Positions 1 through 36,867 of a stretch of DNA of 36,867 nucleotides are shown piece by piece. Origin of the DNA: Pyramidobacter sp. C12-8 (GTDB taxonomy: Bacteria > Synergistota > Synergistia > Synergistales > Dethiosulfovibrionaceae); assembly GCF_002007215.1 (NCBI RefSeq), contig NZ_MUHX01000027.1, forward strand, positions 1 to 36,867, given 5' to 3'. A program made the translations under genes and the position numbers. The notes under the pieces were generated by a model. It saw only the letters and a program-made list of their open reading frames with translations. It was not told the DNA's origin and ran no database searches. Each line of letters begins with the position of its first letter. Positions within the stretch are counted from its first letter, which is position 1.

Positions 1-5
1 GTATT

Positions 6-325
6 GCATTTACTCGGACTCGAACTTATTCCGCCACAGGATATCTGTTTAAAGCGGACTCTTCTCGCCGGTAAATAACGGCTCCTTTTTAATTTCTTGA
101 TTGCATTAACTCTGAACTGAAAATTTTGCTTTCAGTTGAGGATCACTTTTGTATGCACTTTTTTCGGACAATTTCCTCGTAACAGCTTTTCATCCCCTTG
201 AATTTGTTCCGTTAGCGCAATCTTGATCGTTATTATGTGTTCGTAATGACTGCTTGCTGCTTTTGTCCTGTCAAAGTAAATGCAACCCCGTCGCATTTAC
301 TTTGACGAGGTTGCATTTACTCTGA
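6..325. repeat. Cluster of GCATTTACTYTGA-like motifs (possible transposon end)
   Basis: The first 381 bases hold no convincing gene. Copies of a 13-base motif occur at 6-18, 102-114 (one mismatch within the core), 293-305 and 312-324, with one inverted copy at 271-283. The copies at 271-283 and 293-305 form a perfect 13-bp inverted repeat with a 9-nt spacer, and 277-288 can instead pair with 309-320. A separate small hairpin lies at 115-137 (8-bp stem). Multiple short repeats near one end are typical of IS21-type transposon termini, but no transposase is in view, so this is a guess. The stretch is more AT-rich than the rest of the window. Confidence 0.5.
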
Positions 326-381
326 AAATTTACCAATATATGAAAACTCAAAGCCAGCCTCGATTTTTTTCATAATCAGAC

Positions 382-909
382 CTATCGAAAGCCGGCGTTC
401 CGTCTCTTTATTTTCAGCTTGCCAGAGCGCGCCGCACCTTGTCGCGCAGGCGGCTCACGCGCTTGCTGGCTGACGGCGCAGCGGCGGGCCAGTTCCTTCT
501 GCGTCAGGCCGGAAGCCAGACCGCGCGCCAGCTCGCGCTCGGGGGGCGGCAGGCTTTCGAGCAGTTCGAAGACGGCGTAGCCGCCCTCTTCACAAGGGAC
601 GTCGAAACCGTCGTCCTCGAATTTCTGCTCCAGCGAATCGTGGGCGCCATCCCGGCGCAGCCTCGCGGCGGCGTCGCGCACCCGGCCGCGCAGGCGGTAC
701 CAGATGAACAGGCTCAGCCGCTGGGCCGGTCGTTCCTCGTCGTAGCGCCGCACCAGCTCGAAAAGCGCGATCATGCCCTCCTGCACCAGATCTTCGTATT
801 CGGCGCCGCGGCCTGTATACTGCCAGGCAATTTTTCTCGCCAGCGGCAGAAAACGCAGGGCGATTTCGTTCAGCTGCTCTTTGCTCGCAGCGCATCGTTC
901 GCATTCCAC
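382..909 (-). CDS. Sigma-70 family RNA polymerase sigma factor, 3' end apparently frameshifted
   Basis: A small sigma-70 family factor that would direct RNA polymerase to a dedicated promoter set. Residues 10-85 look like region 2 (LARKIAW, then YEDLVQEGMIALFELVRRYD, then WYRLRGRVRDAAARLRR); residues 110-150 look like region 4 (LPPPERELARGLASGLTQKELARRCAVSQQ). After SQQ the frame turns into a Pro/Arg-rich tail that does not look like a helix-turn-helix. Shifting by one base near 456-463 restores a normal recognition-helix reading (AVSRLRDKVRRALAS) ending at a stop at 414-416. So either a one-base frameshift inactivates DNA recognition or there is a sequencing error. The start is GTG at 909, preceded by GAGGAG/AAAGGA; a strong promoter lies upstream. 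Regulon and anti-sigma partner are not visible. Confidence 0.75.
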   Translation of the reverse strand: MECERCAASKEQLNEIALRFLPLARKIAWQYTGRGAEYEDLVQEGMIALFELVRRYDEERPAQRLSLFIWYRLRGRVRDAAARLRRDGAHDSLEQKFEDDGFDVPCEEGGYAVFELLESLPPPERELARGLASGLTQKELARRCAVSQQAREPPARQGAARSGKLKIKRRNAGFR

Positions 910-1001
910 TGACTGTGATCCTTTCTCCTCTTGTGAGGTCTTGAGCGTCGGAAGAAGGAGCCTTCTCCGACTTTATCAAAAAGAGTGCTTAAATCGCGAC
1001 A

Positions 1002-1030
1002 AATATACAACCAGACTTCACGAAAGTCAA
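1002..1030 (-). promoter_or_regulatory. Promoter of the sigma-factor gene
   Basis: On the minus strand TTGACT (1030-1025) and TATATT (1007-1002) are separated by exactly 17 bases, upstream of the GTG at 909. The leader between promoter and ribosome-binding site contains an imperfect hairpin at about 948-972. Confidence 0.6.
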
Positions 1031-1072
1031 AAAGGACAGTTTACTTATCGTCATCATGAAGCGCTCCACGGC

Positions 1073-1123
1073 AAAAAACGCGACGGCAGAGTCGCGCTGA
1101 TTCGTTCAGGCGTCTCTGCCGTC
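1073..1123 (-). terminator. Intrinsic terminator after the Fe-S protein gene
   Basis: A 10-bp perfect stem (1082-1091 with 1114-1123, GACGGCAGAG arm) is followed, reading on the minus strand, by a six-T run at 1078-1073. It sits 36 bases past the stop of the Fe-S gene. Confidence 0.75.
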
Positions 1124-1158
1124 TTTGCTTTGCGGCGATATTTTTTTCGGCGAAAAAG

Positions 1159-1935
1159 CTATTCGATCACGCGGCCGTCCACGCCGATGGTCACGACCTG
1201 CCAGGGGATGAACTTGCCGCTGTCCATCAGCGCGGCGCGGGCGGCCTTTTCGAGGCCGCCGCAGCAGGGCACTTCCATGCGTACGATCGTCACGCTCTTG
1301 ATCTCGTTGTTTTTGATGATCTCGGTCAGCTTCTCGCGGTAGTCGCCCTCGTCGAGCTTGGGGCAGCCGATCAGCACGACGCGGTTTTTGATGAAATCGC
1401 GATGAAAGGCGCCGTAAGCGTACGCCGTGCAGTCGGCGGCGATCAGCAGCGAAGCGTCCTTGAAAAAAGGCGCGCTGACGGGCGCCAGCTTGATCTGCAC
1501 GGGCCACTGGCCGAGGCGGCTGCGCAGGTCGGCCGGAACGCCCGCCGCTTCGGGCGCTTCCGCCGCGGCGCGTTGAACGGCGCGCGTCATCGAGCCGGGG
1601 CACATGTGCGGGGCCCCGCCGGGCAGCGGCCGAAGGATGGCGCGCGCGGTCGAGCCGGGACAGCCGCCGCGTGCGGGCTCGGCATTTTTCGCGGCCTGAG
1701 CTTCCTGAGCGGCCCTGACCGCGGCCTCGTCGAAGGGAACGGCCTCTCGCTCTTCGATGGCGATGGCGCCCGTCGGGCAATGCGGCAGGCAGTTCCCCAG
1801 CCCGTCGCAGTAATCTTCGCGGACCACCGCCGCCTTGCCGCCGATCATCCGGATGGCGCCCTCCTGGCAGGCGCCGGCGCACGCGCCGCAGCCATTGCAC
1901 TTGTCGCGGTCGATCTTGACGATTTTTCTCCTCAT
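1159..1935 (-). CDS. Ferredoxin-domain Fe-S protein with extra cysteine motifs
   Basis: A 258-aa cytoplasmic iron-sulfur protein, probably an electron carrier or redox-sensing partner. The N-terminus has a full 4Fe-4S motif (Cys13, 16, 19, 23) and a second motif of only three cysteines (Cys43, 49, 53), in which the expected middle Cys is Leu46. Two CPGS motifs follow (about residues 92-95 and 112-115), then a conserved-looking domain with DCT (169-170), GCPKLD (190-195) and VPCCGG (223-227). No transmembrane segment is seen. The start is ATG with a GGGGGG ribosome-binding site. It is divergent from a Crp/Fnr-type regulator, an arrangement known in anaerobes for redox or nitrosative-stress genes; a shared regulatory role is inferred. 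The exact electron partner is unknown. Confidence 0.85.
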   Translation of the reverse strand: MRRKIVKIDRDKCNGCGACAGACQEGAIRMIGGKAAVVREDYCDGLGNCLPHCPTGAIAIEEREAVPFDEAAVRAAQEAQAAKNAEPARGGCPGSTARAILRPLPGGAPHMCPGSMTRAVQRAAAEAPEAAGVPADLRSRLGQWPVQIKLAPVSAPFFKDASLLIAADCTAYAYGAFHRDFIKNRVVLIGCPKLDEGDYREKLTEIIKNNEIKSVTIVRMEVPCCGGLEKAARAALMDSGKFIPWQVVTIGVDGRVIE

Positions 1936-1990
1936 GAAAATCCCCCCGGATCCATTCGTCGCGCGCCGTCCGAAAACGGGCGCTCGTCTT

Positions 1991-2019
1991 TTGACATCGT
2001 GCGCTCAGTGTACTATGAT
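1991..2019 (+). promoter_or_regulatory. Near-consensus sigma-70 promoter of the Crp/Fnr-type gene
   Basis: TTGACA (1991-1996) and TATGAT (2014-2019) are spaced by 17 bases, 45 bases upstream of the ATG at 2064. This is the best-matching promoter in the window. Confidence 0.85.
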
Positions 2020-2033
2020 GAGGCAACGATGTC

Positions 2034-2049
2034 TGTTGTTTTTACAACA
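2034..2049. promoter_or_regulatory. Candidate operator palindrome downstream of the crp-like promoter
   Basis: TGTTGT-TTTT-ACAACA is a perfect dyad with 6-bp arms lying just downstream of the predicted transcription start (about +8 to +23) and just upstream of the ribosome-binding site. The position suits an autorepression site for the regulator encoded next to it. Binding is inferred. Confidence 0.5.
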
Positions 2050-2063
2050 AAGAGGTGACGAAG

Positions 2064-2738
2064 ATGAACTACGAAGCGCTCGCTCAGTGTCCGCTGTTCG
2101 CCGGGATCGCCGCGGACCGTCTGGAACGCGCCGTGGCGGCTCTGTCGCCGCGCCAGGCGGAATACGAAAGGGATCAGACCATCCTGCTTCAGGGGGAAGC
2201 GCCGCGCGGGCTCGGCATCCTGCTGTCGGGAGCCGCTCTGATCGTGAAGGAAGACTATTGGGGCGTGCGCACCGTGGTCGCAGCGCTGGCCCCCGGCGAT
2301 CTTTTCGCCGAAGCGTTCTCCTGCGCCGGCGTCGCGGAAATGCCCGTCGGCGTCGTCGCCGCGGAAAAATCCCGCGCGCTCTTCGGCGATCCGGCCAGAT
2401 TGCTGGAGGGAGGCGCGCCCGACCGCGAGGGGCGGCAGATCCTCGACAATCTCATGCACATCCTGGCGCGGAAAAATCTGCTGTTGCTGCAGCGCCTCGC
2501 CGTGATCTCGCGACGCACGCTCCGCGACAAGATCCTGACTTACCTGTCGTACTGCGCGCAGGAAGCGGAAGCGCGAAGTTTCCGCATCCCGCTCGACCGG
2601 CAGGGGCTGGCCGACTATCTGGCGGCGGACCGCAGCGCGCTCTCGGCGGAGCTGTCGAGGATGCAGAAGGAAGGGCTGATCGCCTTCCGCAAAAATTCCT
2701 TCGAGCTCAAAAAGCGCTTCGAGATCGCGGAGGAATGA
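2064..2738 (+). CDS. Crp/Fnr-family transcriptional regulator
   Basis: A 224-aa regulator with an N-terminal cyclic-nucleotide-binding-type beta-roll (about residues 10-115, including the stretch around GLGILLSGAALIVKEDYWG) and a C-terminal winged helix (about 145-215) whose recognition part reads RQGLADYLAADRSALSAELSRM. It lacks the N-terminal cysteine cluster of classical FNR, so it does not look like an Fe-S oxygen sensor; the ligand is unknown. The ATG at 2064 is chosen over the in-frame GTG at 2055 because AGAGGTG (2051-2057) is then a well-spaced ribosome-binding site. It is divergent from the Fe-S protein gene, with a strong promoter and a dyad at 2034-2049 that suggests autoregulation. 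The likely target is the divergent gene plus distant genes. Confidence 0.88.
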   Translation: MNYEALAQCPLFAGIAADRLERAVAALSPRQAEYERDQTILLQGEAPRGLGILLSGAALIVKEDYWGVRTVVAALAPGDLFAEAFSCAGVAEMPVGVVAAEKSRALFGDPARLLEGGAPDREGRQILDNLMHILARKNLLLLQRLAVISRRTLRDKILTYLSYCAQEAEARSFRIPLDRQGLADYLAADRSALSAELSRMQKEGLIAFRKNSFELKKRFEIAEE

Positions 2739-2848
2739 TAAGCTGAGGCAAAACGAAAGCCGCCGCGGGGACGCGGAGTCGCAAAGAAAAGCGAAAAAAA
2801 AATACTTCGCGAGGCCAATTCCCAGGAGAACGCTCGACTGCACGTCAT

Positions 2849-3001
2849 ACTATTTCTCAATTAAAATGCCGAATACAGAGGCGCTGCGGAGGAGATTCAC
2901 GAAGCGGGCTGCGCAGACCGCGCAGCGGTCGAGGGAGTCCCGAGCGACTGAACTCCTCCGCAGCGCCCCGGAAACTATGTTAATATTTTCTATCAAGAAT
3001 T
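2849..3001 (+). repeat. Dispersed intergenic repeat, copy A
   Basis: One of three related elements in this window (others at 8361-8475, inverted, and 31686-31795). The left end (ACTATTTCTCAATT, then GCCGAA and AGGCGCT) and the right end (TTCTATCAAGAATTA) match the other copies; the interior is longer here and forms a large hairpin with a 14-bp perfect stem (2881-2894 with 2953-2966). There is no coding capacity. It could be a non-autonomous (MITE-like) element or a structured RNA. Confidence 0.65.
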
Positions 3002-3040
3002 AGTATCAAAAGATCGCGCGAGATACTCACCGATCGTAAA

Positions 3041-3056
3041 TGTTCCACGTGGAACA
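3041..3056. other. parS centromere site (ParB-binding palindrome)
   Basis: TGTTCCACGTGGAACA is a perfect 16-bp palindrome matching the widely conserved chromosomal parS consensus (TGTTNCACGTGNAACA class). It lies in the non-coding gap between the crp-like gene and the peptidase C26 gene. parS sites cluster around the replication origin, so the segment is probably origin-proximal. parA and parB are not in the window. Confidence 0.85.
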
Positions 3057-3060
3057 ACGA

Positions 3061-3108
3061 AAGCGGCCGGAAGCCGATGAGTCAGTTTTCATCGGCTTCC
3101 GGCCGCTT
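3061..3108. terminator. Strong hairpin between parS and the peptidase C26 gene
   Basis: A perfect 19-bp stem (3061-3079 with 3090-3108) with a 10-nt loop lies 22 bases past the stop of the minus-strand gene. T-rich bases follow on both strands, so it may act bidirectionally, mainly terminating the minus-strand gene. Confidence 0.7.
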
Positions 3109-3130
3109 CTTGTTTTCGATCTGTTTCCGA

Positions 3131-3880
3131 TCAGTTTTCGTTCCCATTCGCCCGGCGGCGGACGGCGCGGTATTTGGCCGCCTCCTCCACGAAGCGCCGG
3201 AAGAGGTTCAGGTCGGCGGGGAAATCGTGGATCATGCGCTCGGGGTGCCACTGCACGCCCATGCAGAACGAGCCGTCCTCCGCCTCGAACGCTTCGATCA
3301 CGCCGTCGGGCGCCCAGGCGGTGGCCCTGAATCCCGGCGCGAGGGCGTCCAGCGCTTGATGATGGAAGCTGTTGACGGAAAATTTTTCGCCGAAAAGAGC
3401 GCCAACCAGCGAGCCTTTTTCGGCCGTCGCCTCGTGGCTGGGCCAGCAGCCGGGCATGTTCTGCTGGTGGCCGAATCTGACCGGGTCGTTGCCGAGGTGC
3501 TGGATCAGCGTGCCGCCGAGGGCCACGTTCATGATCTGAACGCCGCGGCACACGCCGAAAACCGGCATCCGCCGCGCGCGGGCCAGCTTGATCAGCGCGA
3601 TCTGATAGAGGTCGAGCCCGGGATCGAGCCGCCCCAGCTTGGCGTCCGGCCCCTGACCGTACAGCATCGGCCAGACGTCGATGCCGCCGGGCACGAAAAG
3701 CCCGCCGGCCATGTCCAGATACTGCGCCAGCAGCGCCTCGTCCGTCGAGTCCGGCACGACGAACGGCGCGCCGCCCGCCTCCGTCAGCGCTCCCGTGTAG
3801 GAATTGTACACGCCGACGATGGGCGTCGTCCCCGGACAATCAAGATTGCACGCGACCGCAATGAGCGTTCTTTCCGCCAC
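3131..3880 (-). CDS. Gamma-glutamyl-gamma-aminobutyrate hydrolase family protein (peptidase C26)
   Basis: A 249-aa class I glutamine-amidotransferase-like hydrolase, cytoplasmic, expected to cleave gamma-glutamyl amide bonds (as PuuD does in putrescine breakdown). The nucleophile is Cys111 in GVCRGVQ and the His/Glu pair is His212/Glu214 in QWHPE; the oxyanion region reads FVPGGIDVWP (62-71), typical of C26 members. Length and order fit the family. The start is GTG at 3880, preceded by AGGGGG. No other putrescine-pathway gene is nearby, so the substrate could be another gamma-glutamyl compound. It appears monocistronic, ending at the strong hairpin at 3061-3108. Confidence 0.9.
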   Translation of the reverse strand: MAERTLIAVACNLDCPGTTPIVGVYNSYTGALTEAGGAPFVVPDSTDEALLAQYLDMAGGLFVPGGIDVWPMLYGQGPDAKLGRLDPGLDLYQIALIKLARARRMPVFGVCRGVQIMNVALGGTLIQHLGNDPVRFGHQQNMPGCWPSHEATAEKGSLVGALFGEKFSVNSFHHQALDALAPGFRATAWAPDGVIEAFEAEDGSFCMGVQWHPERMIHDFPADLNLFRRFVEEAAKYRAVRRRANGNEN

Positions 3881-3947
3881 TTCGGATTCCCCCTGTTGTG
3901 TCTGTCGTCTTACAATATATAAATTTTTGCGCGCGGCTTTTCGCCCC

Positions 3948-4370
3948 TCAGGCGGAAAAGATCGCGCTCTTCAGCCGCTCGATGAACTCGTTCCCGCCGC
4001 GGATCAGCCTGCCCTCGGCATCGGCGAAGGCGTGCTTCGTCCAGCCCTCGGCGGCCAGCCGCCCGTCGGCGTGGCGCAGATGATAGCCGAAGGTCATGGC
4101 CGCGGCGCCGCACTCGACGGGAAAGACTTCCAGCGTCGCCAGCTCGTCGTAGCGCAGCGGCGATTTGTAGCGGCAGCGCGCCTCGACGACCGGCAGAAAA
4201 ACGCCGTGCCGCTCCCATTCGGGATAGGGCACGCCGAGGTCGCGGCAGTAATCGGAGCGCCCCGCCTCGAACCAGACGAAATAGTTGCTGTGATGGGCGA
4301 TGCCCATCTGGTCGGTCTCGGCGTAACGCACGCGAAACGTGTAAGACCGTTTTTCACCTTTGGCTTCCAT
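3948..4370 (-). CDS. Acyl-CoA thioesterase, YbgC/FadM (4HBT) family
   Basis: A 140-aa single hot-dog-fold protein, near the usual length. The family signature is clear: RYAETDQMGIAHHSNYFVWFE (about residues 15-35), in which the Asp and the following Gly/His region form the active site. It would hydrolyse acyl-CoA thioesters in the cytoplasm; the chain specificity cannot be told. It is the last gene of a three-gene minus-strand set (ybaK, DUF1294, thioesterase). Its AGGAG ribosome-binding site overlaps the end of the DUF1294 gene (9-base gap), so translation is probably coupled. Confidence 0.9.
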   Translation of the reverse strand: MEAKGEKRSYTFRVRYAETDQMGIAHHSNYFVWFEAGRSDYCRDLGVPYPEWERHGVFLPVVEARCRYKSPLRYDELATLEVFPVECGAAAMTFGYHLRHADGRLAAEGWTKHAFADAEGRLIRGGNEFIERLKSAIFSA

Positions 4371-4379
4371 GGCGGGCTC

Positions 4380-4676
4380 CTAGAATTTCCAGATCAGCCA
4401 CACGCCCAGCGCCAGCTGGGCGATCAGGACCGCGGGAACGCCCCACACGAAGTGCCAGTGCTTGGTCTTGTGCCGCCAGACTTTCATGCCCAGCAGCGCG
4501 CCCAGCGAGCCGCCGCACAACGCCCACAGGAACAGGGCTTTTTCGCTGATGCGGCGCGCGTCCGCGTCGTCGTCGCGCAGGCCGTTGCGCTCGGCGATCT
4601 TCTTGTCGATGCCGTAGGCCGCGAACGCGCCCAGGTTCATGACAGCCAGAAACGCCAGTACAACCCATTTCACCAT
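4380..4676 (-). CDS. DUF1294 family small membrane protein
   Basis: A 98-aa integral membrane protein with three to four hydrophobic helices. The family hallmarks are visible: AYGIDKKIA near the N-terminus, RRISEKALFLWALCGGSLGALLGM in the middle, then WRHKTKHWHF. The function of DUF1294 is unknown. Its ATG overlaps the TGA of the upstream ybaK gene by 7 bases (4670-4676), which indicates co-translation. Confidence 0.88.
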   Translation of the reverse strand: MVKWVVLAFLAVMNLGAFAAYGIDKKIAERNGLRDDDADARRISEKALFLWALCGGSLGALLGMKVWRHKTKHWHFVWGVPAVLIAQLALGVWLIWKF

Positions 4677-5185
4677 GTTTTCTCCTCTTCTTTCGCCGCT
4701 TCGCGCGAGATCGCGCCGATCGTCGCGCCGGCGGCTCTCTGTAAATCGCGGGGATCAAGTTCCATCTGCAGGCCGCGCCGTCCCGCGCTGACGGCGATGC
4801 GTTCGTGCCGCAGCGCCGACTCGTCGAGGAACGTGGGCAGCTTTTTTTTCATGCCCAACGGCGAGCAGCCGCCGCGGACATAGCCCGTCAGCCCGAAAAG
4901 CTCCTTCACGTGGATCAACTCCACTTTATCGTATCCCGACAGCGCCGCCAGCTTTTTCAGATCCAGCTCCATCGCGCCGGGGATCACGGCCGCGAGCAGC
5001 TCTTTGGCGCGCCCGTCGCCCCGCAGCACCAGCGTCTTGTAGATGCGTTCCAGCGGCACCCCGCAGCTGGCCGCGGCGTGAGCGGCGCTGAGGTCGCTCT
5101 CGTCGGCTTCGTACTCGATCACGAGCACGGAGATGCGCAGCCGCTCCGCCTCGCGGACGGCGTTCGTCTTCGGCGTTTTCGCCAC
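4670..5185 (-). CDS. ybaK: YbaK/EbsC-type aminoacyl-tRNA deacylase (Cys-tRNA(Pro)/Cys-tRNA(Cys) deacylase)
   Basis: A 171-aa editing enzyme that would remove mischarged cysteine from tRNA(Pro). YbaK hallmarks: KTPKTNAVR at the N-terminus, a conserved Lys in YKTLVLRG, GYVRGGCSPLGMKKKLPTF in the centre and SAGRRGLQMEL near the C-terminus. The GTG at 5185 is chosen because GAGGTG lies six bases upstream and the protein then begins at the usual family position. An in-frame ATG at 5326 with a fair ribosome-binding site would add a 47-residue Cys-rich extension of no recognisable kind, so it is less likely but not excluded. It is the first gene of a set with DUF1294 and the thioesterase. Confidence 0.88.
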   Translation of the reverse strand: MAKTPKTNAVREAERLRISVLVIEYEADESDLSAAHAAASCGVPLERIYKTLVLRGDGRAKELLAAVIPGAMELDLKKLAALSGYDKVELIHVKELFGLTGYVRGGCSPLGMKKKLPTFLDESALRHERIAVSAGRRGLQMELDPRDLQRAAGATIGAISREAAKEEEKTW

Positions 5186-5358
5186 TTCGATCACCTCGCG
5201 CCCCATCATACACCATCCCGCGGCGCACGGGAACTCCCCCGCCCGATGAAACGACGCGTTCGCCCCTTCAGGAGAAAAGCCGCAGGAACAGGGCGTCACT
5301 CTGGCAATGTCTTCGTGTCGGCGCATCGTATTCCCTTCTTCATAAAGAGCGATCGCGG

Positions 5359-5742
5359 TCAGCGGCCGCCGGAGAAACGATGGCCGATGTGTTCGAGGCC
5401 GACGCGGAGCAGCGCGCTGACGTGCTCGTCGTCGAGCGAGTAATAAACCGTCTTGCCCTCGCGCCGCGCCCGTACCGCATGAGCCGCGCGCAGCAGCCCC
5501 AGCTGATGCGAGACCGCCGGCTGAGAGACGCCCATCAGGCGGGTCAGGTCGTAAACGCACAGTTCCGACGCTTTCAGCGCGCAGAGGATGCGCATCCGCG
5601 TCGGGTCGCCGAAAATTTTGAAGAATTCCGCCAGTTTCCGCAGCTTCTCTTCGTCGGGCAGCGCCCGGCGCACCGCTTCGACCGCCCGCTCACGGACCGC
5701 GGACGGGCCGGCAGTCACTCGTTCGTCATCGTCAAAGGCCAC
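5359..5742 (-). CDS. ArsR/SmtB-family metal-sensing repressor (zinc-type alpha5 site)
   Basis: A 127-aa winged-helix repressor. The DNA-binding part is residues 37-100 (FGDPTRMRILCALKASELCVYDL, then GVSQPAVSHQLGLLRAA). The C-terminal helix holds Asp105-X-His107-X10-His118-X2-His121, which is the exact spacing of the alpha5 zinc site of CzrA/SmtB. Only one Cys is in the alpha3 ELCVYDL motif, so an alpha3N cadmium/lead site of the CadC kind is unlikely. It is divergent from an efflux adaptor gene, with both promoters in the 200-base gap; zinc-relieved repression of that adaptor is inferred. Confidence 0.9.
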   Translation of the reverse strand: MAFDDDERVTAGPSAVRERAVEAVRRALPDEEKLRKLAEFFKIFGDPTRMRILCALKASELCVYDLTRLMGVSQPAVSHQLGLLRAAHAVRARREGKTVYYSLDDEHVSALLRVGLEHIGHRFSGGR

Positions 5743-5773
5743 GCAGCTTCCCCCCCTCTTCGCTCACGGCACA

Positions 5774-5802
5774 ATGGTATGGCAAGAACGCCGCTTTGTC
5801 AA
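5774..5802 (-). promoter_or_regulatory. Promoter of arsR-like gene, overlapped by an inverted repeat
   Basis: On the minus strand TTGACA (5802-5797) and TACCAT (5779-5774) are 17 bases apart. An 8-bp inverted repeat (GAACGCCG at 5786-5793, CGGCGTTC at 5810-5817) spans the -35 region and is a candidate operator for the repressor. Confidence 0.55.
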
Positions 5803-5872
5803 AAGGGAACGGCGTTCCCGGCGCGACCGTCCGGACGGATCCCCCCGTTTTCGGGACGCGGAGCGGCGGCCC

Positions 5873-5901
5873 TTCACAAGCGCTGCCGGTCGTGCTAGAC
5901 T
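5873..5901 (+). promoter_or_regulatory. Promoter of the efflux adaptor gene
   Basis: TTCACA (5873-5878) and TAGACT (5896-5901) are 17 bases apart and lie 42 bases upstream of the ATG at 5943. Confidence 0.5.
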
Positions 5902-5942
5902 TAGCCGTATCGACATTTCTACGGAAGAGGAGTTTCTTCACC

Positions 5943-7067
5943 ATGAAAACGAGGACGCCCTTCATCAAAACGTTTGCGGCGATCGCCGCGCTGAGTCTCC
6001 TTGCCGCTCCGACCGCCGCGGAGGAGCCGCCGCTTCCCGTGAAGACGCTGTTTCTCGGCTCGGCCCGCTCGCATCCCCAGCGCCATTATTACGGCACCGT
6101 CCAGGGCTCGCAGCGCGTGAACCTGTCGTTCCGCGTGCCGGGGCCGCTGATGGAGTTTCCCGTCGAGATGGGCTCGCGCGTCGCGAAGGGCGATCTGATC
6201 GGCCGCATCGACCCGCGCGACTTCCGCACGCGCCTCAGCGACGCCCAAAGCCGGCTTTCTCAAACGCAGGCGCGCTACGGCGAAGCGCTGAACAACTTCA
6301 GGCGCTACGACGAACTTTACAAAAAACAGTCCGTCTCTCAGGCCCAGTACGATCGTTACAAGACGGCGCTGGACGTGGCGCGTTCGGCGCTGAAAACGGC
6401 GGAAGCGAGCGTCGCCGCCGCGCAGGACGCGCTCGCCGACACGGAGCTGCGCGCCCCGTTTGGCGGCGTGATCGTGGCCCGCATGGCGGAAAACTTTCAG
6501 GACGTGCAGGCCAAGCAGCCCGTAGCCAGCCTGCAGAACCTCGACACGGTCGAGATCGTGATCCGCGTCTCCGAAGAAGACATCGCCAACATCGCCGTCG
6601 CCGACGAAAAAAACAGGATGTTCCGCCTTTCCGAAAAAGTCAGCCTCGACCTGGAAGCCACGCTCGACGAACTGCCCGGGCAGTCGTTCCGCGTCGCCTT
6701 CAAGGAAGTGGGCGCGCAGTCCGACCCGCGCACGCAGACTTATCCGGTCACCGTCACCATGCCGCAGCCGAAGAGCGCCCGCATCCTGCCGGGCATGGCG
6801 GTGAACGTCACGGCCAGCCTGATCGGCGGGGAAACGGGCGATCCGAACTTCTACGTTCCGCTCGAGGCGGTCGTGGGCGACGTGTCGGGGCGCACATGGG
6901 TCTGGCGCTGCGGGCGCGGCGGCAACATCGCCCGCATTCCCGTGACGCTGGGCGATTTTCGCGGCAGCCGCATCCAGATCACCGGCGAACTCGCGCCCGG
7001 CGATCAGATCGTCACCGTCGGCGCGCGCGGCCTGCGCGAAGGGCGAAAAGTCCGCGTCGTCGACTGA
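5943..7067 (+). CDS. RND-type efflux periplasmic adaptor (membrane fusion protein)
   Basis: A 374-aa periplasmic adaptor that would bridge an inner-membrane pump and an outer-membrane channel. A signal peptide is visible (positively charged start, hydrophobic core, AAPTAAEE at about 21-28). Then come a lipoyl/barrel-sandwich half (VPGPLMEFPVEMGSRVAKGD), a long alpha-helical hairpin (about 85-160, including RYDELYKKQSVSQAQYDRYK), the second lipoyl half (LRAPFGGVIVARM), a beta-barrel and a C-terminal domain (GDQIVTVGARGLREGRKVRVV). The start is ATG 5943 after GAGGAG. No RND pump or TolC-like gene follows; a terminator lies at 7094-7121, so it is an orphan adaptor under apparent ArsR control. 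Confidence 0.9.
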   Translation: MKTRTPFIKTFAAIAALSLLAAPTAAEEPPLPVKTLFLGSARSHPQRHYYGTVQGSQRVNLSFRVPGPLMEFPVEMGSRVAKGDLIGRIDPRDFRTRLSDAQSRLSQTQARYGEALNNFRRYDELYKKQSVSQAQYDRYKTALDVARSALKTAEASVAAAQDALADTELRAPFGGVIVARMAENFQDVQAKQPVASLQNLDTVEIVIRVSEEDIANIAVADEKNRMFRLSEKVSLDLEATLDELPGQSFRVAFKEVGAQSDPRTQTYPVTVTMPQPKSARILPGMAVNVTASLIGGETGDPNFYVPLEAVVGDVSGRTWVWRCGRGGNIARIPVTLGDFRGSRIQITGELAPGDQIVTVGARGLREGRKVRVVD

Positions 7068-7093
7068 GCGGCCGTCCACGGAACGTTTTTCCT

Positions 7094-7121
7094 CCCCCGC
7101 GCCGCGCGGGGGCACTTTTTT
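7094..7121 (+). terminator. Intrinsic terminator after the adaptor gene
   Basis: An 8-bp GC stem (CCCCCGCG 7094-7101 with CGCGGGGG 7105-7112, loop CCG) is followed by a six-T run at 7116-7121. Confidence 0.88.
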
Positions 7122-7153
7122 CTCCGCCACGGCGGGAAACGACACGAAAGAGC

Positions 7154-7182
7154 TTGCACAATCTGCCAAAAGGCCCTATATT
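7154..7182 (+). promoter_or_regulatory. Promoter of the nitronate monooxygenase-like gene
   Basis: TTGCAC (7154-7159) and TATATT (7177-7182) are 17 bases apart, 66 bases upstream of the ATG. Confidence 0.6.
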
Positions 7183-7248
7183 TATAAAACCGTCTCGCAC
7201 GGCATATGGAACTCCGCGCGCCCCTCTTCGCGGAGAAAGGAGAAAAGT

Positions 7249-8373
7249 ATGGTTCTCGATAAACTGCCAACTTTGAAGATCGGCCGGTACACGCCGCGCT
7301 TCCCCATCATCCAGGGCGGCATGGGCGTCCTCATTTCGGGGCCCAGCCTCAGCGGCGCCGTCGCGGCCGAAGGCGGCATCGGCACGTTGGCCACCGTCGG
7401 CATCGGCATGGCGACCATGACCTGCAACGTGGACAATTTTTTCAAGAAGAACGTGGAAGCCCTCAAGGATTTCGTCGCCAAGGCCCGCGAAAAGGCGAAA
7501 GGCGGCATCCTCGCCGCCAACTGCATGTGCGCGCTTCAGGATTACGAGCAGCAGGTGCGCGCCGTCTGCGAAGCCGGCATCGACATCATCATCTCCGGCG
7601 CCGGGCTGCCCCTCAAGCTGCCCGAGCTGACCAAGGATTTCCCCAACGTGGCGCTCGTACCGATCGTCAGCAGCCTCAAGGCCGCCTCGATCATCGTGCG
7701 GCGCTGGGTGAAGAACTACGGGCGCACGCCCGACGCCTTCGTCGTGGAAACGCCCAACGCCGCGGGCGGGCATCTGGGCGCCGCCAAGATCGAACAGGTC
7801 GACAACAAGGAGCTTTCGCTCGAGACGGTGATCCCGCAGCTCGTGAACTGGCTGAAAGAGATCAAGCTCAACATTCCCGTCATCGCCGCGGGCGGCATCT
7901 TCGACCGCACCGAGATGCTGCACGCTTTCGAACTGGGCGCCAGCGGCGTGCAGATGGGCACGCGCTTTGCCGCCAGCGCCGAGGGCGACGCCTCCGACGT
8001 CTTCAAACAGGCTTACGTCGACGCCAAGCCCGAGGACGTGGTGCTGATCAACAGCCCCTGCGGGCTGCCCGGCCGGGCGCTGCGCAGCCCGATGGTGGAG
8101 CGCTATCTCCGTCACGAGGACCGCCAGGACCCCTGCATCGCAAACTGCCTGGCGCACTGCGTCTACCGCGCCACGCACAAGACGTTCTGCATCGCCCGCG
8201 CCCTGATCCAGGCGCTCCAGGGCAACTGGGAGGAAGGGCTCTTCTTCTGCGGCACCAACGTGTGGCGCGTCAACAAGATCCAGACCGTGAGAGAGATCTT
8301 CAGCGATCTCTTCGGCGGCGATGAGCGGGGAAACAAAAGCTGCCGCCAGGATACTGCCCCTGATTCTCGATAG
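7249..8373 (+). CDS. Nitronate monooxygenase-family FMN protein (2-nitropropane dioxygenase-like)
   Basis: A 374-aa FMN-dependent TIM-barrel enzyme. Family features: PIIQGGMGVLISGPSLSGAVAAEGGIGTL near the N-terminus (FMN binding), a GGH motif in ETPNAAGGHLGA (about 170-180, the catalytic His region), AAGGIFDRTEM and GVQMGTRFAAS (phosphate-binding loops). The C-terminal third is Cys-rich (SPCGLPGR, DPCIANCLAHC), seen in longer anaerobe homologues. Substrate may be a nitronate or an unsaturated acyl group (FabK is a relative), so the reaction is not fixed. The start is ATG after GGAGAAAGGAG. The last four codons and the stop lie inside dispersed repeat copy C, so the C-terminal tail may be repeat-derived. 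Confidence 0.88.
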   Translation: MVLDKLPTLKIGRYTPRFPIIQGGMGVLISGPSLSGAVAAEGGIGTLATVGIGMATMTCNVDNFFKKNVEALKDFVAKAREKAKGGILAANCMCALQDYEQQVRAVCEAGIDIIISGAGLPLKLPELTKDFPNVALVPIVSSLKAASIIVRRWVKNYGRTPDAFVVETPNAAGGHLGAAKIEQVDNKELSLETVIPQLVNWLKEIKLNIPVIAAGGIFDRTEMLHAFELGASGVQMGTRFAASAEGDASDVFKQAYVDAKPEDVVLINSPCGLPGRALRSPMVERYLRHEDRQDPCIANCLAHCVYRATHKTFCIARALIQALQGNWEEGLFFCGTNVWRVNKIQTVREIFSDLFGGDERGNKSCRQDTAPDSR

Positions 8374-8475
8374 AACGGCTCAACCGTGAGCGCCCGGCGC
8401 CCCGAGGGAGTCCGGTCGCTGAGGACGATCTCGCGAACAGCGCCCTTGCGTTCGGCCTTTCAATCAAGAAACAGC
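8361..8475 (-). repeat. Dispersed intergenic repeat, copy C (inverted)
   Basis: Read on the minus strand this is closely similar to copy B at 31686-31795: TTTCTTGATTGAAAGG then CCGAACGCAAGGGCGCT at one end, a shared CGAG-TCGTCCT stretch inside, and CCGTTCTATCGAGAATC at the other end. It overlaps the stop codon (8371-8373) of the upstream gene. Confidence 0.7.
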
Positions 8476-8493
8476 GGCAGATGTCTCAAACGG

Positions 8494-8546
8494 AAAGAGC
8501 GCGGACGACCGGAATGAGATCCGGTCGTTCGCGCTCTTTTTATTTT
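8494..8546. terminator. Bidirectional intrinsic terminator
   Basis: An imperfect stem of about 18 bp (AAAGAGCG...GACGACCGGA with TCCGGTCG...CGCTCTTT) with a short loop around 8513-8520 is followed by TTTTTATTTT on the plus strand and preceded by A-rich bases for the minus strand. It separates the convergent flavoprotein and 5'-nucleotidase genes. Confidence 0.8.
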
Positions 8547-8596
8547 CGTTCCTGTCGTTTTGTTCCAGCGAGCAGTGCCCCGGCACGCCGCGCCGG

Positions 8597-10276
8597 CTAT
8601 TCGACGATCGTGATCCGGCCGCTGCCAAGCGGATTGCCGTACTTCTCCATCTTCACCTTGCCATGCAGATCCTCGGTAAAATATTTGACCAGGCACTCGG
8701 CGTCGGTGGGCAGGCCCTCGGCCTTCAGGACTTTGACGCCCGCAAGCGCGCCGTTGCCGTCGCCGCCTTCGAGCAGCACGTATTTCGAACTGGCCACGGT
8801 GTAGGCCGCCTCGGGGCGCAGCGGCCCGCCGCCCACGCGCACGTTGCGCACGCGGCGCGGCACCGTCTCGTCGACGCCCGCGAAGACGCCCTTGTCGTCA
8901 ATTTTGACGGGGCTCTTCAGGGACGGCTCGACCTCGAAACTCAAGCCGGAAACCTGCAGAAATCCGCCGTTCTCCTCATCGGGCAGATGGCGGCAGCTGA
9001 ACTCGAGCAGGTCGAGCAGGGTCTGTCCCGGCATCTCGACGACGCAGGTCGGATTGTTCCAGGGATTGACGTTCATCAGGCCGAGGCGGGTCACGTCGGG
9101 GCCGTCGACGGAAGCGCGCACGCCGCCGCCGTTGACGACGGCGATCTGGGCGCCGAGCACGGCGCGGTAGGCGTCGGCCACGAAATCGCCCATGCTGCAC
9201 TCGCCCAGGCGCACGCGGCGCGTGCCGGTGCGGGGGTCGTCGATCGCCAGCGGCACTTCGGCGACGCCGAGCTTTTCGTTCAGATAGGCCACTTTTTCGT
9301 GACACCGGTCGATCAGGGACTGCACGTCGGCGTACGCTTTCTGCGACGCCTCGCTCTTTTTCTCGTCGACGTCGCCGGGATGAAGCAGCTCGGTGCGGAT
9401 GGAGCCGTCTTTGGCCAACGTCATCTTGCCGAAGAACATGAACTTGCTGCCCGTCTGGCTGTAACGCACGTCCTTGCCGTCGGCATTCTTGTAGACTTCG
9501 CCGGCGAAAGCCTCGTGGGAATGACCGTCGATCACGGCGTCGATGCCGCGGGTCCGGGCGATCACGTCGATGGAGCGCCAGCCTTCGTTGATGCCGTTGA
9601 TGCCAAGGTGCGCCAGCAGGATCACGATCTCGGCGCCCTCTTTGCGCGCGCGATCCACGGCCGCCTGGACTTTGGCGACGAAGTCCTTTTCGCCGAAGCC
9701 GTAGATCTGCCGGCCGTTTTCGTCTTCGAAGTATCTGGGCGTCGACGAGGTATAGGTCGAAGGCGTGCAGACGCCGACGAAGGCGACCTGGCGACCGCCC
9801 AGCGTCAGGATCTTGCAGGGCGGCAGCACCGGCTTGTGCGTGCGCAGGTCCTCGAAGTTGGCGCTCAGCACGGGGAACGCGGCCAACTTCTGCACGAGCG
9901 CGAGGAAGTTCGCCGTGCCGTAGTCGAATTCATGATTGCCCGGCACCGCCAGATCGTAGGGAACGGCGTTCATCAGCGCAACGATGTCGGCGCCCTTGGT
10001 CAGCGAACCGGCCATCTCGCCCTGAATGAAGTCGCCGGCGTCGACGACGGCCGTCTCGTAACCGGCCTCGATCATCTGCCGGCGATAGGCCGCCAGCTTC
10101 GCGTAACCGTCGATGCCGCAATGGATGTCGTTCGTGTAAAGCACGACGGCGTCCCGCGGCTCCGCCTTGACCTTGACGTCCTGGCCGCGTCCGGCCACAA
10201 GCAACAGCACGAAGGCGGCCGTCAGCGCCGCTAAACCGCCGAACAAATACTTCCGTGACTTTTCCATCGTATCCAT
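8597..10276 (-). CDS. 5'-nucleotidase / metallophosphatase, UshA-like, membrane-anchored
   Basis: A 559-aa exported nucleotidase. An N-terminal hydrophobic segment (residues 10-28) acts as signal or anchor. The calcineurin-like metallophosphatase domain (about 43-300) shows the metal ligands: Asp50 and His52 (TNDIH), Asp82 (DAGDF), Asn114/His115 (GNHEFDYG), His223 (LLAHLG) and His252/His254 (DGHSH). The C-terminal 5'-nucleotidase domain (about 335-540) shows GECSMGDFVADAYR and NGGGVRA. It would dephosphorylate extracellular or periplasmic nucleotides. The start is ATG 10276 (GGGGGAAAGGA upstream); the in-frame ATG at 10266 is also possible. An extended -10 promoter lies at 10343-10351. Confidence 0.93.
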   Translation of the reverse strand: MDTMEKSRKYLFGGLAALTAAFVLLLVAGRGQDVKVKAEPRDAVVLYTNDIHCGIDGYAKLAAYRRQMIEAGYETAVVDAGDFIQGEMAGSLTKGADIVALMNAVPYDLAVPGNHEFDYGTANFLALVQKLAAFPVLSANFEDLRTHKPVLPPCKILTLGGRQVAFVGVCTPSTYTSSTPRYFEDENGRQIYGFGEKDFVAKVQAAVDRARKEGAEIVILLAHLGINGINEGWRSIDVIARTRGIDAVIDGHSHEAFAGEVYKNADGKDVRYSQTGSKFMFFGKMTLAKDGSIRTELLHPGDVDEKKSEASQKAYADVQSLIDRCHEKVAYLNEKLGVAEVPLAIDDPRTGTRRVRLGECSMGDFVADAYRAVLGAQIAVVNGGGVRASVDGPDVTRLGLMNVNPWNNPTCVVEMPGQTLLDLLEFSCRHLPDEENGGFLQVSGLSFEVEPSLKSPVKIDDKGVFAGVDETVPRRVRNVRVGGGPLRPEAAYTVASSKYVLLEGGDGNGALAGVKVLKAEGLPTDAECLVKYFTEDLHGKVKMEKYGNPLGSGRITIVE

Positions 10277-10342
10277 TCCTTTCCCCCACCAGAGATTTTT
10301 TCAGGCGAAGCCCCGCCGCGCCCTGTTTGAAATTTCGTTCAG

Positions 10343-10351
10343 ATTATAGCA
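10343..10351 (-). promoter_or_regulatory. Extended -10 promoter of the 5'-nucleotidase gene
   Basis: TGCTATAAT on the minus strand (10351-10343) is a perfect extended -10 element; no good -35 is seen. It is 67 bases upstream of the start codon, so this gene can be transcribed separately from the beta-CASP gene upstream. Confidence 0.55.
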
Positions 10352-10368
10352 GATGACAACGCAATTTT

Positions 10369-12153
10369 CTAATTTCTCGCCGCGTCCTTGCCGGACTGGG
10401 CGATGATCGAGTCGAGCAGCACGGCGACGGCGTCGAGCAGGGGCTGAGATTCGGCCGCGATCTCGCCGCTGCCGGCCTTTTCGTAGATCTCGCGCATCTG
10501 GTCGCTGATGTTTTCGAGGGCTTTCACGGCGCGGCGATTGGCGCGGCGCGCCTTTTTCTCGGCCGTCTTCTTCTGCTCCTTCGTCAGCGTTTTCTCCGCA
10601 ACGGAGACTGAGGGCGCCGTTTCGACTTTCGCAACGGGCGCGCCTTTTTCCTCGGCGACGGCCGCGCCGCCGGGATCGGCGGGCGTCTCGGTCTCGGCGA
10701 TCTTCTCGGGAAGCGGCGCGGCCTTGGCGTCGGCGATCGCCTCGCTGAGCTTCTGGCCGGCTTCGCGGGGCACGAGCGCCACTTCCTGATCGAGCTCGGG
10801 CACCAGCGCCTCGAAGCCACGCGTTTTCAGGGCCTCGGCCAGACTTTGCGCGGCTTCGGCTTCGCCGTGGGTGACGAAGAACTTCGGCATGGTGGGACGG
10901 AAGCGTTCGGCCCAGCCGAGCAGGTCGGTGCGGTCGGCATGGGCCGAGAAGCCGCCGATGGTGTGGATCTGCGCGTTGACGTTGACGACTTCGCCGGCGA
11001 TGCGCACGGTCTTGGCGCGGTCGACGATGCGGCGTCCCAGCGTGCCGTGCGCCTGGTAGCCCACGAAGACGACGTGGTTGTCGGGGTTCCAGATGCCGTT
11101 CTTGAGATGATGGACGATGCGCCCGCCGTTGCACATGCCGCTGCCGGCCATGACCACGCCGAAGCCGAGGTTATTGACGGCCTGCGACTCCTCGCGCGTG
11201 GAGACGTAGCGGATGTCCTCGCTGGAGAAGGGATTGCCGCCGTCGCGGCGGTAAGCCTGGATCTCCTGCGACAGCAGGTCGAGATGGCTCTCGTAGAGTT
11301 TGCTGACTTTGACGCCCATCGGCGAATCGAAGAACACCGGCATGCCGCCGCCCACGCCCTGCCCGCGCAGCAGCTCCAGCTCGTACATGATGCGCTGGGC
11401 TCGGTCGACCACGAAGGTAGGGATGAACACTTTGCCTTTCTTTTTGGCGAAGATGTCCTTCATCAGCGTCTGAAATTCTTCGCGGGTCTGCCGGTTGTCC
11501 TTGTGCTCGCGGTTGCCGTAGGTGGACTCGATGACGACGTAATCCGCGTCGGTGATCTCCGCCGGCGCGCGTCCCATCACGGTCTGCATGGGGCCGAGGT
11601 CGCCGGAGAAGACAAGGCGCACGATACGCCCTTCTTCCTCGATGAGGATTTCCAAAATGGCGCTGCCAAGGATGTGTCCGGCGTCGCGGAAGCGGACCGA
11701 CACGCCGGGGAGGATTTCGAGGCGCGAGTCGTAATTGACGGGCGCGAAAAGTTTCTTGGCGGCGTCGGCTTCTTCCTGCCCGTAGATCGGTTCCGCGGGC
11801 GGCAGGCCGCGGCGGGCGTTCTTGGCGCTCTGCCATTCGGCGTCTTCGCGCATGAGGCGCACCGAGTCGTCCCAGAGGATCTCGGTCAGTTCGATGGTCG
11901 GCAGCGTCGCGTAAATTTTGCCGCGGAAGCCCTCCTTGACCAGCTTGGGGATGCGGCCTGAGTGGTCGATGTGCGCGTGCGTCAGCAGCACCGCGTCGAT
12001 CGAACCGGCGGCGTAGGGGAACGGATCGTCGTTGGCTTCTTCCCGCTCGCCCTGATGCATGCCGCAGTCGATGAGCAGACGATGCCCTCCGGCTTCGAGC
12101 AGATAATTGGAACCGGTCACTTCTTTGGCGGCGCCGCAGAATTTCAGCAGCAT
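10369..12153 (-). CDS. Beta-CASP metallo-beta-lactamase RNA exonuclease/endonuclease with C-terminal extension
   Basis: A 594-aa predicted RNA-processing nuclease of the YSH1/CPSF73-like bacterial family. The MBL core carries HAHIDHSGRIP (His59, His61, Asp63, His64), a later DAGHILGS and SGDLG, and the beta-CASP motifs follow (IPTFVVDRAQ, MAGSGMCNGGRIVHHL, then GGFSAHADRTDL and FVTHGE). About 460 residues make the usual protein; a further ~130-residue Ala/Glu/Lys-rich tail (10369 to about 10760) is predicted mostly disordered or helical. The start ATG 12153 lies within the end of the dCMP deaminase gene (10-base overlap) and has an AAGGAGGG site, so the two are translationally coupled. Confidence 0.92.
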   Translation of the reverse strand: MLLKFCGAAKEVTGSNYLLEAGGHRLLIDCGMHQGEREEANDDPFPYAAGSIDAVLLTHAHIDHSGRIPKLVKEGFRGKIYATLPTIELTEILWDDSVRLMREDAEWQSAKNARRGLPPAEPIYGQEEADAAKKLFAPVNYDSRLEILPGVSVRFRDAGHILGSAILEILIEEEGRIVRLVFSGDLGPMQTVMGRAPAEITDADYVVIESTYGNREHKDNRQTREEFQTLMKDIFAKKKGKVFIPTFVVDRAQRIMYELELLRGQGVGGGMPVFFDSPMGVKVSKLYESHLDLLSQEIQAYRRDGGNPFSSEDIRYVSTREESQAVNNLGFGVVMAGSGMCNGGRIVHHLKNGIWNPDNHVVFVGYQAHGTLGRRIVDRAKTVRIAGEVVNVNAQIHTIGGFSAHADRTDLLGWAERFRPTMPKFFVTHGEAEAAQSLAEALKTRGFEALVPELDQEVALVPREAGQKLSEAIADAKAAPLPEKIAETETPADPGGAAVAEEKGAPVAKVETAPSVSVAEKTLTKEQKKTAEKKARRANRRAVKALENISDQMREIYEKAGSGEIAAESQPLLDAVAVLLDSIIAQSGKDAARN

Positions 12154-12692
12154 GAGCAGCCCTCCTTCGTGGCGTTTCGGTCGCCGAGGCTGAAGCGCGC
12201 CCGGTCGAGGCAGTCGTTGATGCAGCCGAGGCGTTCGGGCGGAAAGTGTTCGGCGGTAAGTCCCGCTTCGCGGCGCAGATTCTCCGCCAGTTCGTCGGGA
12301 TAGGAATAAAGATAGACGACGCGGCGGATGCCGGCGTTGATGATCGCTTTGGTGCAGAAGGAACAGGGCGAATGGGTGCAGTACAGCGAGGCTCCGGCCG
12401 TGGAAACGCCGACCGACGCCGCCTGGGCGATGGCGTTCAGCTCGGCGTGCGAGCCGCGGCAGATCTCGTGCCGTTCTCCTGAGGGGATGCCCAGTTTGGT
12501 GCGCAGACATCCCGTCTCGAAGCAGTGCGGCGTGCCCTTGGGAGCGCCGTTGTACCCCGTGCTGATGATCTGCCCGTCCCTGACGATCACGGCGCCGACC
12601 TGGCGGCGCAGGCAGGTGCTCCTCGTCGCGGCGACCAGCGCGAGAGTCATGAAGTAACTTTCCCAGTCGGGACGCTGATAAGACATTTCCAA
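12144..12692 (-). CDS. dCMP deaminase (ComEB-like)
   Basis: A 182-aa cytidine/deoxycytidylate deaminase, giving dUMP for thymidylate synthesis. Zinc site: His82-Ala-Glu84 and Cys110-X2-Cys113 (SPCSFC), with the substrate-region motif STGYNGAPKGTPHC and GHS-like REA features typical of dCMP deaminases. The C-terminus ends in GCSCC. The TTG at 12692 has AAAGGAG at ideal spacing; the ATG two codons later (12686) is the alternative. It is the first gene of a coupled pair with the beta-CASP nuclease and is divergent from the MFS transporter. Confidence 0.92.
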   Translation of the reverse strand: MEMSYQRPDWESYFMTLALVAATRSTCLRRQVGAVIVRDGQIISTGYNGAPKGTPHCFETGCLRTKLGIPSGERHEICRGSHAELNAIAQAASVGVSTAGASLYCTHSPCSFCTKAIINAGIRRVVYLYSYPDELAENLRREAGLTAEHFPPERLGCINDCLDRARFSLGDRNATKEGCSCC

Positions 12693-12761
12693 TGATCGCT
12701 CCTTTGCGAAAGACCGCGAAAAAATTTCGCGAAAAACTTTTCCGCGCCGGATTTTTATCGT

Positions 12762-12790
12762 TTGAACTGTCCGGCGCTATGGTTTATTAT
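12762..12790 (+). promoter_or_regulatory. Promoter of the MFS transporter cluster
   Basis: TTGAAC (12762-12767) and TATTAT (12785-12790) are 17 bases apart, about 100 bases upstream of the ATG at 12892. The leader between contains GC-rich inverted sequence around GCGCCGG but no clear switch. Confidence 0.6.
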
Positions 12791-12891
12791 AAAGCAGTTG
12801 AGCGGGAATTGACAGCGCGAAGAAATTTCCGCGCCGGAACGCAGTTTTCCGGAGCCGTTCCTTCGCCGCAAATTTTTGAGGTGAAAATCGC

Positions 12892-14124
12892 ATGTTCGCA
12901 AACCGTTCCGTCTTCGCCTGGTGCCTCTACGACACCGGACACTGCGCCTTCGCCACCGTCGTCATGGCCGTGGTGCTGCCCGTCTACTACCAGAACGTCG
13001 TCGCCGGCGGCGGATCGTGGGCGCTGTCGTCGTGGGGCTACGCTTCGTCGGTCGCGCTGCTCCTTTCGGCCCTGCTCACGCCCGTCGTGGGCACGTACGT
13101 CGACGGCCGCCCGCTGAAGAAAAAATTCCTGCTGGCCTTCGCCGCGCTCGGCATCGCCGCCTCGGCCGCGCTGGCCTTCTCGGGGCAAGGGACGTGGCTT
13201 TACTCGCTCTCCTGCATGGTGCTGGGCACGGTCGGCCTCTCGGTGGCGTCGGTGTGTTACGACGCGCTGCTCACGTTCGTCGCGCCGCCGGGCACGATGG
13301 ACCGCGTTTCCACGCTCGGCTACGGCGTCGGCTACCTCGGCGGCGGCGTGCTGCTGGCCCTCGACATGATCCTGATCGCCCGCTTCGGCAAGCCGGGCGT
13401 GAAGATGTCGTTCCTGTCGGTCGCGCTCTGGTGGAGCGCCGCCGCGGCCGTGCTCACGGCGTGGGTGCCCGAGCCGCCGGCGGCCAACAACGCGCCCTCG
13501 GGGCTGAGGCAAACGCTGCGCGCGCTGGCGCACAGCTGGACGGAACTGAAGCAGTACCCCGAGGCGCTGCGTTTCATGGTCTCGTTCTGGCTCTACAACG
13601 ACGGCATCGGCACGATCGTCCGCATGGCCGCCGTGTTCGGCGCCGGACTGGGGATCTCGCAGAACCATCTCGTCGGCGCCATGCTGGCGACGCAGTTCGT
13701 GGGCGTGCCTTTCGCGCTCGTCTTCGCCCGTCTGGCGGAAAAATCCGGCAGCAAGCGCGCCGTCATGATCGCGCTTGCGTGGTATACGATTGTCGCCGTC
13801 GGAGCGATGTTCATCACGCAGGACTGGCATTTCTGGCTGATGGCCGTCGCCGTCGGCATGGTGCAGGGCGGCTCGCAGGCCATCAGCCGTTCGATCTACG
13901 CCTCGATGCTGCCCGCCGGGCGCAGCGGTCACTTCTTCGGCCTCTACAACGTCTCCAGCAAGTTCGCCGGCATCGTCGGCCCGGCGCTGTGCGGCTTCGT
14001 CGCCCAAGCGACGGGTTCGCTGCGGCTGGCCGTGGGCGTGATCGCGCTGAACTTCATCGCCGGCATGGCGATCCTCGCCGGCGTGGACGTGGACAAGGGA
14101 CGCGCCCGCGTCGCCGCGCAGTGA
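12892..14124 (+). CDS. MFS transporter, UMF1/Atg22-like family
   Basis: A 410-aa inner-membrane transporter with about 12 hydrophobic helices. UMF1-family features are the N-terminal [17 protein letters not shown] segment, the [18 protein letters not shown] loop 2-3 motif, and [16 protein letters not shown] with [18 protein letters not shown] in the second half. Homologues are proposed to export small metabolites such as amino acids; the substrate here is unknown. ATG 12892 follows GAGGTG. It heads a plus-strand cluster with the GIY-YIG, TfoX-N and sirtuin genes. Confidence 0.88.
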
Positions 14125-14438
14125 AAAAAATGCCGAATTATTACAATTACATCCTCCGCTGCGCCGACGGCACGCTGTACAGCGGCTCCACCGTCGATCC
14201 CCAAAAGCGCCTGGCCGCCCACAACGCCGGACGCGGCGCCAAATATACGCGCTCGCGCCGCCCCGTGCGCATGATCGCCCTCTGGCAGTGGCCGGACAAA
14301 GGCGCGGCCATGAGCGCCGAAGCGCGCGTCAAGCGCCTGACGCGAGAAGAAAAACTGGCGCTGGCGGCGGGCGTTTCCTTCCCGTCCGGCGGGAAGCGCG
14401 TCTCCGTTCCGAAGGAAAAACGGCCCAGACGAAATTAG
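14121..14438 (+). CDS. GIY-YIG domain nuclease-like protein
   Basis: A 105-aa stand-alone GIY-YIG protein of the UPF0213 (YhbQ) kind. The motif pair is visible as [17 protein letters not shown] followed by a conserved Arg in PQKRLAAHN and the KYT...RPVRM...W continuation; the second motif has Tyr-Ser-Gly in place of Tyr-Ile-Gly, normal in this family. The tail is basic. The role is presumed DNA-related but unknown. The GTG at 14121 overlaps the MFS stop as GTGA, typical of translational coupling; ATG 14130 (protein starting MPNYYN) is the alternative start. Confidence 0.85.
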
Positions 14439-14448
14439 GGAGGGGCTC

Positions 14449-14763
14449 ATGGCGTCAAGCAAAGAGTTTTTGTCTTTGATCATGGAACGACTCTCGGAAC
14501 TGCCGGAAGTCGCTTTCCGGCCGATGATGGGAGAATACGTCCTCTATTATCGGGACAAAGTCATCGGCGGCGTTTACGACGACCGTTTCCTCGTCAAGCC
14601 CGTCGCGGCGGCCATCTCACTGATGCCCGACGCGGCCTTCGAACTTCCCTACGAGGGCGGGAAGCCGATGCTCATGGTACGCGACGTCAGCGACCGGGAA
14701 TTCCTCAGAAAGCTCATCGAAGCGACGTACGACGCGCTGCCGGCCGCCGGGGAAAAGAAATAA
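14449..14763 (+). CDS. TfoX N-terminal domain protein
   Basis: A 104-aa protein consisting of one TfoX-N domain (PMMGEYVLYYRDKVIGGVYDDRFLVKP, residues about 25-50, then PYEGGKPMLM). Full-length TfoX/Sxy controls competence genes in some Gammaproteobacteria; single-domain versions such as this are common in anaerobes and have no established function. The start has a GGGAGGGG site. The gap to the preceding GIY-YIG gene is only 10 bases, so they are likely co-transcribed. Confidence 0.88.
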   Translation: MASSKEFLSLIMERLSELPEVAFRPMMGEYVLYYRDKVIGGVYDDRFLVKPVAAAISLMPDAAFELPYEGGKPMLMVRDVSDREFLRKLIEATYDALPAAGEKK

Positions 14764-14805
14764 CCGCTCCGCTTCCGTTTTGGAACATCACTGGGAGGTG
14801 TTGTC

Positions 14806-15564
14806 ATGACGTTACAGGAACAGGCGCGCCAGTGCGCCCAAATAATCCATGATTCCCGCGACACGGCCGCCGTCAGCGGCGCCGGGCTGTCCACCGCGGC
14901 GGGGATCCCCGACTTCCGCGGGCCGCAGGGCATTTACCGGCGCGCCGACGTGGAAGCCGACAAACTCTTCGACATCAACTACTTCGAACGCGATCCGTCG
15001 TATTATTATCGTTTTCACCGCGAATGCGAGCGCATGCTGGCGCACATCGAGCCGACCTTCACGCACAAATTCCTCGCCCGCCTCGAGGCCGAGGGCCGGT
15101 TGAGCGGCATCGTCACGCAGAACTTCGACGGCCTGCACGAAGCCGCCGGGTCGAAAGCAGTCTACCAGATCCACGGCACGATCCGCCGCGCCCACTGTAC
15201 CAAATGCGGCGAATATTACGGCTACGACGCCGTCAACCGAATGCTCGAGACGGCCGACGTGCCGATCTGCCATTGCGGCGGCGTGATCAAGCCCGACATC
15301 GTCTTTTTCGGAGAAAGCGTCAAATACCTGACGGAATGCGAGCGGCTCTGCTCGCGCGCCGAGCTGCTCTTCGTGCTCGGCTCGTCGCTCAACGTCGTGC
15401 CGGCGGCGTTCCTGCCCCAGCTCTGCCGCGGCAAAATCGTGGTCGTCAACCGCGGCGAAGTGTCCGCCGACTATCTGCCGCCGTCGCGCATCACCCTGCG
15501 CGTCGACGCCGACCTCGACGCTTTCTTCCGCGCCGTCGAGGCCGAATTGGCAACGCTGCGGTGA
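14806..15564 (+). CDS. NAD-dependent protein deacylase (sirtuin, Sir2 family)
   Basis: A 252-aa sirtuin that would remove acyl groups from lysines using NAD. Motifs: GAGLSTAAGIPDFRGPQG (25-42), TQNFDGLHEAAG (104-115; the usual TQNI/VD has Phe here), catalytic His123 in QIHGT, a zinc ribbon with Cys131/Cys134 and Cys155/Cys157 (CTKC and CHC), PDIVFFGE, and GSSLNVVPAA (NAD binding). No substrate-specifying Tyr/Arg desuccinylase pair is evident. The start has a GGGAGGTG site. It is the last gene of its plus-strand cluster; its natural terminator seems to have been split by the insertion beginning at 15626. Confidence 0.93.
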   Translation: MTLQEQARQCAQIIHDSRDTAAVSGAGLSTAAGIPDFRGPQGIYRRADVEADKLFDINYFERDPSYYYRFHRECERMLAHIEPTFTHKFLARLEAEGRLSGIVTQNFDGLHEAAGSKAVYQIHGTIRRAHCTKCGEYYGYDAVNRMLETADVPICHCGGVIKPDIVFFGESVKYLTECERLCSRAELLFVLGSSLNVVPAAFLPQLCRGKIVVVNRGEVSADYLPPSRITLRVDADLDAFFRAVEAELATLR

Positions 15565-15598
15565 ATGTCCCGCGCGGTTGCATTTTATTTCATCACAG

Positions 15599-15625
15599 AA
15601 AAACCGTCCCGAAGATCTCAGCTTG
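15599..15625 (+). repeat. Left 27-bp direct repeat (half of a terminator)
   Basis: Twenty-seven bases, from AAAAACCGTCCC to CTCAGCTTG, are identical to 23254-23280. At the right-hand site they are the ascending arm and loop of a complete 23-bp hairpin; here the descending arm is missing and unrelated sequence follows. It lies 34 bases past the sirtuin stop codon. Confidence 0.9.
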
Positions 15626-15657
15626 TAGACTGTATCCCCCACAATGGAGACAATAAC

Positions 15658-15704
15658 AAAAAGCCCTCCTGTCGTAGAATAAAAAACTGCGTCAGGAGGG
15701 CTTT
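15658..15704 (-). terminator. Intrinsic terminator after the LysR gene
   Basis: A 12-bp stem (15660-15671 with 15693-15704, arm AAAGCCCTCCTG) is followed on the minus strand by a T run (15662-15658). The bases between 15705 and the LysR stop contain only a short unconvincing ORF. Confidence 0.8.
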
Positions 15705-15854
15705 CGTATAACAAAAACATACAAATGGAGAATACCCGGCAGAAAAAGTGTTTCGGCTCAAAGCCCGAGAATCATATGATGCGCTTGTGCCGCAATCACA
15801 TCACAGCTTGGCGTGATACGGGGAAATGTTTTTTGCATCGAAAAGCGAGCGAAC

Positions 15855-16793
15855 TCATGCCCGCGCGCGGCCGCCGAACTTCTCCAGACAGCATGCGCGG
15901 ATACAGTCCACCAGGAGCCGGGCCTGCGAGCTGAGAGGACGGCTTTTTTTGTAGGTAGCGACGACATCCCATTTCATTGGCTCGCTGTCGACGAAGAAGA
16001 AGCGCAGGTTCTCATCTTCGCAAGCTTCGGCGTAGCTCGTCGTGGCAAAGCCGACGCCCTGATTCTGACGCACGAAGTTCATCGCCGTGTGGATGTTGGG
16101 CGTGACAAGCCGTACGCCGGGCAGCACGCCGGCGTTTTCGAGGAAGGAGTAGAGCATTTCGTAAATGTTCTGGCTTTCCTGAAACACCACAAAAGGTTCG
16201 TTCTGGAACAGCGTGAACTGTTCCTCGCTGATGTGCGAAATACCTTTTTCGTCCGGCAGCGCGGCGAGAATGGGATTGCTGCGGCTGACGGCGAACACGG
16301 CAGCGTCGGTCATAAGGAATTCGTGCGTACAGGTGAAGCCTTGGTACTGGTTGGGCAGGTGCGTCAGCGCGAAATCGACGCGGTCGTGCTCGATCAGCGA
16401 AGCAAGGTGCTGGTGGGGCCCCTCCTCCAGACTGACGCGAATGTTGGGCCAAGCGCGCCAGAACACGCTCAGGATCTCCGGCAGCAGACTGGCCGAACGC
16501 CACGGCGTGAGGCCGACGCGAACTTCTCCGCGGTCGGGAGCCTTGAGGTTGGCAAAGCTGCGGCGCAGATTCTTGCCGCGCAGAATCTCTTCCCTGACGT
16601 AACTTCGATACAGTTCGCCGGCTTCAGTCAGCTTCAGTGGATAGGAAGAGCGGTCGAACAGCTCAATCCCCAGCTCATTTTCCAAGCGGCGCAGGTATTT
16701 GCTCAGCGACGGCTGCGAGATGTACAGTTTTTCCGCCGCGCGGGAGATGTTTCCCGTTTCGGCGATCGCCAGAAAATAATCGTAATTGTTCAT
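15855..16793 (-). CDS. LysR-family transcriptional regulator
   Basis: A 312-aa LysR-type regulator. The N-terminal winged helix (residues 1-60) reads FLAIAETGNISRAAEKLYISQPSLSKYLRRLE, a strong family match; the rest is the two-lobed effector-binding domain (about 90-300). The start is ATG 16793 with GGAGG eight bases upstream. It is divergent from the aldolase/TRAP operon across a 343-base AT-rich gap, the classic arrangement for an activator responding to the operon's substrate. Ends in a basic tail (GGRARA) and its own terminator. Confidence 0.92.
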   Translation of the reverse strand: MNNYDYFLAIAETGNISRAAEKLYISQPSLSKYLRRLENELGIELFDRSSYPLKLTEAGELYRSYVREEILRGKNLRRSFANLKAPDRGEVRVGLTPWRSASLLPEILSVFWRAWPNIRVSLEEGPHQHLASLIEHDRVDFALTHLPNQYQGFTCTHEFLMTDAAVFAVSRSNPILAALPDEKGISHISEEQFTLFQNEPFVVFQESQNIYEMLYSFLENAGVLPGVRLVTPNIHTAMNFVRQNQGVGFATTSYAEACEDENLRFFFVDSEPMKWDVVATYKKSRPLSSQARLLVDCIRACCLEKFGGRARA

Positions 16794-17136
16794 ATTTGTC
16801 GCCTCCGCATAAGTATTCCGAAATAGGCATGACTATTATATAACAAGATGAATTAGACAAACGTTTGAATTTCTTATATGATAGCCTCGTCGACAATAAA
16901 TATTACTAACTAAATAGCCGCTACGATTGTTGACATAGCTCCTTTTGAACGCCGATACAAAGGCGCGGGCGCGTCAGGCGGAAGGTTTTTCGTAGTCCAA
17001 AATTATAACCCGTAATGAATAAATTTGGTTAAATTGAGTTTTCGAAAATCAACGCTTTAGTGTGACAAATTTTCTTCGAGCGTTTCCGCGGCAGGAAGTC
17101 GCGATGTTTCAAAATTTTTTCTCTGAGGTGGTTTAC
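16794..17136. promoter_or_regulatory. Divergent control region of LysR gene and catabolic operon
   Basis: 343 bases without a gene, clearly AT-rich relative to its surroundings. On the plus strand TTGACA (16930-16935) is followed after 18 bases by GATACA, a weak promoter. A near-perfect dyad TTGAGTTTTCGAAAATCAA lies at 17034-17052 (one mismatched pair) and is a candidate operator. The assignments are tentative; nothing else is recognisable. Confidence 0.4.
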
Positions 17137-17817
17137 ATGGCTAACATTGGCTGCAAAATCGTGATGAACTTTCCCCGTCCTCCCAAAGAATTGGTCGAGA
17201 AGTTCCGCGGCCTACCCGTGGCAAACATCGACGACTGCATGAACCGCACGGCGGCCGTGCGTCCCGAGATCTGCCCGTTGAACAGCGTGCCTCTGTTGGG
17301 CGTGGCTTTCACCGTCAAGGTTGCCGAAGGCGACAATCTGATGTTCCACAAGGCCATGGATCTGGCGCAGCCGGGCGACGTTATCGTTATTGACGCCGGC
17401 GGCGACGTCAGCCGTTCCATCTTCGGCGAGATCATGGCGCAGTACTGCAAGACGCGCGGCGTTGCCGGCCTGATGGTCGACGGCAGTGTGCGCGACCGCG
17501 ACGAGCTGGCTGCCATGGACATGCCCATCTACGCCCGCGGCGCAACGCCGAACGGTCCCTACAAGAACGGCCCCGGCGAGATCGGCACGACGATCTCCTT
17601 TGGCGGTATCGTCGTCCGTCCCGGCGACATCGTGATCGGCGACGGCGACGGCGCGCTCTTCATCCACCCCGAAGAAGCCGAGGAGCTGGCCGCTAAGGCT
17701 CGCGCCACGTCGGAAAAAGAGGCTGTGTGGATCGAGAACATCAAGAAGACAGGCAAATTCGACCGTCCCTGGGTCGACGTCAAGTTGAAGGAAATCGGCT
17801 GCGAGATTGTCGAGTAG
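17137..17817 (+). CDS. RraA-like / 4-hydroxy-4-methyl-2-oxoglutarate (HMG/CHA) aldolase-family protein
   Basis: A 226-aa protein of the RraA-like fold. Members include class II pyruvate aldolases (ProA/LigK/GalC type) that split 4-hydroxy-2-oxo-dicarboxylates into pyruvate plus an oxo acid, and also regulators without catalysis. The active-site region is present: GGDVSRSIFGEIMAQYCKTRG then GLMVDGSVRDRDEL, with Arg119-Asp120 at the position of the catalytic Arg-Asp pair and Gly98-Glu99 upstream. Length equals that of the 227-aa ProA type. The start is ATG 17137 with GAGGTG. It heads the operon with the TRAP transporter and two dehydrogenases, which favours a catabolic aldolase over an RNase E regulator. 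Confidence 0.85.
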   Translation: MANIGCKIVMNFPRPPKELVEKFRGLPVANIDDCMNRTAAVRPEICPLNSVPLLGVAFTVKVAEGDNLMFHKAMDLAQPGDVIVIDAGGDVSRSIFGEIMAQYCKTRGVAGLMVDGSVRDRDELAAMDMPIYARGATPNGPYKNGPGEIGTTISFGGIVVRPGDIVIGDGDGALFIHPEEAEELAAKARATSEKEAVWIENIKKTGKFDRPWVDVKLKEIGCEIVE

Positions 17818-17876
17818 TTTTTTCTGCTCCGACAGCAACGCAGCACTTTAATCTATAGAAAAGAGGGTATTTGAAA

Positions 17877-18902
17877 ATGATGAACTTCCGCAGATCGTTC
17901 CTTTCCGCCGTCTGTCTGGCCCTGTTCGTTTCCGCCGCATGGGGCGCCGATCCGGTCGTACTTCGCATGAACACGAACATCAGCGAAAACGACTTGAAAA
18001 ACAGCTCCTTCGGTCTGGGCATCACGACGCTCGTCGAGCAATGCGACAAACTCAGCAACGGACGCCTCAAGGTCGAGGTATTCCCCCACAGCCAGCTGGG
18101 CAAGACGCCTTCCGAAGTGGTCGGCGGCGCTCAAATGGGGTCGTTCGAGATGTTCAACCTTGTGGCCGGCAGCTGGGGCGAGTACACCAACGCGTTCCTG
18201 CCCGTGAACACGCCCTACCTGTTCACCGACGAAAAGGTCCTTCAGGAGTTCCTCTACGGCCCCGAAGGCCAGAAGATCAAAGACAAGGTTCTGGCCGATA
18301 CCGATACCCGCGTCGTTTTCTACGGCTGGCTGGGCTTCCGCAACATCATCAACAATGTTCGCCCGATCACGAAGCCCGAGGATCTCAAAGGGCTGAAGAT
18401 GCGCGTGCTCTCCGATCGTTACACGATCAAGACGTTCGAGACCTTCGGCGCGCCTACTATTCAGGTTTCTTACAGCGAGCTGTACACCGCTTCGCAGCAG
18501 GGGCTGATCGACGGTTCCGACGGACCTTTCGTGAACATCTACAACTCCAAGCTGTACGAGGTCCAGAAGTATCTGTCCGAGACGCGCAACGCCTACACGC
18601 TGGCGGTCATGTGCATCGCGGAGGAAGCTTATCAGGGGCTGCCCGAAGATCTGCGCGATGCGTTCGACAAGGCCTGCGCTGCCGCTCAGAAGGTGGCCGA
18701 GGACAACCAGAAATTCGAGGACGCCTGCTTGAGCGAGCTGAAAAAAGTGATGACCTTCAACCAGCTCACTCCCGAGCAGATGAAGGCGTTTGAGGATGCC
18801 GCTCAGCCCGTGCGCGACATGGTCCGCCAAGAAATGGGCGACGAAGCCTGGAACGCGATCGTCAAAGAGATCGAGACCATCAAGGCCCGCCTCGGCAAAT
18901 AG
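17877..18902 (+). CDS. TRAP transporter solute-binding subunit (DctP family)
   Basis: A 341-aa periplasmic binding protein. A signal peptide (RRSFLSAVCLALFVSAAWGA) ends at about residue 24. DctP features: FPHSQLGKTPSEVVGGAQMG, WLGFRNIINNVRPITKPEDLKGLKMRV (the Arg of KMRV is the usual carboxylate clamp), SYSELYTASQQGLIDGSDGP. The conserved Arg suggests an organic acid ligand. ATG 17877 is chosen over the TTG at 17871 because GAGGG at 17863-17867 is then correctly spaced. The gene is followed by a terminator-like hairpin before dctQ, which would make this subunit more abundant than the membrane parts. Confidence 0.95.
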   Translation: MMNFRRSFLSAVCLALFVSAAWGADPVVLRMNTNISENDLKNSSFGLGITTLVEQCDKLSNGRLKVEVFPHSQLGKTPSEVVGGAQMGSFEMFNLVAGSWGEYTNAFLPVNTPYLFTDEKVLQEFLYGPEGQKIKDKVLADTDTRVVFYGWLGFRNIINNVRPITKPEDLKGLKMRVLSDRYTIKTFETFGAPTIQVSYSELYTASQQGLIDGSDGPFVNIYNSKLYEVQKYLSETRNAYTLAVMCIAEEAYQGLPEDLRDAFDKACAAAQKVAEDNQKFEDACLSELKKVMTFNQLTPEQMKAFEDAAQPVRDMVRQEMGDEAWNAIVKEIETIKARLGK

Positions 18903-18919
18903 TTTGCCACAGCTTCCTG

Positions 18920-18957
18920 CAAGCGGCCGCACATCTTTCGCGCGGCCGCTTGTTTTT
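18920..18957 (+). terminator. Intra-operon terminator/attenuator between dctP and dctQ
   Basis: An 11-bp perfect stem (CAAGCGGCCGC 18920-18930 with GCGGCCGCTTG 18942-18952) is followed by five Ts. It lies 18 bases past the dctP stop and 58 bases before the dctQ start; partial readthrough would feed the downstream genes. Confidence 0.8.
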
Positions 18958-19014
18958 GAAAAACAGTTTTGTGATACGGCTTACAATGTTTTGCAGTTAA
19001 AGGAGGCGCTTCTC

Positions 19015-19575
19015 TTGAAAAAAAGCGTTCTGAGATTCCTGAACGAATTCGAAGTCTATATCGGTGCCACGCTCTTCGCAGCGATGACAATCCTGCTGAC
19101 GCTGCAGGTGATCACGCGTTATCTGTTCAACTATTCGTTCAGCTGGACGGAAGAGCTGTGCACCGTCTTCTTCATCTGGCTGTCGTACCTGGGCGCCTGC
19201 GGCGGCGTGTTGAAGGGCAAGCATCTGCGTATTGACGGCTTCCTCAACAGCCTACACGGCAAGGCGAAAAAGGCCTTACTGATCTTCACCGATCTGGTGA
19301 CGATGGGCTTCTGCCTCTACATGATCCCACCGCTGATGAAGATCATCGCCAACTTCGCGAGGCGCAACAGCGCTACGATCCTGCTGCGTATGCCCAAATC
19401 GGTGATCTATGCTGTGCTGCCGTTCTGCTTCGCGTTGATGACGCTGCGCCTGATCCAGGATTGCTGGCGCATCGCCACGTCGAGCGACGACGACGTGAAA
19501 GTGACAACCAGCCGCTCCATCTTCGACGCGAATCTTGACGAGGAAACCGCTGAAAACGACGGAGGAGGCAAATAA
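19015..19575 (+). CDS. TRAP transporter small membrane subunit (DctQ family)
   Basis: A 186-aa integral membrane protein with four hydrophobic segments. The family motif SWTEELCTVFFIWLSYLGA (about 43-61) and the following GKHLRIDGF are typical DctQ. The start is TTG at 19015, eight bases after a perfect AGGAGG; no ATG is available in the right place. Only 2 bases separate its stop from the DctM start. It partners DctP and DctM to form a sodium-coupled organic acid importer. Confidence 0.92.
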   Translation: MKKSVLRFLNEFEVYIGATLFAAMTILLTLQVITRYLFNYSFSWTEELCTVFFIWLSYLGACGGVLKGKHLRIDGFLNSLHGKAKKALLIFTDLVTMGFCLYMIPPLMKIIANFARRNSATILLRMPKSVIYAVLPFCFALMTLRLIQDCWRIATSSDDDVKVTTSRSIFDANLDEETAENDGGGK

Positions 19576-19577
19576 CC

Positions 19578-20873
19578 ATGGAGAACAGCGTTGCCATCCT
19601 TTTCGGAGTGATGTTCGCGCTCCTTTTTCTCGGCGTGCCCATCGGCGTTTCCATCGCCTGCGCGATGCTGGCGCTGATCCGCTTCGCGCCGATCACCAAG
19701 CTGACGTTTATCGCTCAGTCCCTTTACTCGGGGCTGGACAACTTCACGCTGCTGTCGCTACCCTTCTTCATGATCGCCGGCACGATCATGGAAGGCGGCG
19801 GGATCTCGCGCCGCATCGTCAAGGCGGCCAACTCGGCGATCGGTAACGTCACCGGCAGCCTCGGTATGGTATCGATCATCGCCTGCATGTTCTTTGGCGC
19901 AGTTTCCGGTTCGGCGATCGCCACAGTAGCGGCGATCGGCTCAATCATGCTGCCCGCAATGGCTCAGGAAGGCTATAACCGCACCTACGCGACGGCGCTG
20001 ATCGCCGTGGCCGGCAGTCTTGGCATGATCGTGCCGCCAAGCACGCCGATGGTCGTGTACGGTGTCACCAACAACGTCTCGATCGGCGCTCTGTTCATGG
20101 GCGGTTTTCTGCCCGCGATGGTCGTCGGCGGTCTGCTGATGACGGTGAACTACTTCACCTGCAGGAAATACGGCTGGGTGGGCAAGAATCACCGCCTCAG
20201 CGGCAAGGAAATAGCTAAGACTTTTTGGGACGCCAAATGGGCTCTTTTGATGCCGGTAATCATCCTCGGCGGCATCTATTCCGGCGTTGTCACGCCGACG
20301 GAAGCCTCCGTTGTCGGCTGCTCCTACGGGATCATCGTCGGCCGTTTCATTTACAGGGAGCTGACGTGGCGCAACATCTGGGAGATGTACAAGAAGAACA
20401 CCAGCTTCATCGGCGCGATGCTGTTCACGTTCGCCCCCGCCGGCGCGCTGAGCTCGATTTTCGCTTATATGAAGATCCCTGCCAGGATCACGGCGTTCTT
20501 CATCTCGATTTCGTCCAACCCTTACGTGATCCTGTTCATGATCCTGATCCTGCTGCTCATCGTCGGCATGTTCCTGGAAACGACTCCTTCGATGCTGCTG
20601 ATTTCGCCCATTTTACTGGCAGTCGTCCAGGAGATCGGCGTCAATCCCGTGCACTTCGGCATCTTCATGGTACTGGCGCTCTGCGTCGGCCTGGTGACGC
20701 CGCCGGTGGCCATGGACCTGTTCGTCGCTCAGTCGATGACGGGCATCGACATGATCTCTATCGCGCGCAAAGGCAAATGGTTCATTCTCTCGATGATCGC
20801 CGCGACGCTGATCATTCTCTATGTGCCCTGGATCAGTCTGGTACTGCCGAAATTCTTCGGCATGATTCGTTAA
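19578..20873 (+). CDS. TRAP transporter large permease subunit (DctM family)
   Basis: A 431-aa multi-pass permease, the usual length for DctM. Family segments: LFLGVPIGVSIACAMLALI, SLPFFMIAGTIMEGGGISRRIV, FFGAVSGSAIATVAAIGSIMLPAM (the substrate/sodium path), GSLGMIVPPSTPMVVYG and a C-terminal half ending TPPVAMDLFVAQSMTGI. About 12-13 membrane helices are expected. The start is ATG right after the DctQ stop, with GGAGGAGG. The three subunits form a complete secondary transporter. Confidence 0.96.
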   Translation: MENSVAILFGVMFALLFLGVPIGVSIACAMLALIRFAPITKLTFIAQSLYSGLDNFTLLSLPFFMIAGTIMEGGGISRRIVKAANSAIGNVTGSLGMVSIIACMFFGAVSGSAIATVAAIGSIMLPAMAQEGYNRTYATALIAVAGSLGMIVPPSTPMVVYGVTNNVSIGALFMGGFLPAMVVGGLLMTVNYFTCRKYGWVGKNHRLSGKEIAKTFWDAKWALLMPVIILGGIYSGVVTPTEASVVGCSYGIIVGRFIYRELTWRNIWEMYKKNTSFIGAMLFTFAPAGALSSIFAYMKIPARITAFFISISSNPYVILFMILILLLIVGMFLETTPSMLLISPILLAVVQEIGVNPVHFGIFMVLALCVGLVTPPVAMDLFVAQSMTGIDMISIARKGKWFILSMIAATLIILYVPWISLVLPKFFGMIR

Positions 20874-20900
20874 AATTTACAAGGGAAGAGGTCTTTTCAC

Positions 20901-21809
20901 ATGGCTCAGAATGTTTCTCTCGGTTATATCGGTTTCGGCGAAGCCGCCTATCACATGGCCAAAGGGCTGTGCGACGAGGGGCTGACGGGAATTCTCGCCT
21001 ACGACGTGGCGATGGGCTCGGACGGTCCTTACAAGAAAACGGTGCTCGACCGCGTCGCCAGCGCCGGCAGCGTGACGGCCGCCGCTTCCGCAAAGGAACT
21101 TGTCGAGAAGTGCGACTTCGTCGTCATCGCCGTGCCCGCGCGCTTTACCCCCTCCACGGCCGATGGCCTGCTGCCGATGGCCCGCAAAGGACAGTACTTC
21201 ATCGACGTGACCACGGCTCTGCCCGACATCAAGACGGCCGAGGCAAAGAAGTTTGCCGAAAAAGGCGCGCTTTACGTGGATTCTGCGATGCTCGGCGGCC
21301 TCGTCGGCTACGGTCACAAGGTCCCCATCCTCGCTTCCGGCGAAGGCTCGGACGCTTGGCACGACTCGATGACGCCCTGGGGCATGAACATCACGCTTGT
21401 CGGCGAAGGTTCCAAAGCCGGCGACGCTTCGCGCATCAAGCTGGTGCGCAGTGTCTTCACCAAGGGACTGGAAGCGCTGCTGACGGAGGCGCTTGCGTTC
21501 GCTCATAAGTGCGGCCTTGAAGACCGTTTCATGCAGTCGATCTGCGCCACGATGGCCAAGCAGCCGTTTGAAAAGCTCGTCGTCGCCCTGGCCGGATCGG
21601 ACTTTGTTCATTCCGAGCGCCGCGGCTTTGAAGTGGGTGAAGCGATGGAACTGATGGGGCAGGTCGGCGTCAAACCGCTCGTTTCCGCCGGCGCCAAGGC
21701 GCGCATGGAGCACACCACCAGCTTCGGCTGCGCCAAGGAGCTGAACGGCGCGGCGCCCCAGTCGCTCGCCGAGATCTTCGCGCTGATGGACCGCAAAAAC
21801 TACAACTAG
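20901..21809 (+). CDS. NAD(P)-dependent dehydrogenase, 6PGDH/3-hydroxyisobutyrate-like with DUF1932 C-terminus
   Basis: A 302-aa short beta-hydroxyacid-dehydrogenase-like enzyme. The Rossmann start is GYIGFGEAAYHMAKGL (about 8-23); DFVVIAVPARFTP follows, and the C-terminal helical domain has HSERRGFEVGEAMELM, characteristic of DUF1932 proteins. The middle GGLVGYGHKVPILASGEG corresponds to the catalytic-loop area. It would oxidise a hydroxy acid or reduce an oxo acid with NAD(P). The start is ATG 20901 after GGAAGAGG, 27 bases past dctM, so the operon continues. Its substrate is unknown. Confidence 0.87.
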   Translation: MAQNVSLGYIGFGEAAYHMAKGLCDEGLTGILAYDVAMGSDGPYKKTVLDRVASAGSVTAAASAKELVEKCDFVVIAVPARFTPSTADGLLPMARKGQYFIDVTTALPDIKTAEAKKFAEKGALYVDSAMLGGLVGYGHKVPILASGEGSDAWHDSMTPWGMNITLVGEGSKAGDASRIKLVRSVFTKGLEALLTEALAFAHKCGLEDRFMQSICATMAKQPFEKLVVALAGSDFVHSERRGFEVGEAMELMGQVGVKPLVSAGAKARMEHTTSFGCAKELNGAAPQSLAEIFALMDRKNYN

Positions 21810-21820
21810 GCCCATAGGAC

Positions 21821-21853
21821 ACAAGGCGCTCCGGCCAAGCCGGAGCGCCTTGT
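21821..21853 (+). promoter_or_regulatory. Perfect hairpin between the two dehydrogenase genes
   Basis: A 15-bp perfect stem (21821-21835 with 21839-21853) with a 3-nt loop lies 11 bases past the stop and 28 before the next start. No T run follows, so it is more likely a transcript-stabilising or processing hairpin than a terminator. Confidence 0.6.
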
Positions 21854-21881
21854 CGCACAGATAAAAGCAGGAGGAATAAAG

Positions 21882-22961
21882 ATGTCCGCAGTGTATGCAT
21901 ACAACGATCTGCTGCTGAAAACAAAAAAAATCCTGCGCAGTTTCGGCTATTCAGAGGAAGAAGCCTCGTTGACCGCCCGCGTTCTCGTCGAGGCCGACGC
22001 GCGCGGCGTGCCCTCGCATGGCGTGGGACGGCTGAGTCCGTACCGTCAGTTTCTGGACAACGGCTTTATCCATCCCGGGCGCGCGCCGGAGATTACTTTC
22101 GAGACCCCCGTCTCACTCGTCGTCGACGGGCACAACGGCGTCGGCGGACTGATCGCCGATTTCGCCGTGACGCGCCTGATCGAAAAAGCCCGTCGGACCG
22201 GCGCGGCTTTCTGCGCCGTGCGCAATGCCAGCCACTACGGCATGGCCGGTCTCTGGACCGAACGCATCGCCCGGGCCGGAATGATCGGTTGCTCCTGCTG
22301 CACGACGCGGTGCAACGCCATCCCTACCAACGGCCGTACCCGCATGTTCGGCACCAACCCCATTTCCGTCTCCATCCCCGAAGAGAATGGAAACATGTTC
22401 CTGCTCGACATGGCGACGACGACCGCCGCCTTCGGCAAAATCGAAGTGTACGCCCGCCGCGGCAAGATTCTGCCCGAGGGCTGGGCCGTCGACAGCAGGG
22501 GGCAGAGTCAGCGCGATCCTGTCAAGTTCCTGCGCGCCTACAAAGCCGAACCCGGACTTGGCGGACTCGTCTTCCTCGGAGGCACGCAGGAGGCCACCGG
22601 CGGACACAAAGGCTACGGCCTCGGACTGCTTGTCGAGCTGCTTTCCGCCGGGCTGTCGATGGGCGCATGGAGCCTGCATTCGTATGAAAAAGGCGTCGGC
22701 GCAAAAGTCGCCATGTTCTTTTCGGCCGTTCGCCTCGACATCTTCGGCGATCCCACCGCCCTGCGCGCCCACATCGGCGAAATCCTCCGCGAAGTACGGA
22801 ACGGCGAGACGGCCGAAGGTCGCGGCCGCGTCTGGATCCACGGCGAAAAGGAGCGCGAAGCCCGCGAGCGGGCCCTGCACGATGGCGTGGTGATAGACGA
22901 CGTTTCCGCTGCCAGTCTAGAAGAATTCCTCGCTCAGGCGGAAGGAAAACAACCGAATTGA
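21882..22961 (+). CDS. Ldh_2 family NAD(P)-dependent malate/L-lactate/ureidoglycolate-type dehydrogenase
   Basis: A 359-aa oxidoreductase of the family that includes L-sulfolactate, malate and 2,3-diketogulonate dehydrogenases, whose NAD site is not a Rossmann fold. Signature pieces: ARVLVEADARGVPSHGVGRL (catalytic His in SHG, about residue 46), VDGHNGVGG, VRNASHYGMAG (second conserved His), MFGTNPISVSIP, LDMATTTAAFGKIE and GGHKGYGLGLLVELLS. It would reversibly oxidise a 2-hydroxy acid to a 2-oxo acid. ATG 21882 follows GGAGG. It is the last gene of the TRAP operon, close to the transposase remnant. Confidence 0.93.
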   Translation: MSAVYAYNDLLLKTKKILRSFGYSEEEASLTARVLVEADARGVPSHGVGRLSPYRQFLDNGFIHPGRAPEITFETPVSLVVDGHNGVGGLIADFAVTRLIEKARRTGAAFCAVRNASHYGMAGLWTERIARAGMIGCSCCTTRCNAIPTNGRTRMFGTNPISVSIPEENGNMFLLDMATTTAAFGKIEVYARRGKILPEGWAVDSRGQSQRDPVKFLRAYKAEPGLGGLVFLGGTQEATGGHKGYGLGLLVELLSAGLSMGAWSLHSYEKGVGAKVAMFFSAVRLDIFGDPTALRAHIGEILREVRNGETAEGRGRVWIHGEKEREARERALHDGVVIDDVSAASLEEFLAQAEGKQPN

Positions 22962-23052
22962 TCCATAGAAGAGTCTGTCTCAAAAACCTAAAGAAGGAGG
23001 AAAAGTCGGACTCTTTCGATTCGTATTGTGCTCAATGAGGCATGAGAAAGGA

Positions 23053-23246
23053 TTTCATTTCCGTCGTCGCCCCCTCGTCCTGGACAAGCTCTCCAGCCGT
23101 TGCCAAGAGATCGGCTGCCCCGCGTACCATCCGCAGATGGTGCTCACGACGATTCATGCTATTTCTTGACTGAGACACCAGGCAGCAAGAGTGCCTCGAG
23201 GAAAATCCACAAAGCGCGCAGCAACGGATTTCAAGTCCTTCGATAA
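23053..23246 (+). pseudogene. Decayed N-terminal fragment of an IS1182-like (DUF772) transposase
   Basis: One frame reads LVLDKLSSRC...GCPAYHPQMVLTTIHAIS then a stop (23167-23169); another frame continues SASRKIHKARSNGFQVLR and stops at 23244-23246. Together these match the order of the IS1182/DUF772 N-terminus (a YHPRM-type motif, then SSRKI and F-x-x-L). Both the missing upstream part and the frameshift show it is dead. It stops eight bases before the right 27-bp repeat. Bases 22962-23052 contain no recognised feature apart from GAGTCTGTCTC, possibly an IS end. Confidence 0.6.
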
Positions 23247-23252
23247 AAAATA

Positions 23253-23305
23253 AAAAAACCGTCCCGAAGATCTCAGCTTGCGTGAGATCTTCGGGACGGT
23301 TTTTT
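23253..23305 (-). terminator. Long terminator hairpin containing the right direct repeat
   Basis: A perfect 23-bp stem (23253-23275 with 23283-23305) with a 7-nt loop; A6 at one base and T6 at the other make it functional in both directions. It starts 5 bases beyond the stop of the minus-strand DUF2156 gene. Its left arm and loop are the 27-bp repeat also found at 15599-15625. Confidence 0.93.
23254..23280 (+). repeat. Right 27-bp direct repeat
   Basis: Identical, base for base, to 15599-15625, distance 7,655 bases. Here it is followed by the complementary arm, so this copy is the intact terminator. Confidence 0.9.
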
Positions 23306-23310
23306 ATCGT

Positions 23311-24198
23311 TCAGGCGTTGGCGTTCCAGTGGACGTTGCATTTCTCCACGTAGCCGCAGGGCAGATAGGCCAGCTTGGCGTGGCGCAGGCCGGGGTCGCC
23401 CATGTCTTCCTCGCGGTTGGCGATCTTGTAGCTGCGGGCGTCGTGGAACAGGAAATCCTTGTTGATGACCTGATAGACTTCGTGGAACTCGGGCAGGCCT
23501 TTTTCGTAATGGATCATGATCAGCTCGGGTGTGACCGGTTCGGCCAGCGTGTAGGCGATCAGCCGGCCGTCCAGTTCGATGGCGCCGCCGATCAGGCCCA
23601 TTTCCCGCCAGTGGTCGAGCACGCGCAGGATGCCCTCGCCCTCGGCGGTCAGCATCCTGGTCATGAATTCGTTCTCGTCGTGAGTCCAGGATCTTTGCAG
23701 ATTTTTGATTTCCCCGGTCATCTCCGGCGTCAGCGTCTTGTACTGGGCGTTGAACTCGCGGCGGAACTTGTTGACGCGGTTGCGGCGCTTCATGTGCTTG
23801 TTGCCGGCCAGCGTCGCCAGCTCTTCGACGTTGTAGAGGTACTCGTAGCTGTCGCGGTCGTCTACGGCCGCGATCTTCGCGCCCAACTGTTCCTGCCAGA
23901 TCCTGACGAGCGATTTGGGCACGTCGATGAAATCGGCTTCGTCGCCCGCGTGCGCCCGCAGCTGTTCGGCCCAGTCGGCGCGGTGCCAGTCGCCCGCGGG
24001 AGCCAGCCATTTCAGATCGGGCTTGGTCTGGCGCAGCCAGATCAGTTCGGGCTCCCAGCTCGCCTCGTAGCCGAAGAAATCCTGCCAGGCCCAGAGGATC
24101 ACAAAACTCATGTCCGACGAATATTCATCGCATCGCAACCAAAATTCTTTATACTTTTCGTATTGGGACACGTCCAAAGGTTTATAAATTTCGTTCAC
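23311..24198 (-). CDS. DUF2156 (LPG synthase C-terminal-like, GNAT-fold) protein
   Basis: A 295-aa cytoplasmic protein without membrane helices, similar to the C-terminal catalytic domain of phosphatidylglycerol lysyltransferases and to other DUF2156 proteins with a double GNAT fold. Characteristic stretch: YLYNVEELATLAGNKHMKRRNRVNKFRREF (about 120-149), with later GGAIELDGRLIAYTLAEPVTPELIMIHYEKGLPEFHEVYQVINKDF. Stand-alone versions have unknown acceptor. The start is GTG at 24198 with GGAGG nine bases upstream. It is transcribed towards the 23253-23305 terminator. Confidence 0.88.
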   Translation of the reverse strand: MNEIYKPLDVSQYEKYKEFWLRCDEYSSDMSFVILWAWQDFFGYEASWEPELIWLRQTKPDLKWLAPAGDWHRADWAEQLRAHAGDEADFIDVPKSLVRIWQEQLGAKIAAVDDRDSYEYLYNVEELATLAGNKHMKRRNRVNKFRREFNAQYKTLTPEMTGEIKNLQRSWTHDENEFMTRMLTAEGEGILRVLDHWREMGLIGGAIELDGRLIAYTLAEPVTPELIMIHYEKGLPEFHEVYQVINKDFLFHDARSYKIANREEDMGDPGLRHAKLAYLPCGYVEKCNVHWNANA

Positions 24199-24317
24199 TG
24201 AAAAACGCCTCCGAATTTTTCATTCAATATATAATCGGTCGGATTACAAGCTCATTGTAACACAGCCGTCAAACAAACTGCGGGGACAGACTTTTTTCTT
24301 GCCCAGAAAAAGTTCCG

Positions 24318-25022
24318 CTAACTCAGGAAAATCCGCGCCAGCGCCACGGCGACGACGAGGGCCGGCAGCGCGTTCATCAGCTTCATTTTGACCAGGCCGA
24401 GGACCGACAGGCCGACGCCGATGAGCATGACGCCGCCGGTCGCCGTCATCTCCGCCGTCGCCGTTTCGGTCATGAGCGGCTGGATGAAGCGCGCGGAGAG
24501 CGTCAACGTGCCCTGATAGACGAACACGGGCACGGCCGAAAAAGCGACGCTGAGCCCCAGCGACGCCGCCAGCGCCACCGACATCAGGCCGTCCATCATC
24601 GACTTGGTCAGCAGCAGCGTCGGATAGCCGCCCAACCCTTCTTCGAAAGAGCCGAGCACGGCCATGGATCCGACGCAGAAAATCAGCGTCGCCGCCATGA
24701 CGCCCTGCGAAAAATTCGAATCCAAACTCTTGAAGCGCTTTTGTATTCCGCCGGCGGCGCGTTCAATGCGGCCGTCGATGTCCAGCAGGCCGCCGACGAT
24801 CGAACCGGCGCAGAGACTGAAGACCACGATCAGCAGGTTCTGCGTCTTCAGCGCCATGCCCATGCCGATGGAAACGGTAAACAGGCCGAGGCACTGCATC
24901 GGCAGTCTCATGATCTCCTCATTGACATGACGGCGCAGCGCGTAGCCCGCCAAACTGCCGGCCACGACCGCCAGCACGTTTACGACCGATCCGTACAGGG
25001 GAATCGTCTGCCACAGGTCCAA
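24318..25022 (-). CDS. DUF554 family membrane protein
   Basis: A 234-aa polytopic membrane protein with about seven helices. DUF554 hallmarks: GSVVNVLAVVAGSLAGYALRR at the N-terminus, SIGMGMALKTQN, FCVGSMAVLGSFEEGLGG and KSMMDGLMSVALAASLG. The function is unknown. TTG 25022 is chosen because AGGGAGG lies seven bases upstream; the in-frame ATG at 25055 falls inside a perfect extended -10 box (25054-25062) and so cannot be on the transcript. It is divergent from gyrA. Confidence 0.88.
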   Translation of the reverse strand: MDLWQTIPLYGSVVNVLAVVAGSLAGYALRRHVNEEIMRLPMQCLGLFTVSIGMGMALKTQNLLIVVFSLCAGSIVGGLLDIDGRIERAAGGIQKRFKSLDSNFSQGVMAATLIFCVGSMAVLGSFEEGLGGYPTLLLTKSMMDGLMSVALAASLGLSVAFSAVPVFVYQGTLTLSARFIQPLMTETATAEMTATGGVMLIGVGLSVLGLVKMKLMNALPALVVAVALARIFLS

Positions 25023-25053
25023 AAGAAAACCTCCCTCAAAAACAAGTACGTGC

Positions 25054-25062
25054 ATTATATCA
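25054..25062 (-). promoter_or_regulatory. Extended -10 promoter of the DUF554 gene
   Basis: TGATATAAT on the minus strand (25062-25054); transcription would begin about 25046, leaving a 25-base leader with AGGGAGG before TTG 25022. No clear -35 element is seen. Confidence 0.6.
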
Positions 25063-25213
25063 CCGCGGGCGAAGAAAATGGCTCCGTCAAAATATAACCA
25101 TTTAAAATCATTGGGCAGAACCCCGCTGAAGATGATAAAATGGTTGGGTTAAAAGCATGAGAGCGATTTGAAAAAAAGAAGCGCACCCGGCTTCTGTCAA
25201 TGGAGGTTCAAGC

Positions 25214-27829
25214 ATGGAAGAACAGGCGATGGGACGGGTCATACCGAATCCGCTCGTCCCGGAAATAAAAAGGAGCTATCTCGACTACGCGATGAGCGTC
25301 ATCGTCGGCCGCGCGCTGCCCGACGCCCGCGACGGGCTCAAGCCCGTGCAGCGCCGCGTGCTGTACGGCATGCTGGGGCTGGGCATCCGTCACAATCAGG
25401 CGTACAAGAAATCGGCGCGCGTCGTCGGCGAAGTCATGGGCAAATACCATCCGCACGGCGACGCCTCGATCTACGACACCATGGTGCGCCTGGCGCAGCC
25501 GTGGAATCTCCGCTATCCGCTCGTGGACGGGCAGGGCAACTTCGGCTCCGTCGACGGCGACGGCGCGGCCGCCATGCGTTACACCGAAGCCCGCTTTGCC
25601 GAACTCGGCGAGCTGATGCTGCAGGACATCGACGAAGACACCGTCGACTGGGGACCGAACTTCGACGAATCGCTGAAGGAACCCCTGACGCTGCCCAGTC
25701 TCGTACCCAATCTGCTCGTCAACGGCAGCACCGGCATCGCCGTCGGCATGGCCACCAATATGCCGCCCCACAATCTCGGCGAAGTGGTCGACGCGCTCTG
25801 CTGCCTGATCGATCACCCGGAGGCGGAATTGGGCGAGCTGATGGACCGCCTGCCCGGCCCCGACTTCCCCACCGGCGGCATCATCATGGGGCGCGAGGGC
25901 ATCGTCGACGCCTACCGTACCGGCCGCGGCAAGATCATCGTCCGCGGGCGCTGCGTCGTCGAAGAAGGGAAACGCCGGACCAGCGTCGTCATCACCGAGA
26001 TCCCCTACATGGTCAACAAGACCACGCTGATCGAGGGCATCGCCAAGTGCGTGCAGGAACATTCCATCGACGGCGTCGCGGATTTGCGCGACGAATCGGA
26101 CCGCCAGGGGCTGCGCATCGTCCTCGACCTGAACCGCGACGGCGATCCCGAACTGGTGCAGCGTCAGCTGTACAACCGCACGATGATGCAGAGCACCTTC
26201 GGCGTCATCAACCTGACGCTCGTCGGCCAGCGCCCCGTCGAGCTCGGCCTCAAGAGCATGCTCGAAGTGTTCCTCGATTACCGCCGCGGCGTCGTGCGCC
26301 GCCGCACCGCCTTCCGCCTCGCCAAAGCTCAGGAACGCGAACACATCATCGAGGGCCTGTGCCGCGCGCTGGACATGATCGACGAAGTGATCCGCATCAT
26401 CCGCGGCGCCCAGACCGCCGAAGAAGCCAGCCGCGGCCTGATCGAACAGCTGCAGTTCTCCGAGAAGCAGGCCCAGGCCATCCTCGACATGCGCCTGCAG
26501 CGCCTCACCGGGCTGGAGCGCGACAAGCTGATGGCGGAGATGGCGCAGCTGCTGGCCGACATCGCCCGCTACCAGGAGATCCTCGCCGACGCCAAAGTTC
26601 TCGACGGCGTCATCCGCGACGAGCTCACGGAGCTGCGCCACAAGTTCGGCGACAAGCGGCGCACCGAGATCCGGCTCCACGTCGAAAGCACATCCGACTC
26701 CTACGAGGATCTGATGCCCGAGGAGAACATCGTCATCACGCTGAGCAAAGACGGCTATCTGCGCCGCTCGCTGCTCAAGGACTACAACGTTCAGAACCGC
26801 GGCGGCAAGGGTCGCCGCGGCGCCAACCTGCACGAGGAAGATCAGGTCGCCGGCATGGTCGTCACCACCACGCACAACGACGTGCTGCTGTTCACCAGCC
26901 GCGGCCGCGTCTTCGCCATCAAGGGGCACATGGTCCCCGAGACGAAATCCGGAAAAGGGCGCAAGGTCGAACAGTTCATCTCGCTGAGCGAAGGCGAAAC
27001 GGTCGTGGAGATCCTCGGGCGCTTCCCCGACAACTGCAGCACCGTCGTGCTGATCACGCGCCGCGGCATCGCCAAGCGCATGGACAAGAGCGAGCTGCAG
27101 AACCTCACGCGCGCCGGCCGCCAGATCATGACGCTCGACGACGGCGACGACATCGCGCGCATCCGCTGCACCAACGGCCTCGACGACCTGTTCCTCGTCA
27201 GCGCCATGGGGCGCGGCCTGCGCATCAGCGAGGACGAGATCCGCACCATGGGCCGTTCCGCCCGCGGCGTCAAAGCCATGAAGCTCGGCAAGGACGACGA
27301 GATCATCTCCTGCGAAGTCATCGCCGGCGACAGCCGCATCCTGCTGGTCAGCCAGCGCGGCATCGGCAAGATCACATCCTACGACGAGTTCTCGGTCCAC
27401 CACCGCGCCACCGGCGGCCAGCGCGCCATGCGCATCGGCGACCGCACCGGCCGGCTGGCCGTGGCCAACACCGTCTTCCCCGGCGACGAAGTGGCGCTGA
27501 TGACGGCCGGCGGCAACATCATCCGCCTCGCCGTCGACTCGATCCCGCAGCTGGGACGCGACGCCGCCGGCTCCATCCTGATCCGCCCCGAAAACGGCGA
27601 CGAAGTCGCCAACGTCTCTTTGATCCACAAGGAAGACCTCGTCCAAAGCGGCAGTCTTCGCGCCACGGAAGCGGCGCCCGCCCCGCAGCGCCCCGTCGAA
27701 CCGACGCTGCCTTTCGGCGACGATGACGACACCGGCGGTCTGGAATTCGAAGACGTTCCCGGCGCCGTTCTCGACGCGCCGGACGCCGCTCCGACCGATC
27801 CCGGCCGCGAGCCCGAAAAGGAGGACTAA
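25214..27829 (+). CDS. gyrA: DNA gyrase subunit A
   Basis: An 871-aa type IIA topoisomerase subunit, the breakage-reunion part of gyrase. The catalytic Tyr is Tyr123 (MRYTEARF). The C-terminal domain carries the gyrase-specific GyrA box (NRGGKG, about 535-540), which sets it apart from ParC; the six-bladed repeats follow (e.g. [42 protein letters not shown]). An acidic tail of about 40 residues ends the protein. In the quinolone-resistance region the order is HGDASIYD, so Ala84 replaces the usual Ser83. ATG 25214 follows GGAGG; a weak promoter (TTGGGC-17-GATAAA at 25111-25139) is upstream. psd follows after 3 bases. Confidence 0.97.
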
Positions 27830-27832
27830 AGC

Positions 27833-28450
27833 ATGAGATTCGCCCCCGACGGCTCCTTCTTCATGAGCGCCGTCGCCGCCGCCACTTTGCTGCTGGCGTG
27901 GCTGAGCCGCTGGACGCTGATCGTGACGCTGCCGCTGGCGGCGCTGGTGTTCTGGTTCTTCCGCGATCCCGAACGCACGCCGCAGGGAGACGGACTCGTC
28001 AGCCCCGCCGACGGCGAAGTGATCGAGATCTGCGAGACCGAGCACCCCTACACGGGCAAGGCGCTCAAGGTCGGCATTTTCATGAACGTTTTCAGCGTGC
28101 ACGTGAACCGCATGCCCTCGGCCGGAACGATCGAATACCTCGAGTACGCGCCGGGCAAAAAATGGTTCGCCAACGCCGATAAAGCGTCGCTGGAAAACGA
28201 ACGCATGTACGTGGGGTATTCGTCCGAGGACGGCCCCGTGCTGCTGACGCAGATCGCCGGACTGGTCGCGCGCCGCATCGTCTGCCGCCTGAAAAAAGGC
28301 GACCGGCTCGAACGAGCGCAGCGTTTCGGCATGATCAAGTTCGGCAGCAAAGTCGACGTTTATCTTCCCCTCTCGCTGAAATGCACGGCGGAGATCGGCC
28401 AGAAAGTCACGGCCGGGCAGACGGTCATCGCCGTCCGCGGCCAAAAATAA
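27833..28450 (+). CDS. psd: Phosphatidylserine decarboxylase (short form)
   Basis: A 205-aa pyruvoyl-dependent enzyme making phosphatidylethanolamine from phosphatidylserine at the inner membrane. Short-type features: two hydrophobic helices at about 12-42, VSPADGEV (57-64), FMNVFSVHVNRMP (83-95) and RFGMIKFGSKVDVYLP (164-179). Self-cleavage is expected between Gly171 and Ser172 to give the pyruvoyl group. Its AAAAGGAGG site lies inside the last codons of gyrA, so it is co-translated. pssA follows after 31 bases. Confidence 0.94.
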   Translation: MRFAPDGSFFMSAVAAATLLLAWLSRWTLIVTLPLAALVFWFFRDPERTPQGDGLVSPADGEVIEICETEHPYTGKALKVGIFMNVFSVHVNRMPSAGTIEYLEYAPGKKWFANADKASLENERMYVGYSSEDGPVLLTQIAGLVARRIVCRLKKGDRLERAQRFGMIKFGSKVDVYLPLSLKCTAEIGQKVTAGQTVIAVRGQK

Positions 28451-28481
28451 ATCCGCGCCAATCCTCAAAAGGAGGCCAACA

Positions 28482-29240
28482 ATGAAAAAGATCAAACTGC
28501 GTCTGCACTACCGCAAGAGGCTCAGGGGGATCCCCATCCGCAACAACATCCCCAACATGATCACCAGCGGCAACCTGCTCTGCGGCATGCTGTCGCTGAT
28601 CCTCACCGTCCGCGGCCACTATCTGCCCGCGGCGTGGATGATCCCCTGCGCCGTGTTCTTCGACTTCATGGACGGCAAAGTCGCGCGCGCCATGGGCGTA
28701 AGCAGCGACTTCGGCGTCGAATTCGACAGCCTCGGCGACGTGGTCTCGTTTGGCGTCGCGCCGGCCGTCCTCGTCTATTCCACCTCGTTGCAGGCCCTGC
28801 CCGGCGTGGTCGGCGCGCTGATCGCGGCGTTTTTCGCGCTGTGCGGCGCCCTGCGCCTGGCCCGCTTCAACATCGTGCACCGCCCCGGCCCCTTTCAGGG
28901 CCTGCCCATTCCCGCCGGCGGCCTGTTCCTCGTTTCCATCGTCCTGGCCGGGCTGATCGGCAAAGTCCCCGCCTGGCTGATGGGCATTCTCGCCGCCGTC
29001 GACGGCTTCCTGATGATCTCGTCGGTGCCGTACGGGAATCTCAAGGCCATCAAAAAAGGCTTCATGAACAAGAGCAAGCTTTACGGCCTGGCGGCCTTCG
29101 CCGCCATCGTGTTCATCGCCGCCCGCCAGCGCGGCCTGCTGATCCTGATCTCCATTTACCTGGTCAGCGGCATCGTCCGTTTCGACTGGGGAACGTGGCT
29201 GTCCCTTCCCGAGCCGCAGCAGGAGGAACACAACGGCTGA
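28482..29240 (+). CDS. pssA: CDP-diacylglycerol--serine O-phosphatidyltransferase
   Basis: A 252-aa membrane enzyme of the CDP-alcohol phosphatidyltransferase family. The catalytic motif is complete: Asp64-Gly65-X2-Ala68-Arg69-X8-Gly78-X3-Asp82-X3-Asp86 (DGKVARAMGVSSDFGVEFD, then SLGD). About six to eight helices follow. It makes phosphatidylserine, the substrate of the adjacent decarboxylase, so the two genes form a phosphatidylethanolamine pathway. The start has AAAGGAGG. Confidence 0.95.
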   Translation: MKKIKLRLHYRKRLRGIPIRNNIPNMITSGNLLCGMLSLILTVRGHYLPAAWMIPCAVFFDFMDGKVARAMGVSSDFGVEFDSLGDVVSFGVAPAVLVYSTSLQALPGVVGALIAAFFALCGALRLARFNIVHRPGPFQGLPIPAGGLFLVSIVLAGLIGKVPAWLMGILAAVDGFLMISSVPYGNLKAIKKGFMNKSKLYGLAAFAAIVFIAARQRGLLILISIYLVSGIVRFDWGTWLSLPEPQQEEHNG

Positions 29241-29291
29241 GCGCCCTTCTCGTCTTTATTCTTTATTGATCCTGTCCAAGGAGGCGGTGTC

Positions 29292-30071
29292 ATGCGCTGG
29301 AGAAAGAATTACATCGACGGCACCTTCGGCGACAAGACGGTGATTCTGACCACAGGCGTCATCGACCGCCCGCGCAAGGTCGCGCTCCTTTTCCACGGCG
29401 TCCACAGCAACGCCAGTTCGGAACCGGGCAACAAGTACGCCCGCATCGGCGCCGCCCTGGCGGAAAACCGCATCATGCCCGTTCTCGCCGAGAGCAGCCG
29501 CAAAGTGCGCAACCGTCACGACTACGCCAACGTGCCGTTGCGATGGATCTACGACGCCTTCGACGGCAAGACCTACGCCGAAGAGCTCGAGGACTTCTAC
29601 AACGCCTACGAGGCCGCGCGCGCCCTCTACTCCAGCCTGCCGCTGACGCTTTGGGGCTTTTCTCTGGGGGGCTTGAGCGCGCTGCTCATCGCCGGCGGCG
29701 CCATGACCGGCGGGGCCGCGCCCAGCGGCATCGAAGGGCTGATCCTCTGCGGCAGCGGCGACGCGGTCTTTCCCGAGAACAAAGAAATTTTCAAGCTGCC
29801 GATCCTGAGCAGCCTTGAACGAAACGACCGTCTCCTGCAGGCCGCGCGCGGCGTGAACGTCCGCTGGGCGCGCGTTTTCCGCGGCGGCGAGGACGCCACG
29901 TTCCCGAGCGATTCCTGCCGCCGGATCTTCGACGCGCTGGCCGTAGCGGACAAAAAATATTACGAGATCGACGGCAGCGACCATTCCTTCCGCTTTTTGC
30001 ACGGGATGCCCTCGCGCCGCCCGCTCGAAGAAATCTACCGCCGCGTGCCGCAGCTGTTCGCCGCGTCATGA
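29292..30071 (+). CDS. Alpha/beta hydrolase
   Basis: A 259-aa serine hydrolase-fold protein, probably cytoplasmic (no signal peptide). Oxyanion-hole HGVHSN (about 35-40), nucleophile elbow GFSLGG (Ser at about 122), a candidate acid around FRGGEDATFP, and a C-terminal DGSDHSFRF with the likely catalytic His. Close in style to small dienelactone hydrolase/esterase-like proteins; substrate unknown. It starts with AAGGAGG, 51 bases past pssA, and is followed by a terminator, so it ends the gyrA-psd-pssA unit. Confidence 0.85.
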   Translation: MRWRKNYIDGTFGDKTVILTTGVIDRPRKVALLFHGVHSNASSEPGNKYARIGAALAENRIMPVLAESSRKVRNRHDYANVPLRWIYDAFDGKTYAEELEDFYNAYEAARALYSSLPLTLWGFSLGGLSALLIAGGAMTGGAAPSGIEGLILCGSGDAVFPENKEIFKLPILSSLERNDRLLQAARGVNVRWARVFRGGEDATFPSDSCRRIFDALAVADKKYYEIDGSDHSFRFLHGMPSRRPLEEIYRRVPQLFAAS

Positions 30072-30077
30072 AACGAC

Positions 30078-30120
30078 AGGCGGCGCTCCCCCAGGGGGGA
30101 GCGCCGCCTGCGTCCGTTTT
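30078..30120 (+). terminator. Strong terminator after the alpha/beta hydrolase
   Basis: A 15-bp stem (30078-30092 with 30095-30109, arm AGGCGGCGCTCCCCC), the apex opening to a small loop, with a T run at 30117-30120. Between it and 30209 nothing else is recognised. Confidence 0.75.
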
Positions 30121-30209
30121 AAGAGGGGCGCGTTTCCGGCCGCCCTCATCGGCCGCCTTCACGTAAACCGGGAGCTGCCGGCGCCGGGAACCGTCGAAAC
30201 GTTCTTTGA

Positions 30210-31301
30210 TCAGTTCAGTTTCAGATCGCCCGGCTTCACCCAGCCGATCTTCCGCAGAGCCAGATTCAGGAGCGGACAGATGACCGCAGGCAGGACGAAC
30301 GCGACCAGCAGAAGCCCGATCCAGTCCGTTGCCGCGACCGAAACGCGCGCACCGCCGGAGATCTCTTTGACCCAGCCCGAATAAACGCCGATCGGCCCGA
30401 CCAGCCCGCAGGTGCCCATGCCGGAGGATACCGGCGCGCCGTTCATTTCCAGCCGGAAAAGACACGTCGCCAGCGGCCCGGTGATCGCCGAGGTAACCAC
30501 AGGCGCGATCCATATACGGGGATTTTTCACGATGTTGCCCATTTGCAGCATCGAAGTGCCGAGCCCCTGAGAGATCAGGCCGCCCCATCGGTTTTCCGGA
30601 AAGGACATGACGGCGAAGCCCACCATCTGCGCGCAGCAGCCGGCGACAGCCGCGCCGCCGGCAAGCCCCGTCAGCCCCAACGCCGCGCAGATCGCCGCCG
30701 ACGAGATCGGCAGCGTCAGCGCCAGGCCGACGACGACGGAAACGACGATCCCCATCCAAAACGGCTGAAGCGTCGTCGCGACCATGACGATATTGCCGAT
30801 TTTCATCGCGGCTTCGCCCAGCGCCGGAGCCCACCACGCGGACAAAGCGGCGCCGACTCCGATCGTCACGAGAGGCGTAACCAGAATGTCAACTTTGGTC
30901 TCCCTGGAAACAGCTTTTCCAAGCTCGGCCGCGACGATCGCCACAAACAGGACGGACAGCGGTCCGCCCGCGCCGCCAAGCGCGTTGGCGGAAAAGCCGA
31001 CCGAAACGAGCGAAAACAGCACGAGCGGCGGGCAATGCAGGGCGTAGCCGATGGCCGTGGCCATAGCCGGACCGCTCATGACCGAGGCAAGCCCGCCCAC
31101 GGTGTAGACCGTTCCTCTGATGGCGATGATGGGCTCCGTCAGGCATGAAATCCGAAACTGGATGCCCAGCGTGTTGACGATGGTGCCGATCAGCAGCGAA
31201 CAAAACAGTCCCTGCGCCATCGCTCCCAGCGCGTCGATGCAATATCGCCTGACCGAAATTTCGATGTCCTTGCGGCGCAAAAATCGTTTTACCTTTTCCA
31301 C
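30210..31301 (-). CDS. PTS_EIIC_2 / PfoR-like membrane protein
   Basis: A 363-aa polytopic membrane protein with about ten helices. It resembles the PTS_EIIC_2 family (PfoR-type, PF13303-like): GTVYTVGGLASVMSGPAMATAIGYAL, FSANALGGAGGPLSVLFVAIVAAELGK, FPENRWGGLISQGLGTSMLQMGNI and GMGTCGLVGPIGVYSGW. No EIIA or EIIB domain or phosphorylation site is present. PfoR-type proteins have been linked to toxin expression, but the transported compound is unknown. The GTG at 31301 with GGGGA upstream is the best start. The leader contains two mutually exclusive hairpins. Confidence 0.82.
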   Translation of the reverse strand: MEKVKRFLRRKDIEISVRRYCIDALGAMAQGLFCSLLIGTIVNTLGIQFRISCLTEPIIAIRGTVYTVGGLASVMSGPAMATAIGYALHCPPLVLFSLVSVGFSANALGGAGGPLSVLFVAIVAAELGKAVSRETKVDILVTPLVTIGVGAALSAWWAPALGEAAMKIGNIVMVATTLQPFWMGIVVSVVVGLALTLPISSAAICAALGLTGLAGGAAVAGCCAQMVGFAVMSFPENRWGGLISQGLGTSMLQMGNIVKNPRIWIAPVVTSAITGPLATCLFRLEMNGAPVSSGMGTCGLVGPIGVYSGWVKEISGGARVSVAATDWIGLLLVAFVLPAVICPLLNLALRKIGWVKPGDLKLN

Positions 31302-31338
31302 TTGCGTTCCCCACTTTTCATTTTTTTCGCACAGCAAA

Positions 31339-31380
31339 CGTCCCGACCTGTTCTGACAGGCCGGGACGATCGTCCTGTCA
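31339..31380 (-). promoter_or_regulatory. Two overlapping hairpins in the leader of the PTS-like gene
   Basis: On the minus strand the first hairpin pairs TGACAGG (31380-31374) with CCTGTCA (31360-31354). A second, nested one pairs 31368-31362 with 31345-31339 (arm CGTCCCG) and its inner CCTGT with ACAGG. They share bases so cannot coexist. A TGATAAT box lies near 31412-31406 (minus) as a possible -10. This is a candidate cis-acting switch; the ligand is unknown. Confidence 0.4.
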
Positions 31381-31622
31381 GGGTTCTCACCGACCGCCGC
31401 CTCGCATTATCAGCCCCCGCGGCAGGGGTGGAGCGCATTCGATATTTCCGGCCGGGAACCGGTGCGATTTTACCATTGCCCAGGGCTTTTTTCAAAGGTC
31501 CGGCGGCTGCCCCCGCTGTCGCGCGGCGGAGCTCCCACGGAGATTGAAGACCATGCGGCGTCCCCTTCGGGAAAGAGCGTGAAAATACGCCCTTTCCGCA
31601 AACAGGTTCGCCCGCTTTCGTT

Positions 31623-31663
31623 AAAAAGAGGCCGTCTCAATCGATTTTTGAGACGGCCTCTTT
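31623..31663 (-). terminator. Terminator after the OmpH/Skp-like gene
   Basis: A 15-bp stem (31625-31639 with 31649-31663, arm AAAGAGGCCGTCTCA) followed on the minus strand by five Ts (31627-31623). It could also work on the plus strand (TTTGCTGTTTTTT). The 31381-31622 stretch upstream shows no gene; nothing else is recognised in it. Confidence 0.78.
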
Positions 31664-31685
31664 GCTGTTTTTTGATGAATCTCGC

Positions 31686-31795
31686 ACTATTTCTCAATCA
31701 AAAGGCCGAACGCAAAGGCGCTCCGAGGTCGTCCTGTGCGCCTGGACTTCCCCGCAGCGTCGAACGTTTGCCGTTAAACCGTTCTATCAGGAACC
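31686..31795 (+). repeat. Dispersed intergenic repeat, copy B
   Basis: Very similar to copy C (8361-8475, inverted) and with the same ends as copy A (2849-3001): ACTATTTCTCAATCAAAAGG then CCGAACGCAAAGGCGCT, and at the other end CCGTTCTATCAGGAACC. It lies between the terminator and the stop codon of the OmpH/Skp-like gene (31801). Confidence 0.7.
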
Positions 31796-31800
31796 GGCCG

Positions 31801-32334
31801 TTATTTCGCTTCCGCGGAGGCCCGTTCCGCCTTGGCGGGAACTTCCGGTTTCTTCACCGTCACCGTGGGAAGCTCGGCGAACTTGGGCTTTCGCTTGTTC
31901 ATTTCCTTCATCACGGCGCTCGTGGCGTCGAGCTTGGGCGCCGCGTCGAGGAACAGCTGCCGGGCGAGCACCGCGTGGATCCTCGGGTTCTTCTTCCGCC
32001 ACGCCTCCACGGACGCCATCAGCTCCGACTGCAGCACCGACGTCACTGCCGCGCGTTCCACTTCCATCTGCCGTTCCAGCGCCGCCTGCCCCTGCGCGAT
32101 CGCGTTCTGCGCCTCGGGCACGTTCTCCTGGCCGCGGTACAGCGCCCGCAGGTCGTCGTACCCTTTCTGGAGCACTTTCTGCACTTCCTCCAGATGGGCC
32201 TGCCCCAGCTTGCCGGGTTCGGACTGGACCAGGAGCTTTTCCGTGTCCACCACGGCGATCTCCGTAGCGAACGCCGTTCCGGCCAGCGCTGCGAGCATCA
32301 GAAAGACAAACATCGATTTCGTCAAACGTTTCAC
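31801..32334 (-). CDS. Skp/OmpH-family periplasmic protein
   Basis: A 177-aa exported protein with a clear signal peptide (MKRLTKSMFVFLMLAALAGTAFA). The mature start (TEIAVVDTEKLLVQSEPGK) and long helical middle (LGQAHLEEVQKVLQKGYDDL... VERAAVTSVLQSELMA) are typical of Skp/OmpH chaperones, which hold unfolded outer-membrane proteins in the periplasm. The tail is Lys/Ala/Pro-rich. The start is GTG 32334 with GAGGAGG. It lies directly downstream of the giant adhesin on the same strand, so a chaperone role for that adhesin is attractive but inferred. A terminator and a possible own promoter separate the two genes. Confidence 0.8.
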   Translation of the reverse strand: MKRLTKSMFVFLMLAALAGTAFATEIAVVDTEKLLVQSEPGKLGQAHLEEVQKVLQKGYDDLRALYRGQENVPEAQNAIAQGQAALERQMEVERAAVTSVLQSELMASVEAWRKKNPRIHAVLARQLFLDAAPKLDATSAVMKEMNKRKPKFAELPTVTVKKPEVPAKAERASAEAK

Positions 32335-32382
32335 TGAAAAACCTCCTCGAATAAATAAAAAAATCGTTTTCGGATCCTATGC

Positions 32383-32403
32383 GTCACGGCGTGACATATC
32401 ATA
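32383..32403 (-). promoter_or_regulatory. Possible promoter/operator of the OmpH/Skp-like gene
   Basis: On the minus strand TATGAT (32403-32398) is followed by a perfect dyad GTCACG-G-CGTGAC (32383-32395) at about the transcription start. No good -35 box is seen, so the promoter is tentative. Confidence 0.35.
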
Positions 32404-32430
32404 CCACGGATCGCGCCGGAAAACCGAAAG

Positions 32431-32459
32431 AAAAGGGCGGACTGAAAACCATCCGCCCT
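32431..32459 (-). terminator. Intrinsic terminator after the adhesin gene
   Basis: An 8-bp stem (32434-32441 with 32452-32459, arm AGGGCGGA) with a 10-nt loop is followed on the minus strand by TTT-CTTTC. It is 42 bases past the adhesin stop. Confidence 0.65.
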
Positions 32460-32500
32460 CTTTTCGCACCGCCGATACAAGAAGTTGAATCGCGATTACG

Positions 32501-35500
32501 TTATCTCCGTTTCGAGCCGTTCTGCAGCATCCGTTCCAGCGCCGCCATGCGCGCCTTCAGTTCGACGATCTCCTGACTCTGGAGCGCGTTGGTTTCCTCA
32601 TGCCGGGAGTTCGTACGTCTCAGCGAGGCCACCTCGGCCTGCAGCTCGGCGTTCTCCTTCTGCATCACGTAGACGCTGTTGAGCGGCCCCTTGCGATAGC
32701 GCTCGGGGATCGCTTCCCTGTCTTCCTTGCGGCCGATCTTCCACGTCAGCCCGGCGTTCGCCATCGACTCGCCGTGGTGAGTGATGGACACCCCTGCATG
32801 AACCATGAAGTCTTCCTTCATGTAATGTGCCCAGCCGAGCGCGAACGCCCATTCGCCCTTGTACGCTCCGAAGCCCGCCATGAGCTGGCTCGGCTCGATT
32901 GGGTCGTACTGCATCGGTTTGAGCGCGCTCAAGGCCGAGCCGAGCGCGCCGGTGGCCTTGATGCTGCCTCTCAGTTCGCCCATCTGGTTGTAGACGTTGC
33001 CGAAGTTGTTGTAGACGTTGGTGAACTGTTTGTCCACAGCGCTCAGAGCATCGCCGACGTTGTTGTAGCTGCCGCCCTGCATTCGGTATGTCGGCTGGGA
33101 GACGCTGCCGTCGTTCTGGACGGTAATGCCGTATTTCTCGCCGCCGAGGTGCTGGGCGATGCTGCTCGAGGTCTTCCACAGCTGCGCTCCGTTGATGGCG
33201 TCGCCGCTGGTCTGGTTCACTGCTCCGGCTTTGACGTTCTCGATCTTGTGGCCGGTGGCGTCGAAGCCTTTGGCGGTGACTTTGCCGGCAAAATTCGGCG
33301 CGTCGACGACGGAGATCTTGATGGCGCCGCTGTCGTCGCTCAGTTTGATGTTGCTGCCTTTCTTGAAGTTGAGGACGTTGTCGGTCTTGCTGACGGTCTT
33401 CACTTTCACTCCGTCGATCTGGGCGTCCCAGCTTTTCAGGGTGTCGGCGGAGATGGCGGCGATCTTGTCGTCCACGGCTTTGAGCTGGTCTTCGGTGGCG
33501 GCCTGGCCGGAGGTGATGCTCAGGGGGTTCCAGGTTGTGTTGCTCAGGCCGTTGACGGTGCCTTTGTCGTCCTTGTTGATGGTGAGTTTGTTTGTCGTCC
33601 CGGTCACGTCGAATTTCAGTTCGTTCTTGAGGGCGACGACGACTTTGCCGCCGTCGACTTTGGTCTCGGTGTTCGTGCCGTCGCCGGCGACGTGGAGGGC
33701 CTGGCCAAGTTTCTTGGTGACGATTCCGCTATCGTCGGCCGAGAGGGCAAAGCCTTTGTCGGTCAGATTGGAACTGGCGTTTTCGATCGCGTTTTTCAGG
33801 TCGCCGATGTTGGCTGCGTTCTTTAGCGTAGCGCCGCTGGCGGTGGAGAGGTCTGCGCCGTCCAAACCGCTTTTCACGTTGGCGATCTGCAGGCCGTTCA
33901 TGTTCACGCTGGTCTTGGTGATCGAGGGGCCGCCGTTGATGGAAAGTCCTCCGTTGTTCAAGGTGACGTCGCCGATGGAGACGCTGCCGGCTGCCGTCAG
34001 GTTGAGGTTCCGCGCCAGTTTCACTTTCAGTGCGCCGCTGGCGGAATCGGCGATTACGCCGATATTGTCGTCCGTAAGTTTCGAGACGTCCGCTCCGCCG
34101 CTGATTTTCAGCGTCTCTCCGAGTTTTCTGCCGACGGGGGTCCCGCCGTCGCCGGCGAATTTCAGGCCGTCGTCCATCGTCGCCACTTGGTGATCGCCCT
34201 TTTCATCCGTGTAGTAGATGCGGGTCATCTCGGTGGCGCTCAGGTTCTTCGCCGGATCGAGGCTGGCAGGGCCGGCATTGATGCCGATGTCGGCTTTGGC
34301 GTTCTCGCCGTCGGAGCCCTTCGGGCCGGTCAGGCCGATCTTGCCTTCCGTTCCGTCCGCGCCGTCTTTGGCATAAATGGTCACTCCGTCTTTGCCGTCT
34401 TTGCCCTTGACGCTGATCCCGTCCTTGCCGTGAATTACGACGGATTGGCCGTCTTTGCCGTTGATGCCGATGGAACCGTCTTTACCGTCGGCTCCTGCCT
34501 TGCCCAGTACGAGATCGTCTTTGACGTTGACCTTGTACGGCTTGGCAGCCGTGCCTTCGCCTTCGACTGTCGTATTATGGCCGTCTTTCAGGATCGTCTT
34601 GCTGTTGGCGATCTGTGCTGTCAGCTGGCCGTAGTTGACGGCATCGGTGTCGGACGTGCCTTGGGCGACGCCGTGGATCTGCAGGCCACCCATGTTCACG
34701 TCTGTCTTGGTGAGCTTGGGGCCGCCGGTAATCGTCAGACCGCTGCCGTTAAGCAGAGTGTCGCCGATGGTCAGGCTGCCGGCTGCCGTCAGGTTGAGGT
34801 TCTGCGCCAGCTGAACTTTCAGCTGGCCGCCGACGTTGTTCACGCCGATGTTGCCGTCGGTCAGCGCGCCGGAGGCTCCGCCGATGATGTCGAGCGTGTT
34901 GTTCAGTTTCTTCTTGATGACTTTGCTCGCGTCGCTCTGGCCGTTGTCGCCGGCGTACTTCATGCCGTCGTCCATCGTCGCAACTTGGTGATCGCCCTTT
35001 TCATCCGTGTAGTAGATGCGGGTCATCTCGGTGGCGCTCAGGTTCTTCGCCGGATCGAGGCTGGCAGGGCCGGCATTGATGCCGATGTCGGCTTTGGCGT
35101 TCTCGCCGTCGGAGCCCTTCGGGCCGGTCAGGCCGATCTTGCCTTCCGTTCCGTCCGCGCCGTCTTTGGCATAAATGGTCACTCCGTCTTTGCCGTCTTT
35201 GCCCTTGACGCTGATCCCGTCCTTGCCGTGAATTACGACGGATTGGCCGTCTTTGCCGTTGATGCCGATGGAACCGTCTTTACCGTCGGCTCCTGCCTTG
35301 CCCAGTACGAGATCGTCTTTGACGTTGACCTTGTACGGCTTGGCAGCCGTGCCTTCGCCTTCGACTGTCGTATTATGGCCGTCTTTCAGGATCGTCTTGC
35401 TGTTGGCGATCTGCGCTGTCAGCTGGCCGTAGTTGACGGCGTCCTTGGTCGAGGTGCCGGCTTCCACGTTGGTGATCTTCTGATTGTTGGCGTTCAGGCC

Positions 35501-36867
35501 GGCGGTGGTGATGTAATCCTTGCCGCCAATGCTGATTTTGCCTTCGCTCAGAACGACTTTGTTCGTCGAGCCGACGGTCACTTCCGTGAATTCGGGTTTC
35601 TCGCTCATGACGAGGTCGAGTCCGTCACCGGCGGCGTTCTTCTTCACGCCGAGGTTCTTGCCGGACGCGTTCGCGCTCACGTCGGACAATCCGCCCTTGA
35701 CGCTCAGAGTTTGCCCAAGCTCGCGCTTGACTGCAACTCCGTCGTTGCCGGCGAATTTCAGCCCCTTGTCCAATGTCTCGTTGATGGTGGTGATGCTGGT
35801 GTTATTGCTGATGTTGATGGTCTCGCCCAACTTCGGGTCGGCTTTCACGGTCACAGTCGCTCCGTCGGCGGCCTTGGCGACTTCGACGGCGATCTTGTCC
35901 GGCTCGCCTTTGAACTGGATGTTCTGTTTGTCCGTTTCGCCAAGTTTGATTTCGGGTTTGACGCTGCCGTCCCCGTCGCTCACGGTGAAGCCGCCCTTGA
36001 GGTTGGTGATGTCGGTGGTGTGGTTGTTCACCGTGGTGGTCAGGTTGCTGATGTTGCTCGTGTTGGTCTTCACGACGTCGCTGACGACTTTCAGCTGGTC
36101 TTCGGTGGCGGCCTGGCCGTTCACGATCGTCGGGTTGTCGATATCCCAGGCGCGGTTCGTCAGTTCGTTGACTGTGCCTGCGCCCGCGATCTTGACTGTG
36201 CCCGCCTGGATGTCGCCGGTGGCGCCGTTGACGGTTACTTTGGTGCCGACTGTGAGTTTGCCGGCGGTTCCGTCGATGGAGATTTTCTTGGCCGGATCAG
36301 TGCCGAGAGTTACGCTGTCTTTCAGGCTGACGGTGTATTCCTTGCCGCCCTGGGAGTTCGCGCCATCGGACACGCCGATGTTATCGCTGCCCTTGACCGT
36401 AGTCGGCTTCGCCCCCGCCGTGACCAGGGACTTCACCTGGTTGAGGTTGACCGCGTCCGTTCCTTCCGTGCCGGCCTTTACGTTCTTGATTTGCTGGCTG
36501 TTGGCGTTCAGACCGGCGGTGGTGATGTAATCCTTGCCGCCAATGCTGATTTTGCCTTCGCTCAGAACGACTTTGTTCGTCGAGCCGACGGTCACTTCCG
36601 TGAATTCGGGTTTCTCGCTCATGACGAGGTCGAGTCCGTCACCGGCGGCGTTCTTCTTCACGCCGAGGTTCTTGCCGGACGCGTTCGCGCTCACGTCGGA
36701 CAATCCGCCCTTGACGCTCAGAGTTTGCCCAAGCTCGCGCTTGACTGCAACTCCGTCGTTGCCGGCGAATTTCAGCCCCTTGTCCAATGTCTCGTTGATG
36801 GTGGTGATGCTGGTGTTGTTGGTGATGGTGCTGTTCAGCTTGGTTTCGTCCATGCTCAGGTGAAGGC
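32501..36867 (-). CDS. Trimeric autotransporter adhesin (YadA-like), 5' end outside the window
   Basis: A very large surface adhesin, at least 1,450 residues; the frame stays open to the window edge, so the N-terminus and signal peptide are missing. The visible part is a chain of stalk/head repeats ([17 protein letters not shown]-like units, [30 protein letters not shown] necks) with two collagen-like Gly-X-Y segments ([17 protein letters not shown]). Near 32726-32935 a YadA-type anchor is seen ([16 protein letters not shown], then [32 protein letters not shown]). Unusually it does not end there: about 74 more residues form a predicted coiled coil. Long near-identical duplications are inside. 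It would trimerise and bind host or partner cells. Confidence 0.93.
34185..34642 (-). repeat. Adhesin internal duplication 1, copy 1 (458 bp)
   Basis: Matches 34983-35440 with a single mismatch seen (34615 T versus 35413 C); period 798 bases. It encodes the collagen-like KDG segment and the following [13 protein letters not shown] unit. The near-identity implies a recent duplication or gene conversion. Confidence 0.85.
34983..35440 (-). repeat. Adhesin internal duplication 1, copy 2 (458 bp)
   Basis: Second copy of the 34185-34642 unit, in the same orientation, 798 bases further upstream in the gene. Confidence 0.85.
35487..35803 (-). repeat. Adhesin internal duplication 2, copy 1 (317 bp)
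   Basis: Matches 36501-36817 with one mismatch (35498 versus 36512); period 1,014 bases. It encodes the [16 protein letters not shown] to [14 protein letters not shown] block. Confidence 0.85.
36501..36817 (-). repeat. Adhesin internal duplication 2, copy 2 (317 bp)
   Basis: Second copy of the 35487-35803 unit, near the window edge. Confidence 0.85.

Follow-up and report, generated by a model that had tools for sequence, protein, structure and literature searches.

The RraA family spans oxaloacetate-decarboxylase activity and sugar-diacid dehydratase/decarboxylase activity, as described in excerpts of two studies (PMC5065237; PMC8563752). In the P. putida HMG/CHA aldolase (PDB 3NOJ), the R123K substitution lowers kcat 181-fold, T145A reduces the kcat measured without phosphate from 15.6 to 0.89 s-1, and the enzyme decarboxylates oxaloacetate too (excerpts of PMC5065237). 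FlDet of Flavobacterium, which belongs to an alginate context, converts the 2-oxo sugar diacid 2-keto-3-deoxy-D-glucarate to alpha-ketoglutaric semialdehyde and, by the count of that paper, shares just 20% identity with the aldolase of P. putida (excerpts of PMC8563752). RraA-like genes are frequently annotated as ribonuclease regulators or CHA aldolases. On plasmid p1 of Azospirillum sp. TSA2s, a divergent LysR gene stands beside a cluster of RraA, Ldh, FeADH, ALDH, DctPQM, glycerate kinase and D-2-hydroxyacid dehydrogenase genes, for which the record names no pathway. In Bacillaceae, Paenibacillaceae and Synergistota, RraA and DUF1932 genes are paired together with a carboxylate importer. 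The component families are known and the RraA-DUF1932 core pair is common in bacteria; in the open-licence literature we found neither a pathway assignment nor a function for this pair or for the gene combination described here, and the parts of that literature consulted assign a reaction to no DUF1932 protein, the two papers in which DUF1932 occurs being unrelated to judge by their titles and the opening of their abstracts.

In this study, we analysed a window of 36,867 nucleotides, the whole stretch of DNA presented above. With moderate confidence, we interpret six of its genes as a self-contained operon that takes up and degrades a 2-hydroxy acid. This substrate, most probably a hydroxy dicarboxylate, would be oxidized and then split to pyruvate. 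The span 17137-22961 begins precisely with the start of RraA and ends with the stop of Ldh_2, and the six genes lie on one strand with intergenic gaps of 53, 112, 2, 27 and 72 bp (Table 1). The gene set named by the sequence-only reading (a divergent LysR gene, an RraA-like enzyme, DctPQM and the DUF1932 and Ldh_2 dehydrogenases) is confirmed at its places, all seven proteins exceeding the Pfam gathering scores and the TRAP transporter being complete. The TTG start of DctQ at 19015 is preceded by AAAGGAGG (read by eye); its family scans were run on a longer version that begins at 18865. A same-species genome retains 11.5 kb of the locus at 99.9%, and a second Pyramidobacter retains DctM, DUF1932 and Ldh_2 at 97, 91 and 78% identity, so the locus is not a chance grouping.

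Table 1. Features of the locus (positions in the window)
Feature	Position	Strand	Evidence or remark
Accessory insert with regulator and operon	15599..23253	.	27-bp direct repeat at either end
Left copy of the direct repeat (part of the stem and loop of the terminator)	15599..15625	.	
LysR-family regulator, divergent	15855..16793	-	PF00126 and PF03466 (Pfam); outside 17137-22961
Putative RraA-like pyruvate-forming lyase, NF004850/PRK06201 subfamily	17137..17817	+	PF03737, 158 bits
DctP, TRAP solute-binding protein	17871..18902	+	PF03480, 207 bits; pocket mapping
DctQ, TRAP small permease	19015..19575	+	PF04290, 103 bits; TTG start
DctM, TRAP large permease	19578..20873	+	PF06808 (339 bits) and TIGR00786, both above cut-off
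DUF1932 dehydrogenase (beta-hydroxyacid dehydrogenase superfamily)	20901..21809	+	NAD_binding_2, 44 bits; PF09130, 32.6 bits
Ldh_2 (malate/L-lactate type) dehydrogenase	21882..22961	+	PF02615, 340 bits
Remnant of a decayed IS (transposase fragment and an end resembling an inverted repeat)	22967..23144	+	
Direct repeat, right copy	23254..23280	.	
Bidirectional terminator harbouring the insertion site	23256..23302	.	20-pair stem

Together, the LysR gene and the operon make up an insert of 7.6 kb that carries 27-bp direct repeats and lies in a terminator; two sister species have this terminator intact. The insert is a new finding beyond the sequence-only reading. The genes that flank the insert are only about 100 bp apart in two other genomes (G001 and G003), and the IS remnant matches an IS in contig C4 of G001 at 74% over 91 bp and at 18 of 19 bp. 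The GC content of the insert is 57.5%, compared with 62.6% in the remaining window.

The RraA protein scores 264.8 bits against the curated cut-off of 231 for NF004850 (PRK06201.1). With the P. putida aldolase it shares the RraA-like fold family, the Arg-Asp pair and most of the metal- and phosphate-site residues: in the alignment, R119, D120, N67, H71, R37 and K143 correspond to R123, D124, N71, H75, R40 and K147 of 3NOJ, and the Arg-Asp site earlier called intact is indeed so. Conservation among 97 aligned RraA rows is high at R119 (95), D120 (97), N67 (92) and H71 (91). The protein differs, however, in falling below the LigK/CHA-aldolase curated cut-offs (139.3 against 179 and 119.9 against 304.5 bits) and in two active-site residues, D102 being replaced by E98 and T145 by P141. 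A further difference is that the operon lacks hydratase and ring-cleavage genes; as previously proposed, these families are absent from the seven proteins scanned with Pfam, the other genes of the window having been read by eye. The classical gallate/protocatechuate route is ruled out for the window, given the absence of a hydratase from the operon and the missed CHA-aldolase cut-offs. FlDet shares with the window protein its membership of the RraA family, a likeness drawn by description only.

The DUF1932 protein scores 32.6 bits against the PF09130 gathering score of 25 and lies below the 3-hydroxyisobutyrate and tartronate semialdehyde dehydrogenase models (TIGR01692, 43.4 against 291.6 bits; TIGR01505, 49.4 against 340.75 bits). 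By profile and fold, its closest functionally named structure is the 2-(hydroxymethyl)glutarate dehydrogenase of nicotinate fermentation (PDB 3cky), to which it is nevertheless only about 21% identical. The superfamily motif KxxN, visible in the 3cky alignment, consists of the catalytic Lys followed by Asn; in the DUF1932 protein the Lys is kept as K180 whereas the Asn is replaced by R183, and both residues are invariant in 12 relatives. Ldh_2 scores 339.5 bits against the PF02615 gathering score of 38.8. A sulfolactate pathway was rejected: by name, L-sulfolactate dehydrogenase is what Ldh_2 resembles best, but it reaches 188 bits against the NF040650 cut-off of 500, and the Pfam scan revealed no sulfo-lyase family in the operon.

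DctP is an orphan, its best matches in 60 other genomes being about 33-36% identical. The nearest ligand-bearing structures bind hydroxy and sugar acids. Compared with the best structural match, 4P47, which is an open form, the pocket retains Arg152, Arg173 and the aromatic residue 196 as R157, R178 and Y201, while Asn213 is replaced by G218, so that DctP lacks the signature of the hydroxy/sugar-acid binders of the 4P47 group; most ligands in that group were co-purified and the authors urge caution (excerpts of PMC11668362).

The genomic surroundings of RraA relatives bear on the proposed chemistry. The same genome holds three further RraA operons, each with a different carboxylate importer: aminotransferase-RraA (67% identical)-SDF symporter, RraA (50%)-D-2-hydroxyacid dehydrogenase-TTT and DUF1932 (61%)-TTT-RraA (46%)-CitMHS-DUF6282. 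Across Synergistota, where gene contexts were called with a codon-position criterion, an aminotransferase, D-2-hydroxyacid dehydrogenase, Ldh_2 or DUF1932 gene is found near RraA in 15 of 22 places; these families were picked after the loci had been viewed and the orthologues are not independent. The remaining seven lack any 2-oxo-acid-making gene within 4.5 kb, one of them being 251 bp from a contig end. DUF1932 lies within 4.5 kb of RraA in eight of the 22, where gene density predicts 0.02. More widely, in Synergistota, Bacillota and Pseudomonadota, the two genes occur within 5 kb of each other in 58 of 77 counted loci, drawn from 80 kept of 321 found, with many close relatives and an ORF choice that favoured blast hits; three loci (L065, L078 and L112) were left out of the count because the focal ORF was lost, though RraA is present in each. 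The RraA-DUF1932 pairs of Bacillaceae, Paenibacillaceae and Synergistota differ from the window in that they mostly come with RpiR regulators and with carriers of the TTT, CitMHS or single-protein kind. The Azospirillum cluster shares the divergent LysR, an RraA 49% identical to that of the window, Ldh_2 and DctPQM, with a 4-bp overlap of the RraA and Ldh genes upstream of the TRAP genes; it differs in the additional alcohol and aldehyde dehydrogenases and glycerate kinase, and DUF1932 is not annotated there. In the tree, the window RraA falls in a group with 100/100 support (6 of 94 rows) that contains aminotransferase-linked RraAs and a Veillonellaceae RraA-DUF1932 pair with a divergent LysR. 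PIG-L stands beside RraA in Paenibacillus and a spirochaete (L097, L138 and L143); these RraAs occupy a distant part of the tree and are therefore uninformative for the window protein. A search of viral contigs found no RraA relative.

In the proposed route, DctPQM would import the substrate, as its family role suggests, and Ldh_2 would oxidize the 2-hydroxy group to give a 2-oxo acid, with DUF1932 perhaps handling the other stereoisomer. RraA, judged by its active site and family a metal-dependent lyase, would split the 2-oxo acid with release of pyruvate; DUF1932 may alternatively reduce the second product of this cleavage, and LysR probably responds to the substrate or to an intermediate. 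A second product that is itself an oxo acid, formed by retro-aldol cleavage of a substrate with a 4-hydroxy group, is the likelier option, though short of an even chance; CO2, from an oxaloacetate-like substrate, is somewhat less likely and is taken up again below as a rival. The retained catalytic residues, the three additional RraA operons, the tree group, the Azospirillum cluster and the proximity of DUF1932 all count in favour of a 2-oxo acid cleaved to pyruvate, while the seven places without a 2-oxo-acid gene, the missed CHA-aldolase cut-offs, E98 and P141, and the glycine in the DctP pocket count against it. The earlier scheme of import, oxidation to a 2-oxo acid and cleavage gains the backing of context (15 of 22 Synergistota places; the Azospirillum gene overlap), but the branched dicarboxylate that it named was not singled out, the DctP structures carrying hydroxy and sugar acids and RraA lying outside the CHA-aldolase family. 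Our search on 4-hydroxy-4-methylglutamate found nothing relevant in the open-licence literature.

Among the competing explanations, an unlikely one that still carries weight is that a C4 hydroxy dicarboxylate, or a substituted form of it, is imported and oxidized by Ldh_2 to oxaloacetate or its substituted counterpart, which RraA, as a soluble decarboxylase, would convert to pyruvate with release of CO2; where other RraAs have aminotransferase or citrate-lyase neighbours, these would feed the same step from aspartate or citrate. The oxaloacetate decarboxylation reported for the HMG/CHA aldolase (excerpts of PMC5065237) agrees with this, as does the nearest PDB chain to Ldh_2, 1v9n, named malate dehydrogenase. 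TctABC, CitMHS and DctA/GltP-type carriers recur. One relative's DUF1932-RraA cluster (L041) includes a citrate lyase alpha that scores 557 against a cut-off of 501 and a CitE-like protein that stays under its threshold, at 291 against 443. The genome, however, already has two OAD_beta genes and one PYC_OADA gene, and the accessory nature of the operon together with the orphan DctP suggests a substrate rarer than malate.

It is quite improbable that the substrate is a 3-deoxy aldonate or aldarate, oxidized at C2 by Ldh_2 and then either cleaved by RraA to pyruvate and an aldehyde or dehydrated and decarboxylated as by FlDet, with DUF1932 reducing the aldehyde or semialdehyde. The FlDet substrate is of this kind (excerpts of PMC8563752), 7BBR, the second-best match of DctP, bound 2-keto-3-deoxy-D-gluconate, and the Azospirillum relative carries ALDH and glycerate kinase genes; yet kinase, aldehyde dehydrogenase and sugar-acid dehydratase are absent from the window operon (Pfam), the low identity of FlDet to the P. 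putida aldolase weakens the parallel, and DctP has neither the Asn nor the acidic residue of sugar-acid binders, the alignment having a gap near the latter. Very unlikely, finally, is a role for DUF1932 in converting a 3-hydroxy acid to a 3-oxo acid that RraA decarboxylates, leaving Ldh_2 to deal with a side product. Its superfamily membership and the alignment of K180 with the 3cky lysine would fit, as would Bacillus clusters that contain just RpiR, RraA, DUF1932 and a DctM-like carrier, but KxxR in place of KxxN implies that substrate binding differs, and the aminotransferase and D-2-hydroxyacid dehydrogenase partners of RraA indicate 2-oxo acids.

Returning to the preferred reading of a 2-oxo acid split to pyruvate, we tentatively propose, as a possibility short of an even chance, that this RraA subfamily forms a portable pyruvate-forming core. 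It would be combined with varied makers of 2-oxo acids (aminotransferase, D-2-hydroxyacid dehydrogenase, Ldh_2 and DUF1932, the last a dedicated dehydrogenase class) and importers (SDF, TTT, CitMHS and TRAP) in numerous short pathways for 2-hydroxy and 2-amino acids, the window carrying a mobile version on its 7.6-kb insert. The recurring RraA-DUF1932 pair and the four RraA operons of one rumen genome, with their differing upstream enzymes, provide test cases for both families. If true, the proposal would give many as yet unassigned carboxylate-uptake clusters of gut and soil bacteria a common logic, in which a 2-oxo acid is made and pyruvate is released.

The host is a rumen Pyramidobacter (Synergistota) with a genome of 2.67 Mb, in which the window is an entire contig of 36,867 bp; another genome of the species matches this region with 99.9% identity across 11.5 kb. 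The source of Pyramidobacter sp. YE332 was a rumen fermentation that received Leucaena leaf as feed (PMC11008178). The genes named by the sequence-only reading are all present, namely LysR on the minus strand followed divergently by RraA, DctP, DctQ, DctM, DUF1932 and Ldh_2, each above its Pfam gathering score, and the span proposed for the operon was exact. Spacing and strand would fit a single transcription unit. A 7.6-kb insert carries both regulator and operon. It is flanked by perfect 27-bp direct repeats, and the repeated sequence corresponds to one stem arm plus some of the loop of a bidirectional terminator between convergent genes that we take to be Sir2-like and DUF2156-like. In the sister-species genomes G001 and G003 about 100 bp separates the same flanking genes, with the terminator unbroken. 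The GC content of the insert, 57.5%, is below the 62.6% of the rest of the window. Its right end bears the decayed remains of an IS, and no intact transposase was seen within the insert. Gain of the regulator and operon by transfer would fit this arrangement. Another Pyramidobacter carries DctM-DUF1932-Ldh_2 on a short contig with a different downstream neighbour.

Coordinates of the operon and of related loci
Feature	Location	Remark
Accessory insert	window 15599-23280	
LysR gene	window 15855-16793 (-)	
RraA-DctP-DctQ-DctM-DUF1932-Ldh_2	window 17137-22961 (+)	DctQ start most likely TTG 19015
Inverted-repeat-like end and transposase fragment	window 22967-23144	resembles IS in G001 contig C4
1454-aa frame	window 32501-36865	runs to contig end; surface adhesin/autotransporter-like by eye
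Split DUF2156-like gene, same-species genome	L189, G061:C1:1568515-1569398	two frames beside insert; possibly sequencing error or frameshift
Aminotransferase-RraA (67% identical)-SDF symporter	same genome, C71	also in G001, G003
LysR, divergent RraA (50%)-D-2-hydroxyacid dehydrogenase-TTT	same genome, C104	also in G001, G003
DUF1932 (61%)-TTT-RraA (46%)-CitMHS-DUF6282	same genome, C100	
Aminotransferase-RraA-SDF	L144:1759-4934 (also L151, L153)	closest own-genome RraA paralogue; candidate route for glutamate- or aspartate-like amino acid
RraA, then two fumarase/tartrate-dehydratase-type hydro-lyase subunits	L112:10777-13063	Sporomusaceae MAG; near DUF1932 match
DUF6282 (amidohydrolase-like)	L032:3606-4571; L038, L043, L138, L151	recurrent near RraA or DUF1932

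With 264.8 bits against a cut-off of 231, the window RraA is a member of the NF004850 subfamily; it falls below the cut-off of both curated CHA-aldolase models in the profile comparison. Aligned with the P. putida HMG/CHA aldolase (PDB 3NOJ), it retains R123 and D124, which confirms the intact Arg-Asp site claimed earlier, together with N71, H75, R40, K147 and, judged from the alignment end, R195 and E199; it departs at D102 (Glu) and T145 (Pro). Across 97 aligned rows, which include the window sequence twice (once as locus L165), D120 is invariant, R119 occurs in 95, and at E98, 81 rows have Glu and nine have Asp. According to the respective papers, the P. putida enzyme forms pyruvate with either HMG or CHA as substrate and acts as an oxaloacetate decarboxylase as well (PMC5065237), and FlDet of the RraA family is a 2-keto-3-deoxy-D-glucarate dehydratase/decarboxylase (PMC8563752); since these reactions differ, fold family alone does not fix that of RraA. 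RraA may catalyse either retro-aldol cleavage or oxaloacetate-type decarboxylation. The latter finds some favour in a citrate lyase alpha gene within a DUF1932-RraA cluster (L041) of another genome of the order, but the presence of OAD_beta and PYC_OADA genes elsewhere in the host genome speaks against a need for it.

The AlphaFold model of the DUF1932 protein, itself above its Pfam cut-off, is confident (mean pLDDT 94.6), and its top Foldseek matches are 3qsg, 4ezb and 1i36, structures without assigned function, followed by 3cky, a 2-(hydroxymethyl)glutarate dehydrogenase. K180 matches the 3cky lysine in the alignment, whereas R183, three residues further on, replaces the usual Asn; K180, R183, S184, K188 and G189 are invariant across 12 relatives. 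Because the aligned lysine is invariant and the Asn is replaced, the protein appears to be a dehydrogenase that is competent in catalysis but changed at its substrate site. The structure nearest to Ldh_2 is 1v9n, named malate dehydrogenase, and in the profile comparison Ldh_2 is far under the L-sulfolactate cut-off. DctP is an orphan, with best matches about 33-36% identical in 60 other genomes. It retains both arginines that bind carboxylate, as well as the aromatic lid residue, whereas Gly takes the place of the Asn213 of related binders (4P47 numbering; PMC11668362); among 18 other DctP-type rows, seven of the nine readable at this motif have Asn.

Beyond the window's own operon, three RraA operons of its subfamily were read in the same genome (contigs C71, C104 and C100). 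Among 22 RraA places (E below 1e-38) in 61 genomes, with context categories chosen post hoc and orthologues counted repeatedly, 15 lie within 4.5 kb of a gene for an aminotransferase, D-2-hydroxyacid dehydrogenase, Ldh_2 or DUF1932 protein, and the other seven lack all four in that range; 17 have a recognised carboxylate-carrier gene, and DUF1932 occurs at eight, against 0.02 expected from its density. A single scan of named genomes yielded 321 DUF1932 loci, of which 80 were kept; at the 77 whose focal ORF could be used, RraA lies within 5 kb at 58 and within 400 bp at 44, and Ldh_2 within 5 kb at 19, while carriers and regulators differ. RraA-DUF1932 occurs on annotated plasmids of Priestia and Rhizobium, and a Pseudomonas syringae plasmid carries RraA with an NAD(P)-binding protein matched by the DUF1932 query. 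An Azospirillum plasmid has a LysR gene divergent from RraA-Ldh-FeADH-ALDH-DctPQM-glycerate kinase-D-2-hydroxyacid dehydrogenase, with a 4-bp RraA/Ldh overlap.

In the RraA tree (94 rows), the window gene falls in a six-member group (support 100/100) with aminotransferase-linked RraAs and a Veillonellaceae RraA followed by DUF1932. Since this group mixes both contexts, one aldolase clade is combined with 2-amino-acid and 2-hydroxy-acid modules, the best support for the scheme proposed earlier. On the preferred reading, a 2-hydroxy acid would be imported and oxidised to the 2-oxo acid, from which RraA would release pyruvate; the DUF1932 protein would presumably take part, and the genes would presumably be read as a single transcript. 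What the analysis establishes is the gene content, the active-site residues and the conserved context, whereas we infer the substrate class, the step order, the part played by DUF1932 and the single transcript. The operon is a real, coherent assembly of known parts that partly matches the sequence-only reading.
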